A stretch of DNA of 39,662 nt from a virus: the IMG/VR virus record IMGVR_UViG_3300037086_000074, positions 1-39,662 of that record; one strand, written 5' to 3'. Position 1 is the first letter of the stretch. Each line of letters begins with the position of its first letter. Under the pieces are notes generated by a model. It had not been told where the DNA came from and made no database searches. It worked only from the letters and a program-made list of their open reading frames with translations. Below, piece after piece: positions 1 to 39,662 of this stretch. The position numbers and the translations under genes were made by a program.

Positions 1-134
1 CAACCTGGCGGCCCTTGGTGAGATGTTGCGCGGCCACTTCAGCGCTTCGTCCCCATAGGGTCACGTCGAAGAACCCGGCACCAATGCTGCCGTCGTCCTG
101 TTTGGGGCCGGCGCGGTCGACGGCGAGGCGGAGT
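1..134. repeat. Terminal direct repeat, left copy
   Basis: These 134 bases match 39529-39662 at all positions except base 8 (G here, A at 39536). The repeat lies inside the SSB gene, and joining the two ends restores one continuous SSB reading frame, so the window is a circular or terminally redundant genome of about 39,528 bp. The mismatch changes one arginine codon synonymously (CGC here, CGT at the right end), which suggests a strain variant or sequencing error. Confidence 0.95.
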
Positions 135-214
135 GAACAGACTTCCGTCCCGCTCGGGAGCGTTTTGGCTTCGGGAGCGCGGGTTAGGCGCCCAATGATG
201 TCTACCGAATTGAT
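1..214 (-). CDS. ssb: Single-stranded DNA-binding protein, N-terminal part (continues at right end)
   Basis: Codes for the N-terminal part of a 131-residue SSB that continues at the right end of the window. SSB coats single-stranded DNA during phage replication and recombination. The OB-fold start is clear: NSVDIIGRLTRAPE, then SLRLAVDR and FFDVTLWG. There is no ATG, GTG or TTG in frame between the upstream stop (TGA at 250-248) and codon 51. The likely start is ATC at 214-212, which falls where the family methionine lies and has AAAGGAG (227-221) six bases upstream. Starting at the GTG of codon 51 would remove the first OB-fold strands. The gene lies 77 bp below the 140-residue ORF. Confidence 0.85.
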   Translation of the reverse strand, partial: MNSVDIIGRLTRAPEAKTLPSGTEVCSLRLAVDRAGPKQDDGSIGAGFFDVTLWGRSAEVAAQHLTKGRQV

Positions 215-291
215 GGCGTGCTCCTTTGTTGAAAGTGTTGGCGCCTGTCACCCCGGCGCCCCGGTTAGACCCGCAGCCCACGGGCGCGCGG

Positions 292-714
292 TCACAAACG
301 GCTAGAGGCACCGTCCCCAGAAGCCTCCAACCGCTCTCTTACAAACTCTGCCCCGTTGATGTTGAACAGCACAGCAGCGGCGTGGTCCTCGTCTGTCTCG
401 CCTGCTAGCCATTGCTCGAAGTGTCGGCACGCCGATTCGCGGAACCGCTGTAGCTCCTCCTGCCCGGCGGCGAGCGTCCAGTTCGGGACGCCGATCTCCG
501 GCGGCGGATACTTCGCTTCGCCCTTGGTCAGATGCGCGGCCCATCGGCGCAGCATCGGCCCAAAGCGAATGAGCAGGTAGTTGGTCTTTCCTTCGGATGT
601 GTCGCGCACCATGCCTGAGGGCGCCGGCCAGTTTCCGAGTTCTCGCAGCACGTCCGCACGCTCCAGCGCGAGATGTTCGATGTCGTGTCGGATCTCCGTG
701 AGGGTGCGGGTCAT
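292..714 (-). CDS. Hypothetical protein, 140 aa
   Basis: Soluble protein of unknown function. It begins with a charged helical stretch (MTRTLTEIRHDIEHLALERA), followed by a tryptophan-rich middle (PMLRRWAAHL, VPNWTLAAG) and a helical C-terminal half with HFEQWLAGETDEDH. No membrane segment or cysteine motif is visible. The start was chosen because ATG at 714 overlaps the TGA of the gene above (ATGA), the usual arrangement here. A longer ORF reaching 987 would overlap that gene by almost its whole length. It precedes SSB in the replication-side operon, so a replication or recombination accessory role is possible but not shown. Confidence 0.75.
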   Translation of the reverse strand: MTRTLTEIRHDIEHLALERADVLRELGNWPAPSGMVRDTSEGKTNYLLIRFGPMLRRWAAHLTKGEAKYPPPEIGVPNWTLAAGQEELQRFRESACRHFEQWLAGETDEDHAAAVLFNINGAEFVRERLEASGDGASSRL

Positions 715-995
715 GCTGCGAGTCCTTTTGCGCAGGGATGAGATGTCCACCAACGAGCGGCGGCGGCGAGGGAGGGTGGTTGCGTGGTACTGCCGCACCA
801 TCGGCAAACGACTTGCGGGCGCGGCGTTTCGCGATGCGAGAGCAGCCATTCGAGGTCGGCTAGCGTCTCGATGACGCTCGACGGTCGGACGCCGCCTTTC
901 CACTCTCCGTCTGTCCCGAGGTAGCGCGCTGCCGGGTCGGTGGCGCATTCCTGGGATTCCACGGGTAAGCGTATGGGGGAGCTGCACTCTGTCAA
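711..995 (-). CDS. Small zinc-binding-like protein, 94 aa
   Basis: Unknown function. It carries CRWCG near residue 72 and a later HPCAK, a spacing that could bind a metal ion, and a tryptophan pair between them. I chose TTG at 995, which overlaps the TGA of the preceding gene (TTGA); ATG at 1010 in the same frame is the alternative and would add five residues. The 3' end overlaps the following gene by four bases (ATGA). It belongs to a run of small coupled genes between the primase-helicase and SSB. Confidence 0.65.
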   Translation of the reverse strand: MTECSSPIRLPVESQECATDPAARYLGTDGEWKGGVRPSSVIETLADLEWLLSHRETPRPQVVCRWCGSTTQPPSLAAAARWWTSHPCAKGLAA

Positions 996-1186
996 GCCCA
1001 GTACGCCCATCGCTGCCGTACCGCCTTCTCCCGCGGATAGCCGAGAATCCTCGCCCCGAGCAGGGCCTTCGCCTCGTGTAGCACCCTCGCCTCGTCCGGA
1101 GCCTTGGCCGACAGCCGCCGCATGAACTTCCGTTCCGTGTCGTCGTAGCGTGCTGTGAGTTCGTGCCATGTCACACGCTCCGTCAC
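992..1186 (-). CDS. Hypothetical protein, 64 aa
   Basis: Small, basic, mostly helical protein (TARYDDTERKFMRRLSAKA, then LLGARILGYPREKAVRQRW). No known domain recognised. The start is GTG at 1186, overlapping the previous stop as GTGA; the ORF is open farther upstream, but that part lies inside the preceding gene in another frame. No function can be given. Confidence 0.65.
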   Translation of the reverse strand: MTERVTWHELTARYDDTERKFMRRLSAKAPDEARVLHEAKALLGARILGYPREKAVRQRWAYWA

Positions 1187-1812
1187 GCCACGGCCGCGGG
1201 AAGTTCGATCCGCTCCGGCATCAACTGAAGCAGACCGTCCACAGCTTCCTTGACGATCGTCTCGCGGACACGTTCGTTCCACCATTCAATCGCAGCCCAG
1301 ACGAGCACGGCGGTCGGCGGTATCCCTTCGCGTCGACTGATCGGCGCCCGGAGGTCCTGCACGAACGAGAGGACTTCCACGTTCGCGGGCAGCCGGTCGC
1401 CGACGCTGTAGCGAACGGAGTGTGTGTCGCCGTCCCAACGGTCGCGGCGGATAGCCTCCCAGTAGCGCGGCCGTGTGCCCTGGACGACGCGGACGAGCTC
1501 GTGGGAGAGGCGTTCGCTGTCGAGATAGCGTTGCGAGACGTGCCAGTGATGCGTTGGCCATACGCTGCGCATCAGCATCAGCGCGAGCACGAGACGGGCA
1601 TATGTAGAGTTACATGCGCGCGGGTCGTTGCCGCCGCGGCCGATGCACTCGCGCGGACAGCCGGCGTGCCAGGCGGACGGCATGGTGAGGAGTCGTGACT
1701 CGGCGGTGAACTTGCCGCCGCTGTCGCCGCGTTGGAGGGTTTCGCTTACGTCACGGAGAGATCGTAGGGCGTGGATAAGGTCGACGCGGCGTTGCTGTGC
1801 GTCTTGGTGCAT
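1183..1812 (-). CDS. Hypothetical protein with Cys cluster, 209 aa
   Basis: Unknown function. The N-terminal helical region is followed by HAGCPRECIGRGGNDPRAC (about residues 49-67), a cysteine arrangement that could hold a metal, then an alpha-helical region rich in Trp and Arg. There is no signal peptide or clear membrane span. The start is ATG at 1812; an AAGGAG lies ten bases upstream, and a second out-of-frame ATG sits between them. It follows a 190-bp intergenic stretch with a hairpin, so it may open a transcription unit. It ends with a GTGA overlap into the next gene. Confidence 0.7.
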   Translation of the reverse strand: MHQDAQQRRVDLIHALRSLRDVSETLQRGDSGGKFTAESRLLTMPSAWHAGCPRECIGRGGNDPRACNSTYARLVLALMLMRSVWPTHHWHVSQRYLDSERLSHELVRVVQGTRPRYWEAIRRDRWDGDTHSVRYSVGDRLPANVEVLSFVQDLRAPISRREGIPPTAVLVWAAIEWWNERVRETIVKEAVDGLLQLMPERIELPAAVA

Positions 1813-1870
1813 GGGGACATGGCTCCTTGTCCCCTCCCCCTGCTTTTACGGGTGAACCTGCGGTTACGTG

Positions 1871-1940
1871 GCATCGCACAGCCTCCGGAGGCGTTCGCGG
1901 GGTGCCGCCCGCCAGTATGGGCGGGCACCGCACAGCCTCC
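1871..1940. repeat. Intergenic direct repeats flanking a GC-rich hairpin
   Basis: In the 190-bp gap between the primase-helicase and the 209-aa gene, a 16-base block (GCA[T/C]CGCACAGCCTCC) occurs at 1871-1886 and 1925-1940. Between them is an inverted repeat: GCCCGCC (1907-1913) and GGCGGGC (1920-1926) with a 6-base loop, and GGT/ACC outside it after a 3-base bulge. No T-run follows on either strand. It could act as a tail-less terminator, an mRNA-stabilising hairpin or a protein-binding site. Confidence 0.5.
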
Positions 1941-2002
1941 CCTGACCAGAGGAATCGGATATGGGAGCATACGTACATAGGGTCTTATTCCTTATCCCAT
2001 TA

Positions 2003-3544
2003 CTAGGCAGTAACGTCCAGGGCCTCCTGATCGGCATTCGAGAGCCGCCACATCGCGGCCCCGCCGTATCCACGGGCGCCCCCGCGCGACTCAGCCGCCC
2101 CGTTGAACGCAGCCTCCTTCAACGCGCGGCGAGTCCAGTCGATGCCCTTCGCCCACGCCTCCGCGATGTCGTGTGTCGATTGCCATTCGTCGGTGACGTA
2201 CTCCAGAGCTTCCTGCCACGCCGGCTTCCGCTCAATGTGCTGGAAGCCGATGCCCTCGTGCCACTCCACGAGCCACTCCGTCCCCATCTTCGGCAGGCGC
2301 TTCGAGCGCGTCTTAGCCCATGTCACTCGGCTCCGGTTCGTGCTCCGCGGAAGCCGCTCGAACAGGACAGCCGTGTTCGCGCCACGCTGGAACGCCTTAT
2401 AGCCGGACGCCGACCCGAGCCCATGCATCCGCTGCCCCGGCTGAGGCTCGTTCGCGTGGAAGCCGACGACGACCGCGGCGCGCGGGGAGCGGTCACGGAG
2501 ACGGTCGAGAAAGGTTGTCACGGTACGAACGTTTTTCATCCCGTCCGACAACTCCTCGTACAAGAGCTTGTACCAGGGGTCGATAACGACGATGTTGTAC
2601 CGGGCGAGCGCGTCCTCGATCATCGCGCGGTGTTTCTCGTTGCGGTCAACCTCGAGCCCGTCAGGTAGGAGCACGAGATCGAAACGGTCATCGTTCAGGT
2701 TGAAGCGGGCGCTGTAGAACGTCTCTTGGACTTCCTCTGGGGCCATGTCCCCGAGCTCGATGTAAAGCGCGCGTGTCGCGGCGCCGGAGCCGGTGAAGCC
2801 GAGGAAGTCCGTACCGTGGACGGCCGCCGAGACCATCTCGGCCATAAACGTCGTCTTGCCGTGCCCGATCGGGCCGATAACGTGCGTACGGGTGCCGCCG
2901 CGGATGAGTCCGCCGAGATAGTCGCGCGTCTTGTCGTACTCGCCGACGTTCATAGCGAACTCGCGAAACGAGACGATCGGGAGCAGCGGGGTTGCGGGAG
3001 GCTTCGGCGCCCACGTCGGCGCCTGTTTGGCGAGCCGTTCCAGGGTTTCTCGGGCCTGCTCGCCTAACTCGGCGATCAGGTCGGCCACGTCCGCACCGTC
3101 GTTAAGGGCGGGGTAGGGGTCGATGACCTTGGCGGGAATGCCGCGCTTATGGCAGCTTTGGGCTTTCTGTTCGGCGAGCGCCCGCCCGGGCGCGTCGGCG
3201 TCACAGGGGATGAGCACCCATGCGCAGCCGCGGAAGGCGTCCGCGTATTCGTCCTGCCAGGACGAGGCACCCATCGAGGACGTAGTTGCGACGAAGCCGA
3301 GCGCGGTGAGCGCTTCAGCATCCTTCTCGCCCTCGGGACACCACACGGCGCGGTGATCGCTGCCAGCGGCCAGCACTTCCGGCAGGCGGTAGAGGACACG
3401 GGGGACGCCCTCGAGGTTCCAGACCCATTTCGTGCCGTCGTGGTGGCGTTGGCGGAGGCGTTTGGCGGGGAAGCGGACGCATTGGAATAGTTCCTCGCCG
3501 CTTTCGTCAACGTACGAGTAGACGATCTCAGGGGTTTGGCTCAC
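2003..3544 (-). CDS. TOPRIM / RecA-like ATPase (putative primase-helicase), 513 aa
   Basis: Likely replication protein combining a TOPRIM-like part with a RepA-type (AAA_25/RecA-like) helicase. Residues 65-120 contain CPEGEKDAEAL and PCDADAPG, the glutamate and DxD motifs of TOPRIM domains. Residues 224-232 contain the Walker A motif GPIGHGKTT, and NIVVIDPWYK about 100 residues later is Walker B. The C-terminal 100 residues look like a winged-helix DNA-binding region. No N-terminal zinc-binding primase domain is evident, so priming itself is uncertain. GTG at 3544 overlaps the methyltransferase stop (GTGA). With the helicase and SSB it forms the replication module; no DNA polymerase is seen, so host polymerase is presumably used. 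Confidence 0.85.
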   Translation of the reverse strand: MSQTPEIVYSYVDESGEELFQCVRFPAKRLRQRHHDGTKWVWNLEGVPRVLYRLPEVLAAGSDHRAVWCPEGEKDAEALTALGFVATTSSMGASSWQDEYADAFRGCAWVLIPCDADAPGRALAEQKAQSCHKRGIPAKVIDPYPALNDGADVADLIAELGEQARETLERLAKQAPTWAPKPPATPLLPIVSFREFAMNVGEYDKTRDYLGGLIRGGTRTHVIGPIGHGKTTFMAEMVSAAVHGTDFLGFTGSGAATRALYIELGDMAPEEVQETFYSARFNLNDDRFDLVLLPDGLEVDRNEKHRAMIEDALARYNIVVIDPWYKLLYEELSDGMKNVRTVTTFLDRLRDRSPRAAVVVGFHANEPQPGQRMHGLGSASGYKAFQRGANTAVLFERLPRSTNRSRVTWAKTRSKRLPKMGTEWLVEWHEGIGFQHIERKPAWQEALEYVTDEWQSTHDIAEAWAKGIDWTRRALKEAAFNGAAESRGGARGYGGAAMWRLSNADQEALDVTA

Positions 3545-4455
3545 GCGGCGTCAGCGAGTAGCGAGATTTGCCCTTCCGCTACTGCGAGATTTCGGCAGGC
3601 CGTCCGGAAGTAGCTGTCCTTCAGCTCGATCCCGGAGAACCGGCGGCCATGCTGAAGCGCGACATAACCCCCAGATCCAATTCCAGCGAACGGCGAAAAG
3701 ACGAGATCGCCGGGATTACTCCACAGCTTCACGGCACGTTCAATCACGCCGAGTTGCAACGGCGCGATGTGACGTTCGTCTCCGGCGTCGCGGGCAACCC
3801 GTACGTTTAGCACGTCGGTCTCACGGATGCCGCCGGGGTAGTTCTCGCCCGCGCGATACCATACCGGGGCCGCCCATTCGATCCATTCCTCCGCGGTGAT
3901 CCAGCCCTCTTCGTTGCCGTATCGCTTACTGATCCCGGCACGGATCGGTGTAGGGTTATCGCCCGGCTTACGGAACTGCAAGAGGTAGTCGGCGAGCGCC
4001 ATGTGCATTCGCGACGAGTCATTCGCCAGCGACTTGAAAAGGAGGCCCTGATCTTTCGTGCGGATCGCTTTGACCTGCGGGTCTTTGTCGATGCAAACCT
4101 CGCCGTAGTAGATCCAGCCTGCTTCCTCCATGACATTGATAACAGCGCCGCGAAAGTCGCGCAGGCCGGAATGCCCGTCGAGATATTTCACCTTGATCGA
4201 CTGGCAGAGATGGACGCAGCAGGAGCGGCCGGGCATCGTGACGCGTAACAGGCTCGGAGCGAGGTAGCTGTAGTGCTCGATCAGCTCCTCGATCGTGCGG
4301 GCGTTCCCCATGTCGCGTGGCGAATCGCTGTAGACGTACATGCCGGGGAACGGCGGCGAGAACACGCTCAGCCCGACCGCTTCATCACCTACTTCGGCGA
4401 TGCGTTCGACGCTGTCGCCGAGGCGCAGCTCCCACCGTTTGCCCTTCTCGATCAT
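3541..4455 (-). CDS. DNA methyltransferase (SPPF type), 304 aa
   Basis: Modifies DNA bases using S-adenosylmethionine. SPPF at residues 33-36 is catalytic motif IV, and DLVFSPFAGIGSGG near residues 255-268 is the AdoMet-binding motif I. Finding IV before I is the beta-class order of N4-cytosine and N6-adenine methyltransferases. SPPF rather than DPPY favours N4-cytosine, but this is inference. No restriction enzyme lies next to it, so it is probably an orphan enzyme protecting phage DNA. The start is ATG at 4455, overlapping the helicase stop (ATGA), with GGAGAA inside the helicase end serving as ribosome site. Confidence 0.88.
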   Translation of the reverse strand: MIEKGKRWELRLGDSVERIAEVGDEAVGLSVFSPPFPGMYVYSDSPRDMGNARTIEELIEHYSYLAPSLLRVTMPGRSCCVHLCQSIKVKYLDGHSGLRDFRGAVINVMEEAGWIYYGEVCIDKDPQVKAIRTKDQGLLFKSLANDSSRMHMALADYLLQFRKPGDNPTPIRAGISKRYGNEEGWITAEEWIEWAAPVWYRAGENYPGGIRETDVLNVRVARDAGDERHIAPLQLGVIERAVKLWSNPGDLVFSPFAGIGSGGYVALQHGRRFSGIELKDSYFRTACRNLAVAEGQISLLADAA

Positions 4456-5747
4456 GCGCGTTCTCCCATCGCTTCGATGACCAACTCGAACATCTGGCCA
4501 GCCTCGCGCTCTTTACGGCGGATGTTTTCGAGGACGGTCTGCTCGCGGTTCGACGCGATCACAGTCACCGTGACAGGGCGCGTCTGACCGAACCGCCAAC
4601 AGCGGCGCATCGCCTGGTAGTACTGCTCGTACGAGTCAGAGAGGCCGACGAAGATCACGTCGGAGCAGTGCTGCCAGTTCAATCCCCATCCGGCGATCGA
4701 CGGCTTACTGACGATCACGCGTGCCTCGCCCGCGCTAAACGCGGCGAGCCGTTCCTCCTTGTCGTCGGTTGACTGCGAGCCCGTCACCTCGACGGCGTCG
4801 GGTATCGCGCGGGTGAGCGCCTGCGACTCGGCGTTCAGGTCGCACCACACGACGCACGGCCGCCCATGCGCATTGGCGAGCTCGGCGGCTATCTCAACGC
4901 GATCACTGATCGACTCGCGTCGCGCCTCCCTCCGTTCGGACAACGTCGCGACCGGGACGGAGAAAAGCCGATCCCCGGAAACGGAATCGGCATCGACAGT
5001 GCGAACATTGACGGTCAGTGGTGGCAGGTCGAAACCGCTGGCGTCGAAGCCGAGGTCAGCGGGTGTCCGCAGCATCCGCGCCCATGTCGCGATCCACTGC
5101 CAGTACGCATTCTGACCATACCGCTTGAGCCGCCAGTGCGCCGCGGAGATTCCGTCATTGACGAAGAACTCGGAGAGCATCTGCCGGCGGCCCATCACGT
5201 CTAGAAACTCAGAGTGGCCGCCAAGCTCCTCGTAGTCGTTCGGGGACGGTGTCGCGGTGCAACAGAGCCGATAACGCGCCCGATGCGCGAACAACGTCAG
5301 CGCCTCACGAGTGCGACCGTCGAATGCCTTGAGGATCGAAGACTCGTCAAGCACTATGCCCGACCAATCGTGATCGGCGAAGTGGTGCAGCCGCTCATGG
5401 TTCGTAATATTGATGCCCGGATGGATGTCGGCGGCGGTACGACAGACTGTTGCCTCAATTCCGCACAGCCCCGCCTCGCGTCTCGTCTGTGGGGATACGG
5501 CGAGCGGAGCGAGTATGAGCACGTCTCCACTGGTATGCGCGTGGACGTTGTCCGCCCATGCAAGCTGTATAAGCGTCTTCCCGAGTCCGCAGTCAGCGAA
5601 CAGTGCGCCGCGGCCGTGTCTGAGTAGCCACTCCGTCAAGGCGACCTGGAATGGGAACAGCCGCGAAGGGATGCCCGCCGTGGGGATCAGATCGGCGGGA
5701 GAGGCGGCCCGCTTCCGGTCAATGAAGTCGGTGTAAGTAAGCCTCAC
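4452..5747 (-). CDS. SNF2-like superfamily 2 helicase, 431 aa
   Basis: Phage DEAD/SNF2-type helicase, expected to use ATP to remodel or unwind nucleic acid during replication or recombination. Visible motifs in order: Walker A ADCGLGKT (51-58), motif Ia LILAPLAV, motif II DESS (134-137, in place of DEAD/DEAH), motif III CTATPSPND (163-171), and near the C-terminus the arginine-finger motif QAMRRCWRFGQTRPV. Length is normal for compact phage SNF2 helicases. GTG at 5747 overlaps the previous stop (GTGA); the frame is open upstream, but only inside the neighbouring gene. The codons at its end hold GGAGAA, which can serve the methyltransferase start. Confidence 0.9.
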   Translation of the reverse strand: MRLTYTDFIDRKRAASPADLIPTAGIPSRLFPFQVALTEWLLRHGRGALFADCGLGKTLIQLAWADNVHAHTSGDVLILAPLAVSPQTRREAGLCGIEATVCRTAADIHPGINITNHERLHHFADHDWSGIVLDESSILKAFDGRTREALTLFAHRARYRLCCTATPSPNDYEELGGHSEFLDVMGRRQMLSEFFVNDGISAAHWRLKRYGQNAYWQWIATWARMLRTPADLGFDASGFDLPPLTVNVRTVDADSVSGDRLFSVPVATLSERREARRESISDRVEIAAELANAHGRPCVVWCDLNAESQALTRAIPDAVEVTGSQSTDDKEERLAAFSAGEARVIVSKPSIAGWGLNWQHCSDVIFVGLSDSYEQYYQAMRRCWRFGQTRPVTVTVIASNREQTVLENIRRKEREAGQMFELVIEAMGERA

Positions 5748-6133
5748 GCGGCTTCCAACAACTCGTCCTCGTCCTCTAACACGTACCGATCCTCTCCCCG
5801 CATGTATCGATAAACCGGGACGGCGCCAGAAGCCCGCAAATCCGAGCCCCCGATAGCACACAACAACGGATCGGCCGTCTTCCAGAAGTCGACCCACTCC
5901 ACCGCTTGCCGGCGGATACGCTCAATCGAGTCCGGGTTGACGCGATGGCCCGCCTCGGCTGTGTGCCACTCGAGCGCCCGGATCGCCGTTAGCGGGGCGT
6001 TTGAAGATTCGCGGACGATCGGCCAGGAGGACGGGCCGGAGGACTGGGGCGGTTGGGGATGGTCCGCGCGGAAGCGGTCGATCCAGGCGTTGAGATAGGG
6101 CGCGAGGTCGGCCGTACGAACGCGGAGGGTCAA
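5744..6133 (-). CDS. Hypothetical protein, 129 aa
   Basis: No domain recognised. It has a Pro/Ser-rich stretch around residues 27-38, a helical section with SIERIRRQAVEWVDFWK, and an acidic C-terminus ending DEDELLEAA. The start is TTG at 6133, overlapping the stop of the preceding gene (TTGA). It sits directly before the helicase with a GTGA overlap, so it is probably co-translated with it. Confidence 0.65.
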   Translation of the reverse strand: MTLRVRTADLAPYLNAWIDRFRADHPQPPQSSGPSSWPIVRESSNAPLTAIRALEWHTAEAGHRVNPDSIERIRRQAVEWVDFWKTADPLLCAIGGSDLRASGAVPVYRYMRGEDRYVLEDEDELLEAA

Positions 6134-6618
6134 ACGGCGGCTTCGGGGTTGGGGGCGCCGTCAGGCACAGAGCCACTCTCTCGGACTTTCGCCGTTTGTT
6201 GGCTACATGCCGGATGGATAGGGCAACCACCTAGAACGGAGGTTCGCTGTGAGGCGGTATGGAGAAAGGGATCTACGGAAACTTTGGTATCCGGTGCCAC
6301 GGCCAAGCTCCATCGCTTGGCGTTTGATTTGTCGTCCGGTGTGACAACGCGCCTAGAGAGCGAATCCGCCCAGGTCGATTCAGCGGTTTGACCCTCCCCG
6401 TAGAGCCGTGCGCGAGCCGTACGAATATCGGCCAACGCCTTCCGTATGTCAGCGTCCGCGCTTACAGCCGTAGGCGGCTCGGGCGCTCCCCAAAGCGCTC
6501 GCCAAACGGATACAGCTTCGTCATCGGTCATCAGGCCGTCTCGGACGTAGAACGACAGCGCGAGTAGGAAGGCGCCGCCCATTAGGTACCCTTCTCCTCG
6601 CGAGAGCCCAATAGCCAT
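6130..6618 (-). CDS. Hypothetical protein, 162 aa
   Basis: No recognised domain. A hydrophobic patch (GGAFLLALSFYV) lies near the N-terminus, followed by an acidic helix, an ADADIRKALADIRTARARLY helix and a low-complexity second half. The start is uncertain: ATG at 6618 has no clear ribosome site, while ATG at 6582 (codon 13) is preceded by GAGAAGGG at good distance. The stop overlaps the next gene as TTGA. The 3' half has less typical codon use, so its end may be decayed. Confidence 0.5.
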   Translation of the reverse strand: MAIGLSRGEGYLMGGAFLLALSFYVRDGLMTDDEAVSVWRALWGAPEPPTAVSADADIRKALADIRTARARLYGEGQTAESTWADSLSRRVVTPDDKSNAKRWSLAVAPDTKVSVDPFLHTASQRTSVLGGCPIHPACSQQTAKVRESGSVPDGAPNPEAAV

Positions 6619-6663
6619 GCGGGGACACCGCGAACGGATGATCTAGCGAAAGTTGGGCGAACC

Positions 6664-6948
6664 TTACTCATCCTTACCAGGTTCGTTGCCGGATGTGAAT
6701 ACGACTTGCGAGAGTGACCCTTGCTCGCGCTGCCAGGCCACGAACCAAGACGCGAACGAGTTAACGGCTGCCTTGTCGTCCAAGTCGGGTAGAACGACCT
6801 CGGTTTCCATTGCGAACCGGAGCCACTCGCGCATCGGGCAGCCGTTCTCGTGAAGCCACCACGACTCGGGGCGCTCGGCCTTCTCCTTGCCGTATGCGCG
6901 GACGGCGCCGCATAGCGGTACGCATTGGGGTCTACGTGTGTCGCTCAC
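6664..6948 (-). CDS. Hypothetical protein, 94 aa
   Basis: Unknown protein with scattered tryptophans (ESWWLHENGCPMREWLRFAM, then SWFVAWQREQG). Two early cysteines (CVPLC) and one at residue 37 do not form a clear metal site. The GTG start at 6948 has AAGGAGG nine bases upstream. It is transcribed away from the plus-strand HNH gene, and the 73-bp gap between them must hold the HNH promoter and probably one for this gene. Confidence 0.65.
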   Translation of the reverse strand: MSDTRRPQCVPLCGAVRAYGKEKAERPESWWLHENGCPMREWLRFAMETEVVLPDLDDKAAVNSFASWFVAWQREQGSLSQVVFTSGNEPGKDE

Positions 6949-7006
6949 GCTACGATTCCTCCTTAGGGGCGAGCGCCGGAGTCGGAGAGCCGGGGCGGCG
7001 CGTTTG

Positions 7007-7021
7007 TGGTAAAATACCCGT
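7007..7021 (+). promoter_or_regulatory. Extended -10 promoter giving a probable leaderless HNH mRNA
   Basis: TGG then TAAAAT (7010-7015) is an extended -10 element (TGnTAnnnT). The ATG of the HNH ORF lies at 7022, exactly six bases after the hexamer, so transcription should begin on or next to the A of the start codon. No Shine-Dalgarno is present between them and no good -35 is visible. This geometry is typical of leaderless genes in Actinomycetota. The same transcript would run into tRNA-Tyr. Confidence 0.6.
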
Positions 7022-7441
7022 ATGCCCTACAACGCGGAAAATATGGCCGCGTACATCACGCGGTACCGTCGCGGCCGACGGCAAGAGGCAATCGACTTCC
7101 TCGGCGGCGTCTGCGCCGAATGCGGTTCGACCGATGGCCTCGAGTTCGACCACATCGACCCGAGCACTAAGGTTGCCTCCATCGCCTCTATGCTTACCGT
7201 CAGCAAGAGACGGTTTTGGGAGGAAGTCCGCAAGTGTCAACTTCTCTGCGCCGCGTGCCACGATGCGCGCACCAAGACGCAAGGGCTTCCCGATCCGTGG
7301 AACAAGGGCTTGCACGTCGTTCGGCATGGCACCGAATGGGAATACCGCTTGGGTTGTCGCTGTGATTCGTGTGGGGCCGCTAAGCGCGCAGCACGGCAAC
7401 GAGGGGGAGCTTCCGGGACGGCGATCGGAGCCGGTCTGTAA
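7022..7441 (+). CDS. HNH endonuclease overlapping tRNA-Tyr, 139 aa
   Basis: Free-standing HNH nuclease. CAEC (31-34), FDHID (42-46, the catalytic His region) and CAAC (76-79) form the zinc-bound beta-beta-alpha-metal fold. The C-terminal HGTEWEYRLGCRCDSC (102-117) is a module often seen in actinobacterial phage HNH proteins. It is one of only four plus-strand genes and appears leaderless. The last 13 codons and the stop lie inside tRNA-Tyr; the TAA stop uses the second and third anticodon bases. It might be a homing-type nuclease associated with the tRNA, which is inference. Confidence 0.8.
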   Translation: MPYNAENMAAYITRYRRGRRQEAIDFLGGVCAECGSTDGLEFDHIDPSTKVASIASMLTVSKRRFWEEVRKCQLLCAACHDARTKTQGLPDPWNKGLHVVRHGTEWEYRLGCRCDSCGAAKRAARQRGGASGTAIGAGL

Positions 7442-7485
7442 AACCGGTGCCTCTGGCTTAGCCAGTTCGAATCTGGCCTCCCCCA
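7403..7485 (+). tRNA. tRNA-Tyr (anticodon GTA)
   Basis: A full cloverleaf can be drawn: acceptor GGGGGAG/CTCCCCC, D-stem TCCG/CGGA, anticodon stem CCGGT/ACCGG with loop CTGTAAA (anticodon GTA at 7438-7440), long variable arm GCC-TCT-GGC, and T-arm GCCAG-TTCGAAT-CTGGC. The long variable arm fits bacterial tRNA-Tyr. The discriminator is A and CCA is not encoded. Position 8 is C instead of the usual T, which is odd. The 5' half is also the 3' end of the HNH ORF. Because the integrase lies 560 bp away, the 3' end may overlap an attachment site; this is not shown. Confidence 0.92.
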
Positions 7486-7509
7486 TTGTCTCGCCTGAGA
7501 GTGTTCGAC

Positions 7510-8049
7510 TCACTCCTCGCCCACCTTTGGAAAACGTCCGCTACTTACGATGTGATAAACGAAAATCAGATCGTCCTCCTTGCGCTCAAAATTCAGGGTG
7601 GTGAGGAGGACGCGTCCTTCAGAGCCATCCGCCAGGCGAAGGGTCACCTCGTCCGGGAAGGGATCTTCTGCGAATGGCCGTTTGGCCCTAAACGTTCCGC
7701 GCCATCCAGACAGGCCAAATTGCCCGTCACCATAGAGACGAAAATCGGTTTCACCCTCAATAGTCGAATCAACCCAGGTAAGCGTTGCGGGGCTCATGCC
7801 GCATCCTCCCATGACAGTCCCCTTATGAACCAGAAGGTACTCCCGCTTAGCGCGATCTTCTCCCCACTCGAAACGGGCCAGTTGTTCCTTCGCATAGGCG
7901 ATGGCCTCGCCCGCATCAGCACCACGCGCCTCAAGTTCTTCCAGGTGCGCTAGCTCCTCCCGCCATCGGGACGTAGCGGGATGCTCGCCCAGTGGGTAGA
8001 AGCGGCGTGTTTCGTCGGGGTTGCGCGCTTCGGCCAGTAGATCGCTCAT
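7510..8049 (-). CDS. Hypothetical two-part protein with internal repeat of its own start region, 179 aa
   Basis: Unknown function. The ORF starts at ATG 8049, overlapping the integrase stop (ATGA). Residues 1-79 are a charged helical region (EELAHLEELEARGADAGEAI). From residue 80 the frame runs through VMGGCGMSPATL, where a 32-bp block identical to the upstream start region supplies a second ribosome site (GGGAGGA) and an in-frame ATG at 7797. From there a 95-residue beta-rich part (DFRLYGDGQFGLSGWRGTF, then DLIFVYHIVS) could be made alone. It may therefore yield a long and a short protein. It converges on tRNA-Tyr with a 24-bp gap. Confidence 0.7.
   Translation of the reverse strand: MSDLLAEARNPDETRRFYPLGEHPATSRWREELAHLEELEARGADAGEAIAYAKEQLARFEWGEDRAKREYLLVHKGTVMGGCGMSPATLTWVDSTIEGETDFRLYGDGQFGLSGWRGTFRAKRPFAEDPFPDEVTLRLADGSEGRVLLTTLNFERKEDDLIFVYHIVSSGRFPKVGEE
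7792..7823 (-). repeat. 32-bp direct repeat, internal copy
   Basis: Identical to 8044-8075, exactly 252 bp (84 codons) away. On the minus strand it contains GGGAGGATGCGGCATGAGC, a ribosome site plus a start codon, here in frame inside the 179-residue ORF. Confidence 0.9.
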
Positions 8050-8075
8050 GCCGCATCCTCCCATGACAGTCCCCT
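8044..8075 (-). repeat. 32-bp direct repeat, copy at integrase end
   Basis: This copy codes for the last integrase residues (SWEDAA and stop) in one frame and holds the ribosome site and start of the downstream gene in another. The second copy is at 7792-7823. The 220 bp between the copies look inserted or duplicated. Confidence 0.9.
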
Positions 8076-9074
8076 AACCCGATCCATCGCCTGTTCCTGC
8101 TCCAGAAACCGCAGATAGATCGCCGTCGTAGCAAGTTGTCGATGCCCGAGCAACGCCCGTAGCCCCTCCAGGTCGCCCGGATTCGACTTCAAGTAGTAGA
8201 CCGCGAACGCAGCCCGGAGCGCGTGAACGTGCGTCTCCACGCCCGCCTTTCGCCCGCACGCCTTCACGATCTCCCAGATGCAACGGTCATCCCGATCCTC
8301 TTTCCCGTCGAGCACTTCCTTGGAGTAGAAGGCGTACGGGGCCGGCGGTACGAGGAAGTCGGTCGCCTTCGCCCAGACGCCGGAGTCGGCCGCCTCGTCG
8401 AGCACGGGGCGGAGCTCATCCGGGACGGGCTTCCATATCGTCTTCCCGCCCTTCTCCTTGAACCTCATGTGCCCGTTCTTGCGGTCGTAGTCGCGGCGGC
8501 GGAGACGGGAGACGGCGCGCCGGCGCGGGCCCATGTAGACGAGGATCATCAGACAGATCGTGTGCGTCCAGACGCGGCGGGTCTGGGTCGACGCGAGAGC
8601 GTCAAGGGCGCGAGCGGCGGCAAGCAGCTTCGGCACGTCCTCGGATGAGACGTGGGTTACGTCGAGCTCGTCGGCGGGTATCCGCTTCGTCCGCTGTATC
8701 CGGTCCATCGGGTTCGCTTTGATCTTGCGGTTGAGGTAGCACCACTTGAACGCGGATGAGAGGACGGCTTCGGCGTGCGCGATCGTGCCCCGGCTTAGCC
8801 CTTTCATGGAGCCGAGGTAGCGGCGCACGTCGTCTTCTTTCACGTCGCTGATGTCGTAGTCGAGCGGCAGCCGGTCTGTGAAGCCGCGGAGGATTCGCCG
8901 GTATGTGCTGATTGTGCGCTCGGACCATCCTCGGCGCAGGCCGTCGTCGAGGAAGTCGTCAAAGGCGCGGTCTGGGGTCATCATGTCGCGCACGATAACC
9001 TCGGCCGCCCCGCTCCCGTTGGCGGGCGTGGGGGCGGGAGCGGGAGCGTGGCCCTCAGCGCCGTAGCGGGCCAT
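8046..9074 (-). CDS. int: Tyrosine integrase, 342 aa
   Basis: Site-specific recombinase that would integrate the phage genome, marking it as temperate. The N-terminal part carries a Pro/Ala-rich stretch (10-20) and then a SAM-like core-binding domain (about 33-125, with WSERTISTYRRIL). Catalytic residues visible: Arg 184 in MGPRRRAVSRL, Lys in FKEKGGK (about 208), His 284 and Arg 287 in HALRAAF, His 311 in GHRQ, and the nucleophile Tyr 320 in TTAIYLRF. Length is normal. The start ATG overlaps the preceding stop (TGATG). It lies in the early operon rather than alone. The nearest attachment-site candidate is tRNA-Tyr at 7403-7485. Confidence 0.93.
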   Translation of the reverse strand: MARYGAEGHAPAPAPTPANGSGAAEVIVRDMMTPDRAFDDFLDDGLRRGWSERTISTYRRILRGFTDRLPLDYDISDVKEDDVRRYLGSMKGLSRGTIAHAEAVLSSAFKWCYLNRKIKANPMDRIQRTKRIPADELDVTHVSSEDVPKLLAAARALDALASTQTRRVWTHTICLMILVYMGPRRRAVSRLRRRDYDRKNGHMRFKEKGGKTIWKPVPDELRPVLDEAADSGVWAKATDFLVPPAPYAFYSKEVLDGKEDRDDRCIWEIVKACGRKAGVETHVHALRAAFAVYYLKSNPGDLEGLRALLGHRQLATTAIYLRFLEQEQAMDRVRGLSWEDAA

Positions 9075-9274
9075 CAGGCGGCCTCGTCCTCACGCACTAT
9101 CGCTAGGTCGGCCCCGATTCGAACGAGGGAGCCAGGGGAATACCGCGTTCTTCCCGGCCGCCACGGGAGCCGCAACGGCTCTCGGCTAACTAATATGCCC
9201 GTGCCCCAGGTTTCGCCACACTCCTGGAACCACGACCTAGCGAAGTCAATGATACGACTGGGAGCCTCAGTCAT
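9074..9274 (-). CDS. Hypothetical protein, 66 aa
   Basis: Small protein with no recognised domain (SWFQECGETWGTGILVS, then YSPGSLVRIGADLAIVRE, probably a short beta fold). It starts with an ATGA overlap and ends with TGATG into the integrase. Its last codons (REDEAA) contain GAGGACGAGG, which can serve as the integrase ribosome site. Confidence 0.65.
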   Translation of the reverse strand: MTEAPSRIIDFARSWFQECGETWGTGILVSREPLRLPWRPGRTRYSPGSLVRIGADLAIVREDEAA

Positions 9275-9528
9275 GCCGCCTCGTCCTCCTCCGTCTCATG
9301 CGCGATCAGTTCCTCGATCTCCCCCACCACCGTCTCCGCAGTCATCTTCAGAAGCGCGGCCATCCCGAGCGGCGTAAGATCGCCCGACGCCGCAGAAAGG
9401 CTCAGGTCTACGCTGCCCTTCGGAACGGTGACGAGCACGAACGCGCGGCAGCCGCGCAGCCGCTTCATCGCGTCCGCGTGCGTCTGATCCCACGCGCTGA
9501 TACTCGCGGGCCCGGTGACGAATTCCAC
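9271..9528 (-). CDS. Hypothetical protein, 85 aa
   Basis: Unknown. It shows a DAMKRLRGCRAFVLVTVPKG strand-like region and a helical C-terminus ending ETEEDEAA, whose codons include GGAGGAGGACGAGG, a strong ribosome site for the next gene. The start is GTG at 9528, which shares one base with the TAG of the preceding nuclease (TAGTG); the frame is open upstream only inside that gene. Part of the recombination operon. Confidence 0.65.
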   Translation of the reverse strand: MEFVTGPASISAWDQTHADAMKRLRGCRAFVLVTVPKGSVDLSLSAASGDLTPLGMAALLKMTAETVVGEIEELIAHETEEDEAA

Positions 9529-10328
9529 TAGGCGGCCCTCCTCAGCGCCGGCTGGAGCACGGACGGCGCAACGTCGCGCGCCCAATCATGGACGCCCCGG
9601 ACGGCGAGAAAGGAAGCCCACACGTCCTCGCCGAGCGTGACGGGGATGGCCTCGTATGCGCCGGATGCGTCGAGTCGGACGATGACGCCGGCGGCGATCT
9701 CCGGCATGGGGATTTCCTCGCCGGTTACGCGGTCCCCGATGAAGTCGGCGCGACCGTAGGCTACGAGCTGGAGCGCCACGTCCGGGTAGACCGCCTTCGA
9801 GGTCTTGAAGTCGGCGATCTCAGGCGAACCGTGTACCAAGTCCCGAGGTGAGGCGTAGGGTGAAACATCGATAGTCGGCCGCGACTGTAAGAGGTCGAAC
9901 GTGCCGCCGTAGTGGTAGCGGCGACTGTAGACGGTCGCCTCCGAGCGGATGACGTTGACGTCCTGCTCTTCTAGGTAGGCGAGCGCGGCGTCGTAGTAGC
10001 CGAACTCCTCATCGTTGAGCTCGGGCGGCTCGGCGTCCGTGATGTGTGACGCGATGGCGGCGTGGACGGCCGTGCCGACGTTCGCGCGCTTTTTCGTGAA
10101 GCGCAGCGGCTCACGCTTGAGCAGATCGACGGCCGCCTCACGCGGAAGATCCTTCCAGGCGTCCCGCTGATCGTACGCCCACTCCGCTACCGACTTCGCG
10201 GCCCAGAACTTGAGCGCCGGCTTCGGGAGTCCTTCGCCGAGGATCTGCGTCACGGACGGGACGTGGAAGCCGTCGAGGGTGAGGCGGTGGCGGCCAGGGT
10301 CGTACCCGAATGCGGGCTTATCCGTCAT
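9528..10328 (-). CDS. PD-(D/E)XK nuclease, RecB/Cas4-like, 266 aa
   Basis: Probable exonuclease paired with the ERF annealing protein upstream. GTAVHAA (85-91) carries the conserved His, GGTFDLL (141-147) the first catalytic Asp, and EIADFKTSK (170-178) the D-x-K motif of the nuclease core. Such enzymes resect double-strand ends to expose single strands for annealing. The gene begins with an overlap with ERF and ends with RRAA-stop, in which AGGAGGG can act as a ribosome site for the next GTG. Length is typical of phage members of this fold. Confidence 0.85.
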   Translation of the reverse strand: MTDKPAFGYDPGRHRLTLDGFHVPSVTQILGEGLPKPALKFWAAKSVAEWAYDQRDAWKDLPREAAVDLLKREPLRFTKKRANVGTAVHAAIASHITDAEPPELNDEEFGYYDAALAYLEEQDVNVIRSEATVYSRRYHYGGTFDLLQSRPTIDVSPYASPRDLVHGSPEIADFKTSKAVYPDVALQLVAYGRADFIGDRVTGEEIPMPEIAAGVIVRLDASGAYEAIPVTLGEDVWASFLAVRGVHDWARDVAPSVLQPALRRAA

Positions 10329-10927
10329 GCCTTCGCCGCCTTGATCGCCTTGAGCACTTCCGCATATTTCGCTGCGGGAATGTCCTCGGAGCGGTCGACG
10401 CCCGCAACCTCCTTGATGATCGTGACGGCGCGGTCTGTGGCGATGTGCGCACCGCGAACGGCGGCGAAGAGTTCGTCCCGCTGCTTGGCGCTGATAGCGC
10501 CCGGCTTCTTGCGCGCGGGCCGCGCCTTGGCCGCTGTGCCTGCGTCGTCGTCCACGTCGGCGCTGATACCGAGGATGGCCTGTAAGCTCTGCCGGCGCGC
10601 GTAGGTGATCGCGCTCCCCTGCTCGGGCGGGGCGTCCTTGACCGGGAATAGGAGCATCGTCTCCTCGAGGCTTTCCCCGGACTCGGCGTGGTAGAGCACC
10701 GTCCGCAGCGCGGGCCGAAGCCCGGTCGCCGTCTCGACGTAGCGGGGGAGATGCGAGACGACGATGCCGTGCTTGTTGAGCACGGGCAGCACTTCCGCGA
10801 GCAGGGTTTCGAGAGAGAGATAGCGAGACTGGAAATGCGGGTTGAGCCGATCACGTTGGAGCGCCGGCATCTCGGCTTGCGCTGCGAGTAGCGCAACAAG
10901 CAACGTTGCGGGCTTCGTGTCACTCAT
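10325..10927 (-). CDS. erf: ERF-family single-strand annealing protein, 200 aa
   Basis: Recombination protein that anneals complementary single strands, used for phage genome circularisation and recombination. The ERF core is seen in ALQRDRLNPHFQSRYLSLETLLAEVLPVLNKHGI (about residues 22-56), GLRPALRTVLYHAESGE, and the GSAITYARRQSLQAILGI signature (about 102-119). A Lys/Ala-rich linker and a small helical C-terminal domain follow. It overlaps the gene upstream by eight bases (ATGAGTGA) and the nuclease downstream by four. ERF next to a RecB-like nuclease is a common phage recombination pair. Confidence 0.9.
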   Translation of the reverse strand: MSDTKPATLLVALLAAQAEMPALQRDRLNPHFQSRYLSLETLLAEVLPVLNKHGIVVSHLPRYVETATGLRPALRTVLYHAESGESLEETMLLFPVKDAPPEQGSAITYARRQSLQAILGISADVDDDAGTAAKARPARKKPGAISAKQRDELFAAVRGAHIATDRAVTIIKEVAGVDRSEDIPAAKYAEVLKAIKAAKA

Positions 10928-11159
10928 TGCGCTGCGCCTCTTTTGGCGCCCAGGCCCGCAGCACCTTGCGGCTCAGCACGTTCCGCACCGTGACCGCGCC
11001 CGACTCGAACCGCTCCACCGCGAGCATGACGCCGTGCCCCGCAGAAATGGTGACCGTCTGCCCGAGCCGGAGCTCCAACTCGACGGTGGTCGAGGTCACG
11101 CCGTCTACGCGGGTCGTGTCGCGTCGGCCGCGCGGATGGACGAGACGCGCCGCGGTCAC
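10920..11159 (-). CDS. Hypothetical beta-rich protein, 79 aa
   Basis: Small protein predicted to be mostly beta strand (TTVELELRLGQTVTISAGHG, then VMLAVERFESGAVTVRNVLS). No cysteine motif or membrane segment. GTG at 11159 overlaps the previous stop (GTGA). Its last eight bases overlap the start of the ERF gene, which suggests coupled expression. Function unknown. Confidence 0.65.
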   Translation of the reverse strand: MTAARLVHPRGRRDTTRVDGVTSTTVELELRLGQTVTISAGHGVMLAVERFESGAVTVRNVLSRKVLRAWAPKEAQRNE

Positions 11160-11392
11160 TTGGTCTCCTTGGCGGGAAGCATCCGTTCACCTTTCAGCTC
11201 GCGGCGCCACCGACGCGGTAATTCGCGCTCGGCGTCAATCTTGGCATCGCTGTAGATGATGAGAGCGCGGACGCGGAGTGATTGCGGGAACCAGCGGCGA
11301 TGCCGGATCACGAACTTCCACTGTCGGGGCAGCTTGCTCCGTAGGAGATCGTTCCGCGCGGCGAGCGCCTGTCTGGCGACGACCCTGCTCAT
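11156..11392 (-). CDS. Small basic hypothetical protein, 78 aa
   Basis: Arg/Lys-rich protein (LLRSKLPRQWKFVIRHRRWF and RELPRRWRRELKGER), which could bind nucleic acid. The start is ATG at 11392, overlapping the upstream TGA (ATGA). It is part of a chain of overlapping early genes running left from the immunity region. Confidence 0.65.
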   Translation of the reverse strand: MSRVVARQALAARNDLLRSKLPRQWKFVIRHRRWFPQSLRVRALIIYSDAKIDAERELPRRWRRELKGERMLPAKETK

Positions 11393-11571
11393 CCGCCGTA
11401 CCTCTTGGCGAGGTTGACGACCTTCGACGGCGCGGGGTGTCGCTCGTTGTAACACTTCGAGCAGCGGCAGCGGCCCTTGTCGATCAAGTCGCGCTCGACG
11501 CCGCGGTACACCTTGGCGCACAGTCCGCCGGGCGTACCGGGTTGGGCTTGGCAGCGGTCGTGAACGTGCAT
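11389..11571 (-). CDS. Cysteine-rich small protein, 60 aa
   Basis: Cysteines at DRCQ, GLCAK and in CRCSKCYNERH suggest a zinc-stabilised mini-domain. The start is ATG at 11571, sharing a base with the preceding TGA (TGATG). The frame is open much farther upstream, but that part lies in neighbouring genes. Function unknown; possibly a small nucleic-acid or protein binder of the early operon. Confidence 0.65.
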   Translation of the reverse strand: MHVHDRCQAQPGTPGGLCAKVYRGVERDLIDKGRCRCSKCYNERHPAPSKVVNLAKRYGG

Positions 11572-11648
11572 CAGCGCCTCCGTAACGAGGTGAGAAAGAA
11601 CGCGGGTAGCAGGACGACGCAGACGACGAGCGCGATAGCGTGCGCCAT
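11571..11648 (-). CDS. Micro-ORF, 25-residue single-span membrane peptide
   Basis: Codes for MAHAIALVVCVVLLPAFFLT followed by SLRRR: one hydrophobic helix with a basic tail, so the C-terminus should stay in the cytoplasm. It is coupled at both ends by TGATG overlaps. Its exact fit into the overlap chain supports translation even though it is very short. Confidence 0.55.
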   Translation of the reverse strand: MAHAIALVVCVVLLPAFFLTSLRRR

Positions 11649-11842
11649 CACGCCGCCTCTCGCAGTAGCCACGGCCGACGCCGCTTCGCCCATGCGTAGT
11701 GAGCGCGGGCGAGCGCAGACAGACCGGGGGTAAGAGCGACCGAGCCGGAAGGACCGGGGGAGGGAGAAGTCCTAACCGGCTCGGCGTGCGCAGGGAAGGG
11801 CGCCCGCGCAAACTCGGAACGTGTTTCGCGCCATGCGGCCAT
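11648..11842 (-). CDS. Hypothetical protein, 64 aa
   Basis: No recognised domain. A Pro/Ser-rich centre (FPAHAEPVRTSPSPGPSGS) is followed by a helix with RAHYAWAKRRRPWLLREAA. The start ATG shares a base with the previous TGA (TGATG), and the stop does the same with the next micro-ORF. Early operon, function unknown. Confidence 0.55.
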   Translation of the reverse strand: MAAWRETRSEFARAPFPAHAEPVRTSPSPGPSGSVALTPGLSALARAHYAWAKRRRPWLLREAA

Positions 11843-12021
11843 CAGTCGGTATCCGGCTCCTGATCCTCGCACTCGCCGTAGCGGTGCAGGATCGTCGGGA
11901 GACCGCACATCGCGCAGCGTGGCTCGTCGGGCGCAAAGGCCATACGAATCTCGCGCGTGCGCTCGAAGCCGACGCCGTAGTCGAAGTCACGGGGAAGATG
12001 TTTGGGCTCGGTCGGATACAT
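11842..12021 (-). CDS. First gene of the leftward early operon; small Cys protein, 59 aa
   Basis: Short protein with CAMCG and a later HRYGEC, which together could form a zinc site. The start is ATG at 12021, with AGGGGG six bases upstream. A GTG farther upstream lies inside the ribosome-site region and is less likely. As the first gene transcribed divergently from the repressor it sits in the Cro position, but no helix-turn-helix is visible, so it is not assigned as Cro. Confidence 0.7.
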   Translation of the reverse strand: MYPTEPKHLPRDFDYGVGFERTREIRMAFAPDEPRCAMCGLPTILHRYGECEDQEPDTD

Positions 12022-12032
12022 GGAGAACCCCC

Positions 12033-12109
12033 TTGTCACAGTTGCTTTGTGGGCGTATTGTGACTCACAACAAAGTCACAAGTCAAGGGGGACACATGAA
12101 CTCTGTGAC
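12033..12109. promoter_or_regulatory. Divergent immunity promoters with four TGTGAC half-sites
   Basis: Rightward promoter: TTGTCA (12033-12038), 17 bp, TATTGT (12056-12061), followed by AAGGGGG and the repressor ATG at 12096. Leftward: TTGACT (12086-12081), 18 bp, CACAAT (12062-12057). TTGTGACT (12058-12065) and AGTCACAA (12074-12081) are a perfect 8-bp inverted repeat with 8 bp between, covering both -10 regions. Further TGTGAC half-sites lie at 12040-12035 (minus) and 12104-12109 (plus, in the repressor gene). Probable operators for the repressor. Confidence 0.7.
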
Positions 12110-12467
12110 GACAAAAACCCGCAAACTGCGTAAGTTTGCTGCCAGGATGGCGCTCGAGGAACAGAAGATCCGCGAAAGGATCGCCGAAGCCCGCATGTCG
12201 GCCGGACTCACACAGGCGGAGCTAGCCGAGCTGTGCAGCGTTCACAAGCGCACCGTGGAGGAGTGGGAGAACACCTATGTCCCCTGGCGACACTTGGAGA
12301 AGATCGCGAGCGTTACGGGCCGGAGCCAGGAGTGGCTACTTCATGGGGAGGGGGAACTGGCTCCGGCGGACATCGGCACTCGACTACAGAGAGTCGAGGG
12401 AATGCTTGAGGAGGTACTTCGCCGCCTACCTCCCGAAGCAACGTCTCAACAAGAAGCTCGATCCTAG
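12096..12467 (+). CDS. Xre/CI-like repressor, 123 aa
   Basis: DNA-binding regulator expected to maintain lysogeny. Residues 25-85 hold the helix-turn-helix domain: RIAEARMSAGLTQAELAELC is the first half and VHKRTVEEWENTYVPWRHL the recognition region, followed by LEKIASVTGRSQEWLLHGEG as in phage repressors of this family. The C-terminal LQRVEGMLEEVLRRL could be a short coiled coil for dimerisation. There is no peptidase domain, so induction is probably not by self-cleavage. ATG 12096 has AAGGGGG five bases upstream. An inverted repeat over its own promoter implies autoregulation. Confidence 0.85.
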   Translation: MNSVTTKTRKLRKFAARMALEEQKIRERIAEARMSAGLTQAELAELCSVHKRTVEEWENTYVPWRHLEKIASVTGRSQEWLLHGEGELAPADIGTRLQRVEGMLEEVLRRLPPEATSQQEARS

Positions 12468-12555
12468 AGAGCCGCTGTTCAACGGTCACCTAGGGCTTTC
12501 AACTTTCCCCGCAGATCGATGTCTAAAGTCTTACCCTACTCGCTTGGAGGCAAAC

Positions 12556-12711
12556 ATGAAAGGCGTAGTCTTCACTCCCATCCTGGCCGCCATCTTTGCG
12601 ATGATGATCACGCGTTCCGGCGCGGTTGCCGCCGGGGCCTTCTTTGCCGTGATCGCCGTGGAACTTGTTGTGATGGCGACGATGGTCAAGAGGCGAAAGC
12701 CGAACGCCTAG
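12556..12711 (+). CDS. Two-helix membrane protein behind the repressor, 51 aa
   Basis: Two hydrophobic helices (FTPILAAIFAMMI and GAVAAGAFFAVIAVELVVMA) joined by TRS, ending with KRRKPNA. GGAGG lies five bases before the ATG. It is likely transcribed with the repressor 88 bp upstream. Genes in this position are expressed in lysogens, so a superinfection-exclusion role is reasonable inference but not shown. Its TAG stop overlaps the stop of the converging exonuclease gene. Confidence 0.7.
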   Translation: MKGVVFTPILAAIFAMMITRSGAVAAGAFFAVIAVELVVMATMVKRRKPNA

Positions 12712-13445
12712 CTAGCGATCTGCACGACCGCCGTCTTCTCGATCCGCTGCGTGCTCCGAGACCACGCCCCGCACTCAAGACAGTGGAGCCGCTGGTAGCG
12801 GCCGGTCGTGAGCGTGGCGAGCCCGCGCCCCTCGATCCGCGCCGACCCGCACTTCGGGCACACGTTGCGGCCGGTGAACGCAGCGTGTGACGGGTGCGAA
12901 CGAATCCACGGACGGAGCACGAGGTACGCCTCCTCGAGCAGAAGCACGTCCCGGATGTTGTACCGGCGCATCCGCGCCCAGGCGAGCTCGTCGCCATCCA
13001 TGCAGCGGCGCCAAAGCATGAACCCCTCGTGCTCGACCTTGCCCTCGAGGCCAAGCTGCTTAGACACGTTGGCGAGCTTGTTTGAGAGGAAGCGGAACTC
13101 GTGCCTGACCGTCTCCAGAAGATCCATCTGCTTGAACGGGGACGGCGGGTTGAGGCCGAGTTCGACGAACTCGCGTTGAATGTGTGGAACGTCGAAGCGG
13201 CGCCCGTTGAAGTGGACAACCACGTCCGCCTCGTCCAGGAGGCCCCAGAGGCGGCGCACCATCTGCTCGTGGCCGGTGTGATGGTCGGAGAGGAACTTGA
13301 CCCGTGACTTGCCGAACCACTTGTACCCACACGACATCATGCCGCCTTGATCTACGATCTGATCGATGCCGATGGTCGGCTGCCAGAGTGACCATGTGTA
13401 GACGAGCGCCGGCCGCGTCTCGATGTCGATGGCGAGGACTCTCAT
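12708..13445 (-). CDS. RNase H-like 3'-5' exonuclease with C-terminal zinc ribbon, 245 aa
   Basis: Nuclease of the DEDD type. AIDIET (5-10) supplies D and E, VVHFNGRRFDVPHI (76-89) the second acidic motif, and YNIRDVLLLEEAY (162-174) the final Asp, resembling YprB/PolB-like exonucleases. Four cysteines (196, 199, 222, 225; CPKCG and CLECG) form a zinc ribbon at the end. I prefer ATG at 13445, directly before the first catalytic strand. A TTG at 13523 would overlap the gene upstream by 41 bp. It lies apart from the other DNA-processing genes, between tail/membrane genes and the immunity region. Confidence 0.8.
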   Translation of the reverse strand: MRVLAIDIETRPALVYTWSLWQPTIGIDQIVDQGGMMSCGYKWFGKSRVKFLSDHHTGHEQMVRRLWGLLDEADVVVHFNGRRFDVPHIQREFVELGLNPPSPFKQMDLLETVRHEFRFLSNKLANVSKQLGLEGKVEHEGFMLWRRCMDGDELAWARMRRYNIRDVLLLEEAYLVLRPWIRSHPSHAAFTGRNVCPKCGSARIEGRGLATLTTGRYQRLHCLECGAWSRSTQRIEKTAVVQIAS

Positions 13446-13482
13446 GCCGTTTTCTACGACGACGATGGGCGGCGCGGGTGTC

Positions 13483-13821
13483 CTAGCGGGTAGTTCGGTC
13501 AACCGAGGTCTCCTTGTCGTCAATGAGCTGTTGTCGGAGTTCCTCTAGGATCACGCTCATTGTCTGGGCGAGGTCGAGGAGAAGGTCGGCGTTGTGTGCT
13601 AGGCCGTCGGAGTTGAGCTTGTTCTCGTGCGCGAGACCGTTCTGTGTGAAGGTCGCGTAGAGCGAGAGCAGTACAACAAAGAAGGTCAGGGAAATGAGTC
13701 CGGGGAACGCGAGGCAGAAGATCGTCCCCCCGATACAAATAACGATGGTCTGCCATACCGAATCGAACGACTCGAACCAGCGGAGGAAGCCATAGACGGC
13801 CCACTCTAGAAATCGGCGCAT
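13483..13821 (-). CDS. Membrane protein, 112 aa (holin candidate)
   Basis: An aromatic N-terminus (FLEWAVYGFLRWFESF) is followed by two adjoining hydrophobic spans (TIVICIGGTIFCLAFPGL and LTFFVVLLSLYATF) and a soluble, charged C-terminal half. The ATG shares a base with the TGA of the coiled-coil membrane gene upstream (TGATG). Placement right after tail genes fits a lysis or membrane function, but the amidase is 25 kb away. A holin role is only possible. Confidence 0.7.
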   Translation of the reverse strand: MRRFLEWAVYGFLRWFESFDSVWQTIVICIGGTIFCLAFPGLISLTFFVVLLSLYATFTQNGLAHENKLNSDGLAHNADLLLDLAQTMSVILEELRQQLIDDKETSVDRTTR

Positions 13822-14210
13822 CAGATGACGCCGAGGGCGCGGAGAACGAAGTCAATGCCGACGCCGACTAGGAGCGTCACGGCCCCGGTAACAAGGACGG
13901 TCGCCCACACGGGCCACATGCGCGCGGCGGCTGCGAGCCGGTCGGCGGTCCGGGCTTCCGATTCGGCGATGACGGCCCGAAACTCGAGCGTCTGCCGCGC
14001 ATTCGCGTCTTGAAGTTTGCTCGGAATCTCTTCCAGCTTGTCCTCGATCGCGTTGAACCGCACACGATTGAACTTCCGCATCGCGGCCACCGCGCGGGTG
14101 AGGTTCGCTTGCGCGTCCTCGATCCGAGTTGTCCGCGCTTCCAGGGCGGCGGCGCGCTGCTCGACGGTTTCCACGCGCTTGCGTAGGTGGTCCGACTCGG
14201 AGACCGCCAC
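13821..14210 (-). CDS. Coiled-coil protein with C-terminal membrane anchor, 129 aa (holin candidate)
   Basis: Residues 1-95 are helical with heptad-like spacing (VETVEQRAAALEARTTRIED, then NAIEDKLEEIPSKLQD). A hydrophobic span (VWATVLVTGAVTLLVGVGI) lies near the C-terminus. The start is GTG directly after the TAG of the gene upstream. Coiled-coil plus C-terminal span resembles some holin-like or spanin-like phage proteins. Paired with the next membrane gene by a TGATG overlap. Confidence 0.7.
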   Translation of the reverse strand: MAVSESDHLRKRVETVEQRAAALEARTTRIEDAQANLTRAVAAMRKFNRVRFNAIEDKLEEIPSKLQDANARQTLEFRAVIAESEARTADRLAAAARMWPVWATVLVTGAVTLLVGVGIDFVLRALGVI

Positions 14211-14609
14211 CTAGGAGAAGTCCCCGGTGAGGTTTTGCAGCACCGGCACCATCGCCTGCATTAGCCCGAGCACATGCGAGAGTTTCTGCTCGTCGGTGAG
14301 CGTGTCCCATGCGGCGATGTCGGCTTTGAAGTTCGCAATCCCAGCCTTGGCTTCGGCGTGGAGCTGTGCGGCGGTCGCTGCTACCTCGTCTATTGTGCTG
14401 AACGTGGCGGCGAGATTCTGGGCGGCCATCGCGGCTGGTACGGCTGCGAGCTCATCGGGTGTCGCCGGGGCTGCGGCTGCGGCGGCGGCTGCTTCGGCGG
14501 CCCGGTCTGCCTGCCACTGTGTGACCTCGGCGTCGGTCATCAGGACTGGGTGACCGGCCGGGTAATCCGGGTCGACACGCCAAACCGTTGGAGCTTCGGG
14601 AGTGCTCAT
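14211..14609 (-). CDS. Hypothetical tail-region protein, 132 aa
   Basis: Starts MSTPEAPTVWRVDPDYPAG, followed by a run of eight alanines and a helical remainder (TIDEVAATAAQLHAEAKAG, LTDEQKLSHVLGLMQAMV). It looks like a small accessory protein of the tail-fibre region. The ATG shares a base with the TGA of the 192-residue gene (TGATG). Function unknown. Confidence 0.65.
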   Translation of the reverse strand: MSTPEAPTVWRVDPDYPAGHPVLMTDAEVTQWQADRAAEAAAAAAAAPATPDELAAVPAAMAAQNLAATFSTIDEVAATAAQLHAEAKAGIANFKADIAAWDTLTDEQKLSHVLGLMQAMVPVLQNLTGDFS

Positions 14610-15187
14610 CAGGCGGCCACCCCGTAGAGGACGGCGCGGCTTCCGGTGACGAAGTTCGCGCTCGCGCCGCATATGATCGTGATCCGGTTGATCGCCGTGT
14701 TGTAGCGCCACCAGCCGCCGATCAGATAGTTGCGGAGGCTGCCACTCGTCGTCCCGACCTTCGTGGAACCGACCCCCGTGCAAGCCTTGTTGTTGCCGCC
14801 GTTCGTGTAGTCGGGAAGCCAGATTTCTTGGCTGCTGAACAGGTAGGCGGCCGACCCGACGCCGGGGCAGTCGCCCAGGTAGAGGTTTGCCCCGGCGAAC
14901 GATTCTGTGAAGGTCGTCCCGGATGCGGCAACGGTTCCCAACCCGTAGTCGTAGTTCGCGCCGCCGTCGTTGTTGAACCGCATGAGGACGTTCACGGCGG
15001 CCGCGGCGTTGTCCGAGCGGAGGGAAAGAACGAGCTGAAGGTGCGCGAATGTGGCGGGAATCCCGGTGATGTCGATCGACGCAGCCGAGCCGGTGAGCGT
15101 CGTGTCGTAAAGAGACCATATTCCGACAGCGTTCAGGTCGGCGGGTTCAACGAAGTACCCAACCGGGAAAGGATAGGCGAGCGACAT
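14609..15187 (-). CDS. Tail-tip or fibre accessory protein, 192 aa
   Basis: Beta-rich protein with many small and aromatic residues (SIDITGIPATFAHLQLVLSL, LMRFNNDGGANYDYGLG, then NYLIGGWWRYNTAINRITII). This composition resembles carbohydrate-binding beta-sandwich domains of phage tail tips. The start is ATG 15187 with AAAGGA upstream, overlapping the preceding stop region. Placed between tail proteins, it probably takes part in host attachment; the precise role is inferred. Confidence 0.65.
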   Translation of the reverse strand: MSLAYPFPVGYFVEPADLNAVGIWSLYDTTLTGSAASIDITGIPATFAHLQLVLSLRSDNAAAAVNVLMRFNNDGGANYDYGLGTVAASGTTFTESFAGANLYLGDCPGVGSAAYLFSSQEIWLPDYTNGGNNKACTGVGSTKVGTTSGSLRNYLIGGWWRYNTAINRITIICGASANFVTGSRAVLYGVAA

Positions 15188-15196
15188 AGATCCTTT

Positions 15197-16513
15197 CTAG
15201 CTTAGGCGCGTAGAGACGCCAAGTTCGGACTGTCCAGCAACCCCGAGCTTCCAGAGCGTGTCACGTTGCGCAGGAGAAAGATCCCAGAAGACTTGGAGCG
15301 GTTGCCCAGCCGTGTACGTTTCGGTGACACGCTCGAGGCAGTACCACCAATTCGGCCCCGGGGTGTTCTGCCGAACCTCAAAAAGATCGCTGTTTCGGGC
15401 ACCGAGAATGGTCGGCCACGTCGAAGGGTCACGGGCGCCGAGGAGTTGGGCCTGCGCTAGATACGGAAGCGGATTCCCGAACCGTTGCACATACCACTGT
15501 GCGTTATCGTGGCATTCTGCTTCGATGTCGGTGGCCGCTGAGATATCCATGCGGCGCGCGAACTGGTCAACCTGGAACGCGGAATCGATCTCCACCTGAA
15601 TAACCGGAGTTGGGTTTGCGTCAGAGGTTGCGGGTGTGATCGCACAGACATCGAACAGGTACTCCGCGTCGTCTGTCCGATCGCTCTCCACATAGCGCAG
15701 GTCGCCGTCAGCCTCTCCAATCACAGCGATAGGCCCAACTCCGCGTGCGTTCGCCCGGTAGTAGCGATTCTGGAATACGATCGATCCGTCCGCGTCGGCG
15801 AACAGGAGGCCACGCTCGTCCTGCTCGACCTGCTGGAGGTGCGACAGCGCGGAGGTCGTGTCGGTGGCGAGGAAGGAGATCGCCGGGAAGGTGAGCGCCA
15901 GCCGCCCCGCGTCCACTGTTCCGACGGGGACTTGCGCATCAGCGAGCACGGCCGACACGCGCGCCCCAGACGAGGCCAACGAGTAAGAGAGCTCGGACAG
16001 CGGGAACAGTTCGAGCAGTTTCATCGTGTCGTCACCGACGACTTCCACGAAACGATCACGGCCGCCCGCGGGCCGGTTGCCGAGCACCTTGTCTTTGATT
16101 CCCGTCCAGCGCGGATAGGTGATGCCGCCCACGTTTACCGAGACGCGAATCCAGAAGGATCGGTCGAGCGCACCGTAGAACGGGCCGTCCGGGTTGAGCC
16201 GGTCGAAGATGCCGTCCCGGTTGTCGAGGACGAGCGACTGAAGCGAGCCCGCCTGCGTCTGCTCGGTCTCCTTGGTGCGGCCGGCGCGAGTCCACGCGGC
16301 GGAGCGGGCGCGGTTGGTGATCGTCCGGCCTTGCGCGTCTACGCCGGGATAGTTGTCGACGCGCGTCCAGGATCGGGCTAGGGTCGTAGGCGGATTCGTG
16401 AGGTCGAACTCCACGACGAGCACAGGGACGGTCGACGGGGCCACGTAGGGCACCGCACCGTAATCGAAGGGGCCTCCGTCGTAGAGGCCGTCACCGTAGG
16501 TTAGACCGGACAT
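15197..16513 (-). CDS. Minor tail protein, 438 aa
   Basis: Structural tail protein. It begins with MSGLTYGDGLYDGGPFDYG, then PVLVVEFDLTNPP and a beta-rich domain with SLQSLVLDNRDGIFDRLNPDGP (about residues 89-110), a pattern common in tail-tip hub proteins of siphoviruses infecting high-GC Gram-positives. The centre and end are rich in beta strands. ATG 16513 was chosen since upstream codons overlap the next gene. Probably part of the baseplate beneath the tape measure. Confidence 0.75.
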   Translation of the reverse strand: MSGLTYGDGLYDGGPFDYGAVPYVAPSTVPVLVVEFDLTNPPTTLARSWTRVDNYPGVDAQGRTITNRARSAAWTRAGRTKETEQTQAGSLQSLVLDNRDGIFDRLNPDGPFYGALDRSFWIRVSVNVGGITYPRWTGIKDKVLGNRPAGGRDRFVEVVGDDTMKLLELFPLSELSYSLASSGARVSAVLADAQVPVGTVDAGRLALTFPAISFLATDTTSALSHLQQVEQDERGLLFADADGSIVFQNRYYRANARGVGPIAVIGEADGDLRYVESDRTDDAEYLFDVCAITPATSDANPTPVIQVEIDSAFQVDQFARRMDISAATDIEAECHDNAQWYVQRFGNPLPYLAQAQLLGARDPSTWPTILGARNSDLFEVRQNTPGPNWWYCLERVTETYTAGQPLQVFWDLSPAQRDTLWKLGVAGQSELGVSTRLS

Positions 16514-16533
16514 CGAATCTCGATTCGCAGCCC

Positions 16534-16767
16534 CTACGCCTGCTTCGGCTTTGCGCGTCGTGCGGCCCGGTTCGGCGGAGGCGCGGGCGTCTGTGCGGCC
16601 TCGGCTTCGGCGAGCTTCGCCGGGAACTCGGTGACCCATTGGACGGCCTGCTTGACGCCGATCATCTCGACCGGCTGCACGCCTGCCTCTTCGCCAACCA
16701 CTTCGCCGTCGGCGTCCACGATCTGTGGGACGGCCTTGATGATGAACTTGTAGGGGCGAAGCGTCAT
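16534..16767 (-). CDS. Hypothetical tail-region protein, 77 aa
   Basis: Small protein with a beta N-terminus (LRPYKFIIKAVPQIVDADGE), a helix (KQAVQWVTEFPAKLAEAEAA) and a Pro/Arg/Lys-rich tail. ATG 16767 overlaps the TGA of a 14-codon ORF that carries AAGGAGGG, so translation is probably coupled. Function unknown; the position suggests a tail-tip accessory. Confidence 0.65.
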   Translation of the reverse strand: MTLRPYKFIIKAVPQIVDADGEVVGEEAGVQPVEMIGVKQAVQWVTEFPAKLAEAEAAQTPAPPPNRAARRAKPKQA

Positions 16768-16808
16768 GCCGTCGTGCCCTCCTTCGGCTTGCGGGGCGCC
16801 TTGCTCAT
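16764..16808 (-). CDS. 14-residue coupling micro-ORF
   Basis: Encodes MSKAPRKPKEGTTA. It begins with ATGA on the fibre-like gene's stop and ends with ATGA on the next gene's start. The Lys-Glu-Gly codons provide AAGGAGGG, eleven bases before the following ATG. It may serve only to hand ribosomes from one gene to the next. Confidence 0.5.
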   Translation of the reverse strand: MSKAPRKPKEGTTA

Positions 16809-18349
16809 GCCGTGGTGCTGGCGTAGAGGGGCGAGTAGAGGATCGTGCCGTTCATGTTGACCTTCATCCAGGCAGTCACCGCCGTCGGTGTCGCCTTCGT
16901 CGTCGCACCGATAGTGGCAAGGTGCGTTCCGGCCGCCGCATCGAACTGAACCACGGCCGCATCCGTGACGGTCGCCGCGCCGGTCGGCTGCTTGACCTGG
17001 AGATAGTTGAGCCGGGTGAGCGTGTACGCACCCGCGAGTGCGGGGGTCAACTGCATCATCGTCTTGTCAGCGATCCCGATGGTGAGCGTGAACGTGTTCT
17101 GCACGTCGAGTGAGAGGCCGGTGCCCTTGTTGAGGATCTGGACGACGGTGCCCGCGCCAACGTTGTCGTGCTCGGCGAGCAGCGTGACACCGTTGATCTG
17201 CGACGTCGAGACCTTGGCGCCGTAGTCCTGACCCTGGAATTGCGCCGTGTAGGCGCCCGCGCCCGCCGCGGCCTGGCCGACAACCAGCCCCGATTGAGCG
17301 GCGTGCTGACTGATGTAGATCGCGGCCTGCGGCGACCCGTTGGCCGAATAGTTGTCGATGTAAATGCCGTAGCTGGCGTTCGCGGTGTTGTTGAGGTACA
17401 TGCCGCGGCCGGTGCCATTGTTGTCGATCCGGAACGAGTCGAAGGTCGAGCTGGCCGGGTTGTTGATCGAGAGCGGGATCGCGACCGCGCTTCCCGACAC
17501 CTGGTAGATGTAGATGCCGCCCGTATTGCCGCGCCTAATGAACGTGTCAGGGGCAGTTGCTCCGCCTGGGCCGAACTTGAGAGTCGGCTGATCCGCGCCC
17601 GAGACGGTGCCAGTAACGCCGCCGCCCGCGTAGAGCGCGAAGGTGGGGTTGGCGTCGACGTAGGGCAGGTTCGTCGCGTGGACGAGCACGGTGCGGAAGC
17701 TGTCAGCGGAAAGCGAGTTGGGGTAGAGGTCGAGGATGGGTGGGTCTCCGCCGCCGCCGAGCTGGCTGAACATGCCAACGCCCGCAACCGGGAGACGGTG
17801 CGGGCCTGACGTAAAGAACACGGACTGGGGGGCGCCCGCGCCTGCCGTGTCGCTGAGGAGGGTCGCCCACTGTGAGCCGCCGTAGATGTAGAGGATGTCG
17901 CGTTCGGTGGCGTCCTGGTAGACCTTCGTCAAGCAGAAGTCGCGGTCATACGGCGATGTCGCGTCGTCTATCGCAACGGCCCAATGCCCGTTCGCGCCGA
18001 TGAAGTGCGCTGCCGGTGCGATCCCCGGCGAAACGCCGCCCGAGTCCTGGTTGCGCACATCGAACATGAGCGTATTACTCGTGGCGGGGCCGGAAAGGAT
18101 GCGAAGCGCGCCAGCAACGCTCTGTGAGCCATTGGTCGGGTCAGTGAGGACGACCGCGTGCGACGTGGTGCCAGCGTTGCCGGGGACGAGGGTGATGTCG
18201 CCGGGGACGGAAAGCGCACCGCCGAGCGCAGCCCCCACAGCCGCCGTCTCCAGCGTCCCATCCGAGTTGTGCGCAACCCCGAGGAAGGCGTTGAGTTTGT
18301 CGCCCCAGGCGCCAATATCGCCACCGGGTGTAGGCAGAGCAATCGTCAT
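16805..18349 (-). CDS. Tail fibre/spike-like protein, 514 aa
   Basis: Probable receptor-binding tail appendage. The N-terminus MTIALPTPGGDIGAWGDKLN, followed by AFLGVAHNSDGTL, is the attachment motif found at the start of many phage fibres. The rest is beta-rich with repeated short strands (GGIYIYQVSG, YGIYIDNYSANGS, AAIYISQHAAQSG), consistent with a beta-helix or trimeric fibre. ATG 18349 has GGAGGA eight bases upstream. It should lie at the tail tip and decide host range. Confidence 0.8.
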   Translation of the reverse strand: MTIALPTPGGDIGAWGDKLNAFLGVAHNSDGTLETAAVGAALGGALSVPGDITLVPGNAGTTSHAVVLTDPTNGSQSVAGALRILSGPATSNTLMFDVRNQDSGGVSPGIAPAAHFIGANGHWAVAIDDATSPYDRDFCLTKVYQDATERDILYIYGGSQWATLLSDTAGAGAPQSVFFTSGPHRLPVAGVGMFSQLGGGGDPPILDLYPNSLSADSFRTVLVHATNLPYVDANPTFALYAGGGVTGTVSGADQPTLKFGPGGATAPDTFIRRGNTGGIYIYQVSGSAVAIPLSINNPASSTFDSFRIDNNGTGRGMYLNNTANASYGIYIDNYSANGSPQAAIYISQHAAQSGLVVGQAAAGAGAYTAQFQGQDYGAKVSTSQINGVTLLAEHDNVGAGTVVQILNKGTGLSLDVQNTFTLTIGIADKTMMQLTPALAGAYTLTRLNYLQVKQPTGAATVTDAAVVQFDAAAGTHLATIGATTKATPTAVTAWMKVNMNGTILYSPLYASTTA

Positions 18350-18352
18350 CTA

Positions 18353-18643
18353 TCAGTCCTCCGCGATTACGTATTGGGTGCGCACGTTGAACATGCCTTC
18401 GGCCGCGGCGCGAATCACGCCTGTTCCCTCGAAGCGGTACCAATGCTGCCCGTGCATGACGGGGGCGTACGTGCCCTCGAAAACTCCGGTTGAGACTTCG
18501 CTCAGCCCGACGGCCGTGATTGCGCCGTCCGGGCTTTTCACTCCGCACGTGACCGCATCAGGGCTCGTCGGCGTGCCGTCAAGACCCTCGAACGTCGCTT
18601 GCAGGAGAACGTCGTCCCCGATGTCGTACGTCGCTACAGCCAT
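18353..18643 (-). CDS. Small Ig-like tail protein, 96 aa
   Basis: Beta-sandwich-like sequence (DDVLLQATFEGLDGTPTSPD, VTCGVKSPDGAITAVG, VFEGTYAPVMHGQHWYRFEG). Proteins with this pattern commonly sit near fibre genes in phages. AGGAG precedes ATG 18643. Likely a structural accessory; exact role unknown. Confidence 0.7.
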   Translation of the reverse strand: MAVATYDIGDDVLLQATFEGLDGTPTSPDAVTCGVKSPDGAITAVGLSEVSTGVFEGTYAPVMHGQHWYRFEGTGVIRAAAEGMFNVRTQYVIAED

Positions 18644-18649
18644 TGGCTC

Positions 18650-18832
18650 CTACTTGGTCAGTGAATCTCTAAGGACGACCGTTGCCGCGCGATCCAGTAG
18701 CGCAACGGGATAGGAGAAGTCGGCGAGCAGGCAACTGTAGTCGGAGCGCGTCCCAAGTCCCCAATTGGAACCAAGGCCGTAAGCGCCGCCGCCATAAACG
18801 CCTTGCCCATAACCCGAAGCGCTAGCCGTCAT
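18650..18832 (-). CDS. Gly-rich small tail protein, 60 aa
   Basis: The N-terminus is a Gly/Tyr repeat (SGYGQGVYGGGAYGLG) similar in style to the start of the 438-aa minor tail protein (TYGDGLYDGGPFDYG). A short strand and helix follow. The ATG overlaps the tape-measure stop (ATGA). It may be a small tail-tip protein or a remnant of a larger minor tail protein. Confidence 0.6.
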   Translation of the reverse strand: MTASASGYGQGVYGGGAYGLGSNWGLGTRSDYSCLLADFSYPVALLDRAATVVLRDSLTK

Positions 18833-21800
18833 GTTGGCAAACTGGACTGTCGAATATGTCCGCGACGGCCCGCCATGATGACCGCCGTCGCAACCGACTC
18901 GATCACCCCGCGCGACTTGATCGCCTCGGCGAGCTCGCGCTGAGAGCCGATGTAGTTCGGGGCGACGATCATCACGCTGATCGGCGAATCGCCGCCGCCG
19001 CTACGGCTCACCCCTGCGGCGCGGACGCGCTCGCCGGCGTGCAGGTAGGCGAAGCCTTCGCGGAGAATGTCGCCGCCGCTAGCCATCATCGGGAAGGCGC
19101 CAATGGTGGCGCGCGAGCCGGGGATTTGCGTCGGTGCCGGGGTCGCGCCGCCGGAGAAAGCGACCGCGCTCGCGCCGCCCGTCCACGGGGCTCCCGTATT
19201 GCTCGTGGGGGCCGCGGAGGGTGCAACAGAAGGATTGGCGAGGTACTTATTGAGAGTCGTAAACGCGGCGATCGTGGCCTTGACGGACGACTGGAGCTGT
19301 GTAAACAACCCCTTGCCGCCGGGATCGCTGAGCGTGCCGAGCGAAACACCGAAATACGCGAGCAACGCTTGTAGTTGCCCCGTTTCAGTGGTCGAGCTCC
19401 CGAGCGAAATTCCGAACTTGTCGAGCAGCGCGGTCGCTTCGGCCTGTACGTTCGCACCGTTGCCTACGTTCTGTGAGAACAACTCGAGCGCCGCGTTGAG
19501 GTTGAACTCCGCGCTTGCGTAGGCCTTGTCGGCTGCTGTTCGCTCGGCGGTCGCCTGTGTCTGCAAATTGTTTTCGGTGATCGCGCGCTGCGCCGCGTTG
19601 ATCGCCTGCTCGTCTTGCGCGATCTGTGTAGCGCTGCCCTTCGGCCCGTAGATGTTCTTGACGTTGCCGGTCGCCAGGTCGGTGATCTGTTCCTCGAGCG
19701 CGCCGTTCATGTCGTCGGCTAGCGCCTGTTGCGCGCTCGCAACGCCCTGCGCGAGCGAGGATGCCGTATCCTCCGCCTGCATCTTCGTGAACTGCGCCTC
19801 GGCCGGGGTCAGTAGCCCGTTCTGGGAGTACTGATTCCCGAGCGCCGTGTCGGCCGCCGTCTCGATCTCGCTGATGATGCTCTGTAGCCCGCTCTGCGCG
19901 ATCTGTGCGATCGACTCAAGCGAGGAAGCAATACTGTCCTCGGTGGATGTGACGCTTGTCTGGATCTTGCTTAGCGCGGACTGGTAGGCCGCCTTCGCCT
20001 TCCCAGTGGCCTTGGCTAGATCGCTCTTGAGTTTGGCTGCTTCGCTCTCGTATGCGTTGAGCAGGCTCGATTGGTCCGCGAGGATGGCCTCCGTCGGTTT
20101 CTTGGCGGCCGTCGCGAGTTTGAGTGTCATCTCGTCAGCCGATGGGGCCTTCACAAGTTTCGTGATCGTGATTTGCGCTAGCTTGACCTGTTGCGCGGCA
20201 ACGATCTTGGCGTTGGCGTCGGTAAGCGTCTTGTTCGCCTTGGTGATCTCGTTAGCCACACTCTGCGCTTTGGCGTCCTGACCGTGTGCCTTGAGGTCTG
20301 CTTCCTCCTGTCCGAGAAGCGAGTCGAGCGTGGCGAGATGTGATTTGGTAACGCTGTCGGCGAAGACTTGTTGAGCCGCGCGGATGTGGGCTTCGAGCTC
20401 GTCGGGGATCTTGTATGCGGGCGCCTTCTTTGTCTTGCCTGTGCCCGTGCTCGGCCCGGAGATGGGAAGCATGTTGGGCTTGGTTCCGGCAGCACCCATG
20501 AAGTCGCGGATGCCGGCGAGACCGCCGCTGATGAACGAGGCGAGCGATACCGTCTTTACCTTGTCGCCCGGGTGCGGCGCCTCGATAACCTGGCCGCCGC
20601 CGGCGTACAGGCCTTCGTGTCCGGGGCCGCCACCGGGGCCTTTCCCCTTCTCAGTGAACACAACGTCGCCCGGCTTGATCTTTGACAGCGGAACAGACGT
20701 ACCGAGCTTGAACTGATCGGTGGTGACGTGCGGGAGCTGCACGCCCGACTGTCCGAACGCCCACTGGACGAGTCCGGAGCAGTCGAAGCCTCCCGGTCCG
20801 GTGCCACCCCAGGCGTACGGGGTACCGAGCATCGACATGGCGAAACTAATGAGCTTGGCCCGGCCGGTCGTAGCGGCACGAGAGGATGCGGCGCCCTGTT
20901 CTCCGTGTTGCATCGCCGAGTTGGCGCTGGTAGCGCCCGCCAATGGGCCGACGCCTGCCGCTCCCGCCTGGGCATCCGTAATCTGGATAAGCCCTCCGTG
21001 AAGCCCCGGCATGACTTCGGTGTAATGCCCCGGCGTGCCCTTGATAGAGCCGGGCTTGACGGACGGAGACTTGACGGCGAGATACGTACCGCCGGCAACT
21101 ACGGCTAGTGCCGCAATCAGCGCCTCTACGGGGCCAAGGGCAACGTCGGCGGCAGTACCGACGCTAGCTATCTCGGCGACCGTAGCGGCGGCCCACGATG
21201 CGAGCTTGATTCCGGCGAGGATTTCCAGCGTATTCTTGAAGCCGCCCGTCACCTTGTCCACATCCGCGATGATCGTCCGCGCATCCTTGAGCACGGTGGT
21301 CAGATCACTGACGGCCTTCTTTACATCATCCGTGACGGTCTTCTGATTCTTGGCGCTACTGATCCAGGCGGTAAACTTGGCGATCAGTTTGTCCACTTCC
21401 GGCAGGACCGCCTCGCCGATCTCAACCTTGAAGTCGAACATGGCCGCGCTGAACTTCTGCATATCCGTCGTGTTCGCCTGCGCCTGGCCGGAGAACCGTT
21501 GGCCGGCCTGGGCGAACGCCTGCTCCCACGTCTCGCCCTTCTGGAGCACGATCCCGTACCGCTGCAACGACGTAGACTTTCCGTCGATCGCCTTGCCGAG
21601 CGCGTTGGTAACAACCGTGAGGTCGAGGCCCTTCGCCCTAGCGATATTCTCAGCCAGCCCCATGTACTGCACGGCGTCAGTGGCGTTGCCGGTGACGAGC
21701 GTAAAGTTCTTGAAGCCGGTGAGCATGTCCACGCTCGTGTAGCCGAGCTGCGCGGCTTGCTTCTCGAGCGCGGCGAGATGGGGCGTGTACGCGGCGAGCG

Positions 21801-22275
21801 TTCCGCCTGTTGCCTTGATTGCGGTGTCGGTTGCCCGGATCGCGGCGTTGTAGTCCTCCGCGCCCTTGATGCTCGACTTGAACAGACTGTATCCGCCCAT
21901 CGCGGCGCCAAGACCAATGAATGTCGCAGCGAGAGACTTTACGGTTTTCATCCCAGACGAAAAGCCGCTCGTCATGGTGGCGCTAGCGGCCTTCGACTCG
22001 ACTCCGGTTACCTTGATCTGGGCGGCAAGTCTCGCTTCCGTCTTAGAGAGATTGGAGAGGGCGATTTGCTGCTCGTCCGAACCAGCGACCGTAGTTGCCG
22101 CGTAGTCCTTTTGCGCCGCTGCGAGCATCTGGAGGTCTGCGCGCTTTGCGGCAAGCCGCTGAACACTCGCCGCCGCCTGGTCGGACGCCTCCGAGAACGC
22201 GCGTAGATCACCAACCGCCGACTTAACGGCAACGTCGTTATAGTCGCCCGCAATCTGAATGCCGAGGATGCGCAA
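18829..22275 (-). CDS. Tape measure protein with NlpC/P60 peptidase domain, 1148 aa
   Basis: Sets tail length and probably travels with DNA into the host. The N-terminal 230 residues are helical (EASDQAAASVQRLAAKRADL), followed by hydrophobic stretches (VAEIASVGTAADVALGP, IAALAVVAGGTYLAV) typical of tape measures. An NlpC/P60 domain lies at about residues 470-600: MLGTPYAWGG, FDCSGLVQWAF with the catalytic Cys (about 498), and GHEGLYAGGG with the His (about 553). This peptidase could open peptidoglycan during entry. Long Ala/Lys/Gln-rich helices follow. The TTG start directly follows the frameshift ORF's stop, with GGAG five bases upstream. Confidence 0.93.
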   Translation of the reverse strand: MRILGIQIAGDYNDVAVKSAVGDLRAFSEASDQAAASVQRLAAKRADLQMLAAAQKDYAATTVAGSDEQQIALSNLSKTEARLAAQIKVTGVESKAASATMTSGFSSGMKTVKSLAATFIGLGAAMGGYSLFKSSIKGAEDYNAAIRATDTAIKATGGTLAAYTPHLAALEKQAAQLGYTSVDMLTGFKNFTLVTGNATDAVQYMGLAENIARAKGLDLTVVTNALGKAIDGKSTSLQRYGIVLQKGETWEQAFAQAGQRFSGQAQANTTDMQKFSAAMFDFKVEIGEAVLPEVDKLIAKFTAWISSAKNQKTVTDDVKKAVSDLTTVLKDARTIIADVDKVTGGFKNTLEILAGIKLASWAAATVAEIASVGTAADVALGPVEALIAALAVVAGGTYLAVKSPSVKPGSIKGTPGHYTEVMPGLHGGLIQITDAQAGAAGVGPLAGATSANSAMQHGEQGAASSRAATTGRAKLISFAMSMLGTPYAWGGTGPGGFDCSGLVQWAFGQSGVQLPHVTTDQFKLGTSVPLSKIKPGDVVFTEKGKGPGGGPGHEGLYAGGGQVIEAPHPGDKVKTVSLASFISGGLAGIRDFMGAAGTKPNMLPISGPSTGTGKTKKAPAYKIPDELEAHIRAAQQVFADSVTKSHLATLDSLLGQEEADLKAHGQDAKAQSVANEITKANKTLTDANAKIVAAQQVKLAQITITKLVKAPSADEMTLKLATAAKKPTEAILADQSSLLNAYESEAAKLKSDLAKATGKAKAAYQSALSKIQTSVTSTEDSIASSLESIAQIAQSGLQSIISEIETAADTALGNQYSQNGLLTPAEAQFTKMQAEDTASSLAQGVASAQQALADDMNGALEEQITDLATGNVKNIYGPKGSATQIAQDEQAINAAQRAITENNLQTQATAERTAADKAYASAEFNLNAALELFSQNVGNGANVQAEATALLDKFGISLGSSTTETGQLQALLAYFGVSLGTLSDPGGKGLFTQLQSSVKATIAAFTTLNKYLANPSVAPSAAPTSNTGAPWTGGASAVAFSGGATPAPTQIPGSRATIGAFPMMASGGDILREGFAYLHAGERVRAAGVSRSGGGDSPISVMIVAPNYIGSQRELAEAIKSRGVIESVATAVIMAGRRGHIRQSSLPT

Positions 22276-22491
22276 TTACTCTCCGGTGTTGTTTTTCACG
22301 AACTCATGCATTTCTACGATCTGTTGGAGCGTCAACTCGGCCATGTCCTCGCGCCGAAGCCCGAACCAGTGGCCCATCCAGGGATGCCAGGCGTCGGCCG
22401 CGTCATAGGTTGCCATCAGGTCGACACCGAGAACCGCTTCAACTCGCGCGACGAGATCGCCTAGTCCTCCGTCGCGCCGGGCGCCGGGGGG
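22276..22491 (-). CDS. Tail assembly chaperone, -1 frameshift extension (69 codons after the slip)
   Basis: No initiation signal opens this frame. It overlaps the end of the 118-residue chaperone gene in the -1 frame and runs to a stop directly before the tape measure. A -1 slip at CCCCCCG (22491-22485) would join the first 111 chaperone residues to 69 more (GARRDGGLGDLVARVEAVLG, VDLMATYDAADAWHPWMGHW, FGLRREDMAELTLQQIVEMH, EFVKNNTGE), giving about 180 aa. This reproduces the G/GT pair of lambda and many siphoviruses, which helps wrap the tape measure before tail-tube assembly. Confidence 0.8.
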   Translation of the reverse strand, partial: PPGARRDGGLGDLVARVEAVLGVDLMATYDAADAWHPWMGHWFGLRREDMAELTLQQIVEMHEFVKNNTGE

Positions 22492-22817
22492 CTCTCCTCG
22501 CCCTCCTTGGCGGGCGGGAAGACGAGCTCGATCCCCTGCCTAAACGAGAGGCCGTCGATGAACTCGGCAACGTCCTCCGCGGTGCGGTTGCCCTCACGCT
22601 GGAGCGCGACCGCGAAGAATCCTTGCCGCGTCTGCGGATGGCCGAGCCCGTACCGCTCTACCAGCTTGGCCCAGTCGATCCATTCCATGCCGGTGACGGC
22701 GCAGACTAACTTGATGTCACCCTGCTTCCATTTCTCGGTTGGGACGAGCGGATAGAACAGGCCGGTTCCTTCGATCCGGAATCCTGGCTCTGTCGGGGGC
22801 TTGCGCGTACGCGCCAT
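22461..22817 (-). CDS. Tail assembly chaperone (short form), 118 aa
   Basis: The short, unshifted product. Its position between the tail tube and the tape measure, its length, and the overlapping downstream frame fit the G protein role. Sequence features: FYPLVPTEKWKQGDIKLVCA, then MEWIDWAKLVERYGLGHPQT, and an acidic, Pro-rich end where the slip site lies (EESPP, residues 108-111). The ATG has a clear ribosome site (AAGGAG). Usually more of this form than of the fused form is made. Confidence 0.8.
   Translation of the reverse strand: MARTRKPPTEPGFRIEGTGLFYPLVPTEKWKQGDIKLVCAVTGMEWIDWAKLVERYGLGHPQTRQGFFAVALQREGNRTAEDVAEFIDGLSFRQGIELVFPPAKEGEESPPAPGATED
22485..22491 (-). promoter_or_regulatory. 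Predicted -1 frameshift site CCCCCCG
   Basis: The heptamer is read AGC CCC CCG in the zero frame and meets the X XXY YYZ rule. The -1 frame is open from here to 22276, while the zero frame ends 24 bases later at TAG (22463-22461). Confidence 0.7.
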
Positions 22818-22836
22818 TGGTGTCTCCTTGGGGGCG

Positions 22837-23214
22837 TTAGAAACCGTGTGAGAACGCGACGCGATCGATGGCCGCCTCTATCTCGGAGGCAACCTTGTCC
22901 TCGTTCGCGTCTGCGGCGGGCAGGAATGCGTCTTGCATCTGCCTGACGCCCCAGTCGGGGCGTTTGCCGGTCGTCTTCCGGTACTTCTGTTCGACGGTGA
23001 CGAGGCCGGCTGACCGTACGCGCGGGATGATCCCGGCGGCGGACTTGGCCGGCGTGGGGTCGAGCGCAGCGAGTCGTTCCGCCGCGTCCTTTGCCACCAC
23101 GCCGGCCACTTCCTTCAACTCGCCCCGGAGCGTGACCGCGAGATCGCGGTCTACCTCGTTGAGCGCGCTGATGAGTTCGGCCAGGCCGAGGATACGGACT
23201 GGCTTGCCGGGCAT
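22837..23214 (-). CDS. HK97 gp10-like tail protein, 125 aa
   Basis: Small tail-assembly protein. It has an amphipathic helix (LAELISALNEVDRDLAVTLR), then VAGVVAKDAAERLAAL, a RKTTGKRPDWGVRQMQDAFLPA strand-turn region and an acidic helical end. This layout fits the HK97-gp10/tail-component family, although it lies after the tail tube rather than before it. The ATG shares a base with the preceding TAA (TAATG). Confidence 0.6.
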   Translation of the reverse strand: MPGKPVRILGLAELISALNEVDRDLAVTLRGELKEVAGVVAKDAAERLAALDPTPAKSAAGIIPRVRSAGLVTVEQKYRKTTGKRPDWGVRQMQDAFLPAADANEDKVASEIEAAIDRVAFSHGF

Positions 23215-23633
23215 TACGTGCCGATGCGGTTCAGCTTGCCGTCGATCGTGAACGTCGGCGAGACCATCGCGACGGCGCCCACGGCTTCCTTCAACGGCAC
23301 GTAGTCGTACAGCTTGCCGTTGCCTTCCCATCCCGGGTTGCTCTCGGAGAGCGTCGACCCGGACGGGGTAACCTCGAGCGCGACGGCCTGCTCGTCAGCG
23401 TAGATCTCCCAGAGGATCTCGTCCAGAACGGTGAAGTCCTTGTCTTGGTAGAGGTCGAGCGCGATCGTGTCCTTGGAGAAGCCGGGGATCTGCGTATGAC
23501 CCGCGTCTCCCGAGGCGGTCGTGTCGAGCTCGTCCTTGTGAAGCGTGACCGTAACCTGCTTCACGTAGGCGGAGACATCCGTCGTCTTGACGAGCACGCA
23601 CGGGTTCTTGATGTAGAACTTGGTGACTGCCAT
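23214..23633 (-). CDS. Major tail tube protein, 139 aa
   Basis: Probable building block of the tail tube. Beta-rich sequence beginning MAVTKFYIKNPCVLVKTTDV, followed by VKQVTVTLHKDELDTTASGD and TIALDLYQDKDFTVLDEILW. This pattern (local DELDTTAxGD then IxLxLYQD) is typical of short tail-tube proteins. AGGAGG lies upstream of the ATG. The position, directly after the tail-completion gene and before the chaperones, agrees. Confidence 0.8.
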   Translation of the reverse strand: MAVTKFYIKNPCVLVKTTDVSAYVKQVTVTLHKDELDTTASGDAGHTQIPGFSKDTIALDLYQDKDFTVLDEILWEIYADEQAVALEVTPSGSTLSESNPGWEGNGKLYDYVPLKEAVGAVAMVSPTFTIDGKLNRIGT

Positions 23634-23673
23634 TCATCCTCCTCCCGGCTTTGGGCCGGAACTCAGCCCCGGC

Positions 23674-24123
23674 CTATGCCGGGTCGGGGGTGATGACCAT
23701 CAGCACCGTCCAGGTCGAGCCGAGCACGTCTGCGCCCGTCTGCGGAACCCGGAACAGTTGATGGCCCTTGTTGCTCGTGACGATCAGGTCATCGACCACG
23801 CCGCCGAGGGTTGGGTCTGCCTCGAGCGCGGTCTGTAACGAGCCGTCACCGTTCGGGTTGATGAGCGTGTCGAGCGCCTGTTGCGCCGTGATGTCGAGCC
23901 CGCCGATGTACGCCTGCACGATCCACGTCCACTTCTGTAGCGCGGCGCCCTCATGTGGTATGAGCTCGTCGGGGAAGAAGCAGATCGTGGCGAACACGGG
24001 CGCGACGTTGTACTGGACGACGTTGTACGGTTGCCCGCTCGGGCCGGTGAGCCCGTCGAGCGCGGTTTTCATCGCCGCCCGGATGTTCTCGACCGTCCTG
24101 TCGGGCGGCGTCGGAGGGGTCAT
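23674..24123 (-). CDS. Tail terminator / completion protein, 149 aa
   Basis: Predicted to cap the tail and join it to the head. It starts MTPPTPPDRTVENIRAAMKT, then a beta domain (VFATICFFPDELIPHEGAAL, WTWIVQAYIGG) with QALDTLINPNGDGSLQTAL, a section common in tail-terminator-type proteins. ATG 24123 overlaps the connector stop (ATGA). Longer frames upstream lie within that gene. Confidence 0.7.
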   Translation of the reverse strand: MTPPTPPDRTVENIRAAMKTALDGLTGPSGQPYNVVQYNVAPVFATICFFPDELIPHEGAALQKWTWIVQAYIGGLDITAQQALDTLINPNGDGSLQTALEADPTLGGVVDDLIVTSNKGHQLFRVPQTGADVLGSTWTVLMVITPDPA

Positions 24124-24737
24124 ACGAACGCCGGAGCCCGCGAGAGGTCGCGGATGAGCGCGGCCATCTCCGGGTCTTCTTTCGCGACCCGTACCGCGCC
24201 GTCGACACCAATGCCGGCGACACCGAGCGGCGCCATCCGCGTCCTGACGATCAGGCGGACGGCGAGTAGGTTGGTTAGCGACACGATCCCGTCGGGAACC
24301 TCGAGCCAGCCGAACCGGCCCGTCACCTTGACGCTGGACGGGTTCCAGTAGGGGAAGCGGGTATGGTTCGCCCACGGCTTGACCTTCAGGCGCTCCCATG
24401 GTCTGCCGTCGAGGTCGGCGTTATCAGGCCCGAACTCGAAGTCCGTATGGAGCACCCAGATGGTCTCGAACGAGCCGTCGCCGTCCTGATCGCTCTCGAC
24501 GCTCGTATACGCTACGAGGTCGTCGATTTCCAGGACGATCGGGTACTTCGGCGTGTACGTTCGTACCTCGTCGTTTGACACGTCGCGCAGGTAGAACACC
24601 CGGTCACACGCCTTGTCGCAGGCACGCGAAGCGGTTGCGACGGCCTGCGTCACCTCGTCCTCGAAGGCGGTCGTATTGCTCGCGTTGAGCATCGCCTTCA
24701 CTACGTCTACGGTCGTGTAAGCCGGAATGTCAGACAT
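24120..24737 (-). CDS. Head-tail connector protein, 205 aa
   Basis: Sits at the portal vertex between head and tail. The N-terminal helices (TTVDVVKAMLNASNTT, DEVTQAVATASRACDKACDR) followed by a beta region (TYTPKYPIVLEIDDLVAYTS) and RFGWLEVPDGI match the adaptor-type connectors that follow capsid genes. GGAGGAG precedes the ATG. It begins just below a strong hairpin after the capsid gene. Confidence 0.72.
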   Translation of the reverse strand: MSDIPAYTTVDVVKAMLNASNTTAFEDEVTQAVATASRACDKACDRVFYLRDVSNDEVRTYTPKYPIVLEIDDLVAYTSVESDQDGDGSFETIWVLHTDFEFGPDNADLDGRPWERLKVKPWANHTRFPYWNPSSVKVTGRFGWLEVPDGIVSLTNLLAVRLIVRTRMAPLGVAGIGVDGAVRVAKEDPEMAALIRDLSRAPAFV

Positions 24738-24749
24738 GCTCCTCCGTTG

Positions 24750-24778
24750 GCGGCCCCGCCCACTCCGGGCGGGGCCGC
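24750..24778 (-). terminator. 12-bp GC hairpin behind the capsid gene
   Basis: GCGGCCCCGCCC (24750-24761) and GGGCGGGGCCGC (24767-24778) form a perfect 12-bp stem with a 5-base loop. No T-run follows on the minus strand. It may be a tail-less terminator or processing site that lowers expression below the capsid gene, or may protect the capsid mRNA end. Confidence 0.6.
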
Positions 24779-24797
24779 TTCGCTACCGAATTGAGGA

Positions 24798-26081
24798 TCA
24801 GAAGCCCTCGACCACGCAGAAGGCGTGCGGGCGCTGACACGCGAATGCGGCACGGAACTCCGCGCGGATCGCGATCAGGCGCTTGAGGAAGTCGTCCTCG
24901 TTGCTGTCGCTCATCTGCAACTCCGCACCGGAGCGCACCCACATGGTTGCGCCGAGCTTGAAGTTGCCGACGAGGATCGTTCCCTCGGATGCCAGCGGGG
25001 TTGCCACGACGGGAAGGCCCCAGATCGTGTTCGACTCCGCAGGCGTCCGCGAGTTGGCGAGCAGGAAGCCGCCAGCCGTCGACTCCTCAACGAGCATGTT
25101 GTGATAGTCGACCGGGTGCATGACTACGGCGTCCGGGTCCTGGTACAGCGTCGTCCGGACGTTTGCGATGGCGCGAGAGACTACGCTCACACGCCGCTCA
25201 TTGGTTTCCTTGGTGAGCACGTACGCGCCGGAGTAACCAACCTTGGTCACTTCCGTCGTGATGCCGGTGAAGTCCTGGCCCGTGCCGCCGCCGGAGTAAA
25301 CCTCCGTCTCGGCTTCGAGCAGGACGCCGTAGACGAGCTGCTGCTCGATGAGCGTCTGCAACGCCGGGATGTCGAGCAGGGACTCGCGCGGTGCCTTGAC
25401 GTACTGGCCGATGTTCTCGACCGCGGCATCCGCCGTCGACCACGTGTACGTGGCGGCGGGGAATGCGGTGGCGAGAGCAGTCGGTGCAGCCGTGTCGGTA
25501 CGCACGGTCTGCTTGCCGTAGCGGACGAGGTTACTGTCCGTTGCGCCGACGGTGATCAGGTCGAGGAGGCGGATCTGACGCCTCGGGATCTCGACAGGCG
25601 GGAAGAGGTTCTGATCGATTGCGATCAGCGCCTCACCTGTTGCTCCTTCGCCGACGGCGAGGAAGCCGTAGCCGCCATTGCGGAGAGACCGAACCAGGGC
25701 GGCGCGGCTGTTGATCGCCACGGTGGGAAGCACGCCGATTGCGGCACTCCCTGCGGCGACCCGACGCGCGTTCTGGAAGGCCGGGTCCTCCATCATCGCG
25801 GAGACGAGGTCCTGCGGCTGTGTGCCACCGATCTCCGTTGCTACCGGGTTACGGGAAAGCAAGTGGAGCAGCGTATTCCGCCGATCCTCTACGTCCGCGA
25901 GGACACCTTTCGCCGTATCTTCCGCCTCGAGGAGGCCGCGGAGCGGCTCGTCCCCGGCGGGGTCGTCGACTTCGCTCATCCGTGTCTCGACTGCCTCGCG
26001 GGCAGCCTGGGCGGATGTGCGAGAGTCCCTGAGCATGGCCTCCGCGGCGCGCAAGTCACGCTCGATGGACGATCTATCCAT
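24798..26081 (-). CDS. Major capsid protein, HK97 fold, 427 aa
   Basis: Forms the icosahedral head. Residues 1-80 are helical and charged (IERDLRAAEAMLRDSRTSAQ), consistent with a delta/scaffold domain that the adjacent S49 protease may remove. The HK97 core follows, with IPRRQIRLLDLITVGATDSN, AVENIGQYVKAPRESLLDIP (P-domain spine), VMHPVDYHNMLVEE, GLPVVATPLASEGTILVGNF and the C-terminal IRAEFRAAFACQRPHAFC. AGAAGGAG lies upstream of the ATG. Length is normal for HK97-like capsids with a scaffold domain. Confidence 0.93.
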   Translation of the reverse strand: MDRSSIERDLRAAEAMLRDSRTSAQAAREAVETRMSEVDDPAGDEPLRGLLEAEDTAKGVLADVEDRRNTLLHLLSRNPVATEIGGTQPQDLVSAMMEDPAFQNARRVAAGSAAIGVLPTVAINSRAALVRSLRNGGYGFLAVGEGATGEALIAIDQNLFPPVEIPRRQIRLLDLITVGATDSNLVRYGKQTVRTDTAAPTALATAFPAATYTWSTADAAVENIGQYVKAPRESLLDIPALQTLIEQQLVYGVLLEAETEVYSGGGTGQDFTGITTEVTKVGYSGAYVLTKETNERRVSVVSRAIANVRTTLYQDPDAVVMHPVDYHNMLVEESTAGGFLLANSRTPAESNTIWGLPVVATPLASEGTILVGNFKLGATMWVRSGAELQMSDSNEDDFLKRLIAIRAEFRAAFACQRPHAFCVVEGF

Positions 26082-26093
26082 CGTTCTCCTTCT

Positions 26094-26108
26094 GGGGCGG
26101 ATTGCCCC
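26094..26108 (-). other. Short hairpin before the capsid ribosome site
   Basis: GGGGC and GCCCC (26094-26098, 26104-26108) pair around five bases in the 46-bp gap between protease and capsid genes, just above AGAAGGAG. It may affect capsid translation or mark an RNA processing point. Confidence 0.35.
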
Positions 26109-26127
26109 GTGGTGGAATAGGCCGGGC

Positions 26128-27324
26128 CTAGAGCCCGAACGCCCTACGCGCGAGTAGTTCCTTGATGCGCGTGGGGAGAGCGGGCTTGTCGGCGCCGCTT
26201 GGCCGTTGCTCCGGCTTGGCCGGAGACTCTGTTTCCGCGCTGGTCTGGTCGATGGGGATCAGATCCTCACCGTGCGCGAGATCATCTTCGTTGGCGTCTT
26301 CGGGGGGATCGACCGCCGGCGGCTCGTCGTCCTCCGGGGCCTCGATGGCCGCGAGGGTGAGCGAAGGGGCGGATGCCCGCAGGCTCGTCGTCTGCCGGTT
26401 GAGGATGCCCGCGACCGTCTCGTCAAACGTGGCGATCCGGTCGACCGCGCCCGCGGCGAGCGCCTGTGAGGCGGTCAGAATCGCCCCGCCGCCGAAGTTC
26501 TCCTCAACCTCGTCCGCGGAGAATCCACGCGCTGAACCGATGGCCTCGAGGAACGTGCCGTAGAGCTCGTCCACGATCGCCTGGGTCCGCGCCTTTGCGC
26601 CCTCGGTGAGCGGCCCGTACGGGCTCATGTCCATCTTGTTCGGCCCCGCCGAGATCACCGTATTGACGAGTCCTTCCTGCGCGTAGGCGCCGGACTCATC
26701 GGTGTGGCGCGCGTATATGCCGATGGAGCCGACAAGCCCCGAGGGTGTCACCACGAACTCGTCCGCCTGCGCGGCGAGCCAGTAGGCGGCGCTCGCAGCC
26801 ATCGTGTTGGCGATGGCGGTTGTCGGTGTCTGGACGGAGCGGATGACCGCCGCCGTCTCCTCTACTAGTCCAGTGCTGCCGCCGGGGGAGTCGATGTCAA
26901 GCAGGATGTGCCGAATACTCGGGTCGGCGTCTGCCGCAGCGACAAGCTGCGCGAACTGGGTTAGCCCGACCGTGCCGCCACCGGAGACGCCCGCGATAGG
27001 CCGCGGGGTGATCGTCCCGTACAGGCTGATAATGGCGAGCGCCGGCTGTGCACCTCCACCGAAGGCGGGCGAGGCGGCGTGGTTCGCAGCCGCGAAGCGT
27101 CCTTTGGCGTCCCTGCCGACGAGGGTGGGTAGCTTGTGGTCGGACGAGTGGCGTCCGGCGAACGCAGCGCGGGACTCGCCGATGATGGCTTCGACTTCCT
27201 CGTCCGTGAAGCTGACGCCGCGGACGCGACGGTCGATGATCCCGCAGACGATCTCGAACATGTCCGGCGTGATCGCCCACGGCTGACTTAGCACACTGGC
27301 GACGTGCCGCAAGCGGTCACTCAT
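26128..27324 (-). CDS. S49 (SppA/lambda C-like) head maturation protease, 398 aa
   Basis: Serine protease expected to process the capsid scaffold domain. The core has LYGTITPRP, ILLDIDSPGGS (140-150), MAASAAYWLA with the probable nucleophile Ser 178, and AGPNKMDMSPYGPLTEGA with the probable catalytic Lys 230; Ser/Lys pairs of this kind define the family. The C-terminal 100 residues are acidic and Pro-rich and may be a scaffold part. The start ATG 27324 has AAAGGAA upstream; the ORF is open to 27393. The gene follows a leader with alternative inverted repeats. Confidence 0.9.
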   Translation of the reverse strand: MSDRLRHVASVLSQPWAITPDMFEIVCGIIDRRVRGVSFTDEEVEAIIGESRAAFAGRHSSDHKLPTLVGRDAKGRFAAANHAASPAFGGGAQPALAIISLYGTITPRPIAGVSGGGTVGLTQFAQLVAAADADPSIRHILLDIDSPGGSTGLVEETAAVIRSVQTPTTAIANTMAASAAYWLAAQADEFVVTPSGLVGSIGIYARHTDESGAYAQEGLVNTVISAGPNKMDMSPYGPLTEGAKARTQAIVDELYGTFLEAIGSARGFSADEVEENFGGGAILTASQALAAGAVDRIATFDETVAGILNRQTTSLRASAPSLTLAAIEAPEDDEPPAVDPPEDANEDDLAHGEDLIPIDQTSAETESPAKPEQRPSGADKPALPTRIKELLARRAFGL

Positions 27325-27444
27325 TGAGTTCCTTTCGCTAGAAACTCTCGGCACGTCTTGGACTACGACGCACTCCCTAGGCTGACGTGCCAAGCAACAC
27401 GACTCCCGTACGCGTAAGCCTTCACGCGCAGGTCATGCCGAGAG
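27301..27444 (-). promoter_or_regulatory. Protease-capsid leader with mutually exclusive stems
   Basis: In mRNA order: CTCTCGGCA (27444-27436), GGCACGTC (27391-27384), GACGTGCCGAGAG (27357-27345), the ribosome site and ATG (27324), then GGCACGTC again inside the gene (27308-27301). The third element can pair with the first (9 bp), the second (8 bp) or the fourth (8 bp, enclosing the start), but only one at a time. This is the layout of an attenuator or translational switch. Confidence 0.5.
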
Positions 27445-27481
27445 ACTTAGTTACAAATGGAGCGAATACAGATAACGCGTG

Positions 27482-28015
27482 TTAGCGGTGTCCACCGAAG
27501 AAGCGCCGCCAGCGAAACTTCGCCTCTATTGGGCGTCTCGATTCGCCAAACAGGTCTACGGGATACAGCCCCGCACGATGGGTTTCCTCGTGCGGAACCA
27601 CGGCTTCTATGTGAAAACCGGCCGCTTTTAGACTTGCGCCGCTTTCGCTTTCCAGCGTGTAAGTAATAGCGCTGGTATACCCGAGTGCCTGGGCCGCCCT
27701 ACAAAGAGCCCCATAGATACGGGAATTGGCGTTGCTATCGCCCAGGGTACAAGTTCTAGTTATTTCAACTGTTCGCGGTTCCTTCTTTTGGAGCAAGCGA
27801 GAAACCGGGTGACCTACCATTCCAACTCCCACCAATTGCCCGTTATGCGCAATACCCACCCCAAATCTCCACCCAGGGGGAGCAACATTATGGCGATGAT
27901 GTTCCGCGACAAAGCGCCGCGCTTCGCTTAGGGTAATTGGAACCAATTCCAAGCGGCCCGCGGGAGTCGAACTCCGCTCCTCTCGTCTGGACTTGCCCGA
28001 GCGGTCTACCTCCAT
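27482..28015 (-). CDS. GNAT-like acetyltransferase (XF1762-type), up to 177 aa
   Basis: Phage GNAT-fold protein. The core pattern is ELVPITLSEARRFVAEHHRH, then RFGVGIAHNGQLVGVGMVG, TVEITRTCTLGDSNANSRIY and ALGYTSAITYTLESESGASL, KAAGFH. This is the conserved order of small N-acetyltransferase-like proteins carried by many phages; the substrate is not known. The start is unsure: ATG 28015 adds 21 Arg/Ser-rich residues that overlap a tRNA-like element, while TTG 27952 lies exactly where the family homology begins. Neither has a clear ribosome site. The gene interrupts the portal-protease order. Confidence 0.75.
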   Translation of the reverse strand: MEVDRSGKSRREERSSTPAGRLELVPITLSEARRFVAEHHRHNVAPPGWRFGVGIAHNGQLVGVGMVGHPVSRLLQKKEPRTVEITRTCTLGDSNANSRIYGALCRAAQALGYTSAITYTLESESGASLKAAGFHIEAVVPHEETHRAGLYPVDLFGESRRPIEAKFRWRRFFGGHR

Positions 28016-28029
28016 CTACCTAGGGCCGC
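27953..28029 (-). other. tRNA-like or degenerate tRNA element, 77 nt
   Basis: A perfect 7-bp acceptor-like pair (GCGGCCC/GGGCCGC), TA at positions 8-9, a GGT/ACC D-arm-like section, CTCG/CGAG in the anticodon position and a TTCGACT T-loop, with a total length of 77. The anticodon arm is 3 bases too long and the T-arm has one extra A, so no anticodon can be read. It may be a decayed tRNA or another structured RNA. It covers the first 21 codons of the GNAT ORF. Confidence 0.35.
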
Positions 28030-28092
28030 GTTCCGCAACGAACGCACCGCTTGCTCCACATAGATACATACGGGGTTGCATAGACAAGAAAG

Positions 28093-28401
28093 CTAGGGAG
28101 ACCCCAGAGCGGCACGAGCCTCGGTTACGCACTTGAGCACGTAGCAGCGCCAGCACCAATCGTCAGGGAAATCCAAGTCCCCGACCTCGGAGTCGAAACA
28201 GGTGTTGCCTTCGCGCTCGCCGTTCGCGTCGTGGTCCTCGTCCTCGCAGTAGCGGCCAGCGAAGCTCTCGGCTAGACCCGACAGCCATGCTTCGGCTTCG
28301 CGCATATCGTCCCGTAGCCGTTCGATCTCGGCCTCCGCTCGGGCGGCGTGCAGGAGGGACGAGTGGAGCGTCCACTCGTCCCATTCGGAAGCGGCTTTCA
28401 A
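28093..28401 (-). CDS. Acidic Cys-containing protein, 102 aa
   Basis: Begins with a helix (LHSSLLHAARAEAEIERLRDD), has an acidic middle (CEDEDHDANGEREGNTC) and ends with FPDDWCWRCYVLKC. The cysteines (CxxC plus flanking ones) suggest metal binding. TTG 28401 is the only reasonable start and lacks a clear ribosome site. The 118 bp between it and the portal stop hold no gene that I can see. Confidence 0.6.
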   Translation of the reverse strand: MKAASEWDEWTLHSSLLHAARAEAEIERLRDDMREAEAWLSGLAESFAGRYCEDEDHDANGEREGNTCFDSEVGDLDFPDDWCWRCYVLKCVTEARAALGSP

Positions 28402-28519
28402 TTCAGATCTGACATCGGGCGTCTCACGGAAGACCGTGCAAGCACAGAGAAAGGAACTACAGGAGCCCGACGCAGAGCCTTGCGCGAGTAGGGTCAGACA
28501 CGCTCGTTCGCCTCATTCG

Positions 28520-29986
28520 TCAGTTCTCCTCGTTCGGCGCGGCCTTGTCTATCGGCTTCCGCGCCGGCGGCTCGCTACCGTCCGGCGCCGTTTCTTCCTC
28601 GGCGTCGCCCGGCTGAGGCTGCGCGATACCCGCCTCTTTCACAGCCGTCTCCGCCGTCAACTGCGTCGGGAAGTCCGCCATCGGCAGCGTGCGCGGCGCC
28701 GTCCACGGCGTATCGCTCCGCCCCTTGAACCGGAGCGGCGACAGGCCGAACAGCTTCGTCCGGATCTCGTCCGGCGTCCATGACGGCCCGAGCTTGTCCG
28801 CCACAGCCGCCAACGCCTCGAAGTCAGGCAGGAGAAGCGACTGGAGATTGAAACGAACGTTCAAGTTCGTCCAGCCGGGAACCTGCGGGAGAAGCTGAGC
28901 CGCAAACTCCTCCTCGAAGTCCGACGCCCACGGCCCGAGGGAATCGCGCCCGAACTGCTCCCGCAGTTCTTTCACGTTCGACTTGATTGCGTTATCGAGG
29001 ATGCCGAGCACCGGAGGCGGCACGGCGAAAGCGGTCGAAGTCTCCTCACGCGAGAGCTTGATCAGCTCGACAATCGCCGACTGATCCGGCGCCTTCCCGA
29101 GCTCTTGCCACGTTCCACCCGGGATGCCGATCACCTTGCCGGCGTTCTCCGGGGACGCGTACAAGCCGTCGAGAAGCGAGCGGATCTCCTCAGCCTTCGC
29201 CTTGTTCATGTCCTTGTCGAGCGACACGAAACCCGAGGGCCGCGCCGAGTTCGAGAAAAACGCGATCAGATGTCGCACAAGCGCATCGTGAAGCGCGAGC
29301 GTGTAGCGGCACGATTCGAGCGGCGAGATCCCGTAGATGCCTTCCGGATCAGAGCCAAAGCCGAAATGGATCACATCGGCAGCCGGCGTGATCTGAATCG
29401 GCCCGTAGTAGTAGCCGTTCCACGGCCGCCACCAATACGCGATCGGCCAACCATCCTGATCCGGCTCGACGCGGAGCACGTCACGCCAGCGAATGCGCCG
29501 GAGCCCGGTGACGTTGCCTACGCCGTCGCGGATCATCAGCCACATGGCGTTTCCGTAGACGAGCCGGTCAACGAGCGTGCCGGTAATCATCCCCTTGCGG
29601 CTCATCCGCTGCCCGGACTGTTGCCCCTGGAAGCCGCTGGTAAGCAGCGTGTCTAGCGCTTGGGCGGCGGATGGGCGCCCCTGGGCTACAACGTCGGAGC
29701 GAACGCGGACGGGGAAGCCTTCCTTATCGGTCTGGTACACGTTCAGCGGCATCCGGCCAAGGCCGTGCGCGAGCATGTTGACCGCAGACCAAACCCACGG
29801 GTTCGATAAGTAGATGAGCCGGTAGGTTGCCCACCGCTGCGCGCCACGGTCGGGCACCATCTGAATTGCGCCGTGGGTTGTCCAGCCGATGCGCGCCTGG
29901 TAGTCGGTCGAGGGTGAGGACCACCCCATGTACCCGGCGCCACCCGCGGCGCGGATTGCCCGCTTGGCGAAGTCGACGCCGATCAT
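28520..29986 (-). CDS. Portal protein, HK97 family, 488 aa
   Basis: Forms the dodecameric DNA gate at one head vertex. Motifs: WVWSAVNMLAHGLGRMPLNV (about residues 64-83), DRLVYGNAMWLMIRDGVGNV, VIHFGFGSDPEGIYGISPLE, a tunnel/stem region around LIKLSREETSTAFAVPPPVL, and ILDNAIKSNVKELREQFGRD. The C-terminal 60 residues are acidic and Pro-rich. The ATG overlaps the stop of a small membrane gene (ATGA). It follows the large terminase with only three small genes between. Confidence 0.93.
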   Translation of the reverse strand: MIGVDFAKRAIRAAGGAGYMGWSSPSTDYQARIGWTTHGAIQMVPDRGAQRWATYRLIYLSNPWVWSAVNMLAHGLGRMPLNVYQTDKEGFPVRVRSDVVAQGRPSAAQALDTLLTSGFQGQQSGQRMSRKGMITGTLVDRLVYGNAMWLMIRDGVGNVTGLRRIRWRDVLRVEPDQDGWPIAYWWRPWNGYYYGPIQITPAADVIHFGFGSDPEGIYGISPLESCRYTLALHDALVRHLIAFFSNSARPSGFVSLDKDMNKAKAEEIRSLLDGLYASPENAGKVIGIPGGTWQELGKAPDQSAIVELIKLSREETSTAFAVPPPVLGILDNAIKSNVKELREQFGRDSLGPWASDFEEEFAAQLLPQVPGWTNLNVRFNLQSLLLPDFEALAAVADKLGPSWTPDEIRTKLFGLSPLRFKGRSDTPWTAPRTLPMADFPTQLTAETAVKEAGIAQPQPGDAEEETAPDGSEPPARKPIDKAAPNEEN

Positions 29987-30138
29987 TTACCCGCCTTTGT
30001 CCGTGCGACGAAATAGGCTACCTGGGCGCACAGGAGCAACGCTCCCGCCACGATCAGGGCGGACGGCACGGATACCATGCCGATTCCGCCACAGAGCACG
30101 GCGAGAGCCGCCGTGGGCGGATAGAGGCTGAATTTCAT
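29983..30138 (-). CDS. Small two-span membrane protein, 51 aa
   Basis: Two hydrophobic segments (TAALAVLCGGIGMVSV and SALIVAGALLLCAQVAYFV) with a basic end (ARTKAGK). It overlaps the genes on both sides as ATGA, including the portal start. Function unknown; too short for the usual structural roles. Confidence 0.6.
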   Translation of the reverse strand: MKFSLYPPTAALAVLCGGIGMVSVPSALIVAGALLLCAQVAYFVARTKAGK

Positions 30139-30305
30139 TCCTGCTCCTTGGGCGGGGCAAAGAAAACGATCTGCGTCCCCTCGGCGTCGAACGTGACCCA
30201 GTGAGTCTTGTTCTTGGAATCCTCGGAAAAGAGTTGGGCGAGTGCGGCGTAAATCTCGCCGTACGATTCACTTCCGTGGAAGTGAACGGAGATGTTCTTA
30301 CTCAT
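30135..30305 (-). CDS. Hypothetical protein, 56 aa
   Basis: Small mixed alpha/beta protein (MSKNISVHFHGSESYGEIYA, then ALAQLFSEDSKNKTHWVTFD). ATG 30305 overlaps the previous stop by eight bases and has GGAGG upstream. The pattern of strand-helix-strand suggests a stable small fold; function unknown. Confidence 0.65.
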   Translation of the reverse strand: MSKNISVHFHGSESYGEIYAALAQLFSEDSKNKTHWVTFDAEGTQIVFFAPPKEQE

Positions 30306-30480
30306 CGTCAATCCCTCCGAGGTCGCCACGCGCGATACGCCGGTTGTGCTCAGTATTTGGGTCAAGTTCGCACTCACCCTGACGACAGTTACACCAATTG
30401 GGATTTGGATCATTCCGGCCGCCGGTGATGCCGTAGCGATCGTCTTGGTTTGGATTGTCCATTTGCTCGCGACAAATCAC
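30298..30480 (-). CDS. Hypothetical polar protein, 60 aa
   Basis: Asn/Asp/Gly-rich (MDNPNQDDRYGITGGRNDPN) with CNCRQGEC in the middle. GTG 30480 overlaps the terminase stop (GTGA); ATG 30462 in frame is the alternative. Probably disordered apart from the cysteine part. Function unknown. Confidence 0.55.
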   Translation of the reverse strand: MICREQMDNPNQDDRYGITGGRNDPNPNWCNCRQGECELDPNTEHNRRIARGDLGGIDDE

Positions 30481-32102
30481 GACGCCGCCTCCGTTCCGGG
30501 AGTAACCCAATCGCTCGGGAGAATCACGCCGATCCCCTCATCCTCGGGATGGGCAAAATGCCACTTGGCGCGATGGAGCGCGACGATCGCGCAAACCGCC
30601 GCGTCGATCTTGTCCGGCGAGTCGGGATGCTCTTTCGTCATCACCGTTCGGCCGGCACGCTCCATCGGCACACAGTTACCGAGATGGCGGCTCAGGATCT
30701 CGCTGCCGTCATGGCGCAGCCCGCCATCCCTGACCGCCTGCTCGAAATCGTCAACGGCAGGCCCCATCCGCTTCGGCTGGTTCGTCTCGAACCGGACAAC
30801 CACCTCGCCGTAGGTTTCCTCCCACTCCTCGATTTCGCTCACCCAACCGGGGGGGTCGGGGGCGAACTCGAGCACCGTCCACCGCTCCATCGCCGCCGCA
30901 ACCGCGTCCCGCACATCTCTGCGCGGCACCCGCCACGCCGGCGACGTAAGCGGCTTCTCCCACGCCCCGATAACGAATAGGCGCGGAACCTCCTCGACCG
31001 TGCACCCGACAAGGGCGGTGGTGTCGCGCGAGTACGAGCCGTCGAAGCCGAGCACGATCTCTGCACCATCCGGGGCGATGTAGCCAGGCTCGGCGAGGTC
31101 GCCCCACAATGGCACGATCGTCCAGCCGTGCGCGGTGCGCCGGCGCTGGTTCAGCCAGTAGCGGCGGAACGTGTTCTCATCCGTGGAGGGATCGTTGTAA
31201 AGCGCGATGATCGAGTCCACGTCCGCCCATGCCGCCGCGTCCCCCGACGCCTCGATGATCGCGGCGCGCAAGTCCCGGGCCCGGGCGATATTCCACGTCT
31301 CCGCGGCCTGCCGGTGGTCGAAGTAGAGCCGCGAGTCCTTGATCTCGCCTCGCGCGATAGCCAGCGCATAGGTGTGCAGGTCCTCGAAGACGCTACCTTC
31401 GCCCGGCCCGTACATCGTGGACGTGTAGAGGCTCCACGGGTCGGCGGCTTTGCGCTTCGGGATGTTGCGGAGCATTGTCGCGTGCGCGTTTTTCTGCCGC
31501 GACATCACCATCAGGTGTGGCTCGTCGAAACCCTGGAACGTCGTCCGGGCTCCGTCTCGCGCCGACGGACTGTTGGCGAGCGGGACGATGCGGCCGGTCG
31601 TGTCCTTCGGGCCGACGCGCTCGAGCGTCAAATCCCACTCGTCCCCGATCTTCGAGTGAGCAAGGATCTCGTAGACCGCGCGGTAAGCAAGCTCCTCAAC
31701 CTGCTCCTCGGTGTAGGCGAGCATGGGGATGTACGGGTCGACTACGGGGCGGCCGACGGGCTCGCCGTTCGCATCCCAGCCGTCGAAGCGGACGGGGCAG
31801 TCGGCCGAGCATTCGCAGATGGCGACGAGCGCCATGATCTCGGTTTTCGCTACGCCCTTGCGCCGAGAGAGTGCTACCTGTTTGAACCGCCGGCGGCCCT
31901 CCATCGCGTGGCCGCGCGGGTAGAGTTCATAGGCGCGATAGACGAAGTAGGCTTCCTCGGTGGAGAGGATGCGCGGCTGCCCGATGAGGTCGCCGGGGCC
32001 GTAGCAGAGGTTGGCTTCGATGTAGTCGCAGACTTCGCGGCCGAGGGTTGGGTACGGTTCGTCGTCTAGGTCGGGGACGAGGAGACGTGAGTCAGAGTTC
32101 AC
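30477..32102 (-). CDS. terL: Terminase large subunit, 541 aa
   Basis: Motor and nuclease that packages DNA. The ATPase part has a Walker A-like SRRKGVAKTE (79-88) and FQGFDEPHLM (Walker B with catalytic Glu, about 191-197). The nuclease domain has VLGFDGSYSRDTTAL (first Asp about 354) and, near the end, DSPDKIDAAVCAIVALH (final Asp). GTG 32102 overlaps the preceding stop (GTGA). Unlike most phages, seven genes, including three glycosyltransferase-like ones, lie between it and the small subunit. Confidence 0.93.
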   Translation of the reverse strand: MNSDSRLLVPDLDDEPYPTLGREVCDYIEANLCYGPGDLIGQPRILSTEEAYFVYRAYELYPRGHAMEGRRRFKQVALSRRKGVAKTEIMALVAICECSADCPVRFDGWDANGEPVGRPVVDPYIPMLAYTEEQVEELAYRAVYEILAHSKIGDEWDLTLERVGPKDTTGRIVPLANSPSARDGARTTFQGFDEPHLMVMSRQKNAHATMLRNIPKRKAADPWSLYTSTMYGPGEGSVFEDLHTYALAIARGEIKDSRLYFDHRQAAETWNIARARDLRAAIIEASGDAAAWADVDSIIALYNDPSTDENTFRRYWLNQRRRTAHGWTIVPLWGDLAEPGYIAPDGAEIVLGFDGSYSRDTTALVGCTVEEVPRLFVIGAWEKPLTSPAWRVPRRDVRDAVAAAMERWTVLEFAPDPPGWVSEIEEWEETYGEVVVRFETNQPKRMGPAVDDFEQAVRDGGLRHDGSEILSRHLGNCVPMERAGRTVMTKEHPDSPDKIDAAVCAIVALHRAKWHFAHPEDEGIGVILPSDWVTPGTEAAS

Positions 32103-32407
32103 GCCGCAAGACGAAGCCGACGCACGGCGCGGCGAGGCCACGACTTAAACGCGGCAATCCACTCGTCCGCGAACGTGTCGTCGTACGGCACGCGGCGGAA
32201 CCGCCCGTAGCACTCCCGGCGGGGACACTTGCGGAGAACCCGGTAGTACCCGCTACTGCGGCGGATCGCGCACACCGCACACCCGGAATGGGTCGCGGCC
32301 TGCAACTCCTCGTACTCACCGAGCTCGACGCCGACACATTTCTCCGGGCAGCCGAGTACGGTCTGATGGAACGTGCAGACGCGGATTCGCTTGCCGAGTC
32401 CGATCAT
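32099..32407 (-). CDS. Cys-rich basic protein, 102 aa
   Basis: Cysteines in RVCTFHQTVLGCPEKC, GCAVC and KCPRREC could hold one or two zinc ions; the rest is Arg-rich (SWPRRAVRRLRLAA). It could bind nucleic acid. The start is ATG 32407 in an ATGA overlap; the open frame farther upstream lies in the next gene. It precedes the large terminase with a GTGA overlap. Confidence 0.65.
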   Translation of the reverse strand: MIGLGKRIRVCTFHQTVLGCPEKCVGVELGEYEELQAATHSGCAVCAIRRSSGYYRVLRKCPRRECYGRFRRVPYDDTFADEWIAAFKSWPRRAVRRLRLAA

Positions 32408-32673
32408 AAGGGCCACCGTCCCCAACGATCGGGGAACGATCCGAGCGTGGCGACGTACTGATGAGGCATCCCCAAACGCTCCTGGTAGTGCGCGCCCACG
32501 ACGATGCAGCGGAGCAACGCCAGCTTGCGCCCGCAGTGTGCGCATTCAAGGAATGGGTCTGCGACGAAATCGGGAAGCGGAGAAGGGGTCCGCACCTCCT
32601 CAGCCCTGCCGCATTCCTCACACCACAGGAGCGGGAAGCTATTGTAACCCCGGTTGCCCTCGAACAGCGTCAT
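32404..32673 (-). CDS. Zinc-ribbon-like protein, 89 aa
   Basis: Two CxxC pairs, CEEC (about residues 18-21) and CAHC (about 44-47), fit a zinc ribbon. The remainder is short and without known features. It is coupled by ATGA overlaps at both ends with the glycosyltransferase-like gene above and the Cys-rich gene below. Confidence 0.65.
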   Translation of the reverse strand: MTLFEGNRGYNSFPLLWCEECGRAEEVRTPSPLPDFVADPFLECAHCGRKLALLRCIVVGAHYQERLGMPHQYVATLGSFPDRWGRWPL

Positions 32674-33263
32674 TCCTTGCCCCCGAACGCATCACGCACG
32701 GCACGGCCGCGCCGGATCGACTCAGCCATCCGATCCTCAAACCACGGCTGCTTTACCATCCGGTTCTCCGCGTAGCCCCAAGCCAGGACTTCCATGTACG
32801 GATCGCGGCACAGGTTCACGCGCTTGATCCGCGACGGAATGGACACCATCGCCTCGGGGTAGAGGTAGAAAACCTCGTCCCGGGGAAACAGCGTGTCGTA
32901 CTTGGTGAACGCCCGGGCCGGAACGTCCCGGTCGAGCAGGGCGCCGGCGCCGACGAAGACGGAATCGTGAAGGTCGCGCCCGTTCACCCAACCCGGCGAC
33001 ATGTTCGCGAGGATCACGCCCGGCTCGTACTCGGCCATCAGTTCATCGTGACCGGTGAAGCGAATGTCGTCGTCCACAAAGAAGATGACGGGCCGCGTGG
33101 TTTCCTCAATCGCGGCGTAGCGGCCGAACGTCTTGAGGTCTTCTCGCCTAGAGTTGTCCCAGATGACGATTTCGGCGTAGGGGATCGAGTCGATGACGGG
33201 GGTTAGGTCTACGTCGCCGCGTGTGACGATCACGGCGGAGACATCGGCGGCGGTGAGCGTCAG
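32670..33263 (-). CDS. Glycosyltransferase-like protein, paralogue 2, 197 aa
   Basis: GT-A-like protein: ADVSAVIVTRGDVDLTPVID at the N-terminus, FFVDDDIRFTG (62-71) with the metal-binding acidic triad, and VGAGALLDRDVPARAFTKYD. It is clearly related to the adjacent 216-residue protein over its whole length. Comparison with that paralogue places the start at CTG 33263, which overlaps the upstream TGA (CTGA). The canonical alternatives are an ATG at 33344, 81 bp into the previous gene, or a GTG about eleven codons inside. It would transfer a sugar to a phage or host acceptor. Confidence 0.7.
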   Translation of the reverse strand: MTLTAADVSAVIVTRGDVDLTPVIDSIPYAEIVIWDNSRREDLKTFGRYAAIEETTRPVIFFVDDDIRFTGHDELMAEYEPGVILANMSPGWVNGRDLHDSVFVGAGALLDRDVPARAFTKYDTLFPRDEVFYLYPEAMVSIPSRIKRVNLCRDPYMEVLAWGYAENRMVKQPWFEDRMAESIRRGRAVRDAFGGKE

Positions 33264-33910
33264 CGGTTCCAGTCCGGATGCTGCGGACACGTCGAAAGAT
33301 GCTTGAACGCCGGACACGACTTCATCTCGACACACCTCGCCCAACCGTCGCGCATCCCCATCACGCGCGCCTGCATCTCGCGTTTACGGGCCGGGGCGCC
33401 CGGCGTCGTGTAGATCCTCCCCGGCGCCGACGCGAACGGGAGAACCTCGTAGCCGAGATCGACGCGAAGGTACGGCGTCAGCATCCCCACCACCACATCG
33501 CAGTAGTCGAGGAACAGGTCGTCTTTCGGAAATTCGCTGAGGTAGCGCTCGAGCGCCAGCCAGGGAAGGTCGCGATCGACAAGCGAGCCGGCGCCGACAA
33601 GCGCCTGCTTCAACTTGTCGTATCCGCAAGTCTCATACCACGGGGACGGCATGTTCGCGGTTATCCGCCCCGGCTGGTACATGAACCCCAGCCCCTCGTG
33701 CGCCGTGAAAATCACGTCATCGTCCTGGAAGTAGACGACGGGCCGGGTCGCCTCCATCGCGGCGAGATAGCGGCCGTAGCAGCCCTGCGAGCCGCGCTCC
33801 TGATCATTCCAGACGATCACTTCGGGGTAGGGTAGCGTGGCGAGAATGCGCGAGAGGTCTGTAAGGCCGTAGGTCACGATGACTGCACTAATGTCGGCAA
33901 TCGGGATCAC
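33260..33910 (-). CDS. Glycosyltransferase-like protein, paralogue 1, 216 aa
   Basis: GT-A-like fold: ADISAVIVTYGLTDLSRILA, VIVWNDQERGSQGCYGRYLA, then VVYFQDDDVIFTAHEG with an acidic triad at residues 63-65 and VGAGSLVDRDLPWLALERYL. The C-terminal extension is basic with three late cysteines (CVEMKSCPAFKHLSTC). It is tandem with a related gene. GTG 33910 overlaps the upstream stop (GTGA). The sugar donor and acceptor are unknown. Confidence 0.75.
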   Translation of the reverse strand: MIPIADISAVIVTYGLTDLSRILATLPYPEVIVWNDQERGSQGCYGRYLAAMEATRPVVYFQDDDVIFTAHEGLGFMYQPGRITANMPSPWYETCGYDKLKQALVGAGSLVDRDLPWLALERYLSEFPKDDLFLDYCDVVVGMLTPYLRVDLGYEVLPFASAPGRIYTTPGAPARKREMQARVMGMRDGWARCVEMKSCPAFKHLSTCPQHPDWNR

Positions 33911-34260
33911 TGAACGTGATCTCCGGTCAGTCGCCCCGCGAAATAGTCGTCAATGTGTCTGGAGAGGTCGAAACGCGAAAGCCCAAGCGGCCAGTCCCTC
34001 GCGTCGCGCAGCACTTTCTCGGCCTCGGCCAATCGCGCCTGCAATCTGTCGGCCTCACAACCATCATGGGACGCCTGCTCCTCCGCAAGCCCGCGTTCGC
34101 GTTCTGCTTGTTGGCGTGCCAACGTCTCGCGAGCAAGAACGGACAGCACCGTCCCAAGATCCTCCACGTCCACCCAAACCAGATGCTTACCCTCGCGCTC
34201 GCTTCGTTCAACGCCTGCCTGGAGGATCTGCACGGCACCAGCCCTCTCCTTGTATTTCAC
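33907..34260 (-). CDS. Coiled-coil protein, 117 aa
   Basis: Mostly alpha-helical with a likely coiled coil (TLARQQAERERGLAEEQASH, then ADRLQARLAEAEKVLRDARD). GTG 34260 overlaps the glycosyltransferase stop (GTGA); an in-frame ATG at 34269 is also possible. Possibly an assembly partner of the flanking enzymes, which is inference. Confidence 0.6.
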   Translation of the reverse strand: MKYKERAGAVQILQAGVERSEREGKHLVWVDVEDLGTVLSVLARETLARQQAERERGLAEEQASHDGCEADRLQARLAEAEKVLRDARDWPLGLSRFDLSRHIDDYFAGRLTGDHVQ

Positions 34261-35039
34261 GCCTTCTCCCATTCCAACCCGGGCAGCGTCCGGAAACCGA
34301 CGTGATGGCGGCACATCTCCCGGCGGTGCTCGTCCCAAATCTCCTTCGTCTTCGTCCTATTCAACGACGTGGGAACGTGGACGTAGTAGAACCACGTCTT
34401 ATCCGTGTACGCGAACGCGTAACCGCGGCGGACAAGATCGATCCACATGTCCCAGTCACAGTCGCCCTCGGTCACCTGATGAAAACCGCCCGTCTCAACC
34501 AGACACTCGCGGCGGAACAGCGCGACAGCCCACGCGTAGGTCGTCCTCCACTCCCACACCTGTTGAGCCGTGGGATGCTGCGCCCGGGGCATCTCCAGCC
34601 GAGCATTGTGCCCCGGATACTTCTCGCGGCGCATCCCCGGAACAACCATGTCAGCGTCCCCGAGCGCCCACAGACACTCCTCGACGAAGTTGTCCGCGAG
34701 ATAGTCGTCTCCGCCGATGACGACGATGTACTCGGCGTCAGGTGGGACAGCGAGCAGGGCCGCGTTGAAAGCGCCGGCAACATTCCGGTTCGTACACTCC
34801 ACGACGCGGATGTGGTCGTGCTCGGCCTCCCACTTGCGGAGGATGAGCGGCGAAGCGTCCGCCGAACCGTCGTCGGCGATGACGTGGTAAACCTTCGCGG
34901 CCGTCGCCTGATCACGGACGGAGGCGAGGTTCCGCTCGATCAGGTCCTCTTGGTTGTAGCAGGTCGTGATGACCGCAACTACGGCGTCGGAGGTCTTGAA
35001 AGGCTCGGAGGGGTCACGCGGGCGCGCCGTCACGGTCAC
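34257..35039 (-). CDS. Family 2 glycosyltransferase, 260 aa
   Basis: Transfers a sugar from a nucleotide donor. The GT2 motifs are in order: VVAVITTCYNQEDLIERNLA (20-39), VIADDGSAD (53-61), YIVVIGGDDYLADN (metal-binding DD near residue 111) and DCDWDMWIDLVRRGYAFAYT. There is no membrane span, so it acts in the cytoplasm. GTG 35039 overlaps the previous stop (GTGA). It lies between the terminase subunit genes. Confidence 0.9.
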   Translation of the reverse strand: MTVTARPRDPSEPFKTSDAVVAVITTCYNQEDLIERNLASVRDQATAAKVYHVIADDGSADASPLILRKWEAEHDHIRVVECTNRNVAGAFNAALLAVPPDAEYIVVIGGDDYLADNFVEECLWALGDADMVVPGMRREKYPGHNARLEMPRAQHPTAQQVWEWRTTYAWAVALFRRECLVETGGFHQVTEGDCDWDMWIDLVRRGYAFAYTDKTWFYYVHVPTSLNRTKTKEIWDEHRREMCRHHVGFRTLPGLEWEKA

Positions 35040-35230
35040 TCGACGCCTTCGCTATCCACGGTTTCACTGGGAGGCGGGCCATCGCCGTCGCCGCTGCGCG
35101 CGGCCCCATCCTGGAGCTCGCGGATCTGCCCCTCGTCGCGGCGGATCAAGTCGAGGTCGACGAATGCGAGCAAGAGGGCGGCCACGGACGCAACGGCCGT
35201 GACGAGACCTACGATGTGATCGAACGTCAT
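35036..35230 (-). CDS. Single-span membrane protein, 64 aa
   Basis: One hydrophobic helix near the N-terminus (HIVGLVTAVASVAALLLAFV), then a charged cytosolic tail (LIRRDEGQIRELQDG) and an acidic, Pro-rich end. The ATG overlaps the small-terminase stop (ATGA), and GGAGG lies inside the terminase end. It might anchor a neighbouring enzyme at the membrane; not shown. Confidence 0.65.
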   Translation of the reverse strand: MTFDHIVGLVTAVASVAALLLAFVDLDLIRRDEGQIRELQDGAARSGDGDGPPPSETVDSEGVE

Positions 35231-35622
35231 GCGGCCCTCCGGGGATCGGTGCGCGCCTTCGGCTTCGCTACGGCAGGCTCGGCCGGCGGCTCCGTCGTCC
35301 AGCCGAGACGGTCACGGTCGGCCTGGGTTGCCCCGAGCTTCGACTCGATCTGCCGAACCTCAGCCGCGAGCTGCGCAGTCGGCGCCGTGTAGAACATGTC
35401 CACGAGGGCGGCGCAGCGCCGGAGCGTCTGCCAGTCCGTGTCGGCGAAGAACTCGGCCTGGGATGAGTCGATCCAGGTCTGCCACCATGCGACCGTCTCG
35501 GGGCGATAGTCGTCCGGGAGGTCGGGGATCGTGACGAGCCCGGCCTTGAGCGTCCGGCGACGCTGCTTCGGCTTGTGCCTAGTGATGCTATTGGGGCTCG
35601 GAATAGGCCCAGAAGCGCCCAT
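35227..35622 (-). CDS. terS: Terminase small subunit, 131 aa
   Basis: Recognises the packaging site and loads DNA on the large subunit. The central helical part (ETVAWWQTWIDSSQAEFFADTDWQTLRRCAAL split over residues 43-73, then EVRQIESKLGATQADRDRLG) matches small terminases of actinophages, with the typical Leu-Gly-x-x-x-x-Asp-Arg-x-x-Leu-Gly stretch. The N-terminus is basic (TRHKPKQRRR), as expected for DNA contact. ATG 35622 follows GGGGG six bases upstream. Repeats in the gap before it may be its binding sites. Confidence 0.8.
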   Translation of the reverse strand: MGASGPIPSPNSITRHKPKQRRRTLKAGLVTIPDLPDDYRPETVAWWQTWIDSSQAEFFADTDWQTLRRCAALVDMFYTAPTAQLAAEVRQIESKLGATQADRDRLGWTTEPPAEPAVAKPKARTDPRRAA

Positions 35623-35651
35623 CTTTACCCCCGTTCGCCGTTTGATCTACC

Positions 35652-35733
35652 TACTTGCAGATCGTGCAGGTTGATATACCACCACTTGCACAGACACTTT
35701 TCGAGGCCCGGACTGTTGGGCGTACCACTTGCA
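35652..35733 (-). repeat. TGCAAGTGG direct repeats before the small terminase
   Basis: TGCAAGTGG occurs on the minus strand at 35733-35725 and 35690-35682, TGCAAGTAGG at 35659-35650, and once more at 35888-35880 within the HNH gene. All run in the same direction. The 187-bp gap is clearly more AT-rich than its surroundings. Its place between the HNH and small terminase genes suits a cos/terminase-binding site, or operators. Confidence 0.5.
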
Positions 35734-35809
35734 AAAGGTTTTCTTACCCTTTAGCGACCATAAAGACCACAAAAGCCCTGCAAATGCATAGCACGACTGC
35801 TATCGCCCC

Positions 35810-36097
35810 CTACCTGTCTCCCCTTCGTTTGTTGCAGCGCTCGTGTGCTGCCCGCAGGTTGCCCATACTGTGATCCCCTCCACTTGCAAGGCTCACAATA
35901 TGATCTACTGTGATTGCTTCGCCCGGTAGGAAGGGGTCTCCGCATATGGCGCAGCGAGTGGCATTGGCACGGACGAGTTCCCTGTTGCGCCTGTACTCGG
36001 GGTCATCGTGTGACCCTTGGATGAAGCCGCAGACGTGACAGGGGTGGCCGGCCGGGATGGGTGCTCCACATTCGAGGCAGGCGACTCTCTTGGTGAT
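35810..36097 (-). CDS. HNH endonuclease next to terminase, 95 aa
   Basis: HNH nuclease of the kind that works with terminase in cos-type packaging of HK97-like phages. A leading zinc pair (CLEC at 7-10, CHVC at 20-23) is followed by the second zinc pair CAIC (49-52) and the catalytic block TVDHIVSLASGGDHSMGNLR, AAHERCNKRRGD (63-94). The frame has no ATG, GTG or TTG before the HNH core. ATC at 36097 has GGAGGG four bases upstream and gives MTKRVACLEC. The position between the resolvase-like gene and the small terminase is usual. Confidence 0.8.
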   Translation of the reverse strand: MTKRVACLECGAPIPAGHPCHVCGFIQGSHDDPEYRRNRELVRANATRCAICGDPFLPGEAITVDHIVSLASGGDHSMGNLRAAHERCNKRRGDR

Positions 36098-36107
36098 GGT
36101 TCCCTCC

Positions 36108-36148
36108 GAACGTGGAGTCCCTTGAACGTGGAGTCCCTTGAACGTTGG
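36108..36148. repeat. 16-bp tandem repeat in the HNH leader
   Basis: The unit GAACGTGGAGTCCCTT is present twice in direct succession, followed by a partial third copy (GAACGT-TGGAG). It lies between a possible -10 (TCTAAT at 36164-36159, minus) and the HNH ribosome site. It could be an operator, part of the packaging site, or a replication slip. Confidence 0.75.
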
Positions 36149-36248
36149 AGCCTTCCCAATTAGAGGGTCAGCGTGGGATAGCGATTGCGGCGAGGGCAGC
36201 CGAGTACGGGTGGAGTCTTCCTTCCCCGCCGCAAGTCAAGCGGTTTGG

Positions 36249-36611
36249 TTAGTCGATCACGACACTGACCGGCACGATGCCTGCCTTGCGGCACACATCA
36301 AGCAACCAACCATGCCCACCTGGCAGGATCACGGTGGCATCGTCTAGGCGCATCCCTGGCGCACCGATCACTACGACGGGCGGCCTGCCCTCTGTACGAG
36401 CGTTGACGATCGCCTGTTTGGACTTGACCCTGACGACCTGCCACCATGGGCGACTTGTCTGAGTGCACTCGAGCGAGACGGGGACTGCTTTGTTGCCGTC
36501 GCTGTGGGCGTGCCCGTCGTTGATGTGACGGTCGCCTCCCCATGCGCGTGCCACGCGGCGCTCCCAGTTCTTAGCGTTGTGTTGCCGACGCCTGATGTCG
36601 TCGCTAGTCAA
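36249..36611 (-). CDS. Holliday-junction-resolvase-like PD-(D/E)XK protein, 120 aa
   Basis: The pattern NWERRVARAWGGDRH (15-29) followed by VSLECTQTSRPWWQVVRVKS resembles the core of small PD-(D/E)XK resolvase-like nucleases, where Glu, Asp and the E-x-K-type strand form the active site. The exact catalytic Lys is not certain. The C-terminal half (PPVVVIGAPGMRLDDATVIL) is another alpha/beta section. The start is TTG 36611 overlapping the previous TGA (TTGA). It could resolve replication or packaging intermediates. Confidence 0.5.
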   Translation of the reverse strand: MTSDDIRRRQHNAKNWERRVARAWGGDRHINDGHAHSDGNKAVPVSLECTQTSRPWWQVVRVKSKQAIVNARTEGRPPVVVIGAPGMRLDDATVILPGGHGWLLDVCRKAGIVPVSVVID

Positions 36612-36895
36612 AATCCGAGCTGCCCTGGAATCGCAGCGCCCGCGTCGACCGGATGGAACATCGCGCACTCGTTCGATAGATCGTCCCGAATCGGGATCAG
36701 CGCATCGAGGATCACCTTGCCGGGATGCTCCTTCTCGTTGCAGAGCTCGTACGCGTAGAGCGTGTGAGCCATCCAGACCGGGCACGGCGGATCGACGCCG
36801 ATCTCGCGATCTCCGCTGATGTCGGAGTGGACACAGCGCGAGCACCACGCCTCCTCGAACATCGCGCCCTCGGTACCGTTCGAGAAGTAGCCCAT
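36608..36895 (-). CDS. Conserved phage protein with Cys motifs, 95 aa
   Basis: Belongs to a familiar but uncharacterised phage family beginning MGYFSNGTEGAMFEEAWCSR, followed by CVHS, CPVWMAHTLYAYELCN, LIPIRDD and ECAMFHP. Five conserved cysteines suggest a zinc-stabilised fold. The ATG shares a base with the previous stop (TGATG). Function unknown. Confidence 0.7.
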   Translation of the reverse strand: MGYFSNGTEGAMFEEAWCSRCVHSDISGDREIGVDPPCPVWMAHTLYAYELCNEKEHPGKVILDALIPIRDDLSNECAMFHPVDAGAAIPGQLGF

Positions 36896-36978
36896 CAGCG
36901 AAATACAAACGGTAGGACGATGATGGCGAACAAAGCGGCGGCAAAAAACAATCGTTCAGCTTCGCGCCGAGGATTCAC
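36895..36978 (-). CDS. Micro-ORF, 27-residue membrane peptide
   Basis: A basic start (MNPRREAERL) followed by FFAAALFAIIVLPFVFR, a single hydrophobic helix. GTG 36978 overlaps the previous stop (GTGA), and its TGA shares a base with the next ATG. The perfect overlaps support translation. Confidence 0.5.
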   Translation of the reverse strand: MNPRREAERLFFAAALFAIIVLPFVFR

Positions 36979-37112
36979 GTTAGCCTCATGTATGGCTTGC
37001 CCTTCACATGGGCGGACAACTTGGTCGGCAGGCAGAATAATCCGTGTGCCCAACACCATCCGCCGGATGAGAACCGACAGGGGCCGTCCGCGTCGAGTTC
37101 GCGCATACTCAT
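36975..37112 (-). CDS. Small Cys-containing protein, 45 aa
   Basis: Contains CRFSSGGWCWAHGLFC, a cysteine/histidine group that could bind metal, and a basic end. It starts in an ATGA overlap with the upstream membrane micro-ORF and ends in a GTGA overlap. Function unknown. Confidence 0.5.
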   Translation of the reverse strand: MSMRELDADGPCRFSSGGWCWAHGLFCLPTKLSAHVKGKPYMRLT

Positions 37113-37219
37113 AGGGAACGCGCCAGTCCAACGAGCAGGTAAACGAAAGCGGCCAACGCGCCAATCACGATGCCTACAAAAAACTCGATGACGCAAAGAG
37201 CGATCAGCGAATTACTCAA
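37109..37219 (-). CDS. Micro-ORF, 36-residue membrane peptide
   Basis: MSNSLIALCVIEFFVGIVIG followed by ALAAFVYLLVGLARSL: almost wholly hydrophobic, one or two short spans. TTG 37219 overlaps the glycosyltransferase stop (TTGA). It could be a small membrane partner of that enzyme or a lysis-related peptide. Confidence 0.5.
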   Translation of the reverse strand: MSNSLIALCVIEFFVGIVIGALAAFVYLLVGLARSL

Positions 37220-37896
37220 CGCCGCCTCCACCGTTCGCATTGCGTCCGATTCCTGTTCTTGCGGTACTCCATCGACGCCTCGTTGCGCTCGACACCACGA
37301 TTCAACTTCTCATGGTGAAGCAGCACGAACGGGGCCGTATTACAGACGGGCTCCATCTTGCAAAACGCCCCGTCACCGTGTAGCCAGCGTCCATCGGCGG
37401 TTCGGTAACCGTTATGTGCGATCTCGACGCTCACGCCAGTCGACGCTCGGTAGATGCGGCGGATGGGTTGCGGAACGTTGACGCCTGCGAATCCGTTCGT
37501 CCGTTTGGCTGTGACCGAGGCTACGTCGAGCTCCGTCTCGGCGAGCGTAGCGCGCAGCTTGTCCGGATCGGCTTCGGCAACGTACTCGTCACCGTCGATC
37601 ACGAACAGCCAATCGCCGTAGTCGCAGGCTTCGCGCATCAGGGCGTCGCGCTTGGCGACTTGCGACCCCCACTCGACATGCGGGCGGAACACATTCGGGC
37701 TGATGCCGACCTGATTGGCGGTCCAGTAGATCCGTAGCGTCTGCTCGATCGGCGAGAGATGATCCTCGTGTGGAAACATCTGCCAGGCGCCGTCATAGGC
37801 GACGATCCTGTCCGCGATGCCTGCAAGCGATCTGATACAGCGATCAAGGAACGTGATCGGCTCGTCATACCACGCTAGGCAGGCTACGATTTTCAC
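37216..37896 (-). CDS. GT2-like glycosyltransferase, 226 aa
   Basis: Starts MKIVACLAWYDEPITFLDRC, like the donor-binding strand of GT-A enzymes, with DRIVAYDGAW and then WLFVIDGDEYV (97-105), where Asp 101/103 are the expected metal-binding DxD. GRWLHGDGAFCKMEP and VLLHHEKLNR give possible acceptor-side residues. No membrane segment. The GTG start lacks a ribosome site. It sits in the lysis-packaging interval away from the other glycosyltransferase genes. Confidence 0.8.
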   Translation of the reverse strand: MKIVACLAWYDEPITFLDRCIRSLAGIADRIVAYDGAWQMFPHEDHLSPIEQTLRIYWTANQVGISPNVFRPHVEWGSQVAKRDALMREACDYGDWLFVIDGDEYVAEADPDKLRATLAETELDVASVTAKRTNGFAGVNVPQPIRRIYRASTGVSVEIAHNGYRTADGRWLHGDGAFCKMEPVCNTAPFVLLHHEKLNRGVERNEASMEYRKNRNRTQCERWRRR

Positions 37897-37945
37897 CGGG
37901 CGAGCCGTCCGCGGATCGTTGCAGCACCCCGAAGGGTCTCGTTCA

Positions 37946-37957
37946 GTCCGTACGGAC
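37946..37957. other. 12-bp perfect palindrome in a 76-bp gap
   Basis: GTCCGTACGGAC is a perfect palindrome in the gap before the glycosyltransferase start. It may be an operator or hairpin core. No promoter elements are convincing here. Confidence 0.35.
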
Positions 37958-37972
37958 GGCCCGCCCAGTCCC

Positions 37973-38164
37973 TCACTCCGCCTTGCCCTGATCGCGGCAC
38001 CACGCTACGAAACTGACATGTGGATCGGTGGCGAGGTACTGCTCGATCTTACGCAGGCCGATATTCGACTCGTTGTAGATCCGGTCTGTGCAGGCAACGC
38101 AAGCACCGTCGTCGAGAAGGCTCTTTTCCTCATGGCAGACCGAGCATTCTCCAAACCGTGCCAT
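37973..38164 (-). CDS. Zinc-ribbon protein, 63 aa
   Basis: Two CxxC pairs, CSVC (7-10) and CVAC (22-25), form a short zinc ribbon, followed by a helix (YNESNIGLRKIEQYLATDPH). It starts two bases after the holin-like gene's stop. A regulator or partner protein is possible; function unknown. Confidence 0.7.
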   Translation of the reverse strand: MARFGECSVCHEEKSLLDDGACVACTDRIYNESNIGLRKIEQYLATDPHVSFVAWCRDQGKAE

Positions 38165-38166
38165 CG

Positions 38167-38394
38167 CTACTTGGCGGGAGGCGCAGTCGATGCGGGTACG
38201 GTCTTAGGCTTGAAAACGAGCGGCTTGAGCTTGCCGTACGCCCATGCTGCGACGCCGGCAGCGAGCGGAACGTAAACCGCCCACTGTGGATGCGTCTCGA
38301 TGAAGTGGCGCACCGGGGACGACGCGGCGATGGCGGGCGCCTGTGCGAGCGCGGCAACCGCGGCGGCCTCGAGCGCTTTGAGAACGTGCTTCAT
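38167..38394 (-). CDS. Holin-like membrane protein, 75 aa
   Basis: MKHVLKALEAAAVAALAQAP is an amphipathic or weakly hydrophobic helix, followed by WAVYVPLAAGVAAWAYGKLK as a clear membrane span and a basic, Pro-rich tail. Placement ten bases after the amidase gene and size fit a holin. ATG 38394 has AAAGGGG at good distance; the longer open frame overlaps the amidase. Confidence 0.7.
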   Translation of the reverse strand: MKHVLKALEAAAVAALAQAPAIAASSPVRHFIETHPQWAVYVPLAAGVAAWAYGKLKPLVFKPKTVPASTAPPAK

Positions 38395-38404
38395 GTTGCC
38401 CCTT

Positions 38405-38926
38405 TCAGTTGCCCCAGCGGGCGAGGAAGCCGCCACGCCGGAGCTCCAACTTGACGAGTGCGACGAACCAGAGTTTCTTGGCGAGCGAAAAGCCGGGGTC
38501 GTGGTGGCCGCCGCCGATGACGCCGAGGTCCTGATGGAACGTCACGCCGGAGCGGTTGCCCTGGCTGTAGCGCGCGGGGATCTTGTACAAGCGACACCAA
38601 AAGGCGACAATGCGCGCTGCTACGCGAAGCTGGAACGCGGGGTAGCCCTTGGCTGCGAAGCCCGCCATCTCCAGGTTGAGGCTCTGCGAGTTGTACGCCT
38701 CACACGCCCACGCCTTTTGGGCGTAGGGGACGAGTTGGGTTGCTTCGAGCCCGTCCTCGCGGAGCACCACATGAGCGCTCGCCTGCGCCTTCGGGTTGCA
38801 CAGCCAGGAGACGGCGCCGGCGTATCCGCCCTCCGTGTCGTGTAGGACAACGAGGTCGATGGTCGTAGAGCGAGCGGAGAAGTTCGGGCTCGATTTCTGG
38901 ACGAGCTTCGGAAGCGTGACTTTCAT
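38405..38926 (-). CDS. N-acetylmuramoyl-L-alanine amidase (endolysin), 173 aa
   Basis: Cuts the bond between MurNAc and L-Ala in peptidoglycan at lysis. Amidase_2-type motifs: LVVLHDTEGG with zinc His 29, SAHVVLREDG with a second conserved His 52, and GGGHHDPGFS (138-147), which supplies the later His and Asp. No separate wall-binding domain is visible, although the C-terminal 25 residues are basic and hydrophobic. ATG 38926 overlaps the preceding zinc-ribbon gene (ATGA), with GGAGGA upstream. Confidence 0.9.
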   Translation of the reverse strand: MKVTLPKLVQKSSPNFSARSTTIDLVVLHDTEGGYAGAVSWLCNPKAQASAHVVLREDGLEATQLVPYAQKAWACEAYNSQSLNLEMAGFAAKGYPAFQLRVAARIVAFWCRLYKIPARYSQGNRSGVTFHQDLGVIGGGHHDPGFSLAKKLWFVALVKLELRRGGFLARWGN

Positions 38927-39081
38927 TTCGTCCTCCCTAACGCGCGGGCGGTGGAAGGCCAACGTCCGAGCAGATCGCAGAAGTGGCAGACGACGGTTGG
39001 CTCCAGGCTCGTCGCCCTACGGCTTGGTTTGAGGACGACGGTCGCCTGACGGCCGCAGCATTTGCAGAGGCGGAGGGTCAT
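38923..39081 (-). CDS. Small zinc-ribbon protein, 52 aa
   Basis: CKCC (6-9) and CHFC (32-35) form a compact zinc ribbon in MTLRLCKCCGRQATVVLKPS followed by RRATSLEPTVVCHFCDLLG. It is linked by ATGA overlaps to the gene on each side; GGAGGA before its last codons serves the amidase. Possibly a small regulator. Confidence 0.65.
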   Translation of the reverse strand: MTLRLCKCCGRQATVVLKPSRRATSLEPTVVCHFCDLLGRWPSTARALGRTK

Positions 39082-39344
39082 ACGCGCCGGCCAATGGTGA
39101 CCCGGTGAATCGCGACGATCGCGGGGCGTGGGATGGCGAGACTGGAAAGGACTTCGCCCGCGCCAGGCTTATGCGGAGGCTTGTGCGACGGGGCAAGCAG
39201 GAGATAGCGCTCGTTGTCGGCGAGTACCCATCCGGCCGATTCGCACGTCATCGGGTCTTGGTCTGCTCCGGTGATGGCGCTGTCCGTTGATTCCCATCCG
39301 TCGCAGCGTCCCGAGTCAACCCATTCGACGTGAACGAGTCTCAA
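39078..39344 (-). CDS. Hypothetical protein, 88 aa
   Basis: Starts MRLVHVEWVDSGRCDGWEST, then ESAGWVLADNERYLLLAPSH and a beta-like end (RPAIVAIHRVTIGRRV). The sequence looks like a small beta fold seen in phage accessory proteins. TTG 39344 lies two bases after the SSB stop, with a weak ribosome site; no ATG fits. It is coupled to the zinc-ribbon gene by ATGA. Confidence 0.65.
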   Translation of the reverse strand: MRLVHVEWVDSGRCDGWESTDSAITGADQDPMTCESAGWVLADNERYLLLAPSHKPPHKPGAGEVLSSLAIPRPAIVAIHRVTIGRRV

Positions 39345-39346
39345 CC

Positions 39347-39662
39347 TCAGAAGGGTATGTCGTCGTCGGACGTAGCAGGCGCGAAGTCGCTTGTGCCAGC
39401 CGACGCGCCATCATCACTTCCAGGATCGCGCGAACCTACGAACGTGAACGAGCGGCCGTTGATCTCGACGGCCTGCCGCTTGTTGCCGTCCTGTTCCCAT
39501 TCGCGCCAGCGGAGCTCGCCCGAAATACCAACCTGACGGCCCTTGGTGAGATGTTGCGCGGCCACTTCAGCGCTTCGTCCCCATAGGGTCACGTCGAAGA
39601 ACCCGGCACCAATGCTGCCGTCGTCCTGTTTGGGGCCGGCGCGGTCGACGGCGAGGCGGAGT
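39347..39662 (-). CDS. ssb: Single-stranded DNA-binding protein, C-terminal part (continues at left end)
   Basis: The last part of the SSB reading frame; 39529-39662 duplicates the left end. It carries the rest of the OB fold (VTLWGRSAEVAAQHLTKGRQ, then GELRWREWEQ, EINGRSFTFVG) and a short acidic tail ending DDDIPF. That is the classic SSB tip, which binds partner proteins such as nucleases and recombinases. The complete protein, 39347-39528 plus 1-214, is 131 aa, a normal to short phage SSB. A truncated GTG start exists at 39592 but would leave only half the fold. Confidence 0.9.
   Translation of the reverse strand, partial: LRLAVDRAGPKQDDGSIGAGFFDVTLWGRSAEVAAQHLTKGRQVGISGELRWREWEQDGNKRQAVEINGRSFTFVGSRDPGSDDGASAGTSDFAPATSDDDIPF
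39529..39662. repeat. Terminal direct repeat, right copy
   Basis: Right copy of the 134-bp end repeat, with one substitution relative to 1-134. This is what an assembler leaves when it reads past the closure point of a circular or circularly permuted genome. A true fixed terminal repeat is less likely because the repeat cuts through the middle of a gene. Confidence 0.95.

Follow-up and report, generated by a model that had tools for sequence, protein, structure and literature searches.

A phage HNH endonuclease gene ends inside a tRNA-Tyr gene and follows an apparent relic of the original one

The window, by which we mean the whole stretch of DNA analysed (39,662 bases), is an IMG/VR virus record of a tailed phage; it carries genes for portal, terminase, capsid, an Erf-type annealing protein, an exonuclease and a primase/helicase. 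One locus in it joins an HNH endonuclease gene to a tRNA gene, with an integrase gene beyond. Its features, several of which are defined by comparison with a related viral contig (L004), are as follows.

6945-6966, + strand: 5' flank of the original tRNA-Tyr gene, common to L004 (the local alignment runs from L004 tRNA position -22)
6967-6998, + strand: relic of the original tRNA-Tyr, positions 1-32 (5' half into the anticodon stem), 28/32 identical to the L004 tRNA-Tyr
6999-7026, + strand: likely further remains (anticodon loop, 3' stem, variable region), GTAA..ACCCGT.TGCC vs. L004 positions 33-49; includes the -10-like box and the HNH ATG
7007-7015, + strand: putative extended -10-like sequence TGGTAAAAT, the sole match to TGNTANAAT in the window
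7022-7441, + strand: free-standing HNH endonuclease ORF, 139 aa, ATG start (phrog_4234, E 9e-33)
7403-7485, + strand: present tRNA-Tyr(GTA) called by ARAGORN, 83 nt with a long variable arm; CCA is not encoded
7403-7435, + strand: replacement tRNA 5' half, equal to HNH codons 128-138; no tRNA 5' half in the set gives a good alignment with it
7436-7485, + strand: tRNA 3' half, in one tRNA-Tyr family with the relic; best matches are the tRNA-Tyr genes of Karimac, Navo and L004
7439-7441, + strand: HNH stop codon TAA, equal to tRNA bases 35, 36 and 37
8046-9074, - strand: tyrosine integrase (Phage_integrase, E 2.7e-13), 67% identical to the L004 integrase

The HNH gene encodes a separate protein, a phage free-standing HNH endonuclease that lies outside any self-splicing intron or intein. 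Its match in PHROGs covers residues 4-127, and phrog_4234 was matched by all 35 members of the HNH family alignment. The zinc-binding and D-H...C-H residues (C31, C34, D43, H44, C72, C76 and H80) were invariant in these 35 homologues. In Pfam, the window's protein fell under the HNH cut-off, and nine of 16 family members matched. Because residue 127 ends at 7402, the conserved part of the protein stops exactly where the tRNA starts. The preliminary description of this DNA had raised the prospect of homologues that end well before 7403; conservation was found to reach approximately residue 117-127, that is, up to the tRNA. In an AlphaFold (AF2) model (pLDDT 88), the body of the protein is predicted with confidence, and a C-terminal helix (residues 115-130) ends approximately where the tRNA begins. 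The tRNA-encoded tail was modelled with low confidence; it is thus probably dispensable. When the model was compared with the PDB using Foldseek, only weak HNH matches were returned (E above 0.1).

ARAGORN called a single tRNA in the whole window, the tRNA-Tyr(GTA), in which four stems of four close. The HNH ORF overlaps it by 39 nt. The proposal in the preliminary description that the 3' end of the HNH gene is the 5' half of a tRNA-Tyr was therefore correct. The accompanying proposal, that the stop codon is formed from the anticodon, was also borne out: bases 35 and 36 are two of the three anticodon bases, and the third base of the stop is base 37. Positions 7432-7480 are 88% identical to Streptomyces phage tRNA-Tyr. 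The Rfam tRNA model, however, gave no score for the present tRNA-Tyr even at E 10, whereas it scored the tRNA-Tyr of L004 at 42 bits, which marks the present tRNA as odd in its 5' half. Its sole Rfam match was to the tRNA-Sec model, at 33 bits and under that model's cut-off. The present tRNA-Tyr may be non-functional. As its RNAfold z-score was only -2, folding energy alone was given no weight.

What stood at this position before? The answer lies upstream of the HNH gene, in a relic (and hence an origin of the arrangement) that was absent from the preliminary description. Relic bases 1-31 score 42, whereas 4000 shuffles reached at most 30 and the best score elsewhere in the window was 23, and the match to L004 extends 22 bases into the 5' flank. 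Among approximately 400 phage tRNAs, the three best matches to the relic were the tRNA-Tyr genes of Karimac, Navo and L004, the same three that best match the 3' half of the present tRNA. When 5' halves were aligned with this set, the best score was 7 for the present 7403-7435 vs. 24 for the relic; no tRNA 5' half among those compared resembles the substitute part, which is thus foreign to the lineage that held the original gene. Since the relic and the 3' half belong to one tRNA-Tyr family and the 5' half is unmatched, the original tRNA-Tyr appears to have been split in its anticodon arm, with the HNH gene inside and a foreign 5' half attached.

The L004 tRNA-Tyr is the sole tRNA of a 42.8-kb record and has the same length and the same place as that of the window. 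It is intact and has no HNH gene beside it, so L004 comes close to an empty site. It is the single such relative for the window, and a distant one, as the 67% integrase identity attests. Among relatives found by the SNF2 helicase (11 loci), there was no tRNA, HNH or integrase match, and a search with the exonuclease for further phage relatives returned no loci.

The match of 6999-7026 to L004 positions 33-49 was equalled by approximately 20 of 5000 shuffles, and an extension of the relic past position 32, across the anticodon loop and up to the start codon of the HNH gene, is suggestive only. This stretch contains the extended -10 that had been placed six bases from the HNH ATG. Indeed, TGGTAAAAT ends 6 nt upstream of the ATG and is the one match to TGNTANAAT on both strands of the 39.7 kb. 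No -35 partner for it was found. From its placement, it is plausible that the HNH gene is leaderless. The location of the box is also suggestive in another respect: in the split tRNA, the anticodon loop (CTGTAAA) would fall at this spot. The box may thus be a remnant of that loop, promoter-active or not.

To place the locus in a wider context, homologues were gathered by HNH protein similarity alone (80 IMG/VR loci plus annotated phages, 96 in all). A downstream tRNA was present within approximately 1.5 kb in 54 of the 96 loci and within 60 nt in 43; a complete tRNA lay within 60 nt upstream in 39. Of the non-redundant homologues, 39 were followed within 60 nt by a tRNA on the same strand; 30 of these stop inside it, one of them just 2 nt inside. 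The stops fall at tRNA bases 8-10 (10 loci), 13-15 (7), 20-22, 30, 36-43 and, once, 70; each of the three reading frames is represented, and the overlap is 2 to 72 nt long. The abutted tRNAs cover many isotypes (Lys, 13; Arg, 5; Pro, 4; others). The tRNA-encoded tail is unconserved, and the ORFs appear to continue into the tRNA up to whichever in-frame stop comes first. The HNH genes of PegLeg, Turret and Jada stop 0-12 nt before the tRNA (PegLeg gap, +3). As a control, we counted mechanical ORFs of 90-250 aa that end between 15 nt before and 45 nt inside a tRNA, a count that also includes spurious ORFs: 33 of 212 (16%) other same-strand tRNAs of those loci have such an ORF end, which in 22 cases lies inside the tRNA. 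Because the overlap recurs in homologues, chance was ruled out as its cause. The nuclease-tRNA cassette suggested from the window alone is thus borne out in other phages, many of them unrelated, in which members of this HNH family abut or enter the next tRNA.

Relics upstream of the HNH gene in L034, L059, L078 and other loci resemble the downstream tRNA in sequence or anticodon. The relic and the downstream tRNA share an isotype in five of nine cases, against 1.1 expected (permutation P 1.5e-4); a weaker test, based on anticodon motifs, gave P 0.01.

The survey also yielded several separate observations. A group of prophage-like loci (L044, L047, L049-L051, L055, L056, L066, L068 and L071-L073) has, in order, a tRNA-Thr-like 5' half (anticodon-like GGT), an HNH gene with a different C-terminus and a T-arm-like 3' piece, with no replacement 5' half. 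These loci are possibly an unrepaired version of the same split event. ARAGORN made no call on their joined halves, and they were therefore left out of the evidence. In L033 (1500-1872), an HNH homologue has an in-frame stop and a start codon inside the 3' end of the upstream tRNA-Gln. In L048 (1863-1936), the tRNA that ARAGORN called immediately downstream of the HNH gene has the anticodon TTA (reads UAA), and L080 has a tRNA-Pyl-like gene near its HNH gene; these could be suppressor tRNAs at loci where HNH genes borrow tRNA stops.

Pairs of phages with and without the HNH gene revealed how it is inserted. In Shaqnato, the first 26 bases of the tRNA-Gly resident in FudgeTart are kept (26/26), followed by the HNH gene and then by a different, complete tRNA-Gly. 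Similarly, compared to Nappy, the 5' half of tRNA-Thr(GGT) is kept in StephanieG, Kamryn and Dandelion (26/26, 24/26 and 26/26), and the HNH gene and a different, complete tRNA-Thr follow. The geometry differs in other pairs. Between PegLeg and Bongo, homology restarts inside the tRNA-Tyr, at base 28. In Mendera and Yut2, the HNH ORF fills what in Moby is a 3-nt spacer between tRNA-Lys and tRNA-Arg, and it stops inside the pre-existing tRNA-Arg (in Mendera, in the anticodon loop). As the whole downstream tRNA is new in some relatives and the HNH gene lies in a spacer in others, there is more than one insertion geometry. One further pair, SlimJimmy (L105) and Skinny (L018), was rejected as an empty-site comparison: the SlimJimmy HNH gene is internally deleted near a short stretch shared with Skinny (CAGCGGCACCGCG), its start and end remain, and the deletion is a case of HNH gene decay. 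Separately, Bhz51 (L103, 600-1232) has an extra segment of approximately 630 bp between tRNA-Ile and tRNA-His relative to Moby, which is another tRNA-spacer insertion.

Comparison among phages shows what appear to be a split tRNA-Tyr, its relic, a foreign 5' half and the recurrence of this pattern in other phages. We consider it probable, at about three chances in four, that a homing-type HNH gene invaded the one tRNA-Tyr gene of the phage at its anticodon arm, left a relic and brought with it a substitute 5' half that restored a tRNA-Tyr. In such a course of events, a free-standing gene would insert in the anticodon arm, and the resident 5' half would stay upstream (6967-6998). The HNH gene would arrive without a stop codon of its own, adjoining the substitute tRNA 5' half (7403-7435); this and the 3' half would together make up a complete tRNA-Tyr again. 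The HNH frame would then extend into the new tRNA as far as the first stop in frame, which lies in the anticodon loop. The window's 3' half, too, could have come with the insert. By analogy with SegB, we infer that the enzyme would cut the tRNA genes of phages that lack the HNH gene and that repair would copy the HNH gene and the substitute tRNA (or half) from the donor. The altered tRNA would presumably resist further cutting and keep its tRNA function.

Why would the gene end inside the tRNA? The preliminary description proposed built-in control: the HNH gene and tRNA-Tyr would share one transcript, from which an RNase P cut at 7403 would remove the stop, such that tRNA maturation and HNH synthesis would exclude each other and the nuclease would be kept low. 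The geometry for this is exact and would suit most members of the family, 30 of the 39 homologues stopping inside the tRNA even though one mutation would give them a stop of their own. In addition, the available text of one article has the T4 segB and segG transcripts reportedly processed by RNase E, perhaps limiting expression (PMC2988022). But the stops before the tRNA, the variable overlap, the use of three frames and the unconserved, low-confidence tail argue that the overlap arose by insertion of a gene that lacked a stop, which accounts for the data without regulation. Control is thus unproven, and we think it somewhat unlikely as the explanation. Regulation and the insertion of a stop-less gene are equally compatible with the overlap, and an effect of tRNA processing on HNH synthesis, which we infer from the layout, may have been added to this insertion history.

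The relic could also be viewed as the remains of a second gene: two ancestral tRNA-Tyr genes would have stood in tandem, the HNH gene would have inserted in the gap that separated them, and the 3' half of the upstream copy would have been lost. Spacer insertion is real in Mendera and Yut2, and the complete upstream tRNAs in 39 of the 96 homologues are in keeping with it. However, L004 has but one tRNA in its whole record, and FudgeTart and Nappy have just one tRNA-Gly(gcc) and one tRNA-Thr(ggt), respectively, at the split site. We therefore regard a tandem origin as unlikely.

The integrase had been placed 560 bp away, and its ORF indeed lies that distance beyond the tRNA. In the window (7403-9074) and in L004 (6000-7414), the sole tRNA-Tyr adjoins homologous integrases, which makes it a candidate attachment site in both phages. 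It is conceivable that the tRNA-Tyr is simply the attP tRNA sequence beside the integrase and that the HNH overlap is incidental. That account has no place for the relic or the foreign 5' half, nor does it say why the pattern recurs in tRNA clusters of unrelated phages. Moreover, the 50-nt tRNA 3' half had no exact match in 84,980 species genomes and none in viral contigs, and the integrase had no relatives in genomes, hence no prophage relative; among viral contigs, L004 alone has a close one. As a full account, attachment is quite improbable, although the tRNA-Tyr may be an attachment site in addition to having been split by the HNH gene. Two sequence features were observed nearby. A perfect 32-nt direct repeat (7792-7823 and 8044-8075, 252 bp apart) lies where ORF 7510-8064 starts and the integrase gene ends; it resembles a small insertion or duplication, or else arm sites of the integrase. 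Inside the integrase gene, 26 nt (8861-8886) resemble a tRNA-Tyr anticodon arm (85%, E 0.03).

Group I introns typically carry HNH genes and insert in tRNA anticodon loops, but such an intron in the tRNA-Tyr gene is highly improbable here, as no Rfam intron family reached its gathering score in the window, there is no ribozyme core between the tRNA halves, the ORF occupies nearly the whole insert, and the tRNA downstream is complete and has a 5' half of its own.

How does the proposed insertion compare with known systems? Phages and islands that integrate into tRNA genes interrupt the gene near the anticodon and make it whole with element-borne sequence. There, an integrase acts and the 3' half is restored; in the window, a nuclease gene is present and the 5' half is replaced. 

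SegB of T4 and T6 is described as a free-standing homing endonuclease of the tRNA region that cuts within tRNA genes and spreads or amplifies them (PMC13096335, PMC2988022). The window's family shares the niche of an endonuclease gene among or against phage tRNA genes of many isotypes. SegB, however, is a GIY-YIG enzyme and the window's protein is an HNH enzyme, and the accessible portions of those articles do not describe for SegB a split tRNA with a replacement 5' half or a stop inside the tRNA. HNH genes in phage and mycobacterial tRNA arrays have been implicated in the diversity of the tRNA repertoire (PMC5966550, PMC6409571, citing Pope et al. 2014). Their genomic niche, and some of the phages, are the same; gene-splitting, relic halves and borrowed stops go unreported in the available sections of these two papers. 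The free-standing HNH genes mobE in nrdA (phage Aeh1) and mobA in gene 60 (T4) likewise lie inside a phage gene, but in the available account their targets are split into two genes, and no substitute part restores the target (PMC2988022).

Along with SegB, the closest known parallel comes from fungal mitochondria: in Allomyces atp6 and in Glomus atp6, atp9, cox2 and nad3, mobile ORFs make hybrid genes (PMC3630166). An endonuclease ORF inserts in a gene and brings a substitute piece, and the displaced resident piece becomes a relic. In the window, the displaced part is likewise kept beside the endonuclease ORF, as it is in Shaqnato and StephanieG. The mitochondrial cases differ in that protein genes are the targets, the 3' end is replaced and the enzymes are of the LAGLIDADG or GIY-YIG type, whereas the window has a phage tRNA, a replaced 5' half and an HNH enzyme. 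In the literature compared, which did not extend to Pope et al. 2014, we found no report of a phage HNH gene that splits tRNA genes, carries a replacement and borrows its stop.

A broader proposal is possible, but we hold it tentatively. Phage HNH genes of this kind may be widespread homing cassettes that split tRNA anticodon arms, supply a cut-resistant tRNA (or half) of the same isotype and borrow its stop; maturation by RNase P would then destroy the nuclease message and limit a dangerous enzyme. The split and replacement envisaged here would account for many of the HNH/tRNA overlaps seen in annotated genomes of phages; they also predict a cutting site, resistance of the carried tRNA and a nonstop mRNA. 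Earlier work, as represented in the accessible parts of two articles, tied HNH genes to diversity among phage tRNA arrays but gave no mechanism (PMC5966550, PMC6409571). The present locus offers a concrete route by which tRNA genes could be swapped between phages: a selfish nuclease would break a tRNA gene and carry its replacement. According to the available text of an article cited above, phage tRNAs, including tRNA-Tyr, help phages to escape tRNA-cutting defences such as Septu (PMC13096335); what remodels phage tRNAs would thus be of wider interest.
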